Shown here piece after piece: positions 1 through 64,000 of a DNA stretch of 64,000 nucleotides (its first letter is position 1; every line of letters starts with the position of its first letter). The translations under genes were made by a program, and so were the position numbers. The stretch lies in the NCBI GenBank assembly GCA_013204105.1, contig JABMOM010000020.1, positions 62,001-126,000 of the forward strand. Reading direction: 5' to 3'. The notes beneath the pieces were generated by a model. That model had not been told where the DNA came from and did not search any database. It worked only from the letters and a program-made list of their open reading frames with translations. The stretch is from Flavobacteriales bacterium (GTDB lineage: Bacteria; Bacteroidota; Bacteroidia; Flavobacteriales_G; Salibacteraceae).

Positions 1-33
1 AGCGACGAGGAGTAGAGCGGATAGCCCGACCAA

Positions 34-62
34 GCCGCCCTTGGGCGGCGCAGGGCGCGCCC
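34..62. repeat. GC-rich inverted repeats at window start
   Basis: Positions 34-40 (GCCGCCC) and 43-49 (GGGCGGC) form a perfect 7-bp stem around two bases, and 53-62 (GGGCGCGCCC) is a 10-base perfect palindrome. No T-run follows, so this is not a clear intrinsic terminator. The GC content is far above that of the flanking DNA. It may be part of an interspersed repeat or the end of a structured element that begins left of the window. Confidence 0.5.
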
Positions 63-68
63 TTGTTT

Positions 69-122
69 AACCTCAATATCAACTGCAACCTCAACCTCAA
101 CCTCAACTGCAACTGCAACCTC
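69..122. repeat. Imperfect hexanucleotide tandem repeat
   Basis: Nine consecutive hexamers of the form AACCTC, AACTGC or AATATC run from 69 to 122, and a degenerate tail continues to about 135. The array ends about 20 bases before the radical SAM start codon at 157, so it forms that gene's 5' region. Such arrays can vary in copy number by slippage; any regulatory effect is inference. Confidence 0.7.
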
Positions 123-156
123 AATTCAATCTCAACGACACACTAAGCCACAAATC

Positions 157-1254
157 ATGCGTCAAAGTCCTCCAGCCAAGCACCCCAAGCTCATGCCCTT
201 TCAGTCGGGCCAAGGTGCCCAGACAAATCCCCACAACCGATTTCACCGGCAAACGAATGAGGTGAGCGAGGCCTTCCTCGACTACCTCGTTGCCGAAGGG
301 GAGGATCAAAAGAGAAAGACCAAGGTCATTGAAGTGCATCCGAAGACCATCGTGAATGAGGTGAAAAGTCCAGACGTGCCCATGCCGTGGTCATTGAACC
401 CCTACCAAGGCTGCGAGCATGGATGTACGTACTGCTATGCCCGCAACAGTCATGAGTATTGGGGCTATAGCGCAGGGCTCGACTTTGAGCGCGTCATCAT
501 GGTCAAGCGCAATGCTCCGGCGCTCTTGGAGGCCACGTTGAAACAAAAGTCTTGGAAGGGAGAGGTGGTGGTGCTTTCTGGCAATACCGATTGCTATCAA
601 CCCATCGAAAGGAAGTTCGGGATTACGCGTCAGCTGCTGGAGGTGTTTTGGAAGCATAAGCATCCGGTAGGCATCATCACCAAAAACGCCTTGGTGCAGC
701 GAGACATCGATATTCTAGCAGACATGGCTAAGAAGAACCTGACGCAGGTGATCCTATCCGTGACCACGCTTGATGACGATTTGCGTAAGAAAATGGAGCC
801 TCGTACGGCATCGGTTCAAAAGCGCTTGGAAACGATCGAGGCCTTGAGCTCGGCGGGTATTCCGGTCTCTGTGATGATGGCGCCGATCATTCCGGGACTC
901 AATGGACACGAGATCTTCAACGTGTTGAAGGCAGTAAAAAAGGCCGGTGCTCGAGATGCACACTATACCATGGTGCGACTGAATGGGCAGATCGCAGACA
1001 TATTCACGGCCTGGGTGCGGCAGACCTACCCCGATCGAGCGGATCGAATTTTGAATCAAATACGGTCGGTGCACGAAGGTTCATTGCAAGACAATGCATT
1101 TGGGCGGCGTATGCGAGGAAGTGGGCAGGTGGCTCAGCACATCAAGGACACCTTTGGCTTGGCGCGGCAGAAGGTATTTGGAATGCCGGACCGACTCGTG
1201 CTGAACCAAGAGCTTTTCAGGCAGTACCGAGAACCACAGCTACGTCTCTTTTGA
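157..1254 (+). CDS. PA0069-family radical SAM protein
   Basis: A 365-residue protein with the radical SAM cluster signature CX3CX2C at C86, C90 and C93 (motif CEHGCTYCYAR), which would bind a 4Fe-4S cluster and S-adenosylmethionine. The N-terminal NPHNRF segment and overall length fit the PA0069/Rv2578c family, distantly related to spore photoproduct lyase. The substrate of this family is not established, so only radical chemistry can be claimed. Translation may start at 157 or at the in-frame ATG at 193, since the conserved part begins at about residue 20. It stands alone; the next gene starts 46 bases downstream. Confidence 0.88.
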   Translation: MRQSPPAKHPKLMPFQSGQGAQTNPHNRFHRQTNEVSEAFLDYLVAEGEDQKRKTKVIEVHPKTIVNEVKSPDVPMPWSLNPYQGCEHGCTYCYARNSHEYWGYSAGLDFERVIMVKRNAPALLEATLKQKSWKGEVVVLSGNTDCYQPIERKFGITRQLLEVFWKHKHPVGIITKNALVQRDIDILADMAKKNLTQVILSVTTLDDDLRKKMEPRTASVQKRLETIEALSSAGIPVSVMMAPIIPGLNGHEIFNVLKAVKKAGARDAHYTMVRLNGQIADIFTAWVRQTYPDRADRILNQIRSVHEGSLQDNAFGRRMRGSGQVAQHIKDTFGLARQKVFGMPDRLVLNQELFRQYREPQLRLF

Positions 1255-1300
1255 TGAAACCAATTTTCAGCTATTTTCACGGGAGCTTTAGCCGCACATT

Positions 1301-1927
1301 ATGAAATCAATTATTCAAAGCGTTCTCTCGCTGTCTGCTGTTGTCACCTTATTGGCATGTATTTCTTCTTGTGGAAAACCTTCGTCTACTGCTTCTGGGG
1401 ACGGCCTGCACCGCTATCAGGCGGAGGAGTATATTGATTTGACAGAAGATGCAGTCTTTGGAATGGGTAGGATTTACGTGGACAACGCGCGGCCGTATGA
1501 AGACATCATGGGAGCCATCATGGCCGATGCATGGAGTGCAGAAATCAATGGAAATGGAGTGGAAATGCGCGGGCTTGAAATCACGGATCTCAAGGTCAGT
1601 GAAATTCGCATGGATATAAGTGGTGGGACCGCGGCCGATAGCATGATTCTGTACCTTCAGAAAGCAGGTTTGGTTTTGGAATACTTCGATGGGCAGGAAG
1701 TGTCCATCTCATTGGGCGACATGCTCATGGTAGACCGACCAAATCAAATGGTTCGTTTCCTTCCGAATGAGGACGACCTGACCAGTTGGATGAAGGAAAA
1801 TCGTCCTGACAGAATGTATTTCGAATACGAATTGCGGGATATCTTTACGCCAAAGGGGCCATTGCCGGTGAGGTACGAGATCCTGTTTAGTTATGAATAT
1901 ACCTACGAAGAGAGCGAGGCCAAATAG
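1301..1927 (+). CDS. Hypothetical lipoprotein
   Basis: A 208-residue protein not recognised as a named family. It begins with a short basic stretch, a hydrophobic segment (about residues 8-19) and cysteines at 20 and 24 that could each be the lipidated residue of a signal peptidase II site, so it is probably an envelope lipoprotein. The mature part is mixed alpha/beta and rich in acidic residues, without visible catalytic motifs. The FGE-like gene starts 11 bases after its stop on the same strand, so the two are probably co-transcribed. Confidence 0.7.
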   Translation: MKSIIQSVLSLSAVVTLLACISSCGKPSSTASGDGLHRYQAEEYIDLTEDAVFGMGRIYVDNARPYEDIMGAIMADAWSAEINGNGVEMRGLEITDLKVSEIRMDISGGTAADSMILYLQKAGLVLEYFDGQEVSISLGDMLMVDRPNQMVRFLPNEDDLTSWMKENRPDRMYFEYELRDIFTPKGPLPVRYEILFSYEYTYEESEAK

Positions 1928-1938
1928 AAATGCATCTT

Positions 1939-2751
1939 ATGAAAAACATAGCACTATCATTGATGGTTATCGCGCCGATATTCGCGACAGCGCAGAAAGC
2001 TACTGACTTCACAAAGGTCTTGCCGGGCGTGGTGAAGGTGACTGAAAACTTGTATTACGACGCCACGGAAATCACGAATATGAATTGGCTTGAGTACCTC
2101 AATTGGCTCAAGGGAAAAACAGGTGGGAAAGCTTCGAATGCGTATCAGACTGCGTTGCCGGATTCTACGGTGTGGAAATTCGGATTGGAGAAAGACAGTC
2201 CTTACTTGAAATATTATTTCCGGCACGTAGCGTATCAATCGTATCCGGTGGTTGGTGTTTCATGGCAGCAGGCCTCGGAGTACTGTGCTTGGCGCACGGA
2301 AAGAGTTGCTGAATATTTGGAGGCAAATGGAAAGAGGGAAAAGGCGCCGCCGTATTTCGCCTACCGCTTGCCGACCGAGGAAGAGTTTAAGCTCATGTAC
2401 GATAACATGGTTCAATATCCAGATTTTGTTGGAGCAGAAGGAAAGCGCAAATTTCTGGGAATGTCTCGTTACAATATGAAGCGGGAAATGGATGAGTTCA
2501 CAAGCGAAGTTGGCGACATGGGGGATCATGCAGACGTGACTGCCCCCGTGAAGAGCTATTGGCCAAATGATTTCGGAGTCTACAATATTCGGGGCAACGT
2601 AACGGAGTGGTTAATGCAAGCGAACAGCCACGCAGGCGGTTCGTGGATGGATTCTTTTGCCGACGATGTCAGGTCGGTAACAATAGCCGACGCCCCCTCA
2701 GCGCGTATTGGTTTTCGATGCGTTTGTGAGGTGTCTACCGAATCCCCGTAA
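1939..2751 (+). CDS. SUMF1/FGE-sulfatase-domain protein
   Basis: An exported protein of about 270 residues with a signal peptide ending near FATAQ. The mature part has the formylglycine-generating-enzyme (SUMF1/DUF323) fold signatures: VVGVSWQQASEYCAWR, YRLPTEEEF, GNVTEWL and the closing GGSW...RIGFRC block. In Bacteroidota this fold also occurs in gliding and secretion proteins GldJ and GldK, which are structural rather than enzymatic, so an oxidase role is not assured. An ATG at 1930 is possible, but 1939 gives the better signal peptide (MKNIALSLMV). Its 3' end overlaps the convergent gene at 2735 by 17 bases. Confidence 0.82.
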   Translation: MKNIALSLMVIAPIFATAQKATDFTKVLPGVVKVTENLYYDATEITNMNWLEYLNWLKGKTGGKASNAYQTALPDSTVWKFGLEKDSPYLKYYFRHVAYQSYPVVGVSWQQASEYCAWRTERVAEYLEANGKREKAPPYFAYRLPTEEEFKLMYDNMVQYPDFVGAEGKRKFLGMSRYNMKREMDEFTSEVGDMGDHADVTAPVKSYWPNDFGVYNIRGNVTEWLMQANSHAGGSWMDSFADDVRSVTIADAPSARIGFRCVCEVSTESP

Positions 2752-3274
2752 TCTTTTTGATCTCCTTGAGGTAGTTTTTCGCCCTAGCTCTGATGCCTGC
2801 GGAGTCCTCATCCTTTAGCAATTCAAAGACTAGCTTTAGTTCCTGTCCTAGCTCTGGATAGGATTGTGCGATGTTCAATGCGGTCTTCATGGCATGAGCA
2901 CGCACCGCGATTGGGTGGTGTTGAGATGGGATATGACGAAGACTCGATTCGAATACTTCTCCGGCTAAGTCCTCATCGAGACTTACACACGATAGGATTC
3001 TCCATAAGTCACGTTTGATGCCATCGTGCTTTGTTTCCTGCAGGAAGGTCCAAATCAATTTTTGCTGGCGCGAAGGCAGGTGAGGGAAGGCTTCGTAATA
3101 GTGGTTCAAGGTCCACGTCATCAGCCAATTCAAGGGGGAAGGACTTTTCTTCACAAGCGCTAGGTAGTCTTCAAGATTGAAATGTTCACGCGCCATGCGA
3201 TCCACAAGGCGGGCAACAGCTTGCTTGCTTCGGTCTTGCTGCAGTGCCTCAACTATTTCCTGCGGGTCAATCAC
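2735..3274 (-). CDS. Hypothetical helical-repeat protein (HEAT-like)
   Basis: A 179-residue, almost entirely helical protein without signal peptide. The C-terminal half has paired helices around AVRAHAMKTALNIAQSYPEL and IRARAKNYLKEIKK that look like HEAT or armadillo repeats, suggesting a protein-binding scaffold. It starts with GTG at 3274: the four bases GTGA are shared with the stop of the upstream DUF6340 gene (3271-3274), so translation is probably coupled. No specific function can be assigned. Confidence 0.72.
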   Translation of the reverse strand: MIDPQEIVEALQQDRSKQAVARLVDRMAREHFNLEDYLALVKKSPSPLNWLMTWTLNHYYEAFPHLPSRQQKLIWTFLQETKHDGIKRDLWRILSCVSLDEDLAGEVFESSLRHIPSQHHPIAVRAHAMKTALNIAQSYPELGQELKLVFELLKDEDSAGIRARAKNYLKEIKKITGIR

Positions 3275-4320
3275 TGCTGACCCTTCAGTCGCTCTTCGTC
3301 GCGTTTTCTGTTTCTCAGGGTTTGCACGTAATTCTGCGCCTCCCTATCGTTGTAAAGAATGTAGGCATCTTGCGCATACTTAAGGGCATTATCGAGGTCT
3401 CCGAGGACTTCATAGGCAATCGCTACGTTGTAGGTAAGAAATCCTGCCCGCTTTGGGTCGGCAGTCGCAATGCCTTCTTTCCAAACCTCTAAGGCGTCGC
3501 TCCAGCGATTCACATCCGCCATTCTTGTACCTACCGCGATGGCTGGTGACTTTTTGTTTCTCCGGTAGAAGGGTCTGTGCACCCGAACCGGCATTGGTGC
3601 TATGCGGCTTGCATACATCTCTCCGATGTCGGCGCTCAGGTTTGAACTGGCATCTCCCTTACCGATGAGCTTGGCGATGGCTTCTGCTCTTGAGCCGGAG
3701 GCTGATTCCCATGTATTTGTGCGCTTATAGAACTGCTCGTCGATGATCGTCTTGTTTGCGAAGTCGTAAAAGCGAATGCCCATCGTGAGGTTTGCTACCC
3801 CTTTGGCATACCACTCGTCTACGTCGATTTCCCGCTTGTTATCTCCCTCGCCGACCGTCTTCTTTGTCACGCGCTTGCCATTGGTGATGATGAAATCGGT
3901 ATCGAAAATTTCGATCGCGAGTACGCCTTGTGCTTTGTATTTACGACAGAGTCCTTCGATGGTGGACCATGCAATTTGTTCCGGAAAGGCACTCGTGAGG
4001 CTGTTGCCAGGCAGACGTTCAGAAGCGATGGTCGCTGTGAACCTCGGTGTAGATTGCATGGTGCTGTTCAAGCGACTCAATGCCCTTTGCACAGCCGCTT
4101 TATCCTCTTCTGGTAGTTCGCCCGTTAGGATGCCTTCAAGGATTCCTAATTTCTTGTTTTCATCCAACAGACTCCGATCCAGAAGAACAATGTTCTGGAT
4201 TTCAGCCGGTACGGTGATTTCGGCAGGGCGCATGGCGTTCATGCTAACGCGTCCCTTTTTTGTGCAGGCCGCAAGGCTTAGCATGTAAATTGCAATTCCT
4301 GCAAATAGTATCTGCTTCAT
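3271..4320 (-). CDS. DUF6340-like lipoprotein with TPR tail
   Basis: A Bacteroidota-type lipoprotein of 349 residues. The signal peptide ends in SLAAC with C19 as the likely lipidated residue. The mature N-terminus carries the MRPAEITVPAEIQNIVLLDRS block typical of DUF6340 proteins, and the C-terminal 80 residues form TPR-like helices (AGFLTYNVAIAYEVLGDLDNALKYAQDA). The ATG at 4320 is preferred over an upstream TTG at 4347 because it gives a clean signal peptide. A -7-like element lies at 4345-4352. It is translationally coupled to the helical-repeat gene downstream. Function unknown. Confidence 0.82.
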   Translation of the reverse strand: MKQILFAGIAIYMLSLAACTKKGRVSMNAMRPAEITVPAEIQNIVLLDRSLLDENKKLGILEGILTGELPEEDKAAVQRALSRLNSTMQSTPRFTATIASERLPGNSLTSAFPEQIAWSTIEGLCRKYKAQGVLAIEIFDTDFIITNGKRVTKKTVGEGDNKREIDVDEWYAKGVANLTMGIRFYDFANKTIIDEQFYKRTNTWESASGSRAEAIAKLIGKGDASSNLSADIGEMYASRIAPMPVRVHRPFYRRNKKSPAIAVGTRMADVNRWSDALEVWKEGIATADPKRAGFLTYNVAIAYEVLGDLDNALKYAQDAYILYNDREAQNYVQTLRNRKRDEERLKGQQ

Positions 4321-4344
4321 ACGCTTAATTTGGTGGTCACTTTG

Positions 4345-4352
4345 CAAACTTA
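4345..4352 (-). promoter_or_regulatory. -7 promoter element TAAGTTTG
   Basis: On the minus strand this reads TAAGTTTG, a match to the Bacteroidota TAnnTTTG consensus. It lies 24 bases before the ATG at 4320. No clear -33 TTTG is seen at standard spacing. Confidence 0.5.
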
Positions 4353-4411
4353 GGACCAGAAGTTAACAAAGTGTATTTTCAACCGTCTAATCGATTAGCC
4401 TGAATTGCCCT

Positions 4412-5584
4412 ATGATCTATGATATTCTTAAGCCTTTGGTGTCCATTTCCCTCCGGGCTTATTTCAAACGCATTGATGTCAGAGGACAAGAGCACTTAGA
4501 TTACAAGCACCTGCTTCTAGTGTCTAACCACCCAAGCGCGATGTTCGATCCGCTCCTCATGGCTGTTACTTCCAAGAAACCGCTTCACTTCATTGCAGGA
4601 ATAGAGTGGTTTGGCGAAGGGTTGAAGAAGTGGTTGTTTACCAAGCATTTCAATATGATTCCTGTGTACAGGCCTTGGCTAAAGACAGGGAAGAACCAGG
4701 ACAATAAGGACATGTTTCGTGAATGCTATTTGAGTTTGGAGAGGGGCGATTCGGTCATAATATATCCTGAGGCTGAGAGTATTACGGTGTCTTGGATTCG
4801 AGAACTAAAGACCGGGGCAGCGCGGATAAAACTTGGAGCTGACCAACACCTGAAGGAGCAAGGAATAGACGAAGAAGTAAAAATTGTTCCTGTAGGACTC
4901 AATTATTCAAACCCTCACCGTTTTCAAAGTGGATTGCTCATAAATATTGGTGAACCGATTGATTTCAATGACATCGATAAAGACGGCGAACCGAAGGAAG
5001 TGGCTCGAAAAATGACCGAGCGCATTAAGCAGTCTATGGAGGACCAGGTCCTGCATATTGAGCAAGCAGAGCACAATCCGCTTATCAAAGCAGCCATGAA
5101 GCTGCTTACAGACACAATTATGTCGGAGATTGGCTTGAATAGGCGCGACCATGGCCAAGCCTTTATCGTTCGAAAAGAGATCATTCGGTCCATGGAAATC
5201 ACTAAAAGGGAAAACCCTGAGGCCGTCAGTGGTCTTGAAGACCGCTTGATCAAGTACGTCGATCAATTTGAGGCATTGGGATTTCGCAGGTTTAATCCAT
5301 TTGAGACAGAGACATCTACTAGGCTGCTTTTGATCGTCGGTGCGATCATTGGCGCTCCGTTTTTTGCGCTGAGCATGGTTGTGAATGGATTGCCGTTCTT
5401 GATTGCGCGGGCTGCGTTTATGAAATTGTTGCTTTCCAAGGTCACACAAGAACACAAGCAAGGACAGATCAACCCGGCCTTTGCTGGAAGTCTAGCCTTT
5501 TCAACGGGACTGGCCATATTTGTTTTTTGGGACTCATCGTCGTTTCAAGCATGTCTATGCCCTGGTGGATCGCATGGCCGGTGA
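4412..5584 (+). CDS. PlsC-type glycerophospholipid acyltransferase, interrupted by a frameshift
   Basis: This membrane acyltransferase would transfer an acyl chain to glycerol phosphate or lysophosphatidate in phospholipid synthesis. The catalytic block is NHPSAMFDP (His and Asp of the acyltransferase box, near residues 39-46), followed by YRPW and the YPEAES substrate-binding block. A hydrophobic pair of helices appears near residue 305. The frame as read ends in an out-of-character tail (DSSSFQACLCPGG) at 5584. One extra base in the T6G3 run at 5523-5531 would join it to the frame ending at 5775, giving about 454 residues with a normal hydrophobic C-terminus. This is therefore a sequencing error, a real frameshift or slippage. 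Confidence 0.85.
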   Translation: MIYDILKPLVSISLRAYFKRIDVRGQEHLDYKHLLLVSNHPSAMFDPLLMAVTSKKPLHFIAGIEWFGEGLKKWLFTKHFNMIPVYRPWLKTGKNQDNKDMFRECYLSLERGDSVIIYPEAESITVSWIRELKTGAARIKLGADQHLKEQGIDEEVKIVPVGLNYSNPHRFQSGLLINIGEPIDFNDIDKDGEPKEVARKMTERIKQSMEDQVLHIEQAEHNPLIKAAMKLLTDTIMSEIGLNRRDHGQAFIVRKEIIRSMEITKRENPEAVSGLEDRLIKYVDQFEALGFRRFNPFETETSTRLLLIVGAIIGAPFFALSMVVNGLPFLIARAAFMKLLLSKVTQEHKQGQINPAFAGSLAFSTGLAIFVFWDSSSFQACLCPGGSHGR

Positions 5585-5775
5585 GTTGGGTGCTCGGATA
5601 TCAATTGGGAAGATTTGCTCTGATATACGTGCGTTGGATTGATCGCTTGCGTCGCATTGCCCGTTGGAATGCATTCACGCAAAAGGATCCAGATTCTGCG
5701 CAAGCCTTACTCAAAGAGCGGTCAGAATTGATTGCATCGCTCATGGAAATCTACAAGGGAAAGAAAGGATCCTGA
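5530..5775 (+). pseudogene. Out-of-frame C-terminal part of the acyltransferase
   Basis: The -1 frame from about 5530 continues the protein as GLIVVSSMSMPWWIAWPVSW, a convincing transmembrane helix. It is followed by the basic, amphipathic tail RWIDRLRRIARW and a coiled-coil-like end, stopping at 5775. It has no credible start of its own (the first start-like codon is a TTG inside the homopolymer). It reads smoothly from LAIFVF of the upstream frame, so it is the 3' part of the same gene rather than a separate one. Confidence 0.75.
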
Positions 5776-5899
5776 AATAGGATTTCTCACCCATCAAATC
5801 ACGCTGACCCTTCGATTAATCATCCTCACGAGGTAGTCGCTGTTGACAACTCAACGGTCGAAGCTTTGACCAAACGGGTATAGTCCACAATTTTGCCCC

Positions 5900-7354
5900 A
5901 TGTCTCCATCGATTGCCATCGGCATCATAGCGGCTTATTTCCTTGCCTTGATCATCATCTCCTTCTTAACAGGAAAGGATGATTCCAACGCAGCATTCTT
6001 CGTTGGAAAGAAGGAATCACCTTGGTATGTGGTAGCCTTCGGAATGATTGGTGCCTCTTTGAGTGGGGTCACTTTTATCAGCGTACCGGGTTGGGTGGCT
6101 ACCAGTCAGTTTAGCTACATGCAAATGGTGCTGGGTTACCTTGCTGGATACGCTGTAGTTGCGACGGTTCTCCTGCCGCTGTACTATCGATTGAACCTAA
6201 CATCGATCTACGGTTACCTGGAGCAGCGCTTTGGTTTCTGGAGCTATAAAACAGGAGCTTTCTATTTCTTGCTGAGTCGGGTGATCGGCGCTTCCTTCCG
6301 ATTGTACCTCGTTGCGATAGCCCTCCACATTGCTGTATTCGAACCGCTTGACCTTCCTTTTTGGGCGGCTGTGTTGGTCGCCGTATTGTTGATCTGGGTG
6401 TACACCTTTCGAAGCGGAATCAAGACCATCATCTGGACAGACACCTTGCAAACGGCCTCCATGTTATTGGCGGTTATCGTCACCATTTTTGTAATCAAAG
6501 ATGCCATGGGCTGGGGGATGGGTGAGATGGTCACAGCCATCCAAGGGTCTGATTATTCGAAGTGGTTCTTTTTCGACGATGTCAATGACAATAAGTATTT
6601 CTTCAAGCAATTTCTTGCGGGTATGTTCATCACCATCAGTATGACGGGATTGGATCAGGACATGATGCAAAAGAACTTGAGTTGCAAGAACCTTAAAGAA
6701 GCGCAAAAGAACATGCTATGGTTCAGCATTGTCTTGGTGGGCGCTAACGTTCTCTTTCTTTCACTCGGTGCACTGCTCTATCTTTTTGCCGGTGAAACGG
6801 GCTTTGACCCTACCTCCGGTGGCGATCAATTGTATCCGGCCTTGGCCCTGAGTGGTGAACTTGGATGGACGGCTGCCGTGCTGTTCATCGTCGGACTGGT
6901 CGCCGCAGCGTACTCCAGTGCGGATAGTGCACTCACCGCATTGACGACCTCCTTTTGCGTGGACTTCCTCGGAATGGAAAGCAATCCAAAGGACAGCGAT
7001 AAACGAACCAGGAAGTGGGTGCACATCGGGTTTACCCTATTATTATTTGGTGTGATCATGCTCTTCCAATCACTGAACGATGATAGCGTGATAGCAGAAC
7101 TCTTCAAGGTAGCAGGATTCACGTATGGACCATTGTTGGGGTTGTATGCCTTTGGTCTGTTCACCAAGAGAAAGGTGATGGATCGAGCGGTTCCCTTCAT
7201 CGCTGTGGCTGCACCAATCGTTTGTTACGTATTGCAGTCCTTCAGCGAAGCTTGGTTCAACGGTTATAAGATCGGCTTTGAATTGCTCTTGATCAACGGT
7301 GTCATCACCGCTATCGGTCTGCTTGCGTTTTCTTCCCGCAGTAGTGCTTCTTAG
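5900..7354 (+). CDS. Sodium:solute symporter (SSS/SLC5 family)
   Basis: A 484-residue inner-membrane transporter with about 13 hydrophobic segments. The start (AFFVGKKESPWYVVAFGMIGASLSG) and the motif SGVTFISVPGW are characteristic of sodium:solute symporters. The later block AAYSSADSALTALTTSFCVDF carries the conserved Ser/Asp segment of the sodium site. The solute (sugar, amino acid, sialic acid or other) cannot be told. The region before the ATG reads CAATTTTGCCCC, a near match to the -7 element placed close to the start codon. The last 44 bases overlap the convergent TPR gene. Confidence 0.9.
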   Translation: MSPSIAIGIIAAYFLALIIISFLTGKDDSNAAFFVGKKESPWYVVAFGMIGASLSGVTFISVPGWVATSQFSYMQMVLGYLAGYAVVATVLLPLYYRLNLTSIYGYLEQRFGFWSYKTGAFYFLLSRVIGASFRLYLVAIALHIAVFEPLDLPFWAAVLVAVLLIWVYTFRSGIKTIIWTDTLQTASMLLAVIVTIFVIKDAMGWGMGEMVTAIQGSDYSKWFFFDDVNDNKYFFKQFLAGMFITISMTGLDQDMMQKNLSCKNLKEAQKNMLWFSIVLVGANVLFLSLGALLYLFAGETGFDPTSGGDQLYPALALSGELGWTAAVLFIVGLVAAAYSSADSALTALTTSFCVDFLGMESNPKDSDKRTRKWVHIGFTLLLFGVIMLFQSLNDDSVIAELFKVAGFTYGPLLGLYAFGLFTKRKVMDRAVPFIAVAAPIVCYVLQSFSEAWFNGYKIGFELLLINGVITAIGLLAFSSRSSAS

Positions 7355-8168
7355 ATGATTCAGCCTGCAAGTGGCCTTCCTCCACTGCTCGTGCCCAATA
7401 CTCACAAGCCAAGTCGAACTCATTGAGGTTGTAGTAATTCACGCCCATGTTGTAAAGGGCTGCTGGAAATTGCGATTCACCTTCTTTTATGCTCTGGAAA
7501 ACGTCGTTGCTTTCAGCGTGCTTGCCGCCGCGCAACAGAGCGAGGCCTCTTGCCACTCGAATGTCCAAGTCATCTGGTGCCAAGCGCTCCGCAGCTTGCA
7601 TCAAACTGTCCGCATCTCCATACTTGGCGAAATGATAAGCGCATAGTCCAGCGTTGTAGATGGCTGAAACCTCATTCGGTCGTAAGTCGATAGAGCGTTG
7701 GAATGCGTTGATTGCGACCGGATAATTTTGCAACCACATATGCGACTGGGCTAAATAGAACCAAGCGTCTGCATCCTCTCTTTTGTTGGTGTAAATACTC
7801 AGGTACGATATAGCACCGTTGTAGTCCCCTTGTTTGAAGCGTACTACGCCTTTCCATAAATCCGCTTCTCCGCAGACCTTATTCAGGCTGCAGAACGAAT
7901 TCAAATCCACCATCGCCGGTTCCAAGTCCCCGCGTTGAATTTTCAATTTTGCGCGCTTCAAGTAGAGGTCTGCCTGACGGGGCGCCTTCTCAATAAACTG
8001 GTTAAGCTTCTTCAATGCCTTCGAGGTATCGCCCTTGAGCAGTAGATTGTCTACTTTTTGAATCGCCTTGCTTTGGGCATTGAGTCCAGTGGTGGGGGTG
8101 AGCATTAAGAAAATCCAGAAGACGAAGCAGTATTTCATCAGCGCGATATTGCGAAAAATATTCTTCAT
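7311..8168 (-). CDS. Exported TPR-repeat protein
   Basis: About 285 residues: a hydrophobic N-terminus acting as signal sequence or anchor, then at least five tetratricopeptide repeats (for example ADLWKGVVRFKQGDYNGAISYL, ADAWFYLAQSHMWLQNYPVAINAF and AIYNAGLCAYHFAKYGDADSLM), implying a periplasmic scaffold. The ATG at 8168 begins one base after the TGA of the upstream NfeD-like gene (TGAGATG), so the pair is probably translated from one message. The 3' end is encoded opposite the last 44 bases of the symporter. Confidence 0.85.
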   Translation of the reverse strand: MKNIFRNIALMKYCFVFWIFLMLTPTTGLNAQSKAIQKVDNLLLKGDTSKALKKLNQFIEKAPRQADLYLKRAKLKIQRGDLEPAMVDLNSFCSLNKVCGEADLWKGVVRFKQGDYNGAISYLSIYTNKREDADAWFYLAQSHMWLQNYPVAINAFQRSIDLRPNEVSAIYNAGLCAYHFAKYGDADSLMQAAERLAPDDLDIRVARGLALLRGGKHAESNDVFQSIKEGESQFPAALYNMGVNYYNLNEFDLACEYWARAVEEGHLQAESSKKHYCGKKTQADR

Positions 8169-8169
8169 C

Positions 8170-9504
8170 TCAGATCGCACGCACCTTTATCTGAGCAGTG
8201 GAGTAGGAGATGACCCGGACGCGTTGTCCTTTTTCGATGTATCCCGTTTCAGAGGCAGCATCGTGGAGATGCCCTTCGATTTCAACTTTCCCACTGGGCA
8301 TCATGTCGGTATAAGCAACCCCTTCTAAGCCGATCAATTCAAATTCCTTAGTAGACGTTCCGACATAACCGTCTTCTTTGTTTTGTGCCGTTTTCAGGAT
8401 GAAGTGCGCGAATGCATTCGTTTGAAATAATTTGACCGCCAGCAGGATGGAGCCAGCCACGGAGGCAGTAGAGGAGATGATGGCGATTAGGAAAGAGCGG
8501 ATGAGTACAGATCCGTCGACCGGTGAAAAATCAAAACCGACGTTCCCTACCATCGCCAATGCCAATGCAGTGATGGCGAGTGAGATTCCAGCAATTCCGG
8601 CCACGCCGAAGCCCGGAATGACGAACAGTTCCAATGCGATAAGGATTAAACCTGCAATAAAGATCAATATCTCCCAGTTAGCTGCGAGGCCCTCTAGATA
8701 TAACGGGGCGAAGTATAGGACGGCTGCAGCCATCGCGGCAACGATCGGAAAGCCAAGACCTGGAGATTGTAATTCGAAATAGATGCCGCCGAAAATCACC
8801 AAGATGAGGATGCTACTAATTGCCGGGTTGATCAGCCAGCCAATGATGCTGTCGGTTGCGGATAGCCTTTGCTTGATGACCGTGTAATCGTCGATGCCCG
8901 CGTGGTGCAATGCCTCTTCCATCGTTCCGTACTCGCCGTCACAAAACCCTAGGTCAATGGCTTCGGAGACCGTTAGGGTGACGACTTTTCCTTTTTCCGA
9001 CACACCTTCTACTTCCTTATCGGGGTCTACCATGGCTTCGGCAATGTCTGGATCTCGGCCATTTTCCTCGGCCGTCGCTCGCATTTTCTTGCGCATGTAG
9101 CTTTGGTATTTGTCGGGCACTTGCTCTCCACTCTGGTTCACAACCGTGGCCGCGCCCATGGTGGATCCAGGCCGCATGAAGATGCTATCGCATGCCAGTG
9201 AAATCAAAGCGCCAGCAGAAGCAGCGTTGTTGTCGATCAATATCATGACCGGAATGGTCGATTGGAGGATCTTCGTGCGTATAGAATCTGCGGCGTCCAC
9301 CGCGCCGCCGTACGTGTTCATGTGTATGAAGATTACATCCACTTTTAGATCATGTGCTTCTTCCATGGCGAGCTTGGTCGTTCGCCATATGGGTGCCGCG
9401 ATCTCTTCCTTGATGTCAAACTGGTAGATGCGCTTGGTCTCTTGGCCTGTGGAAGAGAAGACAAGGGAGAAACAGAAGAAGAGTGCGGTCAGGATCGATC
9501 TCAT
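8170..9504 (-). CDS. NfeD/ClpP-class membrane serine protease
   Basis: A 444-residue membrane protein with a signal peptide (MRSILTALFFCFSLVFSSTGQ). It has a ClpP-like domain with the catalytic serine near S96 (NNAASAGALISLACDSI) and candidate lysines around 139-140 (YMRKKMRA), then four or five transmembrane helices (about 220-345), and a C-terminal NfeD beta-barrel (about 375-444). Long NfeD proteins of this kind are membrane-bound Ser/Lys proteases thought to act on membrane partners such as stomatins; no stomatin gene is nearby. An ATG at 9534 is possible, but 9504 gives the better signal peptide. The TPR gene follows one base after its stop. Confidence 0.88.
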   Translation of the reverse strand: MRSILTALFFCFSLVFSSTGQETKRIYQFDIKEEIAAPIWRTTKLAMEEAHDLKVDVIFIHMNTYGGAVDAADSIRTKILQSTIPVMILIDNNAASAGALISLACDSIFMRPGSTMGAATVVNQSGEQVPDKYQSYMRKKMRATAEENGRDPDIAEAMVDPDKEVEGVSEKGKVVTLTVSEAIDLGFCDGEYGTMEEALHHAGIDDYTVIKQRLSATDSIIGWLINPAISSILILVIFGGIYFELQSPGLGFPIVAAMAAAVLYFAPLYLEGLAANWEILIFIAGLILIALELFVIPGFGVAGIAGISLAITALALAMVGNVGFDFSPVDGSVLIRSFLIAIISSTASVAGSILLAVKLFQTNAFAHFILKTAQNKEDGYVGTSTKEFELIGLEGVAYTDMMPSGKVEIEGHLHDAASETGYIEKGQRVRVISYSTAQIKVRAI

Positions 9505-9560
9505 GCGGTTAAAAGTAAGGAGTGGTGCTCGCATACCGCATGTTGAAGTGAAAAAAGTCT

Positions 9561-11159
9561 TTACTGGATCACAATCGTACTCACAGCGCTGAATACATCT
9601 TCAAACGTGAAGGTGGCTGTATAGGTTCCTTTTGCCAGCTGACCGGGTTGAAGAAACTGCAAATCATTCTTTCCCTCTTTGAGGTCTCGGACTTCAAAAT
9701 GTTGCACAGCGCGGCCACTTTGATCAGTGATCGTAACGAAAGCCGCACCGTTCTGTGGAGCGGTAATGTTGATTCTAACCTCGCCGTTGGATGGATTCGG
9801 GTAGGAGACTGCGCTGAATAGATGTTCGCCTACGATAGGGACATCGGTCGTTTCGGCGACTGATTTTAGCCATACTTCATAGATCACTGGGCTTGCGCTG
9901 GTTTGATTGGTGCTGTTGTCCACGAATGGATTCAGAGCACTGCTAGAAATGCCCCCATAGATGTGTCCGAGGAGCATGGAGTCCACTAAGCTTTCTCCGA
10001 ATGCGATGATCTCATCTTCAATCATGTAGAGATTTGGGTTGGGGATGAACTCGGCGCTCGCCCCAACAAGGGCTGGCATGCTGACCGGCAGCGCGAATTC
10101 TTCCAATGCATCGTTCTCGTCCCGCGTGAGCCTTGAAATCGTATTGACGAAAGGAACATTGTCGTCTTGTATCAATTCGTCCTCTTGATAATAATAACGC
10201 GCCATGCCGCCAAAAAAGAGGGAGTGGTTGAGTTCTCTTGTGGTGTCTAAGAGAGTGAGGTGGGCTGAATGATAATTACTCAAGTACTGGTTGAAGGCAG
10301 TTATAGGGGAGTGACCATTTGGGCTGATTTCAACAGGGTAGAGGTAGGGAAGATCAACATTGACTTGAAATACACCTGAAGAGATCATGTATCCGAAGCT
10401 GCCGTCTCCGAAGACTTGTGGAACCAGGTTGTAGTCTCTCCGATGCAGGTGAGCCGCGTCAATGGTTTCCGTGAAGTCTGAGATTACAGGTGAGCTGCCC
10501 GAATTATCTACGTGAAAAGATCGGATGGCATTGGTGTAGGTCTGCACGTAGGTGTTGTGCCCCATGGGATTATATCGGCCATCGAAACGGTGACCGCCGA
10601 TTACCTTGAAACTCCCTTGGAGGTGAGCGAGTTGACCACCGGTGACGGCCATCTGCTCATCAACAACCGATTTGATGTGTGGGACAATTGACTCACCGTC
10701 TACAATGGCTTGAATCAAGCTACTCACCGTTAAGGTAGTGAGTCGAGGAAAGGTGATGTGATCTGCGGAGCTTGCGCTGTATGCATAGCCACCGACATAA
10801 TAAAGCGTGTCCCCCACTTGTTTAAAGCACATGTTGGTCGCGGCGAGTTGCTCCCGTACTCCTGATTCAAGGGCGTTGCTATTCGCTGTCCAAACCTCTC
10901 CAGTAACAGGATCGACAACGCGCAGAAGGCTGTTGTTTGAGTTCGCGGGAAAAGCGTTCATCGGCTGACGCGCGTGGAGTCCGTCTAACCTACCACCAAC
11001 GATCAACCACATCCCATTGCTTTGTCCAAAAGCATAGGAGTGAAGTCCAGGAACGTCAACATTGGCTACAGGGTTTAAAGACAGCGCGAACGGGAAATCT
11101 TGTGCTTTTAGAGTCGTTCCAAGCACAAAGAATGCAAGCAGTATAAGGCGGTTTCTCAT
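9561..11159 (-). CDS. Secreted protein with T9SS C-terminal sorting domain and Kelch-like N-terminus
   Basis: A 532-residue protein with a signal peptide (MRNRLILLAFFVLGTTLKAQ). Residues 25-120 have Kelch-type blades (SYAFGQSNGMWLIVGGRLDG, LRVVDPVTGEVW, GDTLYYVGGYAYS). The last 80 residues (SYPNPSNGEVRINIT, ITDQSGRAVQHFEV, LAKGTYTATFTF) match a type A T9SS sorting domain, so it should cross the outer membrane and be surface-attached or released. Function beyond that is unknown. A perfect -7 element ends five bases before the ATG. Confidence 0.87.
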   Translation of the reverse strand: MRNRLILLAFFVLGTTLKAQDFPFALSLNPVANVDVPGLHSYAFGQSNGMWLIVGGRLDGLHARQPMNAFPANSNNSLLRVVDPVTGEVWTANSNALESGVREQLAATNMCFKQVGDTLYYVGGYAYSASSADHITFPRLTTLTVSSLIQAIVDGESIVPHIKSVVDEQMAVTGGQLAHLQGSFKVIGGHRFDGRYNPMGHNTYVQTYTNAIRSFHVDNSGSSPVISDFTETIDAAHLHRRDYNLVPQVFGDGSFGYMISSGVFQVNVDLPYLYPVEISPNGHSPITAFNQYLSNYHSAHLTLLDTTRELNHSLFFGGMARYYYQEDELIQDDNVPFVNTISRLTRDENDALEEFALPVSMPALVGASAEFIPNPNLYMIEDEIIAFGESLVDSMLLGHIYGGISSSALNPFVDNSTNQTSASPVIYEVWLKSVAETTDVPIVGEHLFSAVSYPNPSNGEVRINITAPQNGAAFVTITDQSGRAVQHFEVRDLKEGKNDLQFLQPGQLAKGTYTATFTFEDVFSAVSTIVIQ

Positions 11160-11164
11160 GCCGA

Positions 11165-11172
11165 CAAAAATA
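11165..11172 (-). promoter_or_regulatory. -7 element TATTTTTG, near-leaderless
   Basis: The minus strand reads TATTTTTG, with only five bases (TCGGC) before the ATG at 11159. The transcript would start at or next to the start codon. A hairpin with 7-bp arms (11177-11183 and 11191-11197) lies just upstream. Confidence 0.55.
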
Positions 11173-11277
11173 GCTGCACTCAGGAAGAATCTGAGTGATA
11201 GAAGTCACATCAAAGCTGAACGCGACCTTTAGGAGCGGAGCGTTTAATCCAAGAGCTTGTTTGCGATTCTAGGGTAG

Positions 11278-12249
11278 TTATGCAACTTTTTCCTCCTCGC
11301 TCTTCAGTGAGAATCCCGACCAAAATCCAGCGATGGTCAACCCTGAAATAATGTGCCAAACACCCCACCAAGCCGCAATGAATGTCATTCCTCCGATGGC
11401 AAGGTCGGCAGGGAAAATATCGGGGTTAAACAGCAAGGCGAGTGCAAGTCCTGAGTTTTGAATACCCGTCTCGATGGACACCGTCTTGCGCGTTCTTTGA
11501 TCAAGTTTAAAGATCCGTGCAACGTTGTATCCCATAAGGAGTGCAAGGGCGTTGTGCACGAGTACGATGAAGAAGATGAACTTGATATAGGTAAGGAAGG
11601 TGTCAAAGTTCTTCGTGAAGATGATGACGATGATGGCTAAGAAGGCCAGAATGGAAATCCTTTTGACCGTCACCAAAATCTTCTTGGTAGTATTCGGAAA
11701 CTTATGACTAAAAGCCACGCCGAGAAGAAGCGGAATGCCTAGAATGATTGCAATGGTCTGAAGCACCTCGAAGGCATCAATGTTGAGGCTGCGCACGAGG
11801 TCAGAAGAAGCGCCTGAGGTAGATGCCTTAATGTAAAGGTTTCCCCAAAAGGCGAAGTTGAAAGGCGTAAGAATGATGCCGGCAAAACTGGAAAAGGCGG
11901 TTAAGCTCACCGAGAGGGCAACGTTTCCTTTCGCCAAGGCACTCATGAAATTCGAGATGTTTCCGCCAGGGCAAGCTGCAACTAAGATCATTCCTAGTCC
12001 GATGGTTGGTGTGATGAAGGCTTTGAGGCTGTACACCAATAGAAAGGTGAGCAGCGGCATGAGTATGAATTGACTTAAAATCCCTACCAATGCAGGCTTC
12101 GGGCTCTTCATAAGCTTCTTGAAGTCATCCAATTTCAATTCGAGCGCAACCCCAAACATGATGAATGCGATGGTGAGGTTCAGAAGGTTTTTACCGTCTT
12201 GTGAAAAGTCAAGCACTATGTGGTCAATCTCGAGGAGGGTTTCGATCAT
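11278..12249 (-). CDS. Bile acid:sodium symporter family (BASS) transporter
   Basis: A 323-residue inner-membrane protein with 9-10 hydrophobic helices. The block VAACPGGNISNFMSALAKGNVALSVSLTAFSS is the hallmark of the BASS/SBF family (sodium-coupled uptake of organic anions such as bile acids, pyruvate or pantothenate in various members). IETGIQNSGLALALLF is the second conserved crossing helix. The substrate cannot be predicted. The 40 bases upstream contain an 8-base tandem repeat and no recognisable promoter. DUF6268 lies upstream on the same strand with a 39-base gap. Confidence 0.9.
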   Translation of the reverse strand: MIETLLEIDHIVLDFSQDGKNLLNLTIAFIMFGVALELKLDDFKKLMKSPKPALVGILSQFILMPLLTFLLVYSLKAFITPTIGLGMILVAACPGGNISNFMSALAKGNVALSVSLTAFSSFAGIILTPFNFAFWGNLYIKASTSGASSDLVRSLNIDAFEVLQTIAIILGIPLLLGVAFSHKFPNTTKKILVTVKRISILAFLAIIVIIFTKNFDTFLTYIKFIFFIVLVHNALALLMGYNVARIFKLDQRTRKTVSIETGIQNSGLALALLFNPDIFPADLAIGGMTFIAAWWGVWHIISGLTIAGFWSGFSLKSEEEKVA

Positions 12250-12263
12250 GGTGAGTTGGGTTG

Positions 12264-12287
12264 GTAGGTTAGTAGGTTAGTAGGTAG
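12264..12287. repeat. Three tandem copies of an 8-base unit
   Basis: GTAGGTTA occurs twice in tandem (12264-12271 and 12272-12279), followed by GTAGGTAG (12280-12287). The array fills most of the gap between the DUF6268 stop and the BASS transporter start, so it would lie in the transporter leader. Confidence 0.75.
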
Positions 12288-12288
12288 T

Positions 12289-13170
12289 TTAGGATGTTGG
12301 AAGTCTAAATATCAAGGAAATACGCGTGTAAATGCCATTCGGAGAGATAGAAGCTGTTTCCACTCGATTATTGTTGATTTTGGTCAATGGCAGCGCCAAA
12401 TCGGCTTTGTCGCCCGCGTCAAAGCGACGCAAAGATCTTCCTATCGAATGCCCCATTGTCAGCCTAGTGATGATGTTTCCAAACTTGTATTGACCAAATA
12501 GTCCCACTTCATTGTTGGCCTTCTCAATGTAACTATCTGTATCCCCCAAAAAGTAACTTCGACTTATTCCGTCAAATCTCAGCCCCACGGCCATTCGCTC
12601 TTCCATAAATGAACGACTTACTTCTGCATTGATGGGGATGGTGGCCTTAAGTTCCCAATCCCCCTTCTTCAAGTAAAAACCAGCGAAAGGAACAATGAAA
12701 GGTCCAAAGAACTCTCGGTTGCCATACACGCCGAAACTCACATTGAAAGTGGGAGAAAGAATGTACTTGCCTAGAAAGACTCCCCCTATTTGAAGGTGGT
12801 CCTTGTTGGTATTTTTGAAGTTGGAGGAAATTTTTGGCAAAAGCAGGTAAGTGGCAATGAATTTATCCGAATGCTTGATGTTGACACCGAGTTTAAGTGA
12901 AGTCCCGTAAATCGTAGAGCAAACGTCCTGCTTCTTGGAAAGCGTTGTCTGCTCAAGGATGATTCCAGTAAGAATAACCGCTTTGTCGCTGATGACCACA
13001 GGAAGTAAGAAGTCTAATGAGGTTGCAGAATACTCGCTCTGTCCAGGAAAGACTCCGCTTGCATTCTTTAATTGATGTGCGTGCTGAACCTTGATAAGGT
13101 CGACATACTGCTGGGCGAAAATCACGCCGGTAAACACGAATAGGGTGAGGGTGGTCAAAAGGGTTTTCAT
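12289..13170 (-). CDS. DUF6268-like outer-membrane beta-barrel protein
   Basis: A 293-residue exported protein: signal peptide MKTLLTTLTLFVFTGVIFAQ, then alternating amphipathic strands with aromatic girdle residues (ILSPTFNVSFGVYGNREFF, GDWELKATIPINAEVS, EVGLFGQYKFGNIITRLTMG) and a final strand ending in phenylalanine (RISLIFRLPTS). This pattern indicates an outer-membrane barrel; the overall look fits DUF6268. The ligand is unknown. A TAATTTTG -7 element lies 24 bases before its ATG. Confidence 0.75.
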   Translation of the reverse strand: MKTLLTTLTLFVFTGVIFAQQYVDLIKVQHAHQLKNASGVFPGQSEYSATSLDFLLPVVISDKAVILTGIILEQTTLSKKQDVCSTIYGTSLKLGVNIKHSDKFIATYLLLPKISSNFKNTNKDHLQIGGVFLGKYILSPTFNVSFGVYGNREFFGPFIVPFAGFYLKKGDWELKATIPINAEVSRSFMEERMAVGLRFDGISRSYFLGDTDSYIEKANNEVGLFGQYKFGNIITRLTMGHSIGRSLRRFDAGDKADLALPLTKINNNRVETASISPNGIYTRISLIFRLPTS

Positions 13171-13194
13171 CGCGCTTGGTTTAATTTACTGTCC

Positions 13195-13202
13195 CAAAAT
13201 TA
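13195..13202 (-). promoter_or_regulatory. -7 promoter element TAATTTTG
   Basis: The minus strand reads TAATTTTG, a perfect TAnnTTTG match, 24 bases before the start of the DUF6268-like gene at 13170. Confidence 0.5.
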
Positions 13203-13371
13203 CCGCCAATTCTTTGCAAGTAATAACTATCCAATACGTATTTATTCTTGTGAATTGCAATAAACGCAAGAGGTTCTAAGTTGATAGTCAAATACACTAC
13301 ACTTTATGCCAAAATCATCAAGATTTCCCATAACGCGTAAGGATTTATGTTCGGAGAAGGTGCGCGATGAT

Positions 13372-13379
13372 TAGATTTG
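13372..13379 (+). promoter_or_regulatory. -7 promoter element TAGATTTG
   Basis: A perfect TAnnTTTG match in the 239-base divergent region between the DUF6268 and DUF2147 genes, 36 bases before the ATG at 13416. The rest of that region is AT-rich, with no other feature I can support. Confidence 0.5.
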
Positions 13380-13415
13380 GCTTCGTCAAACTTGTATAAT
13401 TAATATCGAATGAAC

Positions 13416-13856
13416 ATGAAATATCTTTTTACACTGATTGCTGTGATGATAGTGTCGGCAGTTTCAGCGCAATCCTTCGTAGGCCGCTGGAAGACCATTG
13501 ACGATGAAACAGGTAAGCCAAAATCAATCGTGGAGATTTATAAGAATGGTGACGTTTACGAGGGTAAAATTTTAAAATTGTTTCGAACCCCAGAACAAGA
13601 CCAGGATCCAGTCTGCGATAAGTGCGAAGACGATGATCCGCGCTACATGAAAAAAATCATTGGGATGGTGATTGTGAAAGACATGATCTATGATAAGGAC
13701 GATGAAGTACTTGATGATGGAACCATTCTAGATCCAAAGAAAGGCGAGGTTTACGATTGCAAGATTTGGGTAGAAGATGGTGAGTTGCAGGTAAGAGGCT
13801 ATGTGATGTTCTTGTATAGAACACAAACTTGGTTGCCGTTCACAGGTGAGATCTAA
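13416..13856 (+). CDS. DUF2147 exported protein
   Basis: A 146-residue protein with signal peptide MKYLFTLIAVMIVSAVSAQ, followed by the DUF2147 core: FVGRWKTIDDETGKPKSIVEIYK, the acidic, cysteine-bearing loop CDKCEDDDPR, MIYDKDD...GTILDPKKGEVYDCKIWVEDG and LQVRGYVMFLYRTQTW. The family folds as a small lipocalin-like barrel and is common in envelope stress and polymer-metabolism contexts; its biochemical role is not defined. ATGs at 13410 and 13416 are both possible; the latter leaves a standard signal peptide. A strong terminator follows the gene. Confidence 0.88.
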   Translation: MKYLFTLIAVMIVSAVSAQSFVGRWKTIDDETGKPKSIVEIYKNGDVYEGKILKLFRTPEQDQDPVCDKCEDDDPRYMKKIIGMVIVKDMIYDKDDEVLDDGTILDPKKGEVYDCKIWVEDGELQVRGYVMFLYRTQTWLPFTGEI

Positions 13857-13911
13857 GTCGTTTGCCACCTTAGTGCTCTGAGCATCGATCACCCGATGTG
13901 TAAATAACATG

Positions 13912-13949
13912 AGCCGCCGCTTCTTCTGAAGTTGGCGGCTTTTCTTTTT
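13912..13949 (+). terminator. Rho-independent terminator after the DUF2147 gene
   Basis: AGCCGCC (13912-13918) pairs with GGCGGCT (13934-13940). An inner CTTC/GAAG stem extends the hairpin, and the 3' arm runs into TTTTCTTTTT. It is oriented to end transcription of the plus-strand DUF2147 gene. Confidence 0.85.
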
Positions 13950-13999
13950 CAAAGCATGCAAAGGGGGAGCATGGCCTTTTTGCGGCTGCTCAGTCTAGG

Positions 14000-15325
14000 T
14001 CATTTTTCATCTACCAAGAGCATGTCGGATTCAATGCCTGTGCTGACCATTCCATTGCGCTCGATGTTGTGCAAGGTGACTCGCTCCGTCCGATTTGTTG
14101 CCTCTTCGTCATAGGGCCTTTGAACTTTGACGTAATTCTCCGTAAACCCATGCATCATCCCGTCATTTTCAGAGGCCTCCCACAGCACATCGTGCTCGCT
14201 ACCAATTTGACTTTCGTAAAATGCCCGTTTCTTTTTATGGGAAAGTTGTGTCAAGATCTTATTGCGTTCTTGGCGCACCTGCATCGGGATCACCTCATCA
14301 ATGCGCAGGGCTGTGGTGTTTGCGCGCTCGGAATAAGTGAAAACGTGGAGGTAGGAAATGTCGATGCCTTTTAAGAGCTCAACCGTTTTCATAAACTCAT
14401 CATCGGTTTCACCCGGAAAACCGACGATCACATCTACCCCTATACAAGCGTCGGGCATGACACGTTTGATGTGCGCAATTCGATCGATGTAGAGCTCGGA
14501 TAGGTACCTTCTTCGCATGCTCTTCAGCATGTTGTCAGACCCTGACTGCAACGGAATGTGAAAATGAGGAACGAATTTCGTACTGCTTGCCACGAAATCA
14601 ATGATTTCATCGCTGAGTAAGTTGGGTTCGATGCTCGATATCCTAAAGCGTTCGACGCCTCCGATTTCATCGAGTGCCTTGATCAATGAGAGAAAGTCTT
14701 CGCCTTGTCCTTGACCAAAATCGCCGATGTTGACTCCCGTTAAAACGATCTCTTTCACCCCTGTTGATGCGGCTTCTTTTGCCACGGTTAATGTCTCTTC
14801 GATGCTTTGGTTGCGGCTGCGACCACGCGCCAACGGAATGGTGCAAAATGAACAGAAGTAATCGCATCCGTCTTGCACCTTTAGAAAGGTTCGGGTTCGA
14901 TCGTTGGCAGAAAAGGATGGGATGAAGTCCTTCACCTCCTTGATGTGGCCATTTTCAATATGCGCCTTGCCATTTGTTGGCTGCTTGTCGAGGTGGTCAA
15001 TGATGTTGAATTTTTCGTTCGCACCCAATACGACATTGACCCCTTCGATTTCCGAAATCTCATCTGGTTTCAGTTGAGCATAACATCCGACCACGGCAAT
15101 GAATGCATCGGGGTTGACGCGTTTAGCGCGCCGCACAAGGTTTCGACACTTTTTGTCTGCATGATCCGTGACCGAGCAAGTGTTGATGACATAGATATCC
15201 GGACGATCGTCAAAATCGACCTTTGCATAACCTCCTTTCTCAAAAAGCCGAGCAATGGTGCTCGTTTCTGAGAAATTTAGCTTGCAGCCAAGCGTGTAAA
15301 AAGCAACTGTCTTGTACGGATTCAT
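14000..15325 (-). CDS. mtaB: tRNA t6A37 methylthiotransferase MtaB
   Basis: A radical SAM methylthiotransferase of 441 residues that would add a methylthio group to N6-threonylcarbamoyladenosine at position 37 of tRNAs reading ANN codons. The N-terminal UPF0004 cysteines are C14 (TLGCKLN), C50 (NTCSVTDHADKKC) and C81 (VVGCYAQ). The radical SAM cysteines are C154, C158 and C161 (DGCDYFCSFCTIPLARG). A C-terminal TRAM-like segment is present. The TLGCKLN start is typical of MtaB rather than MiaB. The ATG at 15325 is preferred; a TACCTTCG promoter element lies nine bases upstream of it. Confidence 0.93.
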   Translation of the reverse strand: MNPYKTVAFYTLGCKLNFSETSTIARLFEKGGYAKVDFDDRPDIYVINTCSVTDHADKKCRNLVRRAKRVNPDAFIAVVGCYAQLKPDEISEIEGVNVVLGANEKFNIIDHLDKQPTNGKAHIENGHIKEVKDFIPSFSANDRTRTFLKVQDGCDYFCSFCTIPLARGRSRNQSIEETLTVAKEAASTGVKEIVLTGVNIGDFGQGQGEDFLSLIKALDEIGGVERFRISSIEPNLLSDEIIDFVASSTKFVPHFHIPLQSGSDNMLKSMRRRYLSELYIDRIAHIKRVMPDACIGVDVIVGFPGETDDEFMKTVELLKGIDISYLHVFTYSERANTTALRIDEVIPMQVRQERNKILTQLSHKKKRAFYESQIGSEHDVLWEASENDGMMHGFTENYVKVQRPYDEEATNRTERVTLHNIERNGMVSTGIESDMLLVDEK

Positions 15326-15334
15326 TTGGTAGCG

Positions 15335-15342
15335 CGAAGGTA
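15335..15342 (-). promoter_or_regulatory. -7 element TACCTTCG before mtaB
   Basis: The minus strand reads TACCTTCG, with nine bases before the mtaB ATG at 15325, giving an expected leader of only a few bases. Confidence 0.55.
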
Positions 15343-15447
15343 ATAACCACTCTTTGCTTACCGACATGCTTAAAATGATTGATTGACCCCAAGTTTAGCG
15401 TCGCGAGATGCGCTGTGCGTGTCATGTGTTATTACTTTGCGGGCAGT

Positions 15448-17568
15448 ATGTCCATCCGCCTTGATCAACAGACCATCAATGACCTCGAGTTCGAATCGAT
15501 CCGGTCGATTCTTTCTGGATATTGTCATGGACCTTCGGCGGGTACGCGGATGGCTGAATTGCATCCTTATGCGCATTTAGGTGAAGCAGAAGAGGCCTTG
15601 GATCTAGCCCATGAACTTCTCATGATTCGCAATGAAGAAGAAGGGTTTCCTCGCATTGAGTTCGAAGAAATGCAAGTGGATATCCAACGATTAGCGATCA
15701 AAGGGAGTGTGTTGGATCTTGAAGGATTCATCCGTTTGTTGGACGCGAGTAGGTTGGTCAATGACTTGATCCAGTTCTTCCATAGACGAAACGAGGATTA
15801 TCCAAGAATATATGCACTTGTGCATGCCGCACACCAGACATCGGAGATCGTGGATCCGATTGAGAAAGTATTGGATGCGAGAATGAAGGTGAAGGACGAT
15901 GCATCGTCCGAATTGCTCCGCATTCGCCAAGAGCTCAAGCGCACAAGAAATGAGATCAATAAGAACTTCGAAAAAGTCTTACGACGTCTAGCGAAAGATG
16001 GATTCCTGGCCGATACGATAGAAGCATATATCAATGAACGCCGCGTGTTGAGCGTCCTGTCAAGCCATAAGCGTCAAGTGTCTGGTAATGTGGTCGGAGC
16101 CTCAAAAACCGGCAACTTCACCTACATCGAACCCCGAGAGAATACACTGCTCAACAATGAACTCGAAATGTTACTCGATGATGAGCGGGTCGAAATTCGA
16201 AGGATATTTCTCGCGCTGACGGACGCTCTTCGAAAGCATACAGGGCTGATTGAGATCTATCAGTCTATTCTGGTGGATTTGGATTTTGTACAGGCCAATG
16301 TTAGATTGGGGCTTAGTCTAAAAGCATCCAGACCTTCACTGGAGGATGAGCCCATTATTGAATTGATCCAGGCATACCATCCACTGCTCTGGCTCGCTAA
16401 CAAGAACAACAGCGCCAAGACCATCCCTCAGAGCGTTTACATGGATAAATTTTGCCGGATGATGGTCATTTCTGGTCCCAATGCCGGAGGGAAGTCCATT
16501 ACCCTAAAGACGGTAGGTCTACTTCAGATCATGGTGCAATGCGGTTTGCTTGTGCCCTGCGATCCTTCGAGTCGCTTCGGATGGTTTCATGCGGTGCTAT
16601 CAGACATTGGTGACAACCAATCCATCGCCAACCAATTGAGTACCTATAGCTATCGCCTAAAGCGCATGAAGCACTTCCTTGAAGTGGCCAATAAACGCAC
16701 GCTGTTGCTACTGGATGAGTTCGGGACCGGTTCGGACCCGGAATTGGGCGGAGCGCTCGCGGAAGTGTTCTTCGAAACGCTGTACAACAAGCGAAGCTTT
16801 GGTGTAATCACAACGCACTATGCCAACATCAAGCTCAAGGCGTCCCGTCTGCGCAATGCCATCAATGCAAGCATGTTGTTCAATAGCGAGTCGCTTGAAC
16901 CGATGTTCCAACTGTCTGTGGGGCATCCTGGATCTTCGTTCACCTTTGAGGTGGCTCAAATCAATGGTATTCCAATGGATCTGATCGAGGAGGCGAAAAC
17001 GCGGTTGGATGCAAACAAGGTGGAAATGGATGAATTGATCGCACACCTGCAGAAGGAAAAGTCGGAGGTAGAGGAGTTGAACCGGGTTTCACGACTTGCC
17101 AAACTTGAGGCGAATGAAGCCAAAGGCGAATACGAAGGCTTGACAGAGCACTTCGAACAGCGCTTGCTAAAGCAACAGCAACTCATTGAAAAAAACAATA
17201 AGGACCTGAGCAATGGGAAGCGCATGGGGCAGTTCATCCAGAGCTATCGATTGAAAGGACACAACAAGGAATTGTTGGAGGAGGTAAAGAAATTCCTCGC
17301 GATCGAGAAAAGCAAGGTGGCCAAGAAAAAGGAGCAGGTGAAGGTGAAGAAGGCGCAAGTTGAAGTGAAGCCCGCTAGAAAACAGAGGGCGAACAAGAAT
17401 GAGCAGCCCAAGCCGACGCCCAAGCCAGTGGAGATAGGGGCCGTTGTTAGAATGCTGAATGGAAGTCAGAAGGGTGAGGTTATTCAGCTAAAGGGGGAGG
17501 ATGCTACGGTGTTGTTTGGAAACTTTAAAACCAAAACAAACGTTGCCGACCTCGAAGTCATCGCATGA
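15448..17568 (+). CDS. mutS2: MutS2 family ATPase without Smr domain
   Basis: A 706-residue MutS2 protein. After the N-terminal core and clamp helices it has the MutS ATPase: Walker A GPNAGGKS (343-350), Walker B LLLLDEFGTGSDPE (D423, E424) and the signature THYANIKLKA. A charged coiled coil (about 530-660) and a small KOW-like barrel (EIGAVVRMLNGSQKGEVIQL) end the protein. The C-terminal Smr nuclease domain of canonical MutS2 is absent, so action on recombination intermediates or collided ribosomes would have to be by ATP-driven remodelling. The ATG at 15448 gives the standard MSIRLDQQ start. The next gene, on the other strand, ends one base away. Confidence 0.92.
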   Translation: MSIRLDQQTINDLEFESIRSILSGYCHGPSAGTRMAELHPYAHLGEAEEALDLAHELLMIRNEEEGFPRIEFEEMQVDIQRLAIKGSVLDLEGFIRLLDASRLVNDLIQFFHRRNEDYPRIYALVHAAHQTSEIVDPIEKVLDARMKVKDDASSELLRIRQELKRTRNEINKNFEKVLRRLAKDGFLADTIEAYINERRVLSVLSSHKRQVSGNVVGASKTGNFTYIEPRENTLLNNELEMLLDDERVEIRRIFLALTDALRKHTGLIEIYQSILVDLDFVQANVRLGLSLKASRPSLEDEPIIELIQAYHPLLWLANKNNSAKTIPQSVYMDKFCRMMVISGPNAGGKSITLKTVGLLQIMVQCGLLVPCDPSSRFGWFHAVLSDIGDNQSIANQLSTYSYRLKRMKHFLEVANKRTLLLLDEFGTGSDPELGGALAEVFFETLYNKRSFGVITTHYANIKLKASRLRNAINASMLFNSESLEPMFQLSVGHPGSSFTFEVAQINGIPMDLIEEAKTRLDANKVEMDELIAHLQKEKSEVEELNRVSRLAKLEANEAKGEYEGLTEHFEQRLLKQQQLIEKNNKDLSNGKRMGQFIQSYRLKGHNKELLEEVKKFLAIEKSKVAKKKEQVKVKKAQVEVKPARKQRANKNEQPKPTPKPVEIGAVVRMLNGSQKGEVIQLKGEDATVLFGNFKTKTNVADLEVIA

Positions 17569-19353
17569 TCACCATAGCTTCACAATCCGGAAATTGTAGC
17601 TTGATGAAGGCGTGCTCAATCGAAGAATGAACGCTCCCTGAGGAAGCGCCGCCTTGTCCCAGGAATAGAATGTAGCATCGCTTGACTTCCAGTCCTCGGT
17701 GTAGATCAGTCGACCTTTCAAGTCAAAAATTTCCAACACAAGGATCTCATTGTTATTGGTGTAGATGAATAACGGCTCGTTGTTGAACGAAAAATCGAAT
17801 GAATTTCCAAGATAGGGAGCCGTGAGGGGAGTGGTTGAGATCAAGGTATCCTCGCAACCTGGAAGCAAGCCCCGTGCGCAAAATACAGCGGTAATGATAT
17901 CGCTGTATTGTCCAGCATTGATGATTGTATCCGCCTGCACATAGAGCTGCGCCGCGTCGGATAGCAGCATGAAAGGGAACCAGCTATATAGGGAATGCAA
18001 GGCGAGTCGATCCGCTTCCTCCATACCAATGAGTTCTGAGATTTCCGATAAAGCCGAAACCCAAAGGATTCCATCGCCATAAATGTTGTTCAACTTGTCG
18101 CTAGGGTAAGTGCGACCAGCAGTCAAGGTGCGGCCTTCCCAGTATTCATTATGTCCGTCCCAATCGAAGATGGTTGACCGATTGTAGTCTGTGAGTCTCG
18201 CCGTATAGCTCATTGCGAAGTAGTCACACATTCCTTCATCCAAGGCGTTTCTTTCCGCACCATAGCTGGTGTTTGGGACGATATCATGAATTACAGCATG
18301 CCCGTACTCGTGCACAATGACCTCAGCATCCTCCCCGTCGTCTACACCGCCATCTCCAAATACCAAGTAAGGAAAAACGTCGCTGGGAACATAACTTGAC
18401 TGATCCGCCTCTGTTCCATGCGCATCAAAATGCAGCGGGAAGTCTACAACCTTGAATCCGAGCCGGGAGAAGTTGTCGTTGGCAGCGTGCAAGTGGTAGA
18501 AGACGTTGAAGTATTCAAAATTTGGATCGCTCCGATTTACTTTGAGGTCTGCGCCTGAGAGGTCTGCATAGACAGGAGGAGTAATGTCGGGTGCCGCAAT
18601 GTCATCGGCGACGGCTAAGTCTGAACGTAGCTCCCATACCCCTGTGCTGCTGTTCCAACGCAGTGGGATTTGAGCACTAGTCAATTCATCGAACAATGCC
18701 TGTGAAGTGAAGTCGTCGTTGTCCACATACTGTCCGCTGTAGGTGACACGCGCCGAGCTAATGGGGTCAGGAAGAAAGATGCTTGCTTCCATGAGCGTAT
18801 CCACCTCATCATGCACAACGAGATCTTTCGCATACCACTCCTTGCCCTCGTCGTCTAAGATTATTTCCCGGAAAGTGTCTGCCGTTTCAAGGCGAAGAAC
18901 CCACCTTTTTATGGCAATTTTATCCATTATAACCCACTGAATACTAAAGGATAAGTATTTGTATGATGAAGTGATACTTTTTAAATATCTACCCAAGGTT
19001 GTGTAAGGTGGGTCAGCGCCGATGAAGCTTGCAGTTTTACCAAGCCTTGGATAGGAGCAAGTAGACGGATTTGCGTTGAATCGATTCCACTTAAACAGTC
19101 CGTGGAGCAGAGGACGACCCTCAATTTCAATTTGAAACACGATGTGTTCACTCCAGGAGGTAGATTGCGTGTCGACAGGTGAGAGTTGGATGGAACGACC
19201 TGTACGATCGTTGTACCATTGTGTCAATTGTTCAGCCGTTTCAACAAAGGAAGGGAGCTTTTGTGTCGCGTAGGAAAGCTCATCTTGACCCTCGGTATGC
19301 AGGGCCATAAACAGGCAAAGGCTAACGGTCCATAGCTTCAACGGTGACTTCAT
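17569..19353 (-). CDS. Secreted zinc metallopeptidase (HEXXH) with T9SS tail
   Basis: A 594-residue secreted protease: signal peptide (MKSPLKLWTVSLCLFMALHTEGQ), then a pro-domain-like region, then the zinc motif HEYGH (348-352). E373 in NALDEGMCDYFA is the probable third ligand, the gluzincin pattern of fungalysin/thermolysin-like enzymes. The last 80 residues (NEILVLEIFDLKGRLIYTEDW, LPQGAFILRLSTPSSSYNFRIVKLW) resemble a T9SS sorting domain. It shares 32 bases with the end of the IMPACT gene upstream and is the last gene of a ribD-led operon, an unusual setting for an exoprotease. Substrate unknown. Confidence 0.85.
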   Translation of the reverse strand: MKSPLKLWTVSLCLFMALHTEGQDELSYATQKLPSFVETAEQLTQWYNDRTGRSIQLSPVDTQSTSWSEHIVFQIEIEGRPLLHGLFKWNRFNANPSTCSYPRLGKTASFIGADPPYTTLGRYLKSITSSYKYLSFSIQWVIMDKIAIKRWVLRLETADTFREIILDDEGKEWYAKDLVVHDEVDTLMEASIFLPDPISSARVTYSGQYVDNDDFTSQALFDELTSAQIPLRWNSSTGVWELRSDLAVADDIAAPDITPPVYADLSGADLKVNRSDPNFEYFNVFYHLHAANDNFSRLGFKVVDFPLHFDAHGTEADQSSYVPSDVFPYLVFGDGGVDDGEDAEVIVHEYGHAVIHDIVPNTSYGAERNALDEGMCDYFAMSYTARLTDYNRSTIFDWDGHNEYWEGRTLTAGRTYPSDKLNNIYGDGILWVSALSEISELIGMEEADRLALHSLYSWFPFMLLSDAAQLYVQADTIINAGQYSDIITAVFCARGLLPGCEDTLISTTPLTAPYLGNSFDFSFNNEPLFIYTNNNEILVLEIFDLKGRLIYTEDWKSSDATFYSWDKAALPQGAFILRLSTPSSSYNFRIVKLW

Positions 19354-19936
19354 CGGTGTGATCAAACAAATGTACGGCATTGTCTACCTCAGAGACGGGA
19401 ATCTGAACAGTGAGGGTGCAGTCTTGACCGTAATCATGGGAAATGATGTGCGCATGCGGGATCCTCTCCACGGATTGCATTACGGCCCCCGTTTGATCAT
19501 ATTCAAATTGGAAGCGGACAACCTCTCGGGCGTGCCTCACTTTGATGTCTGCTGCAGCGATTGCTCCTCGTGCACTTTCCTTGTATGCATTGATCAATCC
19601 CGGCTTGCCCAGCTTGGTTCCGCCAAAGTAACGAACCACGAAGAGCGCAACATTCCTGAGTTCAGCGCTGAGTATTTGATTCAAGATCGGCAGTCCTGCC
19701 GTTCCTCCAGGTTCGCCGTCATCATTGGATCGTTCCGTTGGATGGATCATCCCGATCACCGAAGCATGGCATACATGCCTCGCTGCTGGGTGCTCTTTCC
19801 TTAGCCGATCTACAATGGGCTTTATTTCATCCTCTGAAACACAGGGATATAGGAAGCCAAGGAATTTACTTCCTCGGTCTCGAAAGTCTCCAAGGGAAGG
19901 CTTTTCTATCGTTTGGTATGCATCGGGATGGGTCAT
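19322..19936 (-). CDS. IMPACT/YigZ family protein
   Basis: A 204-residue cytosolic protein with the UPF0029 IMPACT domain: RGSKFLGFLYPCVSEDEI, HPAARHVCHASVIG, SNDDGEPGGTAGLPILNQI and VVRYFGGTKLGKPGLINAY are all family blocks. The C-terminal third is the YigZ-type domain. Eukaryotic IMPACT acts in translational stress control; the bacterial role is poorly defined, perhaps ribosome or nucleic-acid related. The start ATG (19936) overlaps the transporter stop by four bases (ATGA), so it is translated together with that gene. Confidence 0.9.
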   Translation of the reverse strand: MTHPDAYQTIEKPSLGDFRDRGSKFLGFLYPCVSEDEIKPIVDRLRKEHPAARHVCHASVIGMIHPTERSNDDGEPGGTAGLPILNQILSAELRNVALFVVRYFGGTKLGKPGLINAYKESARGAIAAADIKVRHAREVVRFQFEYDQTGAVMQSVERIPHAHIISHDYGQDCTLTVQIPVSEVDNAVHLFDHTDEVTVEAMDR

Positions 19937-20769
19937 TTGGCGAAATAGAGCAAAAGGATGGAGAGCGTAGCAAAACCAAACCCTGTCCAAGCGCGGGTCG
20001 TCAAACGTTCGCCCAAGGCAAAGACGCCGAGCAATGTAGAGCCGGCGATGATGCCGAAATTATTGATGGGAAAGACCAAGGAGCTTTCCCATTCCGGCAG
20101 CGCCAAAGACCTTAAGATGAAATACAAGGCGGCAAAATTGACCAAGCCAAGACCAAGTCCACCGATTACCGAGCGGATCGAGACCTTGCGTTCATGCGAT
20201 AATAGATGGTGTGCGAGTGCAGCTATAAACGCGCTGAGAAAGATATTCGAAACAAACATGGGGAAGGCACTTTCGTCGACCATCGCGTGTTGGAAAAGGT
20301 TCAAGCTTGCATCGATGACTCCGCTGCCAATAAACAGGACAAGTGGCCAGAGCAAATCCCGACCTTTCACGGAGGCGCCCGCACTCAAGACAATCGAGGC
20401 CAATCCCAATGCAATGCCCATGAGCTTCAGGGCAGAGAGCGATTCATCCAAGAATATGAGTCCAATCGAAACAGGAATAACTACACTCATCTTAGCCGCA
20501 AGACTGGCTACCGAGAGTCCGTTAAACTGCGTTACGCGGCCCATTATGCGAAAGATTACGTAGAAAAGTAGTCCCAAGGCACAGGACGGTGCAAACCAAG
20601 GTTCTTGCAACCAAAATTGAGTGGGTTGAAAAACCACCAATCCTACGATGCCAGCGACCAGATAATTGATCATGATGCCCTGACGCGTATGAACACCGTA
20701 GCTGGAAAACATCCTAAAAGCTACAAATATTCCGATGGAGGAGAGGATGCTGAGACCCAGAAAGATCAT
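19933..20769 (-). CDS. EamA/DMT-family transporter
   Basis: A 278-residue inner-membrane protein with ten hydrophobic helices arranged as two EamA halves (residues 1-135 and 140-278). It ends GVFALGERLTTRAWTGFGFATLSILLLYFAK, the usual second-half signature of drug/metabolite exporters. Substrate unknown. It is linked by ATGA overlaps to ribD upstream (20766-20769) and to the IMPACT gene downstream (19933-19936), so all three are strictly co-translated. A link to a riboflavin-pathway metabolite is only inference. Confidence 0.88.
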   Translation of the reverse strand: MIFLGLSILSSIGIFVAFRMFSSYGVHTRQGIMINYLVAGIVGLVVFQPTQFWLQEPWFAPSCALGLLFYVIFRIMGRVTQFNGLSVASLAAKMSVVIPVSIGLIFLDESLSALKLMGIALGLASIVLSAGASVKGRDLLWPLVLFIGSGVIDASLNLFQHAMVDESAFPMFVSNIFLSAFIAALAHHLLSHERKVSIRSVIGGLGLGLVNFAALYFILRSLALPEWESSLVFPINNFGIIAGSTLLGVFALGERLTTRAWTGFGFATLSILLLYFAK

Positions 20770-21812
20770 ACGCGGGAGTAAACTTGAAGCAAATCTGGTC
20801 CGAGCATTTCTGAAGAGAGCAGTGTGCCGGTGATGGCAGGCGACGGAACTCCTGAACCAATGCGCATTGGGCCAGTAATGATCCTAGCTTCATCCCAAAG
20901 GTCAGATGCAATGAACCGGCTCAGAGTGGTAGCCCCGCCTTCAATGATCACCGATTGAATACCACTCTTATGTAAGTAAGACATGATTTCCTGTTGGAAG
21001 GCGCCGGGATCGTCAATCCGAATGTAGCAGAGGTTGTTTTCGCAGTAATCGTTTCTCAAGGCGTTGAATATCCAAGTGTGGTTCCCATCCGATAGCAGGA
21101 GCTTGTCCTCACTTACTTGTAATTGCGGATCAATCACCAATCGAATGGGGTTCTTTCCAGGCCATTTGCGCGCTGTGAGAACGGGATTGTCAAGAGTTAC
21201 GGTGTTTTGACCCACTAAAATGGCGTCTTCCTCAGCACGCCATTTATGTACCAACCTATCCATTGCCTCACCACTGATCTTGAGGGGCGCTTGACCGTCT
21301 TCTTGCGCTCGATAAGCATCCAAAAAACCGTCATTGGTTTGAGCGAACTTTAAGATGATGTATGGACGCTCCTGCTCATGGAAGGTGAAAAAACGTCGAT
21401 TCATTTTACGCCCTTCTGCCGATAAAATCCCTACTTCCACCTCCACACCCGCTTGCCGAAGACGCTCTATTCCCTTGCCATTTACGGCATCGAAGGGGTC
21501 CTGATTGCATATAACCACTCGTGGTATGCCCATTTTAATAATCAAGTCTACACATGGCGGCGTTTTTCCATGATGCGCACATGGTTCTAAGGTGACGTAC
21601 AATGTTGAGCCTTGTAAATCGCCTTTGTTCTGAACGGATAGAATGGCATTTACCTCAGCGTGCGCCTCTCCGGATTTTTGGTGGAAGCCTTCTCCAATGA
21701 TCTTCCCATCACACGCAATGACGCATCCAACCATAGGATTAGGAGCCGTATGGCCCTTTCCCTTTTCGGCGAGTTCTAGCGCTCGTTGCATGAAGTCCCT
21801 GTTGTTCATCAT
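20766..21812 (-). CDS. ribD: Bifunctional riboflavin deaminase/reductase RibD
   Basis: A 348-residue cytosolic enzyme for the second and third steps of riboflavin synthesis: deamination of diaminohydroxyphosphoribosylaminopyrimidine and reduction of the ribosyl side chain. The N-terminal deaminase has the zinc site H51-A-E53 and PC78AHHGKTPPC87. The C-terminal reductase begins at about residue 145 (RPYIILKFAQTNDGFLDA) and includes VIIEGGATTLSRFI. Tandem ATGs occur at 21812 and 21809, just three bases after a perfect TACATTTG element, so the mRNA should be leaderless. It heads the operon with the DMT transporter, IMPACT and metallopeptidase genes and is divergent from prmC. Confidence 0.94.
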   Translation of the reverse strand: MMNNRDFMQRALELAEKGKGHTAPNPMVGCVIACDGKIIGEGFHQKSGEAHAEVNAILSVQNKGDLQGSTLYVTLEPCAHHGKTPPCVDLIIKMGIPRVVICNQDPFDAVNGKGIERLRQAGVEVEVGILSAEGRKMNRRFFTFHEQERPYIILKFAQTNDGFLDAYRAQEDGQAPLKISGEAMDRLVHKWRAEEDAILVGQNTVTLDNPVLTARKWPGKNPIRLVIDPQLQVSEDKLLLSDGNHTWIFNALRNDYCENNLCYIRIDDPGAFQQEIMSYLHKSGIQSVIIEGGATTLSRFIASDLWDEARIITGPMRIGSGVPSPAITGTLLSSEMLGPDLLQVYSRV

Positions 21813-21815
21813 CGC

Positions 21816-21823
21816 CAAATGTA
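21816..21823 (-). promoter_or_regulatory. -7 element TACATTTG before ribD
   Basis: The minus strand reads TACATTTG followed by GCG and then the tandem ATGs of ribD. This is the shortest spacing seen in the window. Confidence 0.6.
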
Positions 21824-21897
21824 GAATGGATGTGCTTTGCTCTGTTGGGTAGTTCGAAAAATAAGGAGTTGAGAGAGGGAAATGACATCTTTGCGCC

Positions 21898-22737
21898 ATG
21901 GATCATGCGACGCTTCGGCAGCACTTTTACCGTCAACTCACGAACCACTACGTGCAAGGTGAACTGCAATCGCTTTACCATTGGTGCGTCGCTGAAATTG
22001 AAGGCTGGGGCAGGGCAGAAGCGTATACTAGGAATGAACAGGAAGTTATTCCAGCAAAACGGATGCACTGGGAAGAGGTCATAGAGCGATTGAAGCGTTA
22101 TGAACCCGTCCAGTACATATTTGGCAAGGCATATTTCCATGGTCTTATGCTTTCGGTGGACGCTTCGGTCTTGATTCCTAGACCTGAAACGGAGGAATTG
22201 GTAGCGATGATGTTGAAAGACCATGCTTCCGCCCAGAAGCGTGTATTGGATGTAGGAACGGGTTCTGGATGCATTGCCTTGGCGCTGAAACACGCGCGGA
22301 ACAATTGGCTAGTCGAAGGGGTGGATGTTTCCTCTGCGGCGCTGCTTACGGCCAGAGGGAACGCCTCAGACCTCGGGTTAGATGTTGCTTTCAGGGAATC
22401 GGACGTACGCGATGAAGTTGATTTTGAAGGCTTTGACGTGATCATCAGCAACCCACCGTATATTCCTACTCGGGTTCAGGAGAGTATAGACAAGAACGTG
22501 CTTCAATACGAGCCGCACCTCGCGCTCTTCGCACCGGAAAATGACCCACACTATTTTCTCCGCAGGGTTGCAGAAATTTCTGAGAAAAGCGGAGTGATAG
22601 AAGTTTATATGGAATCCCACGCCACAGAAGAAGAGGCGCTTGTCGCCGATCTGAAAAGCGTGTGGAGTGGATCCATAGAGGTAAAGCACGATTTAGCAGG
22701 AAGGCCCCGCTTCTTACGATTGGAAAAGAGCGAATAG
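21898..22737 (+). CDS. prmC: Release factor glutamine methyltransferase PrmC
   Basis: A 279-residue enzyme that methylates the glutamine of the GGQ motif in release factors RF1 and RF2. The N-terminal helical domain (about 1-85) binds the release factor. The Rossmann methyltransferase shows the SAM loop DVGTGSGCIALAL (118-130) and the catalytic NPPY (185-188), preceded by IPRPETEELV. ATCTTTGCGCC stands directly before the ATG, again a close-set -7-like element. Divergent from ribD across 85 bases. Confidence 0.94.
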   Translation: MDHATLRQHFYRQLTNHYVQGELQSLYHWCVAEIEGWGRAEAYTRNEQEVIPAKRMHWEEVIERLKRYEPVQYIFGKAYFHGLMLSVDASVLIPRPETEELVAMMLKDHASAQKRVLDVGTGSGCIALALKHARNNWLVEGVDVSSAALLTARGNASDLGLDVAFRESDVRDEVDFEGFDVIISNPPYIPTRVQESIDKNVLQYEPHLALFAPENDPHYFLRRVAEISEKSGVIEVYMESHATEEEALVADLKSVWSGSIEVKHDLAGRPRFLRLEKSE

Positions 22738-22801
22738 GAAGCGAGGTCGATGCTCCATCTATCACACATCAATGATTATATTGCACCAAACCTATCTTAC
22801 C

Positions 22802-23488
22802 ATGAAGACAAAACGGATATCCGTAGTTCTCCTACTTGCCCTTTTTTCGATACTGGCGCATTCTGTACAAGGTCAGGATACCATCGAACAAGTCATCTAC
22901 CCAATCGATATCCAGGGACATACCTGGCAACTGACGAATTTGGCGCTGACAACTTTTACCAATGGAGAAGATATTCCGCGAGCCGAAACAGATGAGGCTT
23001 GGAAGCTGGCAGCAAAAGAAGGAACGCCAGCTTGGTGCGTCTATCACAACCGTGAAGATTACGGAGGAAAGTATGGTGTGCTTTACAATTGGTATGCGGT
23101 AAACGACGAGCGTGGCTTGGCTCCCAAAGGATGGTGGATTCCAACCAAGGTGGAGTTTGATTCGCTTTGCAAAGCAATTGGATGTGAGAACATTCCCATT
23201 AAGTTGAAAGCGAAGGGAGAGTGGATTCTGGATGAAGGCATCACGAACGAATCCGGATTTGCTGCACTGCCGGCAGGCTCACGAACTCCAGGCGGAGATT
23301 TTCTAGATGCTGGTGTCCTGGATGCGACCCTGGCTACTGGCTTGGAATCAACGGCTTGGTGGACGGCCGATCAGGGCAATAAGGCCAAGGCATACGCCTA
23401 CGTAATCTCTCACACTGGAACGTGGGGATTGGTGGATGTAAAAAAGGGCAACGGATATTCGGTTCGGCTCGTCAAGGCTCCGGATTGA
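22802..23488 (+). CDS. FISUMP-domain exported protein
   Basis: A 228-residue protein with signal peptide (MKTKRISVVLLLALFSILAHSVQGQ) and a Fibrobacter succinogenes major paralogous domain: HTWQLTNLALTTF, YGVLYNWYAVNDERGLAPKGWWIPTKVEFDSL, SGFAALPAGSR, STAWWTADQ and the closing GYSVRLVK. The domain is common in surface proteins of Bacteroidota; its biochemical role is unknown. The ATG at 22802 is chosen for the signal peptide. A symmetrical terminator follows and is shared with the convergent ssb gene. Confidence 0.88.
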   Translation: MKTKRISVVLLLALFSILAHSVQGQDTIEQVIYPIDIQGHTWQLTNLALTTFTNGEDIPRAETDEAWKLAAKEGTPAWCVYHNREDYGGKYGVLYNWYAVNDERGLAPKGWWIPTKVEFDSLCKAIGCENIPIKLKAKGEWILDEGITNESGFAALPAGSRTPGGDFLDAGVLDATLATGLESTAWWTADQGNKAKAYAYVISHTGTWGLVDVKKGNGYSVRLVKAPD

Positions 23489-23525
23489 AATAATCGCGTG
23501 ATCCGTGCTGCGGAAAATCATGTAA

Positions 23526-23555
23526 AAAGAGCGCACCCATGATGCGCTCTTTCCC
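23526..23555. terminator. Bidirectional terminator between the FISUMP gene and ssb
   Basis: A perfect 10-bp stem: AAAGAGCGCA (23526-23535) pairs with TGCGCTCTTT (23543-23552) around a 7-base loop. A-rich DNA on the left and T-rich on the right allow function in both directions for these convergent genes. Confidence 0.75.
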
Positions 23556-23578
23556 TCAACCCGCGACTAGCGTAGCGT

Positions 23579-23926
23579 TCACGCCGTCGCTTCCTTCTTA
23601 CCTAACAGAACCAACTCGTTGGCCACTACCTCCGTAACGTAGCGTTTCTCACCTTCTTTGGTTTCCCAAGTTCGACTTACCAGCTTGCCTTCAACGGCGA
23701 TCTCCTGGCCCTTTTTGAGGTACTTCTCAGCAATTTCTGCGACCTTCCCCCACATGACAACGTTGTGCCATTGGGTGTCTTGGACCTTTTCGCCCTTGCT
23801 GTTGTGGTACACTTCGTTCGTGGCGATAGGAAACCTCGCCATTTTTCTGTCGTTGTCGAAGGTTTTTATCTCTGGGTCTGCCCCCAAGTTTCCAATGAGT
23901 TGAACTCGATTTCTTAATGCGTTCAT
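23579..23926 (-). CDS. ssb: Short single-stranded DNA-binding protein
   Basis: A 115-residue OB-fold SSB: MNALRNRVQLIGNLGADPEI, RFPIATNEVY, TQWHNVVMWGKVAEIAEKYLKKGQEIAVEGKL and the closing strand YVTEVVANELVLLG. The protein stops right after the OB fold (GKKEATA). It lacks both the linker and the acidic DDDxPF tip through which replicative SSB recruits partner proteins. It is therefore probably an accessory SSB, with a longer replicative SSB elsewhere in the genome. The ATG at 23926 gives the conserved start. Confidence 0.92.
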   Translation of the reverse strand: MNALRNRVQLIGNLGADPEIKTFDNDRKMARFPIATNEVYHNSKGEKVQDTQWHNVVMWGKVAEIAEKYLKKGQEIAVEGKLVSRTWETKEGEKRYVTEVVANELVLLGKKEATA

Positions 23927-24006
23927 GCTTATTTGATTGAATGATGAATAGAAAAGCATCCTCCTTTCTTTCACCCAACAAGCTTTTCGCAAACGTCCAA
24001 ACTATT

Positions 24007-24031
24007 CAGTGCGTTGAGCACTGCTTTTTAT
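24007..24031 (+). terminator. Terminator-like hairpin upstream of ssb (plus strand)
   Basis: CAGTGC (24007-24012) pairs with GCACTG (24018-24023) around GTTGA, followed by CTTTTTATT. No plus-strand gene precedes it, so it is either a chance structure or the end of an unannotated or antisense transcript. The rest of the 292-base gap (23,927-24,218) shows only a short CCTGC/GCAGG hairpin at 24160-24174 and no gene. Confidence 0.4.
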
Positions 24032-24218
24032 TACTTCTCTGACAATGCGTTGGTCATGGGTGGTGTAAAAGACGATGGGGCAAATTAAGGGAGAGGCGTA
24101 CGCTCAAGTCGGTGCACAAGCGCTTACTGTCGAAAGCAAATGATTGTAATCGATTGTTACCTGCTTCGTGCAGGCAGCTATAGGTGTTCGGCTTAAACTT
24201 GCTTTCGCAGGGCTTGGG

Positions 24219-24689
24219 TTAATTGACCCGAACCAGTGTGATGTCAAAAACCAACACCGAATTGGGGGGAATGGATCCGGCGCTTTGGCTTCCGTAACCC
24301 AGATGCGAGGGAATTAGAAGTGTACCTGATCCACCAGGCTTGAAGTAGGGAATACCTTCTTGCCAACCCTCGATGACTTGGCTCAGTGGGAAGACCGCGG
24401 GTTCTGTACCCGTAAGGTCGAATACTTCTCCGGACGTGAGAGCACCACGGTAGAAGACAGATACTTCATCGTAAACGGTTGGGTTGACACCAGCACCTTC
24501 TTCATCGATCACAACATAAAGACCGCTGCCCGTGGGCTGAGCGTCAAGGTTAAAGTCCTCAATGTAGGTCTGAATGATCTGCTCGTCTTTTTCTCGCTGT
24601 GAAGGGCCTTCGTCCTTTTTACATCCAACGATAGACAAAGTAGATAGGATGAAAACGATTGCGATGAAGGGGGTGCTTGTCAATTTCAT
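24219..24689 (-). CDS. FKBP-type peptidyl-prolyl isomerase lipoprotein
   Basis: A 156-residue lipoprotein: signal peptide ending SIVGC, with the following KK typical of exported Bacteroidota lipoproteins, then a short linker and a single FKBP domain (VYDEVSVFYRGALTSGEVFDLT, VIEGWQEGIPYFKPGGSGTLLIPSHLGYG, IPPNSVLVFDITLVRV). It would catalyse proline isomerisation during folding of envelope proteins. It is transcribed divergently from a cyclophilin gene 67 bases away, so two unrelated prolyl isomerases share one intergenic region. The promoter element TATCTTCG lies five bases before its ATG. Confidence 0.92.
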   Translation of the reverse strand: MKLTSTPFIAIVFILSTLSIVGCKKDEGPSQREKDEQIIQTYIEDFNLDAQPTGSGLYVVIDEEGAGVNPTVYDEVSVFYRGALTSGEVFDLTGTEPAVFPLSQVIEGWQEGIPYFKPGGSGTLLIPSHLGYGSQSAGSIPPNSVLVFDITLVRVN

Positions 24690-24694
24690 GTGGG

Positions 24695-24702
24695 CGAAGA
24701 TA
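24695..24702 (-). promoter_or_regulatory. -7 element TATCTTCG before the FKBP gene
   Basis: The minus strand reads TATCTTCG with CCCAC between it and the ATG at 24689, predicting a leaderless or nearly leaderless mRNA. Confidence 0.55.
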
Positions 24703-24756
24703 ATTACACATTACCATGATTAAATCTCCAAATTCGCAGCTCAAATTGAATCGACC

Positions 24757-25257
24757 ATGAGCAATCCAATATGTTTCTTTGATGTGTCAGCCGACGGAGA
24801 GTCGCTGGGACGCATCGTATTTGAACTGCGCGCCGACGTTGTTCCTAAAACTGCAGAGAATTTTCGAGCCCTTTGCACTGGGGAGAAAGGCTACGGCTTC
24901 AAAGGCAGTTCTTTTCACCGAGTGATTCCTGAGTTCATGCTCCAAGGAGGTGATTTCACCAACCATAATGGTACGGGTGGAAAGTCCATTTACGGAGAGC
25001 GCTTTCCGGATGAGAATTTCGAATTGCGTCACACAGGGCCTGGCATTTTATCGATGGCCAACGCAGGTCCTAATACCAATGGAAGTCAATTCTTCATCTG
25101 CACGATAGCCACAGACTGGCTTGACGGAGCGCACGTGGTGTTTGGACAGGTAAGCGAAGGGCTGGATGTAGTGAAGACCATTGAAACCTTTGGTGCTCGC
25201 AGTGGACAAACGTCCAAGAAGGTTGTGATCGACGATTGCGGCGAAGTAGAGGCTTAG
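24757..25257 (+). CDS. Eukaryote-like cyclophilin A-type peptidyl-prolyl isomerase
   Basis: A 166-residue cytosolic cyclophilin without signal peptide. It is co-linear with human cyclophilin A: the active-site residues fall at the same numbers (H54, R55, F60, Q63, W121, H126), and long blocks such as [27 protein letters not shown] and [20 protein letters not shown] are close to the eukaryotic sequence. Typical bacterial PpiA/PpiB proteins lack the GEKGYGFKG insertion and W121. It may derive from ancient transfer from a eukaryote. It is divergent from the FKBP gene, and its last four bases overlap the SLC13 gene tail to tail. Confidence 0.93.
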
Positions 25258-27059
25258 AACGGGAAGAACACCGGGATCAGCAATGTGCTCAGCAACCAGA
25301 ATAGCAGGTTGAGCCATACACCGACCTTAAAGAAGTCACCAAAGCGATAACCGCCTGCGGAATAGATCATGGTATTGGTCTGATAACCGATGGGAGTCAT
25401 GAAGCTAGCAGAAGCTGCAAACATGGTTGCCATCAGAAAGGGGACGGGTGATACATCCAGTTGATATGCGGTAGCGATTGCGATCGGAGCAATCAACGCG
25501 GCGGTTGCATTGTTGCTCATCGTTTCCGTTAAGAGGCTTGTCAATAGGTACAGCCCTGAGAGGATCGCAACGGGTCCGAAAGCCTGAAGGTTGTTGACGA
25601 TCTCATACGCGATCTTGTGCGCCAATCCGGAATTTTCCATCGCGACTCCTAGGCTGAGCGCTCCAGCAAGCAGGAAGACGATCGGCCATTGGATGCTGCG
25701 ATAGACTTCTTTCATGTTTAAGCAGCCGGTGATCACCAAGAGGCAAACACCCAACATCGTGCTGATTACGATTGGTAACAATCCGGTCGAGGCAGTGATA
25801 AAGACTCCGAGAATGATCGAAATGACGATGCGGAAACTTTTTCGATCAAAGTTTAGAATACCTTCTTCACTCAGGATGATGAACGGAATGTTCTGATCCC
25901 TTGTATTACTGCGCCATTGCTCGAGAAAGTGTGTTTTCATCTCAACCAAGATAACATCACCAGAACGCAAGCGGACGTCTTGCAATCTGTCGTGCAGTAC
26001 CTCTTCTCGATGACGAATGGCGAGGGGAGCAGCGCGGAACCTTCTTCGGAAATCAAATTCGCGCAGGGTCTTACCTTCTAGCGCTGAATTGGTTGGAATC
26101 ACGAGCTCGACAAACGAACTCTTTTCGTCTCCTTCATCCAACTCGACGTCGTCTGTGAAAGGCATCACCTTGACCTTGAGTCGGTCCTTGAGCTGCTTCA
26201 TATTCGACACGTTGCAACGCACCTTTAAAATGTCACCGGCCAACAACCGAGTATCTCCTTGTGGCAGGTTCATGACCGTACTGTTTCTGCGCAGTTCGAG
26301 GATTTCCATGTCGAGTTGCTTCACAAGGGCAGAGGAGAGGATTGATTTATTCGCCAATTCGGAATCGGGTAAGATCTCAATCTCAGCCAGGTAATCAATA
26401 AGACTGTCCTCCAGTTCCGCCTCATCACTTTCCGTGCGACTCGGAAGTAGTTTCTGACCGATGAAGATCATGAAAATCGATCCCACAGCGACGAAGACCA
26501 AACCCATAGGGGCAAAGTCAAACATTCCGAAAGGCTCCATTCCGTTTTGCTCCGCGATTCCACTCACCAAAATATTGGTGGATGTGCCTATCAACGTGCA
26601 CGTACCGCCAAAAATAGAGGCGTAACTTATAGGAATGAGCAGTTTGCTGGCCGCGCGATTCGCGTTTTTGGCGATCTGCATGGTGACCGGAATCATCACA
26701 GCAACCACAGGGGTGTTGTTGATGAAGGCGCTCACGGCGCTCACCATGAGCATGAGCAGCACAACGCCGCGCTGGTAGTGATTCTGAAAGGTCTTGGTCA
26801 GTTGACCCGCAACGTACTGCAAGGATCCGGTCTTCAGGATCGCTGCTGATATTACGAACATGAATGCAACGGTCATCGTTGCGGGATTGCTGAAGCCTTG
26901 CATCCCCTCCGCAGGGCTGATGACCCCAGTGGTCACTAAGGCCGCAATGATCAGGAGTGCTACAAGGTCCACGGAAAGCTTTTCGGTGATGAAAAGAATG
27001 ACGGCCCCGATGATCACGGCAAGGGTTATGTAAGCGTCAATGTGTGGGAAATCCAGCAT
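25254..27059 (-). CDS. SLC13-family permease with TrkA-C domains
   Basis: A 601-residue inner-membrane transporter: N-terminal helices (1-200), a cytosolic insert of two TrkA-C/RCK-like domains (about 205-385; [18 protein letters not shown] and [25 protein letters not shown]), then the second membrane half with [17 protein letters not shown], the SNN..A sodium/substrate hairpin. This architecture is shared with sulfate/thiosulfate and divalent anion carriers, so sulfate uptake is a reasonable guess but not proven. The Rrf2 regulator is directly upstream on the same strand. An inverted repeat matching the one at the Rrf2 promoter sits beside a TATATTTG element 113 bases before the ATG. Confidence 0.9.
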
Positions 27060-27172
27060 GTTTAGATCAGATGAATGATCGGAAATGGGGTAGTGCGGCA
27101 GCCGTGGTAGCCTGGAGGAAATCCTCCCGTATATACAAGCTAATCTTATGGATCATACTAGATGGCATTTCG

Positions 27173-27204
27173 CAAATATACAAACTCTATAAACTTAGTA
27201 GAGT
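27173..27204 (-). promoter_or_regulatory. SLC13 promoter with candidate Rrf2 operator
   Basis: The minus strand has the -7 element TATATTTG (27173-27180). Three bases upstream is the inverted repeat ACTCTA-N9-TAGAGT (27184-27204), which also has AA-N-TT symmetry in its centre. The repeat covers the -10 to -33 interval, where a bound protein would block RNA polymerase. The same half-site pattern recurs upstream of the Rrf2 gene. Confidence 0.6.
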
Positions 27205-27208
27205 ATTG

Positions 27209-27646
27209 CTATTTCTTTTTTGATAAACTGTCTTCAGTGGCAATGATATGGGCTATCGTGGCGGATTTCAAACGTTCAACCGTCTCGTTGCGTACCTCGA
27301 GGAAGGTTTCGCGAATGCCGCATGTCTCCTCATCCTTGCATTCTTCACATCGTTCGTAGTACTTGTAGGTAACGCAGGGTAGAAGTGCAATAGCACCATC
27401 AAAAAGCCGCATGACATCGGCCATGTTGACTTCATTTGGTTCCTTGATCAAATAGTATCCACCACCTTTCCCTTTTTTGCTAGCCAGTACACCGTCTTTT
27501 TTTAGGTCCAAGAGAATGGCTTCCAGAAACTTTTGAGGAATGTGCTCATCATCGGCGATCCTACTGATGAGAATGGGGCCTTCATCTTGGTGCTTGGCCA
27601 GGTGGACCAGCGCCAGCATAGCGTATTTTGCTTTTTTAGAGAGCAT
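27209..27646 (-). CDS. Rrf2-family transcriptional regulator
   Basis: A 145-residue winged-helix regulator: LSKKAKYAMLALVHLAKH and ISRIADDEHIPQKFLEAIL (recognition helix), then the wing KKGKGGGYYL. Cysteines C91, C100, C103 and C109 lie in the region where IscR and NsrR bind an iron-sulfur cluster, so a redox or Fe-S/sulfur-sensing role is plausible; spacing differs from IscR. It lies directly upstream of the SLC13 permease. Matching dyads at both promoters suggest it represses itself and the permease. The ATG at 27646 is six bases from a -7-like TATCTTAG. Confidence 0.92.
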   Translation of the reverse strand: MLSKKAKYAMLALVHLAKHQDEGPILISRIADDEHIPQKFLEAILLDLKKDGVLASKKGKGGGYYLIKEPNEVNMADVMRLFDGAIALLPCVTYKYYERCEECKDEETCGIRETFLEVRNETVERLKSATIAHIIATEDSLSKKK

Positions 27647-27652
27647 AGACCG

Positions 27653-27680
27653 CTAAGATAGTCTAGTTTCTAGATAGACT
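27653..27680 (-). promoter_or_regulatory. Rrf2 gene promoter with candidate autoregulatory operator
   Basis: The minus strand has TATCTTAG (27653-27660), one mismatch from TAnnTTTG and six bases before the ATG. Next to it is the inverted repeat AGTCTA-N9-TAGACT (27660-27680). Half-site, spacer length and placement against the -7 element match the SLC13 promoter dyad. Confidence 0.6.
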
Positions 27681-27704
27681 TTTATCAATACTAATTTCAA
27701 AAGG

Positions 27705-28601
27705 TCAATTGGTCAACTGCTCCAAAGCTTCCTCGATATCACCAGGGGTAGACATGATTTTGCTGAAGGTGCCCATTGTGAGATCTGGAAATGAGAGCGC
27801 AATCCGATAGCGTCCGTGCAGCATGTGTACCTCATCGCCGATGACAAGCATTTCGTAGGGCAAGAAGGCTGTATGTTTTGGGGTATCTATGTCAATGATG
27901 GGCATGAAGTGTGTTTCTCCATCCTCGCCGCTAATGCCAATGCCATAAAGAACGAGCTCTTCGCCTGGAATTTCTATGCGGTATACTTGTTTCAGTCCTG
28001 GAGGAGGAGTTTTCAATGCCATGTCTATCGACTTTTTCGCTTCTGAAAAGCTGCTATACGTCCTCAATTCTACTGTGTCGTCGAATTCAGGCATTCCAAA
28101 CATGTACTGATACTCCCTCAAGGATTTCACGTCTTCTCCCTTTTCTGAACCGAAGGGCACAGGCTTGTAGTCGCCAATTGCCTTCATGGTGTTCTGGAGT
28201 TTCAATTGAACGGTTTGGTATTCCACCGATACTTTCTCAAAATCATCCCTGAAGTAGGCATTCCCCCAATATTTAGGATTAGTGTATGACACGTTGGTGA
28301 TGTTTCCTTCCCTTGTGATACCAATCCTGAGTACTGCGGCAAATCCCGTTAAGCCGCCTACTTTTTTTACGGCTCCAATCAACTCGGCGGAACTAACTAC
28401 TACCACTTGACGCTCGATGGATGTAGCTGGTGTGTAAGACCCTACTACGTTGAGGCCATTTCCCTCAGCGGCCTCTTGGATACGTGTGACTGTCGATGCA
28501 ACAGATGCATCGGTTTGAATGGCTTGAATGTAAGGTTTGAGTTGCGCGAAAAGCGATGTCGAAAAAATAATCGCAAGTGAAATGGAAATGAGCCTTTTCA
28601 T
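27705..28601 (-). CDS. Hypothetical exported protein
   Basis: A 298-residue protein not recognised. Signal peptide MKRLISISLAIIFSTSLFAQ, then a first domain of about 100 residues (IQEAAEGNGLNVVGSYTPATS, followed by VVVVSSAELIGAVKKVGG) that loosely resembles the DUF302-like alpha/beta fold. A second mixed region follows (YRIEIPGEELVLYGIGISGED, AFLPYEMLVIGDEVHMLHGRYRIALSFPDL). No catalytic motif stands out. TACCTTCG at 28644-28651 lies 42 bases before the ATG. The next gene on the same strand ends 124 bases upstream, so it is probably transcribed alone. Confidence 0.72.
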   Translation of the reverse strand: MKRLISISLAIIFSTSLFAQLKPYIQAIQTDASVASTVTRIQEAAEGNGLNVVGSYTPATSIERQVVVVSSAELIGAVKKVGGLTGFAAVLRIGITREGNITNVSYTNPKYWGNAYFRDDFEKVSVEYQTVQLKLQNTMKAIGDYKPVPFGSEKGEDVKSLREYQYMFGMPEFDDTVELRTYSSFSEAKKSIDMALKTPPPGLKQVYRIEIPGEELVLYGIGISGEDGETHFMPIIDIDTPKHTAFLPYEMLVIGDEVHMLHGRYRIALSFPDLTMGTFSKIMSTPGDIEEALEQLTN

Positions 28602-28643
28602 GACGAGAATGTGTCAAATAGTGTGTGTGAATGAACTACATGA

Positions 28644-28651
28644 CGAAGGTA
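28644..28651 (-). promoter_or_regulatory. -7 element TACCTTCG
   Basis: The minus strand reads TACCTTCG, 42 bases upstream of the hypothetical exported protein start at 28601. The rest of the intergenic region holds only a weak TCAGTC/GACTGA hairpin at 28695-28710. Confidence 0.4.
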
Positions 28652-28725
28652 GAAGCTACCCCTTTCGTGGTCATTTTGATGAGGACATCATTGCTCAGTC
28701 AAAAGACTGATATAACTCACTAAGC

Positions 28726-29820
28726 TCAATTGATGTCTTCCCCGCGCTCAAGTTTGGCCAGGTTCTCGCGAATGATGTTCCGATTGATGTCATCGGGGCA
28801 GATTTTTTCCGCCTTTTTCAAATACCCAATGGCTTTTGTGTATTGGCCTTTAGCGGAATAGCCTCGAGCCAATCCATAGTTGACGGGCCAGGTGTTGGGG
28901 TTCTGTTTTGCATTCGCATGGAAAACGTTGAGGGCATCATCGACCCTTCCTTGGGTGATCAGTTGTCTACCATAGCCATGCAGTTGAAGTACGGAGGCCA
29001 TCGGTAGTGCTTGGTTCATAACTGCCTTGGATTCTTCCATTTTGCCCAACGCGCGCAGTGCGTCTGCCTTTACGCGCAGCGTGGAAAATTGCGCATTCAT
29101 ATTGGAAGCAAGGTTTGCCCATTCAAGCGCCTCTTCAAGGTTGGTATTGTTTTGTACGCACCAATTGGCAGCTTCCATTGGGCCGATGTAAGAGAATCGA
29201 GCGGTGCCCCGGAGGTCATTCCGCAATTGCTCAACAACGGTAGCATTCAAGTCAACTACGATCTCGAAAGGGATGGACTTTGTTTCCCAATTCAAAGCGC
29301 AATAAGCGCTATTCTTGGTAAAGTCATCAAAGGCGTATTCGAGGTATTCAGAAAACGTGTGCTCTTGCCAAGAGGTGCGCGCTCTGGCCACTATCTCTTC
29401 CTCATCGTAGAAATAGGATCCCCAACTGTCTTTGTTAGAGCATAGGATGATCTGAACGTCACCTGTTTCTTGAATCACCATGAAGAGGCCGTATGAACCG
29501 GCTTCGATCGAAATGCCGTTTAATTTGACGGGAGTTGAGAAGGTAATCACGGTGTTTTCATCAGCGCCGGCACGCCACGGCGCTGAAGTTGCCGTTCCCC
29601 AACCAGGATTGCTCATTCCGAAGGGGACGATGGTCCCCCAGATATTCCTACCGCGCACAGCTGGCCTTGAGTACTCAATTGTTACCTGTGTAACGCCTAT
29701 ATCTTGCGAAATGCTGGCGCGTGGACTGATCCTAGGCGTCATTACGACTTGCGTCTGAGCCAAAAGGTTTGTGTGTAAAAATGCGAGAAGGAATGCGAAG
29801 AGTAGGGTAAGTGTTCTCAT
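28726..29820 (-). CDS. DUF2911 exported protein with C-terminal TPR
   Basis: A 364-residue protein: signal peptide (MRTLTLLFAFLLAFLHTNLLAQ), then the DUF2911 beta-domain (SPRASISQDIGVTQVTIEYSRP, RNIWGTIVPFG, WRAGADENTVITFSTPV, EAGSYGLFMV). From about residue 215 it has TPR helices (ALEWANLASNMNAQFSTLRVKADALRALGKM, WPVNYGLARGYSAKGQYTKAIGYLKKAEKI). The DUF2911 role is unknown; the combination with TPR is common in Bacteroidota and suggests an envelope interaction module. ATG 29820 is chosen for the signal peptide. A TATTTTTG element lies 24 bases upstream. Confidence 0.88.
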   Translation of the reverse strand: MRTLTLLFAFLLAFLHTNLLAQTQVVMTPRISPRASISQDIGVTQVTIEYSRPAVRGRNIWGTIVPFGMSNPGWGTATSAPWRAGADENTVITFSTPVKLNGISIEAGSYGLFMVIQETGDVQIILCSNKDSWGSYFYDEEEIVARARTSWQEHTFSEYLEYAFDDFTKNSAYCALNWETKSIPFEIVVDLNATVVEQLRNDLRGTARFSYIGPMEAANWCVQNNTNLEEALEWANLASNMNAQFSTLRVKADALRALGKMEESKAVMNQALPMASVLQLHGYGRQLITQGRVDDALNVFHANAKQNPNTWPVNYGLARGYSAKGQYTKAIGYLKKAEKICPDDINRNIIRENLAKLERGEDIN

Positions 29821-29844
29821 TTTTTCAAGGTAATACAGTTGTTT

Positions 29845-29852
29845 CAAAAATA
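29845..29852 (-). promoter_or_regulatory. -7 promoter element TATTTTTG
   Basis: The minus strand reads TATTTTTG, a perfect consensus match, 24 bases before the DUF2911 gene start at 29820. Confidence 0.5.
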
Positions 29853-29925
29853 GTATGCAAGTTGTAATCGCGCATGCCGGATTATTCGCAAATCACCAAG
29901 GTTCTGCCTGCCTTACTTTTCGCTC

Positions 29926-30291
29926 ATGCTTACGGAGAAAAGAATATGCCAGGAGTGCTCGGAGCCTCTCTACGGCAGGGCCGACAAGAAATTCTGCTGT
30001 GATCAATGCAGAAACACGTTCAACAATCGGAACAACAGCGACGTGAATAGGATTGTACGCAACATCAACTATGCATTGCGCAGAAATCGTCGGATACTTT
30101 CGGAATTAAACGATTCAGAGAAGACACGGTTGGAGCGAAATCGACTTATCATGCACGGGTTCAGTTTTAAGTACTTTACCCATACGCGAGCCGCGAAGAA
30201 CGGTACCGTCTATTATTTCTGCTATGAAATGGGCTACGTTCCCTTGGATGAAGAAGATGTGCTAATCGTCAGCAACGAAAGCGTCGGATAA
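29926..30291 (+). CDS. Small zinc-ribbon protein, conserved hypothetical
   Basis: A 121-residue soluble protein with an N-terminal treble-clef-like zinc ribbon: C8 and C11 (CQEC), then C24, C25 and C28 (FCCDQC). A basic helix follows (VNRIVRNINYALRRNRRILSEL) and a small beta domain (GFSFKYFTHTRAAKNGTVYYFCYEMGY). Zinc plus a basic helix suggests nucleic-acid or ribosome binding, but no function is known to me. It meets the next gene tail to tail without a spare base. Confidence 0.8.
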   Translation: MLTEKRICQECSEPLYGRADKKFCCDQCRNTFNNRNNSDVNRIVRNINYALRRNRRILSELNDSEKTRLERNRLIMHGFSFKYFTHTRAAKNGTVYYFCYEMGYVPLDEEDVLIVSNESVG

Positions 30292-30690
30292 TCAATCGTC
30301 CCCTTCTTTACCATCGATATTCACTTCCACTTGCATTTCGCCATCCTTTCGGGAGAGCTGAATTTTCGCACGACCTACGGTGAATGTGCTGTCGCCTTCA
30401 AATTCTGAGTCTTCGATGCCTTCTATGATCGCGTGCACCTTAGCTCGACCTTCACCCGCTTCAAAATCTCCGTCCACCTCTAGGTTGCCCTTCTTTATCT
30501 TCACGACTTTATGGCCGTCCTCATCCATCCAAACCATTTTTTCTACTGAATGATCCATTTCTCCTCCGTGGCCTTTGAACATCATTTTAGATGGATGCCC
30601 ATCGTGATGGCCAGTTACTCGGCCTAATATGAATCCTAATACGAGCGCTAGGATTGTAAAAACTAAGATCTTAATCCATTGATTGTCCAT
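30292..30690 (-). CDS. Hypothetical membrane-anchored acidic protein
   Basis: A 132-residue protein with one N-terminal transmembrane helix (ILVFTILALVLGFILGRVTG), a histidine-rich stretch after the membrane (GHHDGHPSKMMFKGHGGEMDH) and an acidic beta-rich C-terminus with alternating charged residues. The histidines could bind metal; nothing else is recognisable. It starts 23 bases after the mutB stop on the same strand and may be read from the same transcript. Confidence 0.68.
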   Translation of the reverse strand: MDNQWIKILVFTILALVLGFILGRVTGHHDGHPSKMMFKGHGGEMDHSVEKMVWMDEDGHKVVKIKKGNLEVDGDFEAGEGRAKVHAIIEGIEDSEFEGDSTFTVGRAKIQLSRKDGEMQVEVNIDGKEGDD

Positions 30691-30713
30691 AATGTGGCGG
30701 TGTTTGATGGGTG

Positions 30714-32843
30714 TTATTTATCGAGAAGTTTTTCGAGTAATTCGATGGCGGCTTTACTGATGACCGTTCCAGGCCCAAAGACTGAACTGACGCCCGCTTC
30801 GTAAAGGAAGGCATAGTCTTGCTTCGGAATTACACCACCCGCCACAACGATCGCGTCCGCTCTCCCTACCTTTTTCAGGGCGTCGATCAACTCAGGAATC
30901 AGCGTCTTGTGTCCAGCGGCAAGCGAACTTACGCCCACGATATGGACGTCATTTTCCATGGCCATTTTGGCTACTTCAGCCGGGGTAGAGAAGAGGGGGC
31001 CGACATCTACGTCAAAGCCAATATCAGCAAAGGACGTCGCGATGACCTTGGCACCTCGGTCGTGCCCGTCCTGTCCCATCTTAGCGACAAGAATTCTAGG
31101 TCGACGCCCTTCGCGTTTTGCGACTTCCTCAGCAAGCCGGTGTGCCTTTACAAAGGCATCGTCATTTTTCATTTCACTCGAATATACTCCACTGATGCTC
31201 TTGTTTTCAGCCTTGTGCCTTCCGAATACCTTTTCCATGGCCATGCTGATTTCCCCGAGTGTAGCTCTTTTTCTGGCTGCATCAATGGCTAAAGCCAATA
31301 GGTTCCCTTCTTTGGACTCAGCGCAAGCAGTGATGGCATCCAATGCTGCTTGAACGGCCGAAGCGTCTCGAGTCGCCTTCATTTCGTTGATCCGGGCGAT
31401 CTGGGATTCACGCACCTTGGTATTGTCTACATCCAGAATATCGATCTGGGTGTCGTCTTCAACTTCGTAGCGGTTGACCCCAACAATGACCTCTTGTCCA
31501 CTGTCGATGCGGGCTTGCTTTTTTGCCGCTGATTCTTCGATGCGCATTTTCGGCACACCCGCTTCGATGGCTTGCGTCATGCCACCCAAAGTTTCCACTT
31601 CCTCGATCAAAGTCCAAGCTTTCTCGATCAAATCCGAGGTCAATTTTTCCAGGTAGTAAGAGCCACCCCATGGGTCAATCCCTCGGGTGATGTCGCTTTC
31701 CAGTTGCCAAAACAACTGTGTGTTTCTTGCAATGCGCGCTGAGAAGTCGGTAGGCAGTGCGATGGCTTCGTCCAAGGAATTGGTGTGCAAGGATTGGGTT
31801 CCTCCCATCACGGCAGCTAAGGCCTCTATGCTGGTCCGGGCTATATTGTTGAATGGGTCCTGTTCTGTCAAACTCCAGCCCGAGGTCTGGCTGTGCGTGC
31901 GGAGTGCCATGCTTTTGGCTTTTTCCGGATTGAACCTTTTTACGATGCGAGCCCAAAGCACGCGACCCGCGCGCATCTTCGCAATTTCCATAAAGTGGTT
32001 CATGCCAATGCCCCAGAAAAAGGATAGGCGAGGAGCGAAATCGTCGATTTTCAGCCCTGCATTTAAACCAGTTCTGATGTACTCCATTCCATCTGCCAGC
32101 GTATATGCGAGCTCAATGTCTGCCGTTGCTCCGGCTTCGTGCATGTGATAACCCGAAATGCTGATAGAATTGAATTTCGGCATGTATTGTGACGCATACC
32201 GAAAGATATCGCCGATGAGGTGCATGGATGGTTTTGGCGGGTATATGTAGGTGTTGCGCACCATGAACTCCTTGAGAATGTCGTTTTGAATCGTACCTGT
32301 CAGCGCTTCCGGACGTACTCCTTGCTCTTCTGCAGCAACAATGAAAAACGCCATGATCGGAATGACCGCACCATTCATGGTCATACTCACCGACATCTGA
32401 TCGAGGGGGATCTGATCAAACAGCATCTTCATGTCTTCGACACTGTCAATGGCAACGCCGGCCTTTCCTACGTCTCCTCTAACGCGCTCATGGTCGCTGT
32501 CGTATCCGCGATGGGTGGCGAGGTCAAAGGCTACGGAAAGCCCTTTTTGTCCAGCTGCCAAGTTCCTTCTGTAAAATGCATTTGATTCTTCTGCATTGCT
32601 GAATCCAGCGTATTGCCGGATGGTCCATGGTCGGATCGCATACATACTGGCATAGGGTCCGCGCAAGAAAGGCGGCGCTCCAGCACCAAAGGCCATGTGA
32701 GGTAGTTCGTTTGTGCTGACCGATTCTTGAACCTCATGCACGTCAAAGCCTTCTGGTGCCGCCCATTTGCTGCTTGACTTGACGGGTTCTAAGGACAGGT
32801 TCGCCACGAGCGTTTCGAAAGAGAGGTCGCCGTACTTGGTCAT
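30714..32843 (-). CDS. mutB: Methylmalonyl-CoA mutase large subunit
   Basis: A 709-residue cobalamin enzyme subunit that interconverts succinyl-CoA and (R)-methylmalonyl-CoA, linking propionate and odd-chain fatty acid use to the citric acid cycle. The N-terminal TIM barrel carries the CoA and active-site segments ([64 protein letters not shown]). The C-terminal B12 domain has the cobalt-ligand motif DGHDRG with H594, then the SLAAGHKTL and VVAGGVIP blocks. Its ATG overlaps the small-subunit stop by four bases (ATGA), ensuring equal translation. Confidence 0.96.
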
Positions 32844-34054
32844 GATTGCGCAGTTTGGACTTCGTAAGGAAGGGATAGCACCTCTGGCAATAGCTGGTAT
32901 GCACTTTGTTCAGTTTTGGCTTCTTTCTTGACCTCGTCGGGAAGAAACATATTTACTCCAAGTATTACTCGGTCGCCGTTTAAGTAGGCATTGCGAATTT
33001 CTTGCGCAGAAGTTTCTAAGTCGGACCGCAATGTTCCTTTAAGGGCATAGGCTGTAAAGCCACCAGCCGCTTCAATGCCTTGAACCTTCTTCCAGGCTTC
33101 TGTCGCAATGATGGTGGTCAGGTGTTCTATAAAGTAGGATCCATCGGCTTGATTGAGGTTTTTGTCCAATCGCCCCTCTTCTTTTAACAGGGTTTGGGTG
33201 TTGCGACTGATGCGACGGCTGAATGTGTCATTTTCTTTCCACGACTTGTTCCAGGGCTCTGTCATTACCATCTGCGCCCCACCTAGGATGGAAGACATGG
33301 CAGAGGATGTGGCGCGAAGAATATTGGTGTGCTCATCGTTCTGCGCATATGCGATGGAGAGATTGCTGGCGAGTATCAAAGGAGACTGAGCCGTTTTGCC
33401 TTCGTTTGCGAGAACCGAGCTCCATAACCAACGCAATGCACGCAGTTTTGCGATCTCGGTGAGAAAAGCATTTCCTACACCAGAGTGGAAGAGCATCGGG
33501 GCTTCAAAGCCGACGCTGTTTCCTGTTTCTATGGCTTGTGCTAGAAGAAAGGCAACCTCATCAACGACTCCGGCGCCGCGCTCTCTTAGCCGCTTTCCGT
33601 TCAAAAGCGATGTTGCATCCAGTGAAGCCGACGACTTCTCTCCTAGTTTTAGTAATTGTCGGTAGGGATCGATGCAATTTCCGTCGCGGATGAAAACGGG
33701 AGCAATCTTGGTGTCAATGCCTTTGCAAGCCACCTCTGCAGCAGCGCCCAAAAAACCTTTGTAGTACCAGATGCCTTCAGCACCATGCATAAGTGCATCC
33801 AATGCCAAGCCATTTGCCGTTTGTGCATCTGTCGCATAAATCGGCTCAATGATCTTCCAGGGTCCTTGCAAGGGAGGGATATTTGCCAAGGGAGACGGCA
33901 GGGAGTTTTGCCAAGCTTCCATTTCGAATCCTTCGGAGCTTTCCCAAATTAAGTGGTCTTCAAAGGACTTCCCCTTCAGTTCTTTATCAACACGAGCCTT
34001 CCACGATTCGGTGCTGTCTGAAATAAAGGGCAAGGTTTCAGGCGTGATGCTCAT
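32840..34054 (-). CDS. mutA: Methylmalonyl-CoA mutase small subunit
   Basis: A 404-residue catalytically inactive partner of MutB. It has the TIM-barrel remnant ([80 protein letters not shown]) but ends after [16 protein letters not shown]. The C-terminal cobalamin-like domain of longer small subunits is missing altogether. ATG 34054 is preferred over 34147: it starts in the usual position before the ELKGKSFE block and stands four bases after a TATCTTCG promoter element. Confidence 0.92.
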
Positions 34055-34058
34055 GAGG

Positions 34059-34066
34059 CGAAGATA
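34059..34066 (-). promoter_or_regulatory. -7 element TATCTTCG before mutA
   Basis: The minus strand reads TATCTTCG with CCTC before the ATG at 34054. This supports the shorter start and a leaderless mutA-mutB mRNA. Confidence 0.5.
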
Positions 34067-34211
34067 AGATGTGCGTGTATCTACGCGCCATTTCGACCCA
34101 TCGATCTTCGCTAAGGCGTTCAGAACTTCACTTTTAGAAATGAACATTGACTAACAATGGTGCGTTAAGAAGTATGGAATCGACGTGTGAGGTATTTTTT
34201 CAATTTGTCCT

Positions 34212-34673
34212 ATGTTAGCACCGTCTAGAATAAACGTCAAACTTGACAAGACTGAGATGAACGTAGTAAAGAAACGATCGGATGTTGTAGAGAACTTGAT
34301 CACCCTTGAGAAGATGCTTTCTTCCAAGAAAAAGGGCCAGCGAGAGCAAGCCTTGGAGCAAATCCTCAACGATTCGTATATTATAATTTATAAGTCCCTA
34401 GGCGAAAACCACTTTGGTCCAGCTTGCATGCTCGGAGTGAAAAATGGTGGGGATGTTGATTTTGCCAAGCTGAGCATAGACGAGATAAAGGAGATCAAAA
34501 AAGCAGTGTCTGATGTGATTGGCACCGCTTTCACCAATGATACTACCGTTAGTAAGTTTGACGAATACGCCAAAACGCTTACGAGCAAGGTTCCTAAAGT
34601 GGAACGTACGTATTGGAGGGTTAAGGATGAGCGTGGTAAGAACCTCAATCTAACCGAAAAGGACCTCAAGTAG
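34212..34673 (+). CDS. Hypothetical cytosolic protein
   Basis: A 153-residue charged, mainly helical protein (lysine and glutamate rich) with no signal peptide. Recognisable segments such as ITLEKMLSSKKKGQREQALEQIL and LSIDEIKEIKKAVSDVIGTAF do not match a family I know. The start may be 34212 (preceded by CAATTTGTCCT, a -7-like element close to the ATG) or an internal ATG at 34257. It converges on tonB with three bases between the stops. Confidence 0.65.
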   Translation: MLAPSRINVKLDKTEMNVVKKRSDVVENLITLEKMLSSKKKGQREQALEQILNDSYIIIYKSLGENHFGPACMLGVKNGGDVDFAKLSIDEIKEIKKAVSDVIGTAFTNDTTVSKFDEYAKTLTSKVPKVERTYWRVKDERGKNLNLTEKDLK

Positions 34674-34676
34674 TCC

Positions 34677-35453
34677 TTATCGAAGTTCGAATCGTATCGG
34701 TATCGTATAGTACACCCGTACATTTCTTCCATTCTGCTGACCGGGATTCCAGTCTGGCATTGCTTTTATCACCCTGATGGCTTCTTCGTCCAAGGCACCA
34801 AAAACGCCGCGAACGACGGAAACTTCGCTGATAGCACCGTTTGCTTCTACCACGAAGCGTACGTAGACAATGCCTTGGACATCGAGGTCTTTTGCAATGC
34901 CGGGATACTTTAAACTCTCTCCGAGGTACTGCATCAATGCTGGCTCTCCGCCTTTGTATGAAGGCATTTCCTCCACGAAAGATAATATGGCTTCCTCGGC
35001 TACAACAGGCGCTTCTATCGTCGCTTCAATGTCGACGATAACGCTGTCAATGCCTTCGACATCCACTGTTCCAATTTGTGCATTCTGGAGTTCATCCATG
35101 GTTGGGATGTATTCCTCATCCAAAACGTCTTCGTCCTTCTTTGGAACGGGTTGAATGAATTTTTTCTGTTCCACTTTTGGCGGAGTTTTGAATAGTTCAG
35201 GCTCTGGACGCTCTATATCGATAGGGGGTGGGGCAGACAGCTGAGAATAATTGATGACCTTTTTAACCTCCACCTTGATCTTGTCGCTCTTCGGTTCTTC
35301 CTTGAGCATTTCCTTGATGATGGGATATAAAACAAACCCCATAATCAGGCCTATGGCCAAGGCCAGGGAGGCAAAGGATCGAGTCACATCCCGCCGCTTT
35401 CGGTCTTCGACCCCATTGGACATGATGTCGAGGGTATTGATTACCTCACTCAT
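34677..35453 (-). CDS. tonB: Energy transducer TonB
   Basis: A 258-residue TonB: a cytosolic N-terminus, one transmembrane helix (SFASLALAIGLIMGFVLYPII), a proline- and acid-rich periplasmic span (APPPIDIERPEPELFKTPPKVEQKK) and the C-terminal TonB domain (YPGIAKDLDVQGIVYVRFVVEANGAI, SVVRGVFGALDEEAIRVIKAMPDWNPG, YTIPIRFEL). It would pass proton-motive energy to outer-membrane SusC/TonB-dependent transporters. ATG 35453 overlaps the end of the upstream exbD by eight bases. It is the last gene of exbB-exbD-exbD-tonB. Confidence 0.95.
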   Translation of the reverse strand: MSEVINTLDIMSNGVEDRKRRDVTRSFASLALAIGLIMGFVLYPIIKEMLKEEPKSDKIKVEVKKVINYSQLSAPPPIDIERPEPELFKTPPKVEQKKFIQPVPKKDEDVLDEEYIPTMDELQNAQIGTVDVEGIDSVIVDIEATIEAPVVAEEAILSFVEEMPSYKGGEPALMQYLGESLKYPGIAKDLDVQGIVYVRFVVEANGAISEVSVVRGVFGALDEEAIRVIKAMPDWNPGQQNGRNVRVYYTIPIRFELR

Positions 35454-35970
35454 CGACTTCCTTTTTAAGTTGCATCTCAAGGTCAAAGGTGCTGAGCTCA
35501 CTGATCGCATAGCGCTGCACATCGCTGTAATTCAGTGCATCGAGCACATCGACGAGGTTGCCATAACTACTGGATTCCAGAGGCTTTATCAAGACTACAA
35601 GTCCCTCGGTGTTCTCGTTGAGACCAGCCAACAGCGGTTCAAGTTCACCGTAAGGCAGCGACTGTGCTTGTGGATCTGTGATTCCACGGTACCATTTTAC
35701 TTCACTTGCTAAGAGGACCAAGCTGACAGTTTTGGACTCTTTCACCGCCATTTCCTTTTCGGCCAGTTCCTCCTTTGGTTTGGCTGGAATGAGCAACTCC
35801 ATCGCCTGTGGTTTGCTGAAGGTGGTTGCGAGCATGAAGAACGTCAGCAATAAGAAGGCAAGATCGACCATCGGATTCATGTCCACGTTTACCGCGCGCT
35901 TGTTGGCCTTGTTCTCAGACTCTCGCTGATTCACCTTTTCCACTTGTATGTCATCTAATTCAGGAAGCAT
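35446..35970 (-). CDS. exbD: ExbD/TolR-family protein (second copy)
   Basis: A 174-residue single-span protein: VNVDMNPMVDLAFLLLTFFMLATTF contains the transmembrane helix with the conserved aspartate of the proton path, followed by a periplasmic domain. It pairs with the ExbB homologue to energise TonB. Compared with the first ExbD it has a longer acidic N-terminus (ELDDIQVEKVNQRESENKANKR). Its start overlaps the preceding exbD by 11 bases and its end overlaps tonB. Confidence 0.94.
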   Translation of the reverse strand: MLPELDDIQVEKVNQRESENKANKRAVNVDMNPMVDLAFLLLTFFMLATTFSKPQAMELLIPAKPKEELAEKEMAVKESKTVSLVLLASEVKWYRGITDPQAQSLPYGELEPLLAGLNENTEGLVVLIKPLESSSYGNLVDVLDALNYSDVQRYAISELSTFDLEMQLKKEVDE

Positions 35971-36559
35971 CTTTCTCTGTATCTGTGATGAGGTTGAAGC
36001 GGGTAATGTTCAGATCCTGAAGGATGTCAAACACTCTTTTTACTGCGTATACAGGCGTTTCCTGATCTCCGTTGATCGCAAAGCGCAAACTGGGGTTGGC
36101 CAAGCGACTTCCGATGAGCCAATGTCGGAGCTGATCGTTCTCTACATCGGTCGGAATGCCAGACTGCGGGTACAGTTTTCGTGCTGTTTTTTCCAAGGTG
36201 ACAAATGCACTCAATTCCTCAAAAGGCACACCGAATGAGGATAAGAGGGAAAAGCGCTCAGCATCGTCCACGGATAATTGGAGTCCGTTCTGTTGGGCTA
36301 CGTAAGCGAGCATTTGCTTGCGATCGAATTTGTTGTCCAGACCAATGAATACGCGACCATCCTTGTCGATTGTGATCATGCATAGGTCCTTGTCGGGAAT
36401 CTTAAGTTCTGCTTTGGAGAAGGGGATGACGATCTCGGCGGGCATATCGGCCTTGAAGGTCGTGGTCATCATAAAAAAGGTGACCAACAGGAACGCCATG
36501 TCGACCATGGGGTTCATGTCCAACTTCGGCAGCTTTTTTATGCTCCTCAGTCTAGGCAT
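35960..36559 (-). CDS. exbD: ExbD/TolR-family protein (first copy)
   Basis: A 199-residue single-span protein with the same signature LDMNPMVDMAFLLVTFFMMTTTF, including the essential membrane aspartate, and a larger periplasmic domain (about 160 residues) ending in LRFAINGDQETPVYAVKRVFDILQDLNI, which is typical of ExbD. Two different ExbDs in one operon suggest a hetero-oligomeric motor. Its start overlaps the exbB stop by eight bases. Confidence 0.94.
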   Translation of the reverse strand: MPRLRSIKKLPKLDMNPMVDMAFLLVTFFMMTTTFKADMPAEIVIPFSKAELKIPDKDLCMITIDKDGRVFIGLDNKFDRKQMLAYVAQQNGLQLSVDDAERFSLLSSFGVPFEELSAFVTLEKTARKLYPQSGIPTDVENDQLRHWLIGSRLANPSLRFAINGDQETPVYAVKRVFDILQDLNITRFNLITDTEKDAS

Positions 36560-37439
36560 CGGTTGTGCTTTCGTCTATTTCAGCCTCGGTTTCTGATGAT
36601 TTAGAAGCGGGAGCAGTCTTGCCCTCCAGCTTTTCTTTCGCCTTTTGCTTGAAGTGATTCAAGATGGCGTAGTTGGTTTCGTCCATGCCGTAGGTGATGC
36701 GATCGATTACGTTGGTGAAGAAGTTGAAAATGACAATAGCCACAGCAGAGGTGGATATACCGAGGGCCGTGGTGACAAGTGCTTGAGATATACCACCCGC
36801 AAGTCCTACCGCATCCGGTGTTCCGGCAATTGCCAAGGCAGAAAATGCTCGGATCATTCCTGTTACAGTACCCAGCAATCCGATCAGCGTGGCGACCGAG
36901 GCGATGGTGGAAATGATCACCATGTTCCTTTCCAAGTCCGGAACCTCCAGGTGGGTGGCTTCTTCTAGGTCCCTTTTGATTTGATATGCTTTCTCCTCAG
37001 GTCGTAGGTCTTGGGTGGCTTCTTGTTGGTAGGAGTGAAGGCCCTTTTTTACCACGTTGGCAACAGCACCACGCTGCTCATCACACGCACCTATTGCGTC
37101 GGTGATATTGTCTTGTTGCAGGAAGGCTTTTACGGTTTGGGCGAATGCATTGCTTTTCCGTTTTCCTCTTGCTCGAAACAGGCTGAAACCCCGTTCGATG
37201 GAATAGGTGAGCAGTATCACCATGAACGCAAGCTGAAGGATGACGATCTGTCCACCTTTGTGAATTGTGCCGAGGTAATGTCCCTCGAGTGGTTCATTGG
37301 CTGGATCGCCATCCACAAAATGCGCTGGCGAGCCCAATATATTGTGGTAAATGAAGTACCCTGCGACCAGGGAGAGGAGGATTATTATGACTCCGGTAAC
37401 ACTGGTCAAGGAGTCTTTGAGGCGTTGTTGCTTATCCAT
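36552..37439 (-). CDS. exbB: ExbB/TolQ/MotA-family proton channel
   Basis: A 295-residue inner-membrane protein with an N-terminal helix (VTGVIIILLSLVAGYFIYHNIL), a second helix (GGQIVILQLAFMVILLTYSIERGFSLF), a cytosolic loop, then the conserved channel pair LERNMVIISTIASVATLIGLLGTVTGMIRAF and ISQALVTTALGISTSAVAIVIFNFF, whose threonines line the proton path. The C-terminus is cytosolic and charged. First gene of the TonB operon; 121 bases separate it from the divergent YdeI-like gene. Confidence 0.95.
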   Translation of the reverse strand: MDKQQRLKDSLTSVTGVIIILLSLVAGYFIYHNILGSPAHFVDGDPANEPLEGHYLGTIHKGGQIVILQLAFMVILLTYSIERGFSLFRARGKRKSNAFAQTVKAFLQQDNITDAIGACDEQRGAVANVVKKGLHSYQQEATQDLRPEEKAYQIKRDLEEATHLEVPDLERNMVIISTIASVATLIGLLGTVTGMIRAFSALAIAGTPDAVGLAGGISQALVTTALGISTSAVAIVIFNFFTNVIDRITYGMDETNYAILNHFKQKAKEKLEGKTAPASKSSETEAEIDESTTDA

Positions 37440-37560
37440 TAGGCGTGAATGCTTTTATGTCATCCAAGCTAACGATTTTATTGACTTCTAAGGGAGTTGG
37501 ATCAAAAAGTATCGCACTTGATGTGGATGTTTAAGATCATCCCTTTGGTACATTTACACT

Positions 37561-38097
37561 ATGTCGGATAAGGTCAAACTCACAGTTCAGCTCACAAAGT
37601 CTGAGAGCAACCTGATGTGGTATTACACCATCAATGTGTCAGAGGAAGTGGCTCAGCCGTTTATTGATGGGCTTGATCGTCGCGTGATTTGCACCCTCCC
37701 GGATGGCGATCATTTTCATTGCGCGCTGTTTGCTTCCAAACAAGGGGGCTATAACATTCTTCTCAACAAGCAACGGCGAGATAGACTGGGGCTACGGACG
37801 GGAAGCGTCTTTGAAATAATTTTGGAAAAGGACACGACCAAGTACGGCAGCGCGATGAGCGATGAGTTTGCGGCGGTCCTTGAACAAGACGAGGACGGGG
37901 GTACGATCTTCCATGGTTTGACCCCAGGAAAGCAAAGGGCCTTGATCTATTTCAGCGACAATGTGAAAAGTTCGGACATTAAAATCCGGAGGGCGCTGGT
38001 TGTGATGAGACACTTAAGCGAGAGTGAAGGCGATTTGGATTACAAGCGCCTGAGTACGCTGATAAAGGAGGCGAATCAATCCGCCAAATTGAAGTGA
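37561..38097 (+). CDS. YdeI/OmpD-associated (DUF1905-type) protein
   Basis: A 178-residue cytosolic protein with a DUF1905-like N-terminal barrel (MWYYTINVSEEVAQPFI, RVICTLPDGDHFHCALF, GYNILLNKQRRDRLGL) and the C-terminal YdeI helical domain (LTPGKQRALIYFSDNVKSSDIKIRRALVVMRHL). YdeI proteins were linked to resistance against cationic peptides, but the mechanism is unknown. TACATTTACACT precedes the ATG, a near-consensus -7 element very close to the start. The stop abuts the convergent divIC gene. Confidence 0.83.
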   Translation: MSDKVKLTVQLTKSESNLMWYYTINVSEEVAQPFIDGLDRRVICTLPDGDHFHCALFASKQGGYNILLNKQRRDRLGLRTGSVFEIILEKDTTKYGSAMSDEFAAVLEQDEDGGTIFHGLTPGKQRALIYFSDNVKSSDIKIRRALVVMRHLSESEGDLDYKRLSTLIKEANQSAKLK

Positions 38098-38433
38098 TCA
38101 TTCTTCGTCTACAAAGATGAAGATCTCTTCATTCGGCCGTTTCATGAAGTATTTCTCTCGAGCGAATTTCTCGAGCTTGCTGTTGTCGCTCAAAAGTTCT
38201 TCGAGGTCCTCATGGATGCTGATGATCTCAAGCTGATAGTATTCTCTGTCTGAATCGAGCTGGTACAATTCCGCACGAAGTTCGATTTGGTTGATCATAT
38301 TGTGCTGATCGAAGAACATCATCCAAATGGCGAAAACGCCTGTGGTGATTGCGTAGCGGTTCTTAAGGTACCAGGGGAGTCTCTCCCAATAGTCTCTGAG
38401 CATACCACGAAATTGATGAAAGAGTCGGTACAT
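38098..38433 (-). CDS. FtsB/DivIC-family cell division protein
   Basis: A 111-residue bitopic protein: a short cytosolic N-terminus, one membrane helix (YAITTGVFAIWMMFF, about 29-45), then a coiled coil (IELRAELYQLDSDREYYQLEIISIHEDLEELL) and the conserved end LEKFAREKYFMKRPNEEIFIF. It belongs to the septum-formation initiator family that bridges FtsL and FtsQ in the divisome. A long hairpin ends five bases before its ATG. It follows gap on the same strand. Confidence 0.9.
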   Translation of the reverse strand: MYRLFHQFRGMLRDYWERLPWYLKNRYAITTGVFAIWMMFFDQHNMINQIELRAELYQLDSDREYYQLEIISIHEDLEELLSDNSKLEKFAREKYFMKRPNEEIFIFVDEE

Positions 38434-38438
38434 AATTG

Positions 38439-38474
38439 AAGAAGGCTGTCCAATTATGAACAGCCTTCTTTTGA
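38439..38474. terminator. Hairpin between gap and divIC
   Basis: AAGAAGGCTGT (38439-38449) pairs with ACAGCCTTCTT (38460-38470): 11 bp with a 10-base loop. On the plus strand it is followed by TTGATCTT and looks like a terminator. On the minus strand, the coding direction, the T-run is weak and the hairpin ends five bases before the divIC ATG, so it may attenuate or block translation instead. Confidence 0.6.
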
Positions 38475-38496
38475 TCTTAGTATGAATGCGGTGTGA

Positions 38497-39954
38497 TCAA
38501 TAGTAGATCAGGCGACGCACCCTAGCAATGTGCTTCGCGAGGCGCAACACCTGCTTGGTGTATCCGAATTCATTGTCGTACCATACGTAAAGTACAATGC
38601 TCTTCTTGTCTGGGTGTACGATGGTGGCGTGACTGTCATAAACAGAACAACAAGAATTGCCAACGATGTCGCTGGATACACATTCTTCGTTGATGTTATA
38701 GTTGATCTGATTTACCAGGTCTCCACGAAGGGCGGCATCCTTGAGTAGGCTGTCCACTTCTGCTAGCGTGGTTTCTCGGCTTATTGTAAGGCTAAGAATG
38801 GCCAATGAACCATTCGGCACAGGAACACGTACAGCATTCGCAGTCAACTTGTCTTTCAAATCAGGAATCACCTTGGTCACAGCACGTCCAGCTCCAGTTT
38901 CGGTGATCACCATGTTGATGGCTGCTGATCGTCCACGTCGGGCCTTCTTGTGCATGTTGTCCAGTAAGTTCTGGTCGTTGGTATACGCATGTACCGTCTC
39001 TATGTGGCCTTTGTCCACGCCTAGGCTGTCGTGGATGACCTTCAATACAGGAACGATGGCGTTGGTTGTACAGGAGGCTGCAGAGATGACATCATCTTCG
39101 TCAAGTTGAAGCGTTTTGTGGTTCACTCCGTAAACGACGTTTGGTACTTCTTTGCCAGGGGCGGTAAGCAATACCTTCGACGCTCCTTTTGAGCTGAGGT
39201 GCCTACTGAGAGCCGTTTTATCCTTGAACACACCCGTGTTATCGATGATCAATGCATCGTTGATGCCATACGAGGTGTAATCGATGTCCTCTGGATTCTT
39301 AGCTGCGATAAACTTCACGCGTTGACCATTGATGATCAACTCCATGTTTTCGTAGTCTTCTTCGACCGTGCCTTGAAAACGACCATGTACGGAGTCGTTG
39401 CGGAGCAGGTGAGCGCGTTTGTTCAGTTGGTCCTTATCGATGGTCCGAACTACAATCGCACGAAGCCGCAGCTGTTGCCCTTTGCCTGCAGACGTAATAA
39501 GAAGACGAGCTGCCAAACGACCAATACGTCCAAATCCGTACAAGACTACATCCTTTGGACGCGTTTCCTCATCCTCATCGATCGTAAAGCCTGTCAATTT
39601 AGCCTCGAGGAAAGTGCGTTGATCGCTGAACTGACCTTTCTCCGCTTGCCATTGATAGGCGAGAAGACCGATGTCTAGCTTGGATTGAGCAATGTTCATG
39701 GTCAATAGTTCAGCCGCTAGGGACGACGTGTCGTGCACACTGATTGCTTTGTTGACTACTACATTGGCATAGGCATGCAGTTGAAGAATGTCGGAAATGG
39801 TCACATCGACCAGAGGGTTTCGGAACAGAACCAACTCTATTCCTTTGTCGAACTGCAAGTGGCCTATACAGCTTTGGAGTTCAACTGCGGCTTTCTCATC
39901 CTTGAGGTAAGCGCTGAAATCACTTTGATAGTTGTCTACTACCTGAGTATCCAT
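38497..39954 (-). CDS. gap: Glyceraldehyde-3-phosphate dehydrogenase, long form
   Basis: A 485-residue GAPDH. The NAD-binding fold starts only at about residue 136 (VVLYGFGRIGRLAARLL) and the catalytic cysteine is C295 in SAASCTTNAIVP; WYDNEFGYTKQV closes the domain. The first 135 residues are a helical extension absent from classical 330-residue enzymes. This long type occurs in Bacteroidota beside or instead of the classical form and may serve the gluconeogenic direction or another cofactor; that is inference. ATG 39954 is chosen over an upstream frame extension to 40017. The rpoD terminator separates it from rpoD. Confidence 0.93.
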   Translation of the reverse strand: MDTQVVDNYQSDFSAYLKDEKAAVELQSCIGHLQFDKGIELVLFRNPLVDVTISDILQLHAYANVVVNKAISVHDTSSLAAELLTMNIAQSKLDIGLLAYQWQAEKGQFSDQRTFLEAKLTGFTIDEDEETRPKDVVLYGFGRIGRLAARLLITSAGKGQQLRLRAIVVRTIDKDQLNKRAHLLRNDSVHGRFQGTVEEDYENMELIINGQRVKFIAAKNPEDIDYTSYGINDALIIDNTGVFKDKTALSRHLSSKGASKVLLTAPGKEVPNVVYGVNHKTLQLDEDDVISAASCTTNAIVPVLKVIHDSLGVDKGHIETVHAYTNDQNLLDNMHKKARRGRSAAINMVITETGAGRAVTKVIPDLKDKLTANAVRVPVPNGSLAILSLTISRETTLAEVDSLLKDAALRGDLVNQINYNINEECVSSDIVGNSCCSVYDSHATIVHPDKKSIVLYVWYDNEFGYTKQVLRLAKHIARVRRLIYY

Positions 39955-39994
39955 GGGTGTTGAATGTAAATGTGGTTTGTGAAGAAGTGGAATC

Positions 39995-40022
39995 AAAAAG
40001 GGCCGTGAAATCATCACGGCCC
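39995..40022 (-). terminator. Rho-independent terminator of rpoD
   Basis: On the minus strand GGGCCGTGA and TCACGGCCC (arms 40014-40022 and 40000-40008, five-base loop) are followed by TTTTT (39995-39999). It lies 14 bases after the rpoD stop. Confidence 0.88.
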
Positions 40023-40035
40023 GTCGAGGTTTTAT

Positions 40036-40902
40036 TTAGTCTCCCAGATACATTTTAAGGAGTCGGCTTCGCGAATTTTGTCGTAAGCGCCGAATGGCCT
40101 TTTCCTTGATCTGTCGCACGCGCTCTCGAGTGAGGTCAAATTTGTCTCCGATCTCTTCGAGGGTTAGACCGTGGTTCATTCCAATTCCGAAGAACAGTCT
40201 GATAACGTCACGTTCTCGTTCGGTAAGTGTTTCTAGTGAACGCTCGATTTCTCGTTGAAGCGACTCGCGCATCAGTTCGCCATCGGCGCTTGGTGATTCA
40301 TTGTTGCTGATCAAATCGAGCAAGCTGAAATCTTCATCTTCCTTCAAAGGAGCGTCAACGGACACATGGCGTCCTGCTACACTCATGGTATCCTTGACCT
40401 TTTCTTCCGGAATCTCTAGTGCGGATGCCAATTCATCTGCAACAGGAGGACGTTCAAATCGTTGTTCAAGCTGAGCGTATGCTTTGTTGATCTTATTCAA
40501 TGAGCCCACTTGGTTCAATGGAAGACGAACGATACGTGATTGCTCAGCAATCGCTTGAAGGATTGACTGACGAATCCACCAAACGGCGTAAGAGATAAAC
40601 TTAAATCCGCGGGTTTCATCGAAGCGTTGCGCAGCTTTGATGAGTCCAAGGTTTCCCTCATTGATCAAATCAGGAAGGGTGAGGCCTTGGTTTTGGTATT
40701 GCTTGGACACCGAGACCACGAAACGAAGGTTTGCGCGCACCAATTGGTCCAACGCTCTTTGATCTCCTTTCTTGATCTTCTTCGCAAGTTCAACCTCTTG
40801 CTCCGCGTTGATCATCTCTTCGCGGCTGATTTCAGTCAAGTACTTGTCCAGCGACTGACTGTCCCGGTTGGTGATTGACTTTGTGATCTTTAACTGCCTC
40901 AT
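40036..40902 (-). CDS. rpoD: Housekeeping RNA polymerase sigma factor
   Basis: A 288-residue sigma-70 of the short Bacteroidota type without region 1.1. Region 1.2 is [27 protein letters not shown], region 2 is [59 protein letters not shown], then region 3, and region 4 is [49 protein letters not shown]. It recognises the phylum's TTTG/TAnnTTTG promoters, many of which can be read in this window. Its own -7 element TACCTTTG lies 45 bases upstream, and a strong terminator follows it. Confidence 0.97.
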
Positions 40903-40947
40903 ATTCTTATGTTTCCCCCAATTAATTTCATAGGCTTATCGGGCCTG

Positions 40948-40955
40948 CAAAGGTA
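40948..40955 (-). promoter_or_regulatory. -7 element TACCTTTG of rpoD
   Basis: The minus strand reads TACCTTTG, perfect to consensus, with TTG about 20 bases further upstream in the -33 region. It leaves a leader of about 45 bases for rpoD. Confidence 0.6.
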
Positions 40956-41047
40956 CACTTTTTTACATCCGTAAACAACCATTTCTTCCGACACCTCTAC
41001 TAAGACGTCTACACTAGGTAAAACGTGAGCTGAGCGGAAAAGTTTCG

Positions 41048-42529
41048 TTAAAGTCCGAAACCGTAATAAGCCCTTTTTCCATTGGGGTAAATGCCTTCCA
41101 TCAGGATGCCGCCCTTCTTTTCCTTTAGGAGTTCATAGAAATGCGCCTTGTCTTTGACCCACTGCTGGTCCACTTTCAGGATGATGAAATCGGGAGATAT
41201 TCCTGCCGATTTGAGTTTTCCAACTCCTATTTCTTTTACGCGGACCCCATATCTTATGCCAAGATCCTTCTTCGTTTCTGGATCCACATCTTCGAGCAAT
41301 GCGTTGAGTTGCTCATGGATCTCTAATTGCTTTTTGGGTGTCAGCGCCTCTCCACCAAACTGATTGCGAAGGGTGAGGGGGATGTTGATGATGCTTCCGG
41401 CTCGATTGACCGTGACAAGGATGTCGTCGCCAGGTCGGAACTTGCTCAATTGTTCTTGCATTTCGGTCATATTCTTCACGGAACGCTCCGCTATCTTTAG
41501 GATGACATCGCCTTCCTTAATCCCTGCCGCTTTAGCAGCTCCCATGTCCAAGGCCGTAGCGACGTAGACGCCTTCATTTACGTTGAGTGATTTCAACGCA
41601 GACAGTTCTTGATTGACATTCTGAATGCGCACGCCCAGGTAACCGCGTTGTACTGTGCCGTATTCCAAAAGGTCCTCCACCACTTTTGCGACGATGTTGA
41701 CAGGTATGGCGAAGGAGTAGCCAGTGTAGGATCCAGTATTGGATTTAATGGCTGCGTTGATGCCGATCAATTCGCCTCGGCTATTGACCAAAGCGCCGCC
41801 GCTGTTGCCAGGGTTTACGGCTGCATCTGTTTGAATGAAAGACTCAACTGCGCTGGCTCCATCTGGTCCGTTTGCTAGAATGTTGATGTCACGACCCTTC
41901 GCACTCACGATTCCTGCCGTTACGGTGCTCTCCAAATTGAATGGGTTTCCAACGGCCAGCACCCATTCTCCTACCTTGACTTGGTCTGAATTTCCAATAT
42001 CGATCTTCGGCAAGTCACTGGCGTTGATCTTCAGCAGGGCAAGATCGCTGGAAGGATCTCTGCCAATCACCTCGGCCTCGTAGCTTCGGTTGTCGTTTGT
42101 GACGACTTCAACGGTGGAAGCCCCGTCTATGACGTGGTTGTTGGTGACGATGTATCCGTCATCAGACATAATGACTCCCGACCCGGCGCCTGCGCCCATG
42201 CGGGGTTGTTTTTGTTGCATCCCATCGCCAAAAAAGAAATGTCGGATGGGGTCAAAAGTGTAGTAGCCCCCGTCCATTTCGTAGGTTGTTTTCACATGAA
42301 CTACAGCGTTGACGGTTCGTTCTGCTGCTGAGGTGAAATCTACCGTTTCCGCGGGCAACCCGTAAGACACCTGCTTCACATTCCCTTCTCGTTGGTCGAT
42401 GTGTTCGGCCCTTAAGAGCTCCACGGCTTCCAATCGCTCCAATCTTTGGTTTTGATAAAAGAGAAAGGCGCCTGACGAAAGTGCGCCTCCTAAGATCGCT
42501 GCCAAAAAGTATCCTGCTGTCTTGTTCAT
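41048..42529 (-). CDS. degQ: Do/DegQ-type serine protease (HtrA)
   Basis: A 493-residue periplasmic protease and chaperone. The N-terminal hydrophobic segment (AGYFLAAILGGALSSGAFLFYQ) is a signal peptide or anchor. The trypsin-like domain has the triad H132 (TNNHVID), D162 (SSDLALL) and S243 (GNSGGA). Two PDZ domains follow: the first with GYLGVRIQNVNQE and GDVILKI, the second degenerate from about residue 400. It would degrade misfolded envelope proteins. ATG 42529 is preferred to 42550. It is monocistronic as far as can be seen and divergent from dapF. Confidence 0.95.
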   Translation of the reverse strand: MNKTAGYFLAAILGGALSSGAFLFYQNQRLERLEAVELLRAEHIDQREGNVKQVSYGLPAETVDFTSAAERTVNAVVHVKTTYEMDGGYYTFDPIRHFFFGDGMQQKQPRMGAGAGSGVIMSDDGYIVTNNHVIDGASTVEVVTNDNRSYEAEVIGRDPSSDLALLKINASDLPKIDIGNSDQVKVGEWVLAVGNPFNLESTVTAGIVSAKGRDINILANGPDGASAVESFIQTDAAVNPGNSGGALVNSRGELIGINAAIKSNTGSYTGYSFAIPVNIVAKVVEDLLEYGTVQRGYLGVRIQNVNQELSALKSLNVNEGVYVATALDMGAAKAAGIKEGDVILKIAERSVKNMTEMQEQLSKFRPGDDILVTVNRAGSIINIPLTLRNQFGGEALTPKKQLEIHEQLNALLEDVDPETKKDLGIRYGVRVKEIGVGKLKSAGISPDFIILKVDQQWVKDKAHFYELLKEKKGGILMEGIYPNGKRAYYGFGL

Positions 42530-42677
42530 GTCCTTTGATTTTAAATTCACATTACTTACTCGAAATAACTATCAAAGCCCTAGTATCGTTGCCCTCGAGC
42601 TGTTAATTAATTCTAAGCAGTTCTTGGAGTCGAAACGAGAACGCGGCTGTGTGACCAGAAGTTCGGAATATTGCAGG

Positions 42678-43454
42678 GTGATCAAATTTCATAAATACCA
42701 CGGAGCAGGCAACGATTTCATCTTGATCGACGATCGAGCAGGGACATTTCCTGCGCAATCCTTTGACTTGGTCGCGCGCATGTGCGACCGTCATTTTGGG
42801 ATTGGAGCCGACGGCCTCATGCTCCTTCGTGAAGCGGAAGGGGTGGATTTCGAAATGATCTATTACAATAGCGATGGGCAGTTCAGTTCAATGTGTGGAA
42901 ATGGAGGTAGATGCATTACGAGGTTTGCCGCTGACCTTGGCATCATCGAAAACAAAGCATTGTTCACCGCTGTAGATGGTGCTCACCACGCGACGGTGAA
43001 TAAGGATGGAAGCATTTCGCTTGAAATGATCGATGTGATCGAGGTGGAGTCATTGGACGATGGTGCCCTTTTGCTGGACACAGGATCCCCTCATTATGTG
43101 CTTCTGACCGAAAGACTTGACGATAAGGACATGCAGACAGAGGGACGAAGAATCCGTTACAATGAGCGCTTTAAAGCTGAAGGCGTCAATGTGAACTTGG
43201 TAGAGTGGAAGGATGGCTGTTTGCACATCCGCACCTATGAGCGCGGCGTGGAAGATGAAACATTGGCATGCGGTACCGGAGTTACAGCGGCGGCCATCGC
43301 AGCTCAAGTCTGGGGTCTGTCTGAATCTCCAGTGAAGGTCAAGGCGGTCGGTGGTGACCTTTCCGTCACCTTCAGCGTTGAAAATAACGCCTATTCAAAA
43401 ATTTGGAAGACGGGGCCAGCGGTTTTTGTGTTTAAAGGAAGCTTCGAAGTATGA
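42678..43454 (+). CDS. dapF: Diaminopimelate epimerase DapF
   Basis: A 258-residue enzyme converting LL- to meso-diaminopimelate for lysine and peptidoglycan synthesis. The two catalytic cysteines are C73 (MCGNGGRC) and C198 (LACGTGVTAAA). The conserved opening KFHKYHGAGNDFILID fixes the start at the GTG at 42678; the open frame upstream to 42522 has no family similarity. Its stop overlaps the GNAT gene start (ATGA, 43451-43454), which in turn overlaps mltG, giving a three-gene operon for cell-wall functions. Confidence 0.95.
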   Translation: MIKFHKYHGAGNDFILIDDRAGTFPAQSFDLVARMCDRHFGIGADGLMLLREAEGVDFEMIYYNSDGQFSSMCGNGGRCITRFAADLGIIENKALFTAVDGAHHATVNKDGSISLEMIDVIEVESLDDGALLLDTGSPHYVLLTERLDDKDMQTEGRRIRYNERFKAEGVNVNLVEWKDGCLHIRTYERGVEDETLACGTGVTAAAIAAQVWGLSESPVKVKAVGGDLSVTFSVENNAYSKIWKTGPAVFVFKGSFEV

Positions 43455-43969
43455 ATTTGACCGGAGATCATATTTCCCTACGCATTCCTCAGCCCGATGA
43501 TGTTGATGCTATCCATCGATGGGAGAATGATCCAAAACACTGGCTGGTGAGCAATACGCTTGCACCCTACACAAAAGACCAGATACTTCATTTTATTGAG
43601 CATGACAATGACCTTTATGCAGATCAGCAGATGCGCATGATGATTCAAACGAGGGAAGGAGTAGTAGTAGGCTGCATCGATCTTTTTGATTTCGACCCTA
43701 AAAATCATAGGGTGGGTTTGGGAATTTTGATCGATGATGCATTCCGGGGCAAGGGCTTAGGGCAGGAGGCGATTGCATTGACCGTGGGGTATTGCTTTGA
43801 TGAGCTCGAGATGCATTCCATCTATGCGGATGTGCTGGAAAACAACGCCTCGAGTCAGCGGCTTTTCGAATCCAACGGTTTTGTGAAAGCGGGTCACAAG
43901 CGGGATTGGCTGTGGAATGGAAGCGAATTTTTAGATCAATACTTCTATCAGCGCTTTAAAGAACAATGA
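43451..43969 (+). CDS. GNAT-family N-acetyltransferase (RimJ/RimL-like)
   Basis: A 172-residue acetyltransferase: ISLRIPQPDDVDAIHRWENDP opens the domain, VVGCIDLFDFDPKNHRVGLGILIDDAFRGKGLGQEAI gives strand 4 and the acetyl-CoA loop (RGKGLG), and YADVLENNASSQRLFESNGF is the closing motif. The family acetylates ribosomal-protein N-termini, polyamines or amino acids; spermidine acetyltransferase-like function is also possible. It sits in a dapF-mltG operon with four-base overlaps on both sides, so the substrate may be related to cell-wall precursors (inference). Confidence 0.9.
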   Translation: MNLTGDHISLRIPQPDDVDAIHRWENDPKHWLVSNTLAPYTKDQILHFIEHDNDLYADQQMRMMIQTREGVVVGCIDLFDFDPKNHRVGLGILIDDAFRGKGLGQEAIALTVGYCFDELEMHSIYADVLENNASSQRLFESNGFVKAGHKRDWLWNGSEFLDQYFYQRFKEQ

Positions 43970-45003
43970 ACCTGAAACGATTCATCTTCACGATTCTGGC
44001 CTTGATCATCTTAATTGCTGGATACCTAGCATGGGATTTCTACCAGCGCATCTTCGCGCCAAACGTTTCCCTCGAAGCGTCACAGCTTGAATTCTTCGTG
44101 CATTCTGATTGGACCTTTGATGATGTGCGCGCTGCCTTGGAAGACCAAGGTGTGATTGATGATGCGAGCTCCTTTGAATGGGTAGCCGAGCGAAAGCAAT
44201 ACCCATCGTTGGTAAAACCGGGTCGCTACGTCATCTTCGACGGCATGAACAACAATCAATTGATCAACCTGCTCCGCAGTGGAGCGCAGGAGCCTATCAA
44301 ATTGGTTTTGCGCTCGGTACGCACCAAGGCTGAGCTGGCATCGAACGCAAGCCAATACATAGAAGCGGACAGTGCCGAAGTACTTCGATTGCTGAATGAT
44401 CCAGCGTTTTGCGCGCAGTACGGCTTCACCACCATTACGATCATCACCCTTTTCCTTCCGAACACATATGAGTTTTACTGGAGCACATCCCCCGAAGAGT
44501 TTATCGTACGCATGGCTCGGGAGTACAAGCGCTATTGGACCGATGAACGCATTGCGAAGGCAAGGAGTTTGGGATTGTCTCAATCAGAAGTAAGTACGTT
44601 GGCCTCCATTGTGCAAGCGGAGCAAGGTGCCCACCCAGATGAACGACCAATTGTAGCAGGACTCTACCTGAACCGAATCCGAAAAGGAATGCGCCTAGAG
44701 TCGGATCCGACCTTGATCCATGCGATCGGCGATTTTACGATCAAGCGCGTCTTGAATGTGCACAAGCAAATTGATTCTCCGTACAACACCTATAAGAATT
44801 CGGGTTTACCGCCTGGACCTATCCTCTTGCCGGAGATCAGTTCGATTGATGCTGTGCTAGATCCGAAGGACCACAACTACATCTTCATGTGTGCGAAGGA
44901 GGATTTCTCAGGCTACCATAATTTTTCGAGCAGCTATAGGGACCACATCAACAATGCGAAGAGGTACCAACGAGAATTGAACAAGCGAAGGATTTATAAG
45001 TAG
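43966..45003 (+). CDS. mltG: Endolytic transglycosylase MltG
   Basis: A 345-residue inner-membrane enzyme (YceG-like) that cuts nascent glycan strands to end their extension. It has an N-terminal membrane helix (FIFTILALIILIAGYLAW), a LysM-like region, then the catalytic domain with glutamate E219 (LASIVQAEQ), the NRIRKGMRLESDPTLIHA block and YNTYKNSGLPPGPI near the C-terminus. Third gene of the dapF operon by ATGA overlap; the adjacent small lipoprotein is on the other strand three bases away. Confidence 0.94.
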   Translation: MNLKRFIFTILALIILIAGYLAWDFYQRIFAPNVSLEASQLEFFVHSDWTFDDVRAALEDQGVIDDASSFEWVAERKQYPSLVKPGRYVIFDGMNNNQLINLLRSGAQEPIKLVLRSVRTKAELASNASQYIEADSAEVLRLLNDPAFCAQYGFTTITIITLFLPNTYEFYWSTSPEEFIVRMAREYKRYWTDERIAKARSLGLSQSEVSTLASIVQAEQGAHPDERPIVAGLYLNRIRKGMRLESDPTLIHAIGDFTIKRVLNVHKQIDSPYNTYKNSGLPPGPILLPEISSIDAVLDPKDHNYIFMCAKEDFSGYHNFSSSYRDHINNAKRYQRELNKRRIYK

Positions 45004-45006
45004 GGT

Positions 45007-45234
45007 TTACCAACCACGCTTGATGCGCTGTTCTTTCTTCCGTAAGCTTTTGTGGGCCGTAACCGTGCGCTTGTGGCTGCTGCGCGCGCTTCTTCTGTGC
45101 ATGTCGCATTTGATCACTCCACAGCATCTGTTCTTGTTACGCTGAGAACTACTTCCATCCAAAACCATGCAACTACTGCAGAGCATGGTGAATACAAATA
45201 GCGCGCTAAGAAGTAATGTGCCTGATTGTCTCAT
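45007..45234 (-). CDS. Small basic lipoprotein, hypothetical
   Basis: A 75-residue protein: hydrophobic N-terminus (SGTLLLSALFVFTMLCSSC) with a lipidation cysteine near residue 22, then a short mature part rich in Cys, Arg, Lys and His (NKNRCCGVIKC, HRRSARSSHKR, SLRKKEQRIKRGW). The cysteines could bind metal. The very basic tail suggests contact with phospholipid or anionic polymer. It starts 34 bases after the glycosyltransferase stop on the same strand. Function unknown. Confidence 0.6.
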   Translation of the reverse strand: MRQSGTLLLSALFVFTMLCSSCMVLDGSSSQRNKNRCCGVIKCDMHRRSARSSHKRTVTAHKSLRKKEQRIKRGW

Positions 45235-45268
45235 AGACACACAAAGCTAAGGATGTTTTGGCTTGGTT

Positions 45269-47227
45269 TTAAACCGGCTGCCTTCCGAGTTCGTGCAAGT
45301 TCTTGAAAAGTATTGCCGCGTCGGACAAAGCATTGTGTCCTTTGATGTAGCTGACATTTCCTGATACACACTGCTCGTAGGCGGTACTGGGCAGGATCAC
45401 ATTCATGAGGTCATAGGTGACTCCGGACTTCAGCTCGGGTAGGGCAGGATGTTTTCCTCTAGGATCGTATCCAGTCCAACTCCGGCGACCAATCATCACG
45501 TACCAAAGGTTCCTGTATAAGCCGCTTTTTTCATCAACGATGAAAACGATCAACGGCGAAAGGAGTCCAATGACTGCCGTGGCAAACAAGTCAAACGTTC
45601 GCTTTACCCTGCGGATGGAGCGAACATTTGTCGATTCCAACTCACCTCTTGCTACGTTGTCATCTGCACCGATCGCTTCCTGACTCCCGACTAAGAAAAT
45701 CGGATATCCAAGCCCCATGCGGTAGCGAACGCCTGCGTCTGCCGTGGCTTCCATCCATGCGATCATGTCCTCGTTTCGAAGCGCTCTTGTATCAAAGACC
45801 AATTCGGTCAATCGGAAGTCCTCGATGATCGATTTCAGATGCTCCACATTTCCGACGTATCCTATGCCGTAGTGTTCTTTTTGCTCGACGTCGATTCCGC
45901 ATACCAAATCGGTGTCGAGGCGATGCTTTTCAAGGAAGCGTCTGAATTCGTCCAGTGATTTGACATTGCCGACCACGCCGTACCTTCCTGCTTCTCCTCG
46001 GTCGATGGGGAAGACATCGTGGCGCACGAAGTGCAGCAAATACCTCCAAAGCACTCCTGCGGTCAAGGCTCCGGCACTTCCCATGAGCAGTACAGCACGC
46101 GAAAAGCGATAGACCTCGGGTAAGAGCGAATAGAACCCGAGTAGAAGTAAGAAGGCGAACACCCACCCGCGGATCAAACGAGGAAGACGAAAGCGATCGT
46201 CATACGTTCCGGCGTACAATAGAACGATCAAGGTCAGCGCGGTATACCCGAACAGCACAGACTGGATGAACGGGAGGTCGAATTGTTTGTCCGCTAACTC
46301 GCCGTACCATTGGGTGGCGATGCGGAAAATGCCATATACCAAGGCTCCGTCGATGGCCATCTGCCACAATCCACCGAAGAGTCGACGCGTAATGGCCAAG
46401 CCAGCTCGGAAGTAGATGGCCAATTCAATCAGAAATCCAAAGAGGGATGCCTGGCCTTTGTCAAAGTGCTTCTTGGCGAAAATGACCATGGCGCGGTAGA
46501 ACACAAAGACGTAGTTCACCGAGCCCTTTTTTGTGCTTTCGCCCTTGTAATGGATGATGCGTGCTTCTGGAAAGTAATAGTTCTTATAACCGGCCTTGAT
46601 CAATCGATAGGAGAGGTCAATGTCTTCGCCGTACATGAAGAAGGTCTCATCCAGCAATCCTGCCTTGTCCAAGGCTTCGCGACGCATCATCATGTAGGCG
46701 CCACTCAGGATGTCTACGGAGTGCGTCTTTTCCTTATCCAAGTAACCGAGGTGGTATTTGCCAAAACGTTCGCTCTTTGGCAGGAGGGAGGAAAGCCCGA
46801 AAATCTTGTAAAAGGCTGCCTTTGGCGTGGGCAGTCCGCGCTTGCTTTCGGGTAGAAATTGTCCACTGCCGTCGATCATGTGTACGCCCAATCCACCCGC
46901 ATCGGGATGTGCGTCCATGAACTGTATCGATTTGGCGAAGGCGTCTTCGGCTACTACCGTATCAGGGTTAAGTAGCAATACGTATTCGCCCTTGGACGCT
47001 TGAATACCGACGTTGTTGGCCTTTGAAAACCCGAGGTTATCATCGAGATAGATGTATTGAACCTCCGGAAACACACCGCCCATCATTTGGGCGGAATCAT
47101 CTGAGGACGCGTTGTCCACAACAATCAATTCAGCATCGAGGCCCTGAAGGGCATCCAACGCAGAGCGCACGGCCTGCTCAAGGAAGTACCGGACATTGTA
47201 GTTGACTATGATGACGCTGAGTTTCAC
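45269..47227 (-). CDS. GT2 glycosyltransferase fused to a degenerate sugar-phosphotransferase-like region
   Basis: A 652-residue membrane protein. Residues 1-250 are a GT2 glycosyltransferase (SVIIVNYNVRYFLEQAVRSAL, VDNASSDDSAQMM, GEYVLLLNPDTVVAEDAF, GEDIDLSYRLIKAGY) of the rhamnosyltransferase-like type. Then come about six transmembrane helices (270-410). Residues 415-520 look like the CoA-binding-like fold found before bacterial sugar transferases. Residues 555-652 start as a polyprenyl-phosphate sugar transferase (RRVKRTFDLFATAVIGLLSPLIVF) but lack the catalytic KFRSM region and keep only a GRRSWTGYDP-like remnant. Role: probably envelope polysaccharide synthesis. It starts two bases after recR. 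Confidence 0.88.
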   Translation of the reverse strand: MKLSVIIVNYNVRYFLEQAVRSALDALQGLDAELIVVDNASSDDSAQMMGGVFPEVQYIYLDDNLGFSKANNVGIQASKGEYVLLLNPDTVVAEDAFAKSIQFMDAHPDAGGLGVHMIDGSGQFLPESKRGLPTPKAAFYKIFGLSSLLPKSERFGKYHLGYLDKEKTHSVDILSGAYMMMRREALDKAGLLDETFFMYGEDIDLSYRLIKAGYKNYYFPEARIIHYKGESTKKGSVNYVFVFYRAMVIFAKKHFDKGQASLFGFLIELAIYFRAGLAITRRLFGGLWQMAIDGALVYGIFRIATQWYGELADKQFDLPFIQSVLFGYTALTLIVLLYAGTYDDRFRLPRLIRGWVFAFLLLLGFYSLLPEVYRFSRAVLLMGSAGALTAGVLWRYLLHFVRHDVFPIDRGEAGRYGVVGNVKSLDEFRRFLEKHRLDTDLVCGIDVEQKEHYGIGYVGNVEHLKSIIEDFRLTELVFDTRALRNEDMIAWMEATADAGVRYRMGLGYPIFLVGSQEAIGADDNVARGELESTNVRSIRRVKRTFDLFATAVIGLLSPLIVFIVDEKSGLYRNLWYVMIGRRSWTGYDPRGKHPALPELKSGVTYDLMNVILPSTAYEQCVSGNVSYIKGHNALSDAAILFKNLHELGRQPV

Positions 47228-47229
47228 GC

Positions 47230-47850
47230 TCAGGAGCTTCGCATCGAATTTTCGTAGGGGAGGCGGCCTTGGATCGATCGGCCCAAGGTGAGTTCATCCG
47301 TATATTGGAGTTCATTCCCAATGGCCACACCACGGGCTAGGCAAGTGAAGGTGACCGTGTGGTCGTGCAGGCGCTTGAAGAGGTAAAAGCTGGTGGTATC
47401 TCCTTCCATGGTAGCAGGTAAGGCAAAGATCACCTCCTTGCATTCCTCATCTGAGGTGCGACCGAGCAAGCTTTCGATGTGCAGGTCTGAAGGTCCGATG
47501 CCGTCAAGGGGGGAGATCACGCCTCCTAGAACATGGTACACCCCATAATATTGTCCGGTAGACTCTACCGCAAGTAAGTCACGCAGGTCTTCCACTACGC
47601 AGATCGTCGACTTATCGCGCTTTGGGTGTGCACAGATTTGGCATACTTCTTCATCCGAAACGTTGTGGCAGATGGAGCAAAAGCCCAATTCATCCACCAA
47701 TTGCGTGATCGAGGCCCCAAAGCGTTTGGCTTCTTCTTGATTCATTTTCAGCAACTCAAGCGTGTAGCGCAATGCAGTGCGTCTACCAACACCAGGTAAG
47801 CTTTCAAAATAGGAGACGGTTTTCTCCAAAAGTTTGGACGGGAGTTCCAT
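47230..47850 (-). CDS. recR: Recombination protein RecR
   Basis: A 206-residue protein that, with RecF/RecO, loads RecA at single-strand gaps. The N-terminal helix-hairpin-helix (LPGVGRRTALRYTLELL), a zinc finger with C58, C61, C70 and C73 (CSICHN, CQICAH), the TOPRIM domain (STICVVEDLRDLLAVE) and the C-terminal GVAIGNELQYTDELTLGRSIQGR block are all present. It is directly followed (two bases) by the GT2 gene. A TACCTTCG element stands five bases before its ATG. Confidence 0.96.
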   Translation of the reverse strand: MELPSKLLEKTVSYFESLPGVGRRTALRYTLELLKMNQEEAKRFGASITQLVDELGFCSICHNVSDEEVCQICAHPKRDKSTICVVEDLRDLLAVESTGQYYGVYHVLGGVISPLDGIGPSDLHIESLLGRTSDEECKEVIFALPATMEGDTTSFYLFKRLHDHTVTFTCLARGVAIGNELQYTDELTLGRSIQGRLPYENSMRSS

Positions 47851-47855
47851 GGCCG

Positions 47856-47863
47856 CGAAGGTA
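47856..47863 (-). promoter_or_regulatory. -7 element TACCTTCG before recR
   Basis: The minus strand reads TACCTTCG then CGGCC then the recR ATG. It implies transcription starting at the start codon. Confidence 0.55.
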
Positions 47864-47985
47864 AGATGTCCTGTTGATGAGAAGCCTTTTCTTGTGGATA
47901 ATCATCGCCTCCTCCTTTGTGGGTATTTATCGCAGACTCAGCAATAAGGCACGCTTCATGGAAGTTTCTTAGCAAACGAATCATC

Positions 47986-48189
47986 ATGAAAACTACCCTC
48001 ATCATTGCTGCAGTCAGCGTTTCTATCCTTTCTGCATCCTGCGCCAAAAGGTGCACAAATAAGGTCGTCATTGGAATTGTCAATAACTCCATGCTTTTTC
48101 CTGCATTTATTTCCTCGCGAATCAATCCCCACCAACAAGCGAGTTCTACTTTTGCAAGTTCAATTAAGAAAAGAAGAAACAAGGGGTAA
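47986..48189 (+). CDS. Possible small lipoprotein
   Basis: A 67-residue candidate: MKTTLIIAAVSVSILSASC has a signal peptide with a good lipobox (LSASC). The mature part is basic at its end (SIKKRRNKG) and has no family resemblance. It lies between recR (divergent) and the class III aminotransferase gene, whose ATG follows six bases after its stop. Shortness and lack of similarity make this uncertain. Confidence 0.42.
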   Translation: MKTTLIIAAVSVSILSASCAKRCTNKVVIGIVNNSMLFPAFISSRINPHQQASSTFASSIKKRRNKG

Positions 48190-48195
48190 ATCAAT

Positions 48196-49506
48196 ATGGA
48201 AACGAAGAACAGCGAAGCGCTTTTTCAGTGGCGTAGCGAGGTGGTAACGAATGGAGTAGGAGTGTTCAATCCTTCAACCGCAGTAAGCGCAAAAGGCGCG
48301 ATCATCATCAACGCAGACGGTGAAGAATTGATTGATTTTGGTGGGGGTATCGGCGTCCTCAATTCTGGACATTGTCCGGAGCCGGTGGTAAAGGCCATCC
48401 AAGAGCAAAGTGCAAAGTTGATTCATACTTGCTTCAACGTCGCTACTTACGATGTATACATGAAGCTTGCCGAAGAGCTGATCGACCTGTTCCCGCATGG
48501 CGAGAAGACAAAAGTGATGCTCACGTGTACAGGAGCTGAAGCGGTGGAAAATGCGATCAAGATTGCTCGTCAGGCTACCAAGCGTTCGGGCATCATCTGT
48601 TTTACCGACGCCTTTCATGGTCGTACCATGATGGCGATGTCGTTGACTGCCAAGCCAGCGTATAAGTACAACTGTGGGCCATTCGCCCCAGAGATCTACC
48701 GATTCCGATATCCAAACCATTATCGCTACGGACGTGGTTTGACCCATGAGGACTTTGAGAAGCGTGAGATCCAACTGCTTCGTGAGTCTCTGATGACCAC
48801 GTGCGACCCGCACAACATCGCCGCGATCATTGTAGAGCCTGTGTTAGGTGAGGGTGGCTTTGTTCCCATGCCAAAAGGTTATATGCACGAGCTGAGAAAA
48901 ATATGCGATGAATTTGGCATCATGTTGATCCTAGATGAGGTTCAAAGTGGGTTTGGAAGAACCGGCAAGTGGGGGGCATACCAGCACTACGACGTCACTC
49001 CAGACCTATCGACCTGGGCCAAAAGCTTGGGAGGCGGAATGCCGATTGGTTGCGTCATAGGAAAGGCCGAAGTGATGGACGCCGTGTCTCCAGGAACCAT
49101 TGGCGGTACTTATCCAGGTAATCCAGTTTGTGCAGCAGCAGCGCTGGCAAACATCAAGTACATGCGTGAGATTGACATCAATGCCCTTGGTGAAAAAGTG
49201 GGTCGAATCTGCCGGGAGCGCTTTACAGCCTTGCATGAGAAATGCCCAGAGATCGGTGAGATCCGGGGATTAGGCGCTATGATAGCCTTTCCATTGGTAA
49301 AGGATGGCGATCCATGGAAGCCAGACGCAGCACTTTGCCATGATTTGATGATGGCGTGCGCGAAACGAGGGCTTATCCTTCTAAGCGCGGGAACACACAA
49401 GAACGTGATCCGCGTCTTGAGTCCATTGGTGATTACGGAAGAACAACTCCATCGAGGATTGGATATCATCGAAGAGGAGCTGTTGAAATTGACAGGAAGA
49501 GCATAA
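48196..49506 (+). CDS. Class III (GABA/ornithine-type) aminotransferase
   Basis: A 436-residue PLP enzyme transferring omega-amino groups. The phosphate loop is TCTGAEAVENAIKIAR, the ring stacks near FHGRTMMAMSLT, the cofactor-binding aspartate is D247 (ILDEVQSGFGRTGKWG) and the Schiff-base lysine K276 (WAKSLGGGMPIG). It is closest in appearance to 4-aminobutyrate or putrescine/ornithine aminotransferases; the substrate cannot be fixed. It heads a four-gene set with an amidase, a decarboxylase and an ATP-grasp ligase, which argues for a role in amine metabolism. Confidence 0.93.
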   Translation: METKNSEALFQWRSEVVTNGVGVFNPSTAVSAKGAIIINADGEELIDFGGGIGVLNSGHCPEPVVKAIQEQSAKLIHTCFNVATYDVYMKLAEELIDLFPHGEKTKVMLTCTGAEAVENAIKIARQATKRSGIICFTDAFHGRTMMAMSLTAKPAYKYNCGPFAPEIYRFRYPNHYRYGRGLTHEDFEKREIQLLRESLMTTCDPHNIAAIIVEPVLGEGGFVPMPKGYMHELRKICDEFGIMLILDEVQSGFGRTGKWGAYQHYDVTPDLSTWAKSLGGGMPIGCVIGKAEVMDAVSPGTIGGTYPGNPVCAAAALANIKYMREIDINALGEKVGRICRERFTALHEKCPEIGEIRGLGAMIAFPLVKDGDPWKPDAALCHDLMMACAKRGLILLSAGTHKNVIRVLSPLVITEEQLHRGLDIIEEELLKLTGRA

Positions 49507-49520
49507 GCCAAACCAAACTT

Positions 49521-49528
49521 TATATTTG
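49521..49528 (+). promoter_or_regulatory. -7 element TATATTTG inside the amine cluster
   Basis: A perfect TAnnTTTG match six bases before the ATG at 49535. The amidase and genes downstream may have their own promoter in addition to read-through from the aminotransferase. Confidence 0.5.
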
Positions 49529-49534
49529 AGAGGA

Positions 49535-50461
49535 ATGAAGAATTTTGCGATAGCGGGAGTACAGATGAGGGTGAATGGTGCGCACAGCAACGTACCTATG
49601 ATGAAATATAAGTTGGACCTTTTAATGAGCATTTACCCATGGGTGCAAATGGTCTTATTTTCTGAATTGTGTGTTCGAGGACCTTTGACGGCTTTTGCTG
49701 CGCCGTTGGAAGAGTACGACCATGAATTCGGGGCGATGGCCAAGAAGCACGGTATTTGGTTGCTTCCAGGATCGGCTTTTGAAGCCCACGAGGGAAAAGT
49801 GTACAACACATCCAGTGTCTACAATCCAGACGGCAATGTGGTGGGCAGATACAGGAAGATGTTTCCGTTCTACCCTTACGAAGAAGGGGTGACTCCGGGG
49901 AATGAGTTTCTTCTTTTTGATGTTCCTAATGTGGCGAAGTTTGGCGTGTCCATTTGCTACGACATGTGGTTCCCAGAAACGACGAGAACCTTGGCTGCGC
50001 AGGGTGCGGAGGTGATCTTGCATCCTACATTGACCAACTCCATTGACCGTGAGGTTGAATTGAGTATTGTACGGGCAACTGCTGCGATCAATCAGTGTTT
50101 CATCTTTGACTTCAACGGCCTCGAGGCGGGAGGCAATGGACAATCAATCGTCTGTGGTCCAGATGGTCGCGTATTGTACCAAGCACATACGAGCGAAGAA
50201 ATGGTGCCTTTAGAAATCGATATAGACAGGGTGCGGCAAAGTCGGGAAAAAGGAACCCTACGTCTGGGGCAAACACTCAAGAGTTTTAGAGATAAGCACA
50301 TCCATTTTGACGTCTACGATCGAGAAAGGAAATTTCCATACTTGGATGCGTTAGGGCCGATCGAAAAACCAAGACGGAATATACCCTTGGAGGAGACGTA
50401 CGGTAAAGAAGCGCCGATTATTTTCCCCGCAAGTCCAGATATTACTAAATTACACGGATGA
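49535..50461 (+). CDS. Carbon-nitrogen hydrolase (nitrilase-fold amidase)
   Basis: A 308-residue cytosolic hydrolase with the Glu-Lys-Cys triad E44 (LFSELCVRG), K108 (GRYRKMFPF) and C141 (GVSICYDMWFPE). Members hydrolyse amides, N-carbamoyl amines or nitriles. Because a decarboxylase of the arginine/ornithine/lysine class follows, N-carbamoylputrescine-like or other amide substrates are plausible but unproven. ATG 49535 is preferred to a TTG at 49526. Its stop overlaps the decarboxylase start (ATGA, 50458-50461), so the two proteins are made together. Confidence 0.9.
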   Translation: MKNFAIAGVQMRVNGAHSNVPMMKYKLDLLMSIYPWVQMVLFSELCVRGPLTAFAAPLEEYDHEFGAMAKKHGIWLLPGSAFEAHEGKVYNTSSVYNPDGNVVGRYRKMFPFYPYEEGVTPGNEFLLFDVPNVAKFGVSICYDMWFPETTRTLAAQGAEVILHPTLTNSIDREVELSIVRATAAINQCFIFDFNGLEAGGNGQSIVCGPDGRVLYQAHTSEEMVPLEIDIDRVRQSREKGTLRLGQTLKSFRDKHIHFDVYDRERKFPYLDALGPIEKPRRNIPLEETYGKEAPIIFPASPDITKLHG

Positions 50462-53166
50462 TAAAGAATGAGCGATCAGACGCTTTAAAGAAGGAGGTGA
50501 GGCCTGCTTCTCGTAATACGTACAGAGAGTATTACAATGTTTCGGAATACCGGACAAAATTGTGGTACGCCTTGAAAGATTGCGCAGATGGATACGAACA
50601 AGTATCCAATCAGAATGAAGAGCGAGCGGATTTGCTCAAAACCACTTGCACGGCCATCAAAGAATTGGAAGAGATTGAGCGCTACTGGGCTTTTCCGGGA
50701 ATGCGACGCTTGAACCAATTGAAAGAAGTCTTAGAGCGAGGGGAATACAAAGCCTTTACACACGCCGTGCATGAGTTGGTGAGAATGCTGGTGAGTCGCG
50801 CCTACTATCATGACGTGCCAGAAACGCTCAACAGTGAAATTGACGAAGACGGTGTCTTCGAGAGCCAAAAGGATCCTCATTACTTCGAAGTACTTTTTGT
50901 CAACGACGCAGATGATGACGACCAAGAGGAATTAAGAAAGCAATTGCGCGCCCTCCGAAGCAAGCACGATGACTTCGTTTACGACATCGTCGCCGTAAGG
51001 ACATTTCAAGAGGCTTTGCTTGCGTTGAACTTCAACCATAACATCCAAACCTGTGTGGTGCGCTATTCGTTCCCGTTCAAAAGTGAAGGGTCGCTAAAAA
51101 ACGTACGACAGTTTGTGGCCTCTTGGTTGACCGAGACGGTGGAAGCAAAGAGGTCCTCTACCATTGGTATCTATTTGGGTGAAAAAGTAAGGGAGCTTCG
51201 CCCAGAGCTTGATTTGTTTCTGGTTACCGATTTAAGCGTAGATAAGCTGCCTGAGCAGGCCCTAGATCACTTCCGAAACATTTTTTACCGACAAGAGGAC
51301 TTAACAGACTTGCACCTCAACATCCTCAAGGGAATTGACGAGCGTTTTGAGACCCCTTTCTACAATGCTTTGGTCCAGTTCAGCAAGCGACCGACAGGCG
51401 TTTTTCACGCCATGCCGATCTCAAGGGGAAACAGTATTTTTAAGAGCAACTGGATCCGTGAAATGGGTGATTTCTACGGGAAAAACATTTTCCTCGCAGA
51501 GACCAGTGCTACCACCGGTGGCTTAGATTCTTTGCTACAACCTACTGGCCCGCTGAAAAAGGCCCAGCAGATGGCCTCTCGAGCGTTTGGAAGTAAGCAG
51601 ACATTCTTCGTGACCAACGGAACCAGTACTGCCAATAAGATTGTTGTGCAAGCCTTACTGCATCCTGGAGACGTGGTTTTGGTGGATCGAGACTGTCATA
51701 AGAGTCACCACTATGGCCTCGTGCTTTGTGGCGCTAGACCGGTCTATCTTGACTCCTACCACTTACAGAAGTATTCGATGTTTGGCGGTGTACCCTTGAA
51801 GGAGATCAAGGATCGCTTGCTCGAATTCAAAAATGCTGGAAGGTTGAATGAGGTGCGAATGTGTTTGCTCACGAACTGCACCTTCGATGGAATTGTATAC
51901 AACGTAGAGCAGGTGATGGAAGAGGTGTTGGCCATAAAGCCGGATATGATCTTTCTCTGGGATGAAGCTTGGTTTGGCTACGCTAGATTTTCCACCCTCT
52001 TCAGAAGAAGGACGGCGATGAGTGCTGCAGCGCGACTTCAAGCTCGCTATCGGTCTGAAGAATACCGTGAAAACTATGCAAAGCTTGCGGCAAAAGGAAA
52101 AGCTGGAGCGTTGCCGAATCCTGAAGAGGTAAAAATCAGGGTCTATGCCACCCAAAGTACCCATAAGACCTTGACCAGTCTTCGACAAGGATCGATGATC
52201 CATATTTACGATGAGCAGTTTGCCCAAAAAGTAGAGGGATCCTTTGTAGAGGCCTACATGACACATACCTCCACTTCACCTTCTTATCAAATCCTTGCTT
52301 CCTTGGACATGGGTAGAAGGCAAGTAGAATTGGAAGGCAATGAATTGGTAGAGAGGAGCGTGGAACGCGCGATGATGTTGCGCGTGAAAATCGCCAATAC
52401 GCCTATTCTTAGGAAGTACTTTGACATCTTGTCGGTTGAAGACCTGATTCCGGCAGAGATGCGTAAATCTGGCTTCCAACGCTATTACAGCAAGGATGAA
52501 GGTTGGAGTAACATGACCATTGAATGGAAGCGCGATGAGTTCGTGCTCGACCCGACGAAAATCAATTTGTACATCGGAAGAACCGGAATTGATGGGGATA
52601 CCTTTAAGAAGGAATACTTGATGAACCAGTTTGGTATTCAGGTCAATAAGACTTCTAGGAATACAGTCCTCTTCATGACCAACATAGGAACAACCCGAAG
52701 CAGCGTTGCAAAACTGACGGGAGTACTGATGAAGATTGCGCATCAATTGGATGCACGAATTGAGGCATTTTCAAGTCAGGAAGCCAAGCTACATGAAGTG
52801 AAGGTGTTGAATTTCACGAAGAAGCAACCTGCGCTTCCGAACTTCAGCTTTTTCCACGCTCGCTTCAGAAATGCCAGTACACCTGAAGGAAACATTCGGG
52901 AGGCATTCTTTCTGGCTTACGAGCACGAGAACTGTGAGAGCCTGCGGATGGACGAATGTGAAAAGGCCTTGAAAAAAGGACGTGAAATCGTTTCAGCATC
53001 CTTCGTCATCCCTTATCCTCCAGGGTTTCCAATTCTGGTTCCAGGTCAGGTAATGAATAGAGACATCCTCAATTTCATGAAGGAATTAGATGTAACAGAA
53101 ATCCATTCTTACAATGCTGAACTTGGCTTCCGTGTATTCAAAGACGCTTTGCTAGCTCAATCATAA
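50458..53166 (+). CDS. Long Orn/Lys/Arg-type PLP decarboxylase
   Basis: A 902-residue protein, about 150-190 longer than E. coli SpeC, CadA or AdiA. The first 300 residues hold a helical N-terminus and a receiver-like wing domain (FEVLFVNDADDDDQEELRKQL, LDLFLVTDLS). The PLP core follows with TNGTSTANKIVVQAL (387-401), the cofactor aspartate D502 (LWDEAWFGYARF) and the Schiff-base lysine K570 (ATQSTHKTLTSLRQGS). There is an inserted arginine-rich helix between D502 and K570 (FRRRTAMSAAARLQARYRSEEY). It should decarboxylate a basic or other amino acid to an amine. It is co-translated with the amidase; the ATP-grasp gene is 17 bases downstream. Confidence 0.91.
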   Translation: MIKNERSDALKKEVRPASRNTYREYYNVSEYRTKLWYALKDCADGYEQVSNQNEERADLLKTTCTAIKELEEIERYWAFPGMRRLNQLKEVLERGEYKAFTHAVHELVRMLVSRAYYHDVPETLNSEIDEDGVFESQKDPHYFEVLFVNDADDDDQEELRKQLRALRSKHDDFVYDIVAVRTFQEALLALNFNHNIQTCVVRYSFPFKSEGSLKNVRQFVASWLTETVEAKRSSTIGIYLGEKVRELRPELDLFLVTDLSVDKLPEQALDHFRNIFYRQEDLTDLHLNILKGIDERFETPFYNALVQFSKRPTGVFHAMPISRGNSIFKSNWIREMGDFYGKNIFLAETSATTGGLDSLLQPTGPLKKAQQMASRAFGSKQTFFVTNGTSTANKIVVQALLHPGDVVLVDRDCHKSHHYGLVLCGARPVYLDSYHLQKYSMFGGVPLKEIKDRLLEFKNAGRLNEVRMCLLTNCTFDGIVYNVEQVMEEVLAIKPDMIFLWDEAWFGYARFSTLFRRRTAMSAAARLQARYRSEEYRENYAKLAAKGKAGALPNPEEVKIRVYATQSTHKTLTSLRQGSMIHIYDEQFAQKVEGSFVEAYMTHTSTSPSYQILASLDMGRRQVELEGNELVERSVERAMMLRVKIANTPILRKYFDILSVEDLIPAEMRKSGFQRYYSKDEGWSNMTIEWKRDEFVLDPTKINLYIGRTGIDGDTFKKEYLMNQFGIQVNKTSRNTVLFMTNIGTTRSSVAKLTGVLMKIAHQLDARIEAFSSQEAKLHEVKVLNFTKKQPALPNFSFFHARFRNASTPEGNIREAFFLAYEHENCESLRMDECEKALKKGREIVSASFVIPYPPGFPILVPGQVMNRDILNFMKELDVTEIHSYNAELGFRVFKDALLAQS

Positions 53167-53183
53167 AACTTACATTAAGACCT

Positions 53184-54689
53184 ATGGCAAAAGATAAAGG
53201 CAAGAAAAACGCAGTCAAAAAGTCACCGAAGGAAAAGCCTCTACGCGGTATTCATGACCTTCGAAGATTCTTTTATAAAAACGAAACTCCGATCTACTTC
53301 ATTTCTGCAACAAACTTCAACTTACTTGGAGCGGATGAGTGGATCAAAGGATTCAAATACATCACCTACATCGAATGCTTTGATGGACTGCATCCAAACG
53401 TATTCTCTCCACAAGAGGAGATGCCACATGATGAGTTTACCAGCATTGAAGACATCGTCAATTATCTGCTTGAGCACAAAGAAGTCGTCGACTACATCAA
53501 GTCGCGTAAAGAAGGAGGCAAGGCACTCTTCTTAATGTTTGATGAGCGTACCGAGGAATTGGCGAAGCAGTTGGGCTTAGACTTGATCTTTCCTCCGGCC
53601 AAATTGAGAAACTACCTCGACAACAAGGTCGTAACCAATCGCATTGCCATGAAGGCCGATGTTCCAACCGTACCCAATGTATTGACCAGGGTGGACAGCT
53701 TCGCAACCTTGCGGAAGGTTTCCAAGCACCTCGGAGAAGAGTTGGTGGTCCAAACACCTTACGGAGACAGTGGTCATACCACGTTCTTCATCAGCAATGA
53801 AGAGGAGTGGAAGAAGCACGAAGAAGAAATCATCGCTGAAGACGAGGTCAAGGTAATGAAGCGCATCAATTGCCGAGGCGCAGCTATGGAGGCTTGTGTA
53901 ACCAAGAACGGAACAGTTGTGGCTCCGTTGATGACCGAGTTGGTTGGCTTCAAAGAGCTCACACCCTACAAAGGCGGCTGGTGTGGGAATGAGATCTACG
54001 CAGATTGCTTCACCCCGAAGATCAGACGCAAGGCGAAGAAGTACGCGGAGCAATTCGGCAACCAGTTGCGTAAAGAGGGATATAAAGGCTATTTCGAATT
54101 GGACTTCCTTATCGACACGGATTCGGGAGAGCTGTACTTGGGTGAATTGAATCCAAGGATCACCGGTGCGAGCTCCATCACGAATCACGCGGTCTTCGCT
54201 TTGGCAGATGTGCCTCTCTTCATTTTTCACATCATGGAATGGATGGACATGGATTACCAAGTCAGCGTAAACGCGATCAACCAACGTTGGCATCTTCCCC
54301 AAAACATTGATTCCTGGGGACAAATGGTCATCAAGCATGTGGAAGACAACATTCGCCAAGTGAAATCCGCTCCGCGTTCAGGCATTTACACCATCGATGA
54401 AGACGGTAGAATTAAATTTGATCGCATGGACACCCACAGGCGTGCCGTTGAATTGCACAATGAAGCCTTCTTCCTGCGTATCATCAAAGCCGGTGAATAC
54501 CTCTATGAGGGCGCCGACATGGGAATTCTGGTCATGCGAGGACGTATGATGACGGATGACTTTGAGCTCACCGACCGCGCCCGGATGTGGATCGATGCGA
54601 TTCGAAATGAATACGATTCTACAGAACCAACCGACTTACCGTTTCAGGACAAGCAAATGGCCGAGATCGGTGGTTTCAAGATGATGTGA
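53184..54689 (+). CDS. ATP-grasp ligase (biotin-carboxylase-like)
   Basis: A 501-residue protein with a lysine-rich N-terminal tail, a pre-ATP-grasp domain (TPIYFISATNFNLLG, ALFLMFDERTEELAKQLGLDLIFPP) and the ATP-grasp fold: LRNYLDNKVVTNRIAMKADVPTVP, VVQTPYGDSGHTTFF, KVMKRINCRGAAMEACV and the metal-binding block GYFELDFLIDTDSGELYLGELNPRITGASS. A unique C-terminal 150 residues follows. The fold couples ATP hydrolysis to carboxylate-amine ligation or carboxylation; there is no biotin carrier nearby. With the decarboxylase upstream, ligation of the product amine to an acid is a testable idea. A terminator follows at 54718. Confidence 0.9.
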   Translation: MAKDKGKKNAVKKSPKEKPLRGIHDLRRFFYKNETPIYFISATNFNLLGADEWIKGFKYITYIECFDGLHPNVFSPQEEMPHDEFTSIEDIVNYLLEHKEVVDYIKSRKEGGKALFLMFDERTEELAKQLGLDLIFPPAKLRNYLDNKVVTNRIAMKADVPTVPNVLTRVDSFATLRKVSKHLGEELVVQTPYGDSGHTTFFISNEEEWKKHEEEIIAEDEVKVMKRINCRGAAMEACVTKNGTVVAPLMTELVGFKELTPYKGGWCGNEIYADCFTPKIRRKAKKYAEQFGNQLRKEGYKGYFELDFLIDTDSGELYLGELNPRITGASSITNHAVFALADVPLFIFHIMEWMDMDYQVSVNAINQRWHLPQNIDSWGQMVIKHVEDNIRQVKSAPRSGIYTIDEDGRIKFDRMDTHRRAVELHNEAFFLRIIKAGEYLYEGADMGILVMRGRMMTDDFELTDRARMWIDAIRNEYDSTEPTDLPFQDKQMAEIGGFKMM

Positions 54690-54717
54690 TGAAATTTTCA
54701 TGCATCCATGACGTTCT

Positions 54718-54749
54718 AAAGGCTCCATGATTCGGAGCCTTTTCTTTTT
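54718..54749 (+). terminator. Terminator of the amine cluster, overlapping the next gene start
   Basis: AAAGGCTCC (54718-54726) pairs with GGAGCCTTT (54734-54742) around a 7-base loop, followed by TCTTTTTC. The loop contains the ATG of the Kelch gene (54727), and the 3' arm and T-run encode its signal peptide start. Confidence 0.82.
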
Positions 54750-55947
54750 CGCTTTCGTCTGCTTGGCGTATAGCCCTTCGGCACAAGTGACTATTAATCC
54801 TAGTCCATGGAATGTGGAAAGCCTGTATCCTGGAGGGCGTATCGATGATGGGGCTGGCTTTAGGATAGGAGAGTCCTTGTACTTTGGGACAGGAATAGAT
54901 CAGAGTTACACGCTTCGTAAGGATTGGTGGAAGTACGATCTAAAAGCACGAAAATGGCACTCCATTTCGAACATACCCTCTTCCGGTAGGCAATATGCCT
55001 TGGCTTTTGCCACCCATCGATTGGGCTATCTTTTTGGAGGTGTCCTAGCTGGAAATACATTCACCAACGAGTGCTTCCGATATGACCCACTTACAGATCA
55101 GTGGCAAACCTTGCCGAATCCCCCATGGTCTCCGCGCGCTGCAATGGCTTGTTTTAGAGTAGGAGAGAGGGTATATGTCTTGGGTGGGCGCAATGACAGC
55201 ATTCATTTCACAGATGCATGGATGTTTGATTTGTCCACGGAAGAGTGGGTTGCTTCGGATTCGTTGCCTTTTCAGGAAGGGCGCGATGAGATGGTAGGCT
55301 TTGCGCACGGCAATGTTGGATATGTAATGCTCGGAAGATCCCTTTCAGAGGTACACTCGGACATGTGGAGGTATAACACCCTTTCAGGTGAATGGAAGTC
55401 AGTAGAGTCCTTTGAAGGCGAAGCGGTAAGCTACGCGGCTGCGGTAAGGACAAAGGCTGGGGCGGTGATCGCAGGAGGTCAGGATGCCGATGGGAAGTTA
55501 GTATCGGCCAGTTATTATTTTGATGCTTCCACAGAGTCTTTCGAAGCCTTGCCCGACCTAGCAATGGGAGAGGTGCGAGGAATGCAATTGCTCAGCAAGG
55601 GTGATAGTGTCTATTCGTTCGGGGGGTTGACGCACAACTTTACGCGCATTCAGGAGGTACAGCACTTAAGGCTGAACGAACGACACACCTTTGAAGATAT
55701 TCCCGAGATAATCCTAGTGCCCAATCCAGCACGCGATCGAGTAGCGATTTTTTGGGCGTGGGGAGATCTACATTCGGTTCAATACAATCTTTACGATATA
55801 ACGGGCAGGCTGGTAAAGCACGGAAGCTCGTCGGTTCCCTCAGAGTACCTTGAGCTTTCGCTCACTGATGTGCCCATGGGAGTTTACTTACTCTCCTTAT
55901 CAGATGGAAGCATTAGCAGGAAGAAGGTGCTTGTAGTATCGAAATAA
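54727..55947 (+). CDS. Secreted Kelch-repeat protein with T9SS-like tail
   Basis: A 406-residue exported protein: signal peptide MIRSLFFFAFVCLAYSPSAQ, five or six Kelch blades (WWKYDLKARKWHSISNIPSSG, GYLFGGVLAGNTFTNECFRYDPLTDQWQTLP, RVYVLGGRNDSIHFTDAWMFDLSTEEW, MWRYNTLSGEWKSV) forming a beta-propeller, and a sorting-domain-like C-terminus (LVPNPARDRVAIFWAW, NLYDITGRLVKHG, VPMGVYLLSLSDGS). It should reach the cell surface through T9SS. The start codon is in the loop of the upstream operon's terminator, and no other start would leave a signal peptide. Confidence 0.87.
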   Translation: MIRSLFFFAFVCLAYSPSAQVTINPSPWNVESLYPGGRIDDGAGFRIGESLYFGTGIDQSYTLRKDWWKYDLKARKWHSISNIPSSGRQYALAFATHRLGYLFGGVLAGNTFTNECFRYDPLTDQWQTLPNPPWSPRAAMACFRVGERVYVLGGRNDSIHFTDAWMFDLSTEEWVASDSLPFQEGRDEMVGFAHGNVGYVMLGRSLSEVHSDMWRYNTLSGEWKSVESFEGEAVSYAAAVRTKAGAVIAGGQDADGKLVSASYYFDASTESFEALPDLAMGEVRGMQLLSKGDSVYSFGGLTHNFTRIQEVQHLRLNERHTFEDIPEIILVPNPARDRVAIFWAWGDLHSVQYNLYDITGRLVKHGSSSVPSEYLELSLTDVPMGVYLLSLSDGSISRKKVLVVSK

Positions 55948-55948
55948 A

Positions 55949-55979
55949 AAAAGGCCCTACCGAAGCAGAGCCTTTTCTT
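55949..55979. terminator. Terminator between convergent Kelch and hypothetical genes
   Basis: AAAAGGC (55949-55955) pairs with GCCTTTT (55970-55976) across a 14-base loop, followed by CTTT. It is A-rich on the left and T-rich on the right, so it can act for both the plus-strand Kelch gene and the minus-strand gene ending at 55997. Confidence 0.65.
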
Positions 55980-55996
55980 TATGACAAGTTGAGCAT

Positions 55997-56542
55997 TTAG
56001 AAACCTAACATCGGTGTAGGCATATTCTCGACCAACACTCCCACACAAAATAGATCGTCTGGGTTGGGTTCCGCTTTCTTTCCTTTTTTATCCGAGCCTT
56101 CTTCCGGCGGTGGGCCAGGAGCGGTTATCCGAATGATGATTTTCTTTGTAGCATCTGCGGTAAACTCAAAGGACTGAGGCAGGGTGTTTTCAGGATCGGC
56201 TCCTTCTTCAACCGGCACATCTAACGCAGCGTTCTGGTTGTCAAACAACACATCTTGACTGCGACCATCGATCACTTGAAATTTTAACGGTTCCTCTACC
56301 TTCTTTTCTTGGCACAGGCTGATGTTATAATCTTGTCCTGCATGTGCGACGAATACTAAGTCTGAAGTGTGTCCGAGAACGAACATTCCACTTTTTGACT
56401 GCGTGTTATATCGCATGAATGCATTGTCTGAGCCGTAGCACTTCCGTTTATGGAAGTTGTTACAATCCTGCGCCACGGAAGTGAGCGCAAGTAATCCGCT
56501 TAATACGGCTGTCAATCCAAATAGTCTAGTCATTCCCTTCAT
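55997..56542 (-). CDS. Hypothetical exported protein
   Basis: A 181-residue protein with signal peptide MKGMTRLFGLTAVLSGLLALTSVAQ. The mature part has four cysteines (DCNNFHKRKC, SLCQEKK, DLFCVGVL), probably disulfide bonded, a beta-rich core and an acidic, proline-rich insertion (APGPPPEEGSDKKGKKAEPNPD). It is not recognised. Its ATG at 56542 follows the upstream lipoprotein stop by one base (TAAGATG), so the two genes are co-translated and probably act together in the envelope. Confidence 0.75.
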   Translation of the reverse strand: MKGMTRLFGLTAVLSGLLALTSVAQDCNNFHKRKCYGSDNAFMRYNTQSKSGMFVLGHTSDLVFVAHAGQDYNISLCQEKKVEEPLKFQVIDGRSQDVLFDNQNAALDVPVEEGADPENTLPQSFEFTADATKKIIIRITAPGPPPEEGSDKKGKKAEPNPDDLFCVGVLVENMPTPMLGF

Positions 56543-56543
56543 C

Positions 56544-57446
56544 TTAGCTTTGGCTTGCGTTTGCAAAAGAGTTTCTGTAGTTAGTTGCTGCTTCTTTCAA
56601 AGCGTTAAAGTCAGCTTCGTTCATGATGACTCGGTTTCCACCGAAAATCATTTTATTGTCTTTCCCTTTTCGATCTTCTGAGACCTTTTCTTCCGAAAGA
56701 CCCAAGAATAGGGTAGAGACGGGCTCCAAATCTTTCATTACTTCCTGAATACGATCTTCGTCTTCGTACATCTTCAGGTAGTCCAAGACATTCTCCATGA
56801 CGATTTTTTCATCTGCTAGGCGTTGAATGACAGGACTTCCAGCGCTGTAATCACCGATCAAGTTCGTGAGGATATAAATGCTTTCGACATACCCACCGGT
56901 AGCGATGATTGCCAAGGTGGATCCTTTCTCATTTTCTTCCAACATCGAAATGATGCGTTGGTAAGAATTGGTAGAGATGACTTCAAGCGAATCAGCATTG
57001 TCCATGTTGTTCTTCACTCGATTCACCATGATCTCGTCAAACACATAAGAAATTCCTAAATCGTCACCGATTTTACGGAGGTTTTCAAAGTTGGACATTG
57101 ATTCATTGAATTTCTCATAGGAAGCTGTGTAAGCAATGTCCGCTGTAATGCGGCCAAAATTCAAAGCTTGATCCTTTGAGGAAGTATAAATCGCATGCTC
57201 CGTACTGATCAGGTCCTCGCGGTAGGGAAGCTTACTCTCCTTGATGATGGAAAACAGCTCGTTCGGGCTAGGAACGGTGTACGTAGAGGAACCCTGGTCG
57301 CCAAACCCTATCGGGGTGGCGTCATGGATTACAGGTTGATCATCCTGTGGAATGGCATCTTGATTCTCCTCTGTCTCGCCACTGCATCCCACCATCACTA
57401 TAGTGAGGGAGCTGACAAAGAGAAGTTTGAGGTATCGTTTATTCAT
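56544..57446 (-). CDS. Hypothetical lipoprotein
   Basis: A 300-residue lipoprotein (signal peptide ending VMVGCSG, C21 lipidated). The mature part is almost all helical and acidic (ELFSIIKESKLPYREDLIST, ALNFGRITADIAYTASYEKFNESMSNFENLRKIGDDLGI, IVMENVLDYLKMYEDEDRIQEVMKDLEPVSTLFLGL). It resembles conserved Bacteroidota lipoproteins without known function. It has the best two-part promoter in the window (57482-57511) and is coupled to the exported protein gene downstream. Confidence 0.78.
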   Translation of the reverse strand: MNKRYLKLLFVSSLTIVMVGCSGETEENQDAIPQDDQPVIHDATPIGFGDQGSSTYTVPSPNELFSIIKESKLPYREDLISTEHAIYTSSKDQALNFGRITADIAYTASYEKFNESMSNFENLRKIGDDLGISYVFDEIMVNRVKNNMDNADSLEVISTNSYQRIISMLEENEKGSTLAIIATGGYVESIYILTNLIGDYSAGSPVIQRLADEKIVMENVLDYLKMYEDEDRIQEVMKDLEPVSTLFLGLSEEKVSEDRKGKDNKMIFGGNRVIMNEADFNALKEAATNYRNSFANASQS

Positions 57447-57481
57447 GTGATAATGATAGTTACACGACGTTGTGAACGCGT

Positions 57482-57511
57482 CAAAAATAGTAAATATTCA
57501 ATATGTTCAAA
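57482..57511 (-). promoter_or_regulatory. Bacteroidota promoter TTTG-N18-TATTTTTG
   Basis: On the minus strand TTTG (57508-57511) is followed after 18 bases by TATTTTTG (57482-57489), matching both the -33 and -7 consensus. It lies 35 bases before the lipoprotein ATG at 57446. The remaining 73 bases up to the prfC stop show no other feature. Confidence 0.7.
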
Positions 57512-57584
57512 TTTCTGAAAAGCCTATGAATCCTAGGGTTTTGCAGATAGGCGAATACGCCACAGCCAAGATATGCGAAAAACG

Positions 57585-59186
57585 TCAAGATTCGGCTTGT
57601 GCCGCGGTTTTAAATTCTGAAGTGAAATGAAAGGTCAATTTCGGGTAGTTCTCTTGAGCCATTTGCAACATCCATGCACTGGGCGCAAGGAAAACGGGAT
57701 TCTCATCCTTGTCATAAGCGATCTCAGATGCCTTGAGTCTAACAAATTCATCCAACTGCGCCTCGTCGGTTGTCGTAATCCAACACGCCTTGTAAAAGGA
57801 TTTGGAGACAAGGTCACACGATGCTCCATATTCTTCGTTCAGTCGATACTTGATGACCTCAAACTGCAGTTCACCCACCGTGCCGATGATTTTTTTACTT
57901 CCGGGCTGCTGGATGAATAGCTGGGCTACGCCTTCGTCGGTTAACTGCCGCACGCCTTTGTCCAATTGCTTTGATTTCATGGGATCCTTGTTGATCACCT
58001 CCCGGAAGATTTCAGGTGAGAAGCTCGGAATGCCTTGGAATTTGAAATCATCTCCATCCGTGAGCGTATCACCGATCTTGAAGTTGCCGGTATCATACAG
58101 ACCAATGACGTCTCCAGGATAGGCCGTATCAATCACACTTTTTTCGCGTGCTAGAAAGCTGTAGGGGTTGTTGAATCGAAACTGCTTATCGAGACGTGTA
58201 TGATGAAAGAACTTGTTCCGCTCGAACATGCCTGAGCACACGCGAAGGAATGCGATTCGGTCGCGGTGGTTAGGATCGAGGTTGGCGTGGATCTTAAAGA
58301 TGAAACCACTGAATTCCTTTTGATAAGGGTCAATGGGTCCTTTACTGCTAGGGCGTGGCAGCGGAGTGGGAGCGATACTGACAAAGGTGTCTAGCATCTC
58401 CTTTATACCGAAGTTGTTCACTGCACTACCAAAAAAGACCGGGGCGACCTGTCCTTTTAAATAAGATTCAGGGTCGAGTGGTTCGTATACTCCTTCAATC
58501 AGTTCTACATCTTCGCGCAATTGGTCCGCATCACTGCCGATGAGGTCATCCAGTCGTGCGTCGTTGAGGTCGTCGAAGGAGACAACTTCCGTCGAAACTT
58601 TGGTTTTGTTCGCCTCAAAGAGGTTTAGTTGATGTTCGTGCAGGTTGTATACACCCTTAAAGCTCTTGCCTTTGTTGATTGGCCAACTCAATGGGCGGAC
58701 TTGAATGCCAAGTGTGTTTTCCACCTCATCCAGCAAGTCAAATGAGTCGCGGCCCTCGAGGTCCATTTTATTGACAAATACAATGATGGGCGTATCGCGC
58801 ATTCTGCAGACTTCGGTGAGGCGCTTGGTTTGTTCCTCTACTCCGTTTACGCTATCAATTACAAGGATTACACTATCAACGGCGGTGAGTGTTCTATACG
58901 TGTCTTCGGCGAAATCCTTGTGGCCAGGTGTGTCCAGTAGGTTGATCAAATGACCGTGGTACTCAAAAGACATAACGGACGTCGCAACGGAGATTCCTCT
59001 TTGCCGTTCGATCTCCATGAAGTCAGAAGTGGCTGTCTTCTTGATTTTGTTCGATTTCACAGCTCCAGCCGTTTGTATGGCACCGCCGAACAAGAGAAAT
59101 TTCTCCGTCAAAGTGGTTTTACCAGCATCCGGGTGTGAAATGATAGCGAAGGTCTTTCGCTTATTGATCTCTTCTGCGTACTTCAT
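57585..59186 (-). CDS. prfC: Peptide chain release factor 3
   Basis: A 533-residue translational GTPase that recycles RF1/RF2 from the ribosome after peptide release. The GTPase motifs are [13 protein letters not shown] (G1), [12 protein letters not shown] (G3) and [10 protein letters not shown] (G4). [17 protein letters not shown] is the switch region, and the C-terminal [20 protein letters not shown] block is typical of RF3 rather than EF-G. It is the third gene of ndk-DUF1569-prfC, starting nine bases after the DUF1569 stop. Confidence 0.96.
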
Positions 59187-59195
59187 GTGGTGAAC

Positions 59196-59654
59196 TCAGA
59201 TGAGGTCAAATTGATGCAAATGGTGCTTCATGTGCTTGGTTTGAAAGGTCAACCATCCTTCAAAATCTAAGTCACCGAATACAGGGTGCGTTTCGATTGC
59301 CCCTGGGTGAGCATCGTGAAAGGTGAAGAAGGCATTCATCTCATCTTCCAATTGGTCAATCGCTGCATCCAACGAAGGCTTTCGTAACGTGGGTTTTTTA
59401 CTTCCTAGCACAGGATTGGCAATGTTCTTTTGGTAATCGCGATCACTGAAGAGGAACTCCCTTCGCACGGCAACCTCATCTTCTGGTAATACGGTTTGGA
59501 CGCGCGCCCTTCCGTTAGAGATTCTCCATGCACCAACGATGTGCTCCACCATGTGCTGTGGACCCATCTGTCCCCAAAGCGGTCGCTGATCAGGATCAAG
59601 CGACCGCATGAGGTCAATGCTTTTGAGGAAGAAATCCTTGGACTCTGCCTGCAT
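59196..59654 (-). CDS. DUF1569/DinB-like protein
   Basis: A 152-residue helical-bundle protein of the DinB/YfiT-like superfamily. Possible metal ligands are in MGPQHMVEHIVGAW and in the C-terminal histidine cluster QTKHMKHHLHQF, and HPVFGDLDFEGWL is the family turn. Relatives act as thiol transferases or are uncharacterised. It lies between ndk (five-base gap) and prfC (nine-base gap) in one operon. Function unknown. Confidence 0.82.
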   Translation of the reverse strand: MQAESKDFFLKSIDLMRSLDPDQRPLWGQMGPQHMVEHIVGAWRISNGRARVQTVLPEDEVAVRREFLFSDRDYQKNIANPVLGSKKPTLRKPSLDAAIDQLEDEMNAFFTFHDAHPGAIETHPVFGDLDFEGWLTFQTKHMKHHLHQFDLI

Positions 59655-59659
59655 GGGTG

Positions 59660-60079
59660 CTAGAATCGCTCCAAGTCGGAGAAGAAAAATCCTGCTTCGA
59701 TCTGCGCGTTCTCGTCGCTGTCGCTACCGTGAACGGCATTCTTTGCCTTTGATTCAGCAAATGCTTTGCGAATGGTTCCTTCCGCTGCCTCGCTTGGGTC
59801 TGTCGCGCCAATTAATACTCGGAAATCCGCCACTGCGTTATCCTTTTCAAGCACCATTGCCACGATCGGCCCTGAAGACATATACTCGGTGAGTTCGCCG
59901 TAGAAGGGACGCTCATTGTGCACTTCGTAAAATATACCTGCGCGTTCTTCGCTCAGCTTCATTTTCTTGAGTGCTACCAATCTGAATCCAGCCTCTTGGA
60001 TCTTTGCCAAGATGGCACCTGTGTGACCGTTTGCTACAGCCTCAGGTTTTACCATAGTGAATGTGATGTTTCCTGCCAT
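59660..60079 (-). CDS. ndk: Nucleoside diphosphate kinase
   Basis: A 139-residue enzyme that balances NTP and dNTP pools by passing a phosphate through an active-site histidine ([12 protein letters not shown]). The start [22 protein letters not shown], the [17 protein letters not shown] block and the [19 protein letters not shown] segment are canonical. ATG 60079 gives the standard length. First gene of ndk-DUF1569-prfC. Confidence 0.96.
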
Positions 60080-60101
60080 TTCTATTCTTTCTTTCGGGCC
60101 G

Positions 60102-60109
60102 CGAAAGTA
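60102..60109 (-). promoter_or_regulatory. -7 element TACTTTCG before ndk
   Basis: The minus strand reads TACTTTCG, 22 bases before the ndk ATG. It shares the 82-base divergent region with the promoter at 60147-60154. Confidence 0.5.
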
Positions 60110-60146
60110 TAAATCCATCTACGGTTAATAGGCATGATTGCATTAC

Positions 60147-60154
60147 TAATTTTG
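60147..60154 (+). promoter_or_regulatory. -7 element TAATTTTG, near-leaderless
   Basis: A perfect TAnnTTTG match, with seven bases (CCGCCCC) between it and the ATG at 60162. Confidence 0.55.
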
Positions 60155-60161
60155 CCGCCCC

Positions 60162-61085
60162 ATGAAGAACCTCGTTTTCATCTTATGCATTGCCGTGTCT
60201 GGCGACCTGTTTGGGCAGGCCATTGCAACGGCTTCATGGACAGGAAAGGGGGTGAAAGTCGACTATGCTCTGTATCGTCCAAATACAGCGATTCAAGAGG
60301 TTTTAATCGCATTCTATGACGATGCTGATCCTGCTTGGCGATTTGAAACTTGGGCACAGGAACTTACTTGGCTGGCGGATGAAAGAGGGGCGCTATTAAT
60401 AGCACCTTCATCTGATGTGAAGCATATGGACAGCGCAAAGCTTGAAGCTTGGATTCGTTTTGTTTCCGATTCATTGACCCTTGATCGGGTGAAGTTTGTA
60501 ACGCTTGGTCGAGGCGTTAGGCACATAGATGGTTTACTCGGAGAGGAATGTGCTGGATTGATCATTGCACCTTCGGATACCATCTCGACCTGGTTGAGTG
60601 GAAAGGATGGAGTAATTGGGCTGATTGATTCAAGAAAGGGAGACAGTGCCCAAGCAGTAATGAAGGCGTTAGCAAAGAATGGAACGTGGTTATTTTCGAA
60701 AATGGTGATTGGAGATCATCCGTATTACTTCGATCAACACAAGGAAGTGGTCCTCGATGTGTTCGCAAAAATGGATTCGATGCTGCTCATTTTAAAAGAT
60801 AGCTCGTTGAATGCAGGACTGCGCTCGACAGTGCTTGAGACCGGCCCTGAAGTATTAAGGCAGGGCAAGGCTTTTGAATTGAGCCTTTTCATCGCTGAAG
60901 AAGGGGTATTTTCTTTTCAAGTACTTGACCTCAGCGGAAAGGCAGTCCAATCGAAAAAGGTGTTTCTTGGAAAGGGTAGGCATGGCATAAAGCTACCTAC
61001 CAAAGACTTGGATTGGGGTGTGTACAAAATGGAGGTCGACGGACCTGGAATTCTTGTCAAACAAAAATTAATGATCAGAGGATGA
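60162..61085 (+). CDS. Exported hydrolase-like protein with T9SS-like tail
   Basis: A 307-residue protein: signal peptide MKNLVFILCIAVSGDLFGQ, then an alpha/beta-hydrolase-like region reminiscent of secreted polyesterases (VLIAFYDDADPAWRFETWAQELTWLADERGALLIAPSSD) in which the nucleophile-elbow GXSXG is not evident (the position reads VTLGRGVRHIDGL), so it may be inactive. The final 80 residues (GKAFELSLFIAEEGVFSFQVLDLSGKAVQSK, DLDWGVYKMEVDG) resemble a sorting domain. Its stop overlaps rlmI (ATGA). Confidence 0.75.
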   Translation: MKNLVFILCIAVSGDLFGQAIATASWTGKGVKVDYALYRPNTAIQEVLIAFYDDADPAWRFETWAQELTWLADERGALLIAPSSDVKHMDSAKLEAWIRFVSDSLTLDRVKFVTLGRGVRHIDGLLGEECAGLIIAPSDTISTWLSGKDGVIGLIDSRKGDSAQAVMKALAKNGTWLFSKMVIGDHPYYFDQHKEVVLDVFAKMDSMLLILKDSSLNAGLRSTVLETGPEVLRQGKAFELSLFIAEEGVFSFQVLDLSGKAVQSKKVFLGKGRHGIKLPTKDLDWGVYKMEVDGPGILVKQKLMIRG

Positions 61086-62233
61086 GCGAAGCTTGGGTAA
61101 GATTGAAGAAAGGACGTGAGCGTTCGGTAGAGCGAGGCCACCCGTGGGTATTCTCTGGAGCCATCCAAGACGACTCTAGTCAACTAACAGATGGTCAAAT
61201 AGTTGACGTGCTTTCGTTCAACAAAGACTTTCTAGGTAGAGGAATGTACGCTGGCGGTTCTTTGTGCGTCAAAGTGTTGACGTTGAAAGATGAGCAAATA
61301 GACCAATCTTGGTTTGATCAGGCCTTGAAGGATGCCTTCGAGTGGCGCCATCAATTGGCACTTGTTTCCAAACAGACCAACGCATACCGACTGGTGCACG
61401 GGGAAGGGGATGGTGTCCCCGGTCTCATCATAGATATCTATGGGGCAGTGGCTGTAATCCAGCCGCACGCCAAAGGAATGACGGACCGGCTTGACATGCT
61501 GGTGATTTCCTTGAAAGCGCTTGGATTTGAGAATGTTGTGCACAAACCTGTCGGGAAAGGCAAGGCTGAAGTTTTGTGTGGGGAGGTGCAAGAGCGTACC
61601 GAGATTATGGAAGATGGGCTCAAATATCACGTCGATGTCATCGGAGGCCAGAAAACGGGCTTCTTTCTTGACCAACGCGATAATCGAGCTTTGCTCAAAG
61701 GATATTCCAAAGGAAAGCGCGTACTGAATGTTTTCAGCTATACAGGCGGCTTCAGCATTTCAGCAGCAAAGGGTGGAGCGAAAGAGGTAATCAGTGTGGA
61801 TGCGTCCACGGCAGCGCTTGAATTAGCAGAAGGAAATGCTCAACTCAATGGGGTAAGCAAATTGCACAAGACCTTGAAGGTAGATGCTGTGCCGTATTTA
61901 GAGGGGATGGATGAGTCGTACGACATCATTGTATTGGACCCTCCTGCTTTTGCCAAGCATAAGAGCGCGAGACACAGTGCCATTCAAGCGTACAGACGCA
62001 TTAATCAAGCGGCCATTGAACACCTTCCAAAAGGAGGCATTCTCTTTACGTTTTCTTGTTCTCAGGTAGTGGATCGGCACATGTTTGACAACATGCTACT
62101 AAGTGCCGCTGTGAATGCAGGTAAACGCATTCAGATATTACATAAGCTGCGACAACCTGCAGACCACCCCGTAAATCTAGCCCACCCTGAAGGCGAATAT
62201 TTGAAAGGTCTTGCGGTTAGGGTGATGGATTGA
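61082..62233 (+). CDS. rlmI: 23S rRNA cytosine methyltransferase RlmI-type
   Basis: A 383-residue SAM-dependent m5C rRNA methyltransferase. An N-terminal PUA domain (RLKKGRERSVERGHPWVFSGAI, GQIVDVLSFNKDFLGRGMYA), a central EEHEE-like domain (AYRLVHGEGDGVPGLIIDIYG) and the Rossmann domain (GQKTGFFLDQRDNRALL, VLNVFSYTGGFSISAAKGGAKEVISVD, IIVLDPPAFAKHKSA, LFTFSCSQVV with the catalytic cysteine) are present. ATG 61082 is chosen: it starts the PUA domain and overlaps the preceding stop by four bases. Confidence 0.92.
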   Translation: MSEAWVRLKKGRERSVERGHPWVFSGAIQDDSSQLTDGQIVDVLSFNKDFLGRGMYAGGSLCVKVLTLKDEQIDQSWFDQALKDAFEWRHQLALVSKQTNAYRLVHGEGDGVPGLIIDIYGAVAVIQPHAKGMTDRLDMLVISLKALGFENVVHKPVGKGKAEVLCGEVQERTEIMEDGLKYHVDVIGGQKTGFFLDQRDNRALLKGYSKGKRVLNVFSYTGGFSISAAKGGAKEVISVDASTAALELAEGNAQLNGVSKLHKTLKVDAVPYLEGMDESYDIIVLDPPAFAKHKSARHSAIQAYRRINQAAIEHLPKGGILFTFSCSQVVDRHMFDNMLLSAAVNAGKRIQILHKLRQPADHPVNLAHPEGEYLKGLAVRVMD

Positions 62234-62313
62234 AGCTGTTCATTGTCAGTAATTTGCTGTTGATTTACGCATAGACCAAACGTTTTATTTAACATTTTCG
62301 TAGTCTACCTACG

Positions 62314-62682
62314 ATGCAAACGAAGAAGCGACTTTCGCGCCGGGACCCAAGCTACTATGTTCCGCTCCCTTATGCCATGGCCATCAAGCGCTGTTTGGAT
62401 GAAGATGTGTTTGATCTGCACTTGTTCAATGGAATGCAGCTGGGGTTGAAAATGGAGGGAATCATTAATACTACCATCGCCATCACGGCATATTTCGATC
62501 AACAAGATCGTGTCATAGGTTACATACCGAAGGGCATGGTCTCGAGGATCGAAGGACTCGTTGAACATGAAGAGCGCATAGTTGTGACCATGGAGCGCAT
62601 GCGATGTGATCGATTGAGAAATTCTTTTTGGATATGCTTTGATGAATTGCATGACGTGAAAGATTTGGGCATAATCCTATAG
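62314..62682 (+). CDS. Hypothetical protein, possibly HIRAN-like
   Basis: A 122-residue cytosolic protein. The central part (HLFNGMQLGLKMEGIINTTIAITAYFDQQDRVIGYIPKGMVSRI) has the length and the IGYIP turn of HIRAN domains, small barrels that bind DNA ends, but other hallmarks are weak. The start at 62314 follows the pattern CATTTTCG some 20 bases upstream. No family assignment is secure. Confidence 0.6.
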   Translation: MQTKKRLSRRDPSYYVPLPYAMAIKRCLDEDVFDLHLFNGMQLGLKMEGIINTTIAITAYFDQQDRVIGYIPKGMVSRIEGLVEHEERIVVTMERMRCDRLRNSFWICFDELHDVKDLGIIL

Positions 62683-62810
62683 CTTATACTCTGATTCTAC
62701 TCGTTTCATCGATTCATTATTCTGGTTGGACGAAAAAGCCTTTCCAATGAGCATCCTTCCTTGCATGCGTATGTCCTTTGGGTAGCTTTAACCTACTCTA
62801 ACACGCTACC

Positions 62811-63623
62811 TTGGAACAGTTATCCGCTCTACTTTCAATTCAAGATAATGAGGATATATTCCTCAAATTTGAACTTGCAGCCCATGACCTCATCAACAAT
62901 TGGGTCGTGCAGCGAAAAGACAAACAATACCAGATCTTGGAACTTGAGTTTTTTCTCCGTTCCGAAAAACTCAATCACCTCGATCCCTTTATTGACGGTC
63001 ATCCCGTGCAATTAACCTTTGGTCGTTGGATGCTACTGATGTCCGGTGTTGAATTGACAATCGGAGAAAAAAACAGGTATGCAAGCGTACGATTGAGGTC
63101 TGTGCGCGATGTGTCGAACGGAAAGCTGATTAACGGTACCCAACGTGTGTTTAAAGAATTGTTTGAAGATGCAGGAAATGCGTTGGCACCAGATAATTAC
63201 ACACACATACGTCGGGTTTCGAAAGAAGGGGCAGAGACGATCATCGCCGTTCCAAGGGTTGGTGTAAATTTTACGGAGTTTTCTGACAATTTGGAAGAAC
63301 GAATGAAATACCTGTTGAGGCCTTATCGCTTCGTGAGTATGTCTGTGGTTGACTTCACGGATAAATACGTCGCCCTGCTGTATTTGGATAAAATCGGGGG
63401 AAATTCTGGGCTTGTGAATTCTGAAAACACGATTTTTAAAAAATACCTAAAGGCCTTTGACCTTGGCTATAGTATGAGGAATCTCGATGTTGTTTGGGAA
63501 GAACGTTCAAAATCACTGCGAATAGCCCGTTTAATGGGATATATGAACCGTCATAGCGAGTTGATTGTGCCGGAATTGTCCAGCGCCGATGTCACAGCGG
63601 CAGAAGTATCGAAGATCCTTTAG
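62811..63623 (+). CDS. Conserved hypothetical protein (methyladenine-glycosylase-like annotation family)
   Basis: A 270-residue protein starting at TTG 62811; an in-frame TAA at 62799 excludes a longer frame, and the next ATG lies well inside the domain. The block YQILELEFFLRSEKLNHLDPFIDGHPVQLTFGRWMLLMSGVELTIG followed by SVRLRSVRD and INGTQRVFKELFEDAG matches my memory of a family often labelled DNA-3-methyladenine glycosylase without proof. The C-terminal half (YLLRPYRFVSMSVVDFTDKYVALLYL) is not recognised. The enzymatic label should not be trusted. Its last four bases overlap the convergent SGNH gene. Confidence 0.68.
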   Translation: MEQLSALLSIQDNEDIFLKFELAAHDLINNWVVQRKDKQYQILELEFFLRSEKLNHLDPFIDGHPVQLTFGRWMLLMSGVELTIGEKNRYASVRLRSVRDVSNGKLINGTQRVFKELFEDAGNALAPDNYTHIRRVSKEGAETIIAVPRVGVNFTEFSDNLEERMKYLLRPYRFVSMSVVDFTDKYVALLYLDKIGGNSGLVNSENTIFKKYLKAFDLGYSMRNLDVVWEERSKSLRIARLMGYMNRHSELIVPELSSADVTAAEVSKIL

Positions 63624-64000
63624 GACTTCTTAAAAACCACTTGTTCTAAGATTAGCTTTACCCATGCGGCATATTGATCGGCCGAAGGGTGCAGTCCATC
63701 CGAGGCGAACATCTGCGCTTCGCTCGTGCGCGATGAAGGAGTGATGTCTACAAAGGGTACCTTCAATTGTCTAGCTTTTGCCGCCATGTAGGCGTTATAA
63801 GCATCTAGTTCATCTGATATTTTTTGTCTCTCCAGTTTAGATCCAAAAGGAGAGTAGGCGTAATCTGGGATGCTCACGAAGAAGAGGGCCGTAGTGTCGT
63901 TGCCACATCGCTCCAAAGCGAGGGCGATGATGGTATCCAATGCTTGTTCGAACTGAATAAATGCTTTCCCTTGGTATTGATTGTTGACCCCGATGAGGAT
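63620..64000 (-). CDS. SGNH/GDSL hydrolase, C-terminal part (runs off window)
   Basis: At least 126 residues are in the window, with the N-terminus beyond 64,000. Block III (ILIGVNNQYQGK) carries the oxyanion asparagine, and block V SDGLHPSADQYAAW carries the catalytic Asp and His; the nucleophile block I lies outside. It would hydrolyse esters, for example acetyl groups on polysaccharide or lipids, and similar proteins in Bacteroidota are usually exported. The reading frame has no stop up to the window end, so only the 3' limit is known. Confidence 0.85.
   Translation of the reverse strand: MLIGVNNQYQGKAFIQFEQALDTIIALALERCGNDTTALFFVSIPDYAYSPFGSKLERQKISDELDAYNAYMAAKARQLKVPFVDITPSSRTSEAQMFASDGLHPSADQYAAWVKLILEQVVFKKS

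Follow-up and report, generated by a model that had tools for sequence, protein, structure and literature searches.

Two matching dyads around an Rrf2-family gene in a Flavobacteriales bacterium as predicted operators for sulfate uptake and assimilation

When a regulator gene and the gene of an anion permease behind it carry nearly the same inverted repeat in their promoters, the question arises whether the regulator itself reads both sites, and which physiological process it would control. Such a locus was found in a genome of a Flavobacteriales bacterium (Salibacteraceae), of which a stretch of 64,000 nucleotides, here called the window, was analysed. Sulfate assimilation has well-known regulators in Proteobacteria and Firmicutes, and CymR, the cysteine regulator of Bacillus and Staphylococcus, belongs to the Rrf2 family. 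For Bacteroidota, no description of the present regulator or circuit was found in the open papers searched. From the comparisons given below, it is highly probable that the Rrf2 protein, whose gene lies between the two dyads, uses them as operators; here and in many related species of Bacteroidota, this protein appears to control sulfate uptake and assimilation.

The two dyads pointed out in the initial annotation are exact at their positions (Table 1), and their arms, A(C/G)TCTA, and nine-base spacers agree. The one behind rrf2 begins 4 bp past the stop codon of this gene, with its other end 124 bp upstream of the SLC13 ATG, and the one ahead of rrf2 ends 13 bp upstream of the rrf2 ATG. Their placement upstream of a -7 element, described as the same at both, turned out to be similar but not identical: TATCTTAG overlaps the last base of the rrf2 dyad and is followed by 6 nt and the rrf2 ATG, whereas TATATTTG is separated from the SLC13 dyad by 3 bp. 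With zero mismatches, A[CG]TCTA-N9-TAGA[CG]T matched only these two dyads, in the window as well as in the assembly (3.1 Mb, 96% complete), and both flank rrf2, the sole Rrf2 gene found in this genome. Perfect N9 dyads with 6-bp arms are nevertheless common, with 24 in the window, and the whole genome held 12 matches with at most one mismatch versus 41 for a reversed-pattern control, that is, no excess (the own genome was searched by patterns with mismatches, not by a full matrix scan). Comparison with relatives was therefore needed to make the case. What lies above chance is the pairing of near-identical arms 476 bp apart, together with the conservation of the pair.

Table 1. Features of the rrf2-SLC13 locus, with positions in the window
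Feature	Position	Strand	Role or basis
SLC13/DASS-type anion permease with TrkA_C domains, 601 aa	25254-27059	-	predicted sulfate importer; Pfam
-7 element TATATTTG of the SLC13 unit	27173-27180	-	sequence
Operator dyad ACTCTA-N9-TAGAGT	27184-27204	.	SLC13 promoter, predicted operator
rrf2, Rrf2-family regulator, 145 aa	27209-27646	-	PF02082, TIGR00738, model fold
-7-like element TATCTTAG of rrf2	27653-27660	-	sequence; kept in congeners
Operator dyad AGTCTA-N9-TAGACT	27660-27680	.	rrf2 promoter, predicted autoregulatory site

Within the genus, Rrf2 orthologs were identified in six congeners (77-96% identity) and were not found in six others. The downstream dyad, ahead of SLC13, is kept in all six Rrf2-positive congeners; three of them have an identical copy (ACTCTACTAAGTTTATAGAGT ahead of TATATTTG), two a copy with 2-3 base differences, and the sixth a weaker one that can still be recognised. 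Four congeners have an exact upstream dyad, another has a degenerate one and the remaining one has none. Among the four exact copies, three have both arms changed together, from AGTCTA..TAGACT to ACTCTA..TAGAGT, and such compensatory changes fit the expectation for a site that is read by a dimer. At the SLC13 locus of the four Rrf2-negative congeners examined, neither the regulator nor the dyad was present. The comparison of orthologous promoters, set beforehand as the test on which the operator idea could fail, thus came out in its favour, with a downstream dyad in every Rrf2-positive congener and, across the class, related sites behind orthologous rrf2 genes that often stand ahead of sulfur genes.

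The organisation of the locus also differs between congeners. Four of them carry a DUF2490-type gene between the dyad and SLC13, with its ATG 4 nt past TATATTTG. This gene is gone in the own genome (G000) and in the close relative G009 (window 27060-27183), where an ATG remains at the former DUF2490 start (27168-27166) and a long leader precedes SLC13. The short distances from the -7 element to the ATG, 6 nt for rrf2 and 4 nt for the DUF2490 gene of the congeners, suggest leaderless or near-leaderless transcripts for both. On the other side of the dyad, rrf2, a gene for a 298-aa protein without a Pfam match and a gene for a 373-aa protein form one block in the own genome (27209-29847), which separates SLC13 from a 121-aa gene at 29926-30291. 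Where congeners are Rrf2-negative, SLC13 adjoins a homologue of this 121-aa gene.

Beyond the genus, 80 named orthologous rrf2 loci were collected, 64 of them non-redundant. In about half of these 64, a motif with a consensus near ACTCTAYTAANTTRRTAGAGT stands directly behind the rrf2 stop codon, and 29 of the 64 had no downstream site scoring at least 14. In its centre, ACTAAWTTAGT, the motif is similar to the centre of the IscR type 1 site. A position weight matrix trained outside the family recovered sites downstream of rrf2 in 9 of 18 test loci, compared with hits in none of 900 random windows and none of 540 shuffles; in the reverse direction, 16 of 46 loci were recovered, compared with 12 of 2300 random windows and 1 of 1380 shuffles. 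A scan for near-consensus sites throughout the class hit 14 of 395 genomes, about equal to the reversed control, and gave no enrichment by itself. The motif usually stands a few bases ahead of a TAnnTTTG element, which lies at most 12 bp from the dyad at 22 of 32 sites across the class versus 5.5% of background positions.

When the own family was excluded from training, the held-out matrix ranked the SLC13 site best and the rrf2 site second best in the window. In the own genome, it scored the SLC13 site at 21.2, a site ahead of cysC at 20.6 and the rrf2 site at 11.8, and the other candidates listed reached at most 12.5. The next best matches, 12.5 at C36:126-146 and 12.1 within a long open reading frame, are without sulfur context and were discarded. 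As the rrf2 site scores no better than these two unrelated matches, its assignment as an operator is supported by conservation and position and not by score.

The genes that follow rrf2 and the site across the class encode CysH, CysD/CysN, sulfite reductase, CysE/CysK and TauE/SafE, further DUF2061, peroxiredoxin and DUF2490 proteins and, in several families, SLC13 permeases. APS kinase, CysD, CysN, CysE-like, DUF2061, DUF2490 and peroxiredoxin were confirmed by profiles for representative proteins; CysH, sulfite reductase, TauE and SLC13 were assigned by similarity. Where the neighbours of site-bearing loci could be recognised, most are genes of sulfate assimilation, and predicted sites precede cysCDN in the own genome and CysH, sulfite reductase and CysE genes in relatives; the CysH locus of the own genome had no site. 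The permease behind the window dyad scored above the cut-offs of PF03600 (293.2 versus 31.9), PF00939 (72.1 versus 27) and PF02080, and under that of TIGR00785 (161.3 versus 198.6). Its family and the genes sharing its promoter motif point to sulfate as the likely substrate. The sites ahead of cysC-cysD-cysN and of sulfur genes in relatives strengthen the earlier guess at sulfate. The genus has cysC, cysD, cysN and, in the own genome, cysH (loci L124 and L125). A sulfite reductase of the NIR_SIR type (PF01077) was not recognisable in any of 13 genomes (the own genome and 12 congeners), which leaves the pathway beyond the regulon incomplete as annotated; sulfite may be handled by another reductase or may enter cysteate or sulfonolipid synthesis.

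The genome scan proposed in the initial annotation, which gave no excess at one mismatch, did bring up a third strong promoter site. It lies 56 bp upstream of cysC-cysD-cysN (L124:8929-8949, corresponding to G000:C30:172928-172948), and among the ten one-mismatch matches in the genome it is the only one with a clear promoter context, most others falling within reading frames. The cysC site was present in each of the six Rrf2-positive genomes that carry a cysD locus (own genome counted), and all six Rrf2-negative genomes lacked it, a count from related genomes and not from twelve independent trials. The divergent deoC-like gene and a TAnnTTTG promoter (usually TACATTTG) a short way ahead of cysC are kept in both groups. 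An rrf2-like arrangement, with TAATTTTG as a -7 element abutting the cysC dyad, was considered and dropped, as congeners show that the conserved cysC -7 element is TACATTTG, about 10 nt upstream of the ATG in nearly all twelve genomes, Rrf2-positive or -negative (cysC coordinates of G011 are shifted, a later start codon having been used). From the end of the dyad to this element it is 37-38 bp, and the dyad is centred near -60 from the inferred start. This is not a repressor position and suits an activator or an indirect mode, so that plain repression may not hold at all targets. In a CysD tree, the Rrf2-positive G008 nests among negatives (support 0.62 at the nearest node, 0.92 for the clade), a weakly supported hint that regulator and site changed together more than once in the genus.

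The rrf2 product belongs to the Rrf2 superfamily (PF02082, 115.8 bits versus a cut-off of 30; TIGR00738, 105.8 versus 73.3) and gave the one PF02082 match of the genome. It scored far under the curated values of the named subfamilies, with 70.9 versus 207.55 for the IscR equivalog TIGR02010, 67.5 versus 195 for the CymR equivalog NF047409 and 30.6 versus 182 for the NsrR profile, and RirA likewise; it is best called a member of an unnamed Rrf2 subfamily that appears to work like a sulfur regulator. The four cysteines noted earlier in the Fe-S region of the family, C91, C100, C103 and C109, are indeed present and are invariant in 16 orthologs, with the spacing C-X8-C-X2-C-X5-C. On the basis of these cysteines, the protein may sense Fe-S. 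The predicted structure has a mean pLDDT of 85.9, low in the cysteine loop, and structure comparison gave CymR (2y75) as the best match and IscR as the next.

Compared with known relatives, IscR shares the Rrf2 fold, autoregulation (predicted here) and cysteines in the same loop. It differs in ligand spacing, its C-X5-C-X5-C being found neither in the window protein nor in the 16 orthologs, and the predicted targets here are sulfate assimilation genes, not isc or suf. CymR has in common the fold and sulfur-assimilation targets (predicted here), but CymR of B. subtilis has no cluster and works with CysK as a partner (PMC9338935), whereas the window protein has its four conserved cysteines. RsrR and NsrR of Streptomyces show the same fold as lower-ranked matches and differ in signals and targets; the regulon of ScNsrR is small and its consensus site is 23 bp long (PMC9338935).

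Taken as a mechanism, an Rrf2 dimer would bind ACTCTAYTAANTTRRTAGAGT-like sites. At the rrf2 and SLC13 promoters, the site extends as far as the -7 element, and bound Rrf2 would therefore exclude RNA polymerase and repress both its own gene and the anion permease. At cysC-cysD-cysN, which serves sulfate activation, it may activate or modulate instead of simply blocking. The physiological role would be control of sulfate uptake and assimilation, like that of CymR in Firmicutes. The protein probably responds to the cellular sulfur state, which either its four-cysteine cluster (Fe-S, metal or thiol) or a partner protein would sense. A broader version is put forward only tentatively: the four-cysteine subfamily could be a general sulfate-assimilation regulator with its own operator in much of Bacteroidia, repressing rrf2 and the permease, activating cysCDN from about -60 and sensing sulfur status with a metal or Fe-S site rich in cysteine.

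A different purpose of the same operators has to be weighed as well. The dyads could be Rrf2 operators whose signal and main purpose is Fe-S or redox status, as for IscR or RsrR, sulfur genes being controlled as suppliers or consumers of sulfide. The four invariant cysteines stand where the family binds Fe-S, a peroxiredoxin is first behind the site in many loci, and IscR ranks next after CymR as a fold. On the other hand, the loci examined had no site at suf or isc genes, the NCBIfam IscR score is 70.9 versus 207.55, and the recognised neighbours are mainly sulfate-assimilation genes, which leaves this explanation possible but rather doubtful.

Explanations that separate the dyads from the Rrf2 protein fare worse. 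Another, unlinked regulator governing both genes would be compatible with the data, as the operator role of Rrf2 is itself predicted, but is improbable because the sites are present or absent together with rrf2 in the genus and lie beside orthologous rrf2 genes class-wide. A role chiefly at the RNA level, with the dyad serving as a weak terminator or as a processing hairpin before the next gene, might be expected 4 bp past a stop codon, where a 6-bp hairpin could form; it is very improbable, as the motif also stands ahead of rrf2 and of the divergent cysC, where there is no upstream transcript of this unit for it to end, its A+T-rich arms have no run of T, and conservation extends to spacer positions. 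That common AT-rich dyads near promoters were picked after the fact has the least chance of being true; the 24 perfect dyads in the window and the missing one-mismatch excess over the control would agree with it, but it is contradicted by the conservation in orthologs, the held-out matrix and the third site ahead of cysCDN. The idea of a shared operator is, in turn, supported by this conservation, by the cysC site and by the joint presence or absence of regulator and dyads.

Operator and gene set together form a regulon that is directly testable in culturable genera, among them Psychroflexus, Maribacter, Nafulsella and Pedobacter. Two further observations concern genes near such sites. A peroxiredoxin gene is first behind the site in many Cytophagia-like loci (L059, L060, L062, L067, L076, L081, L119 and L181), that of L060 encoding an AhpC-TSA protein with a 1-cysPrx_C domain, which hints that sulfur control is connected with peroxide defence. 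In another family, a near-consensus site lies 222 bp upstream of a gene with a rhodanese domain (L178, 1500-2046), possibly a further sulfur target.
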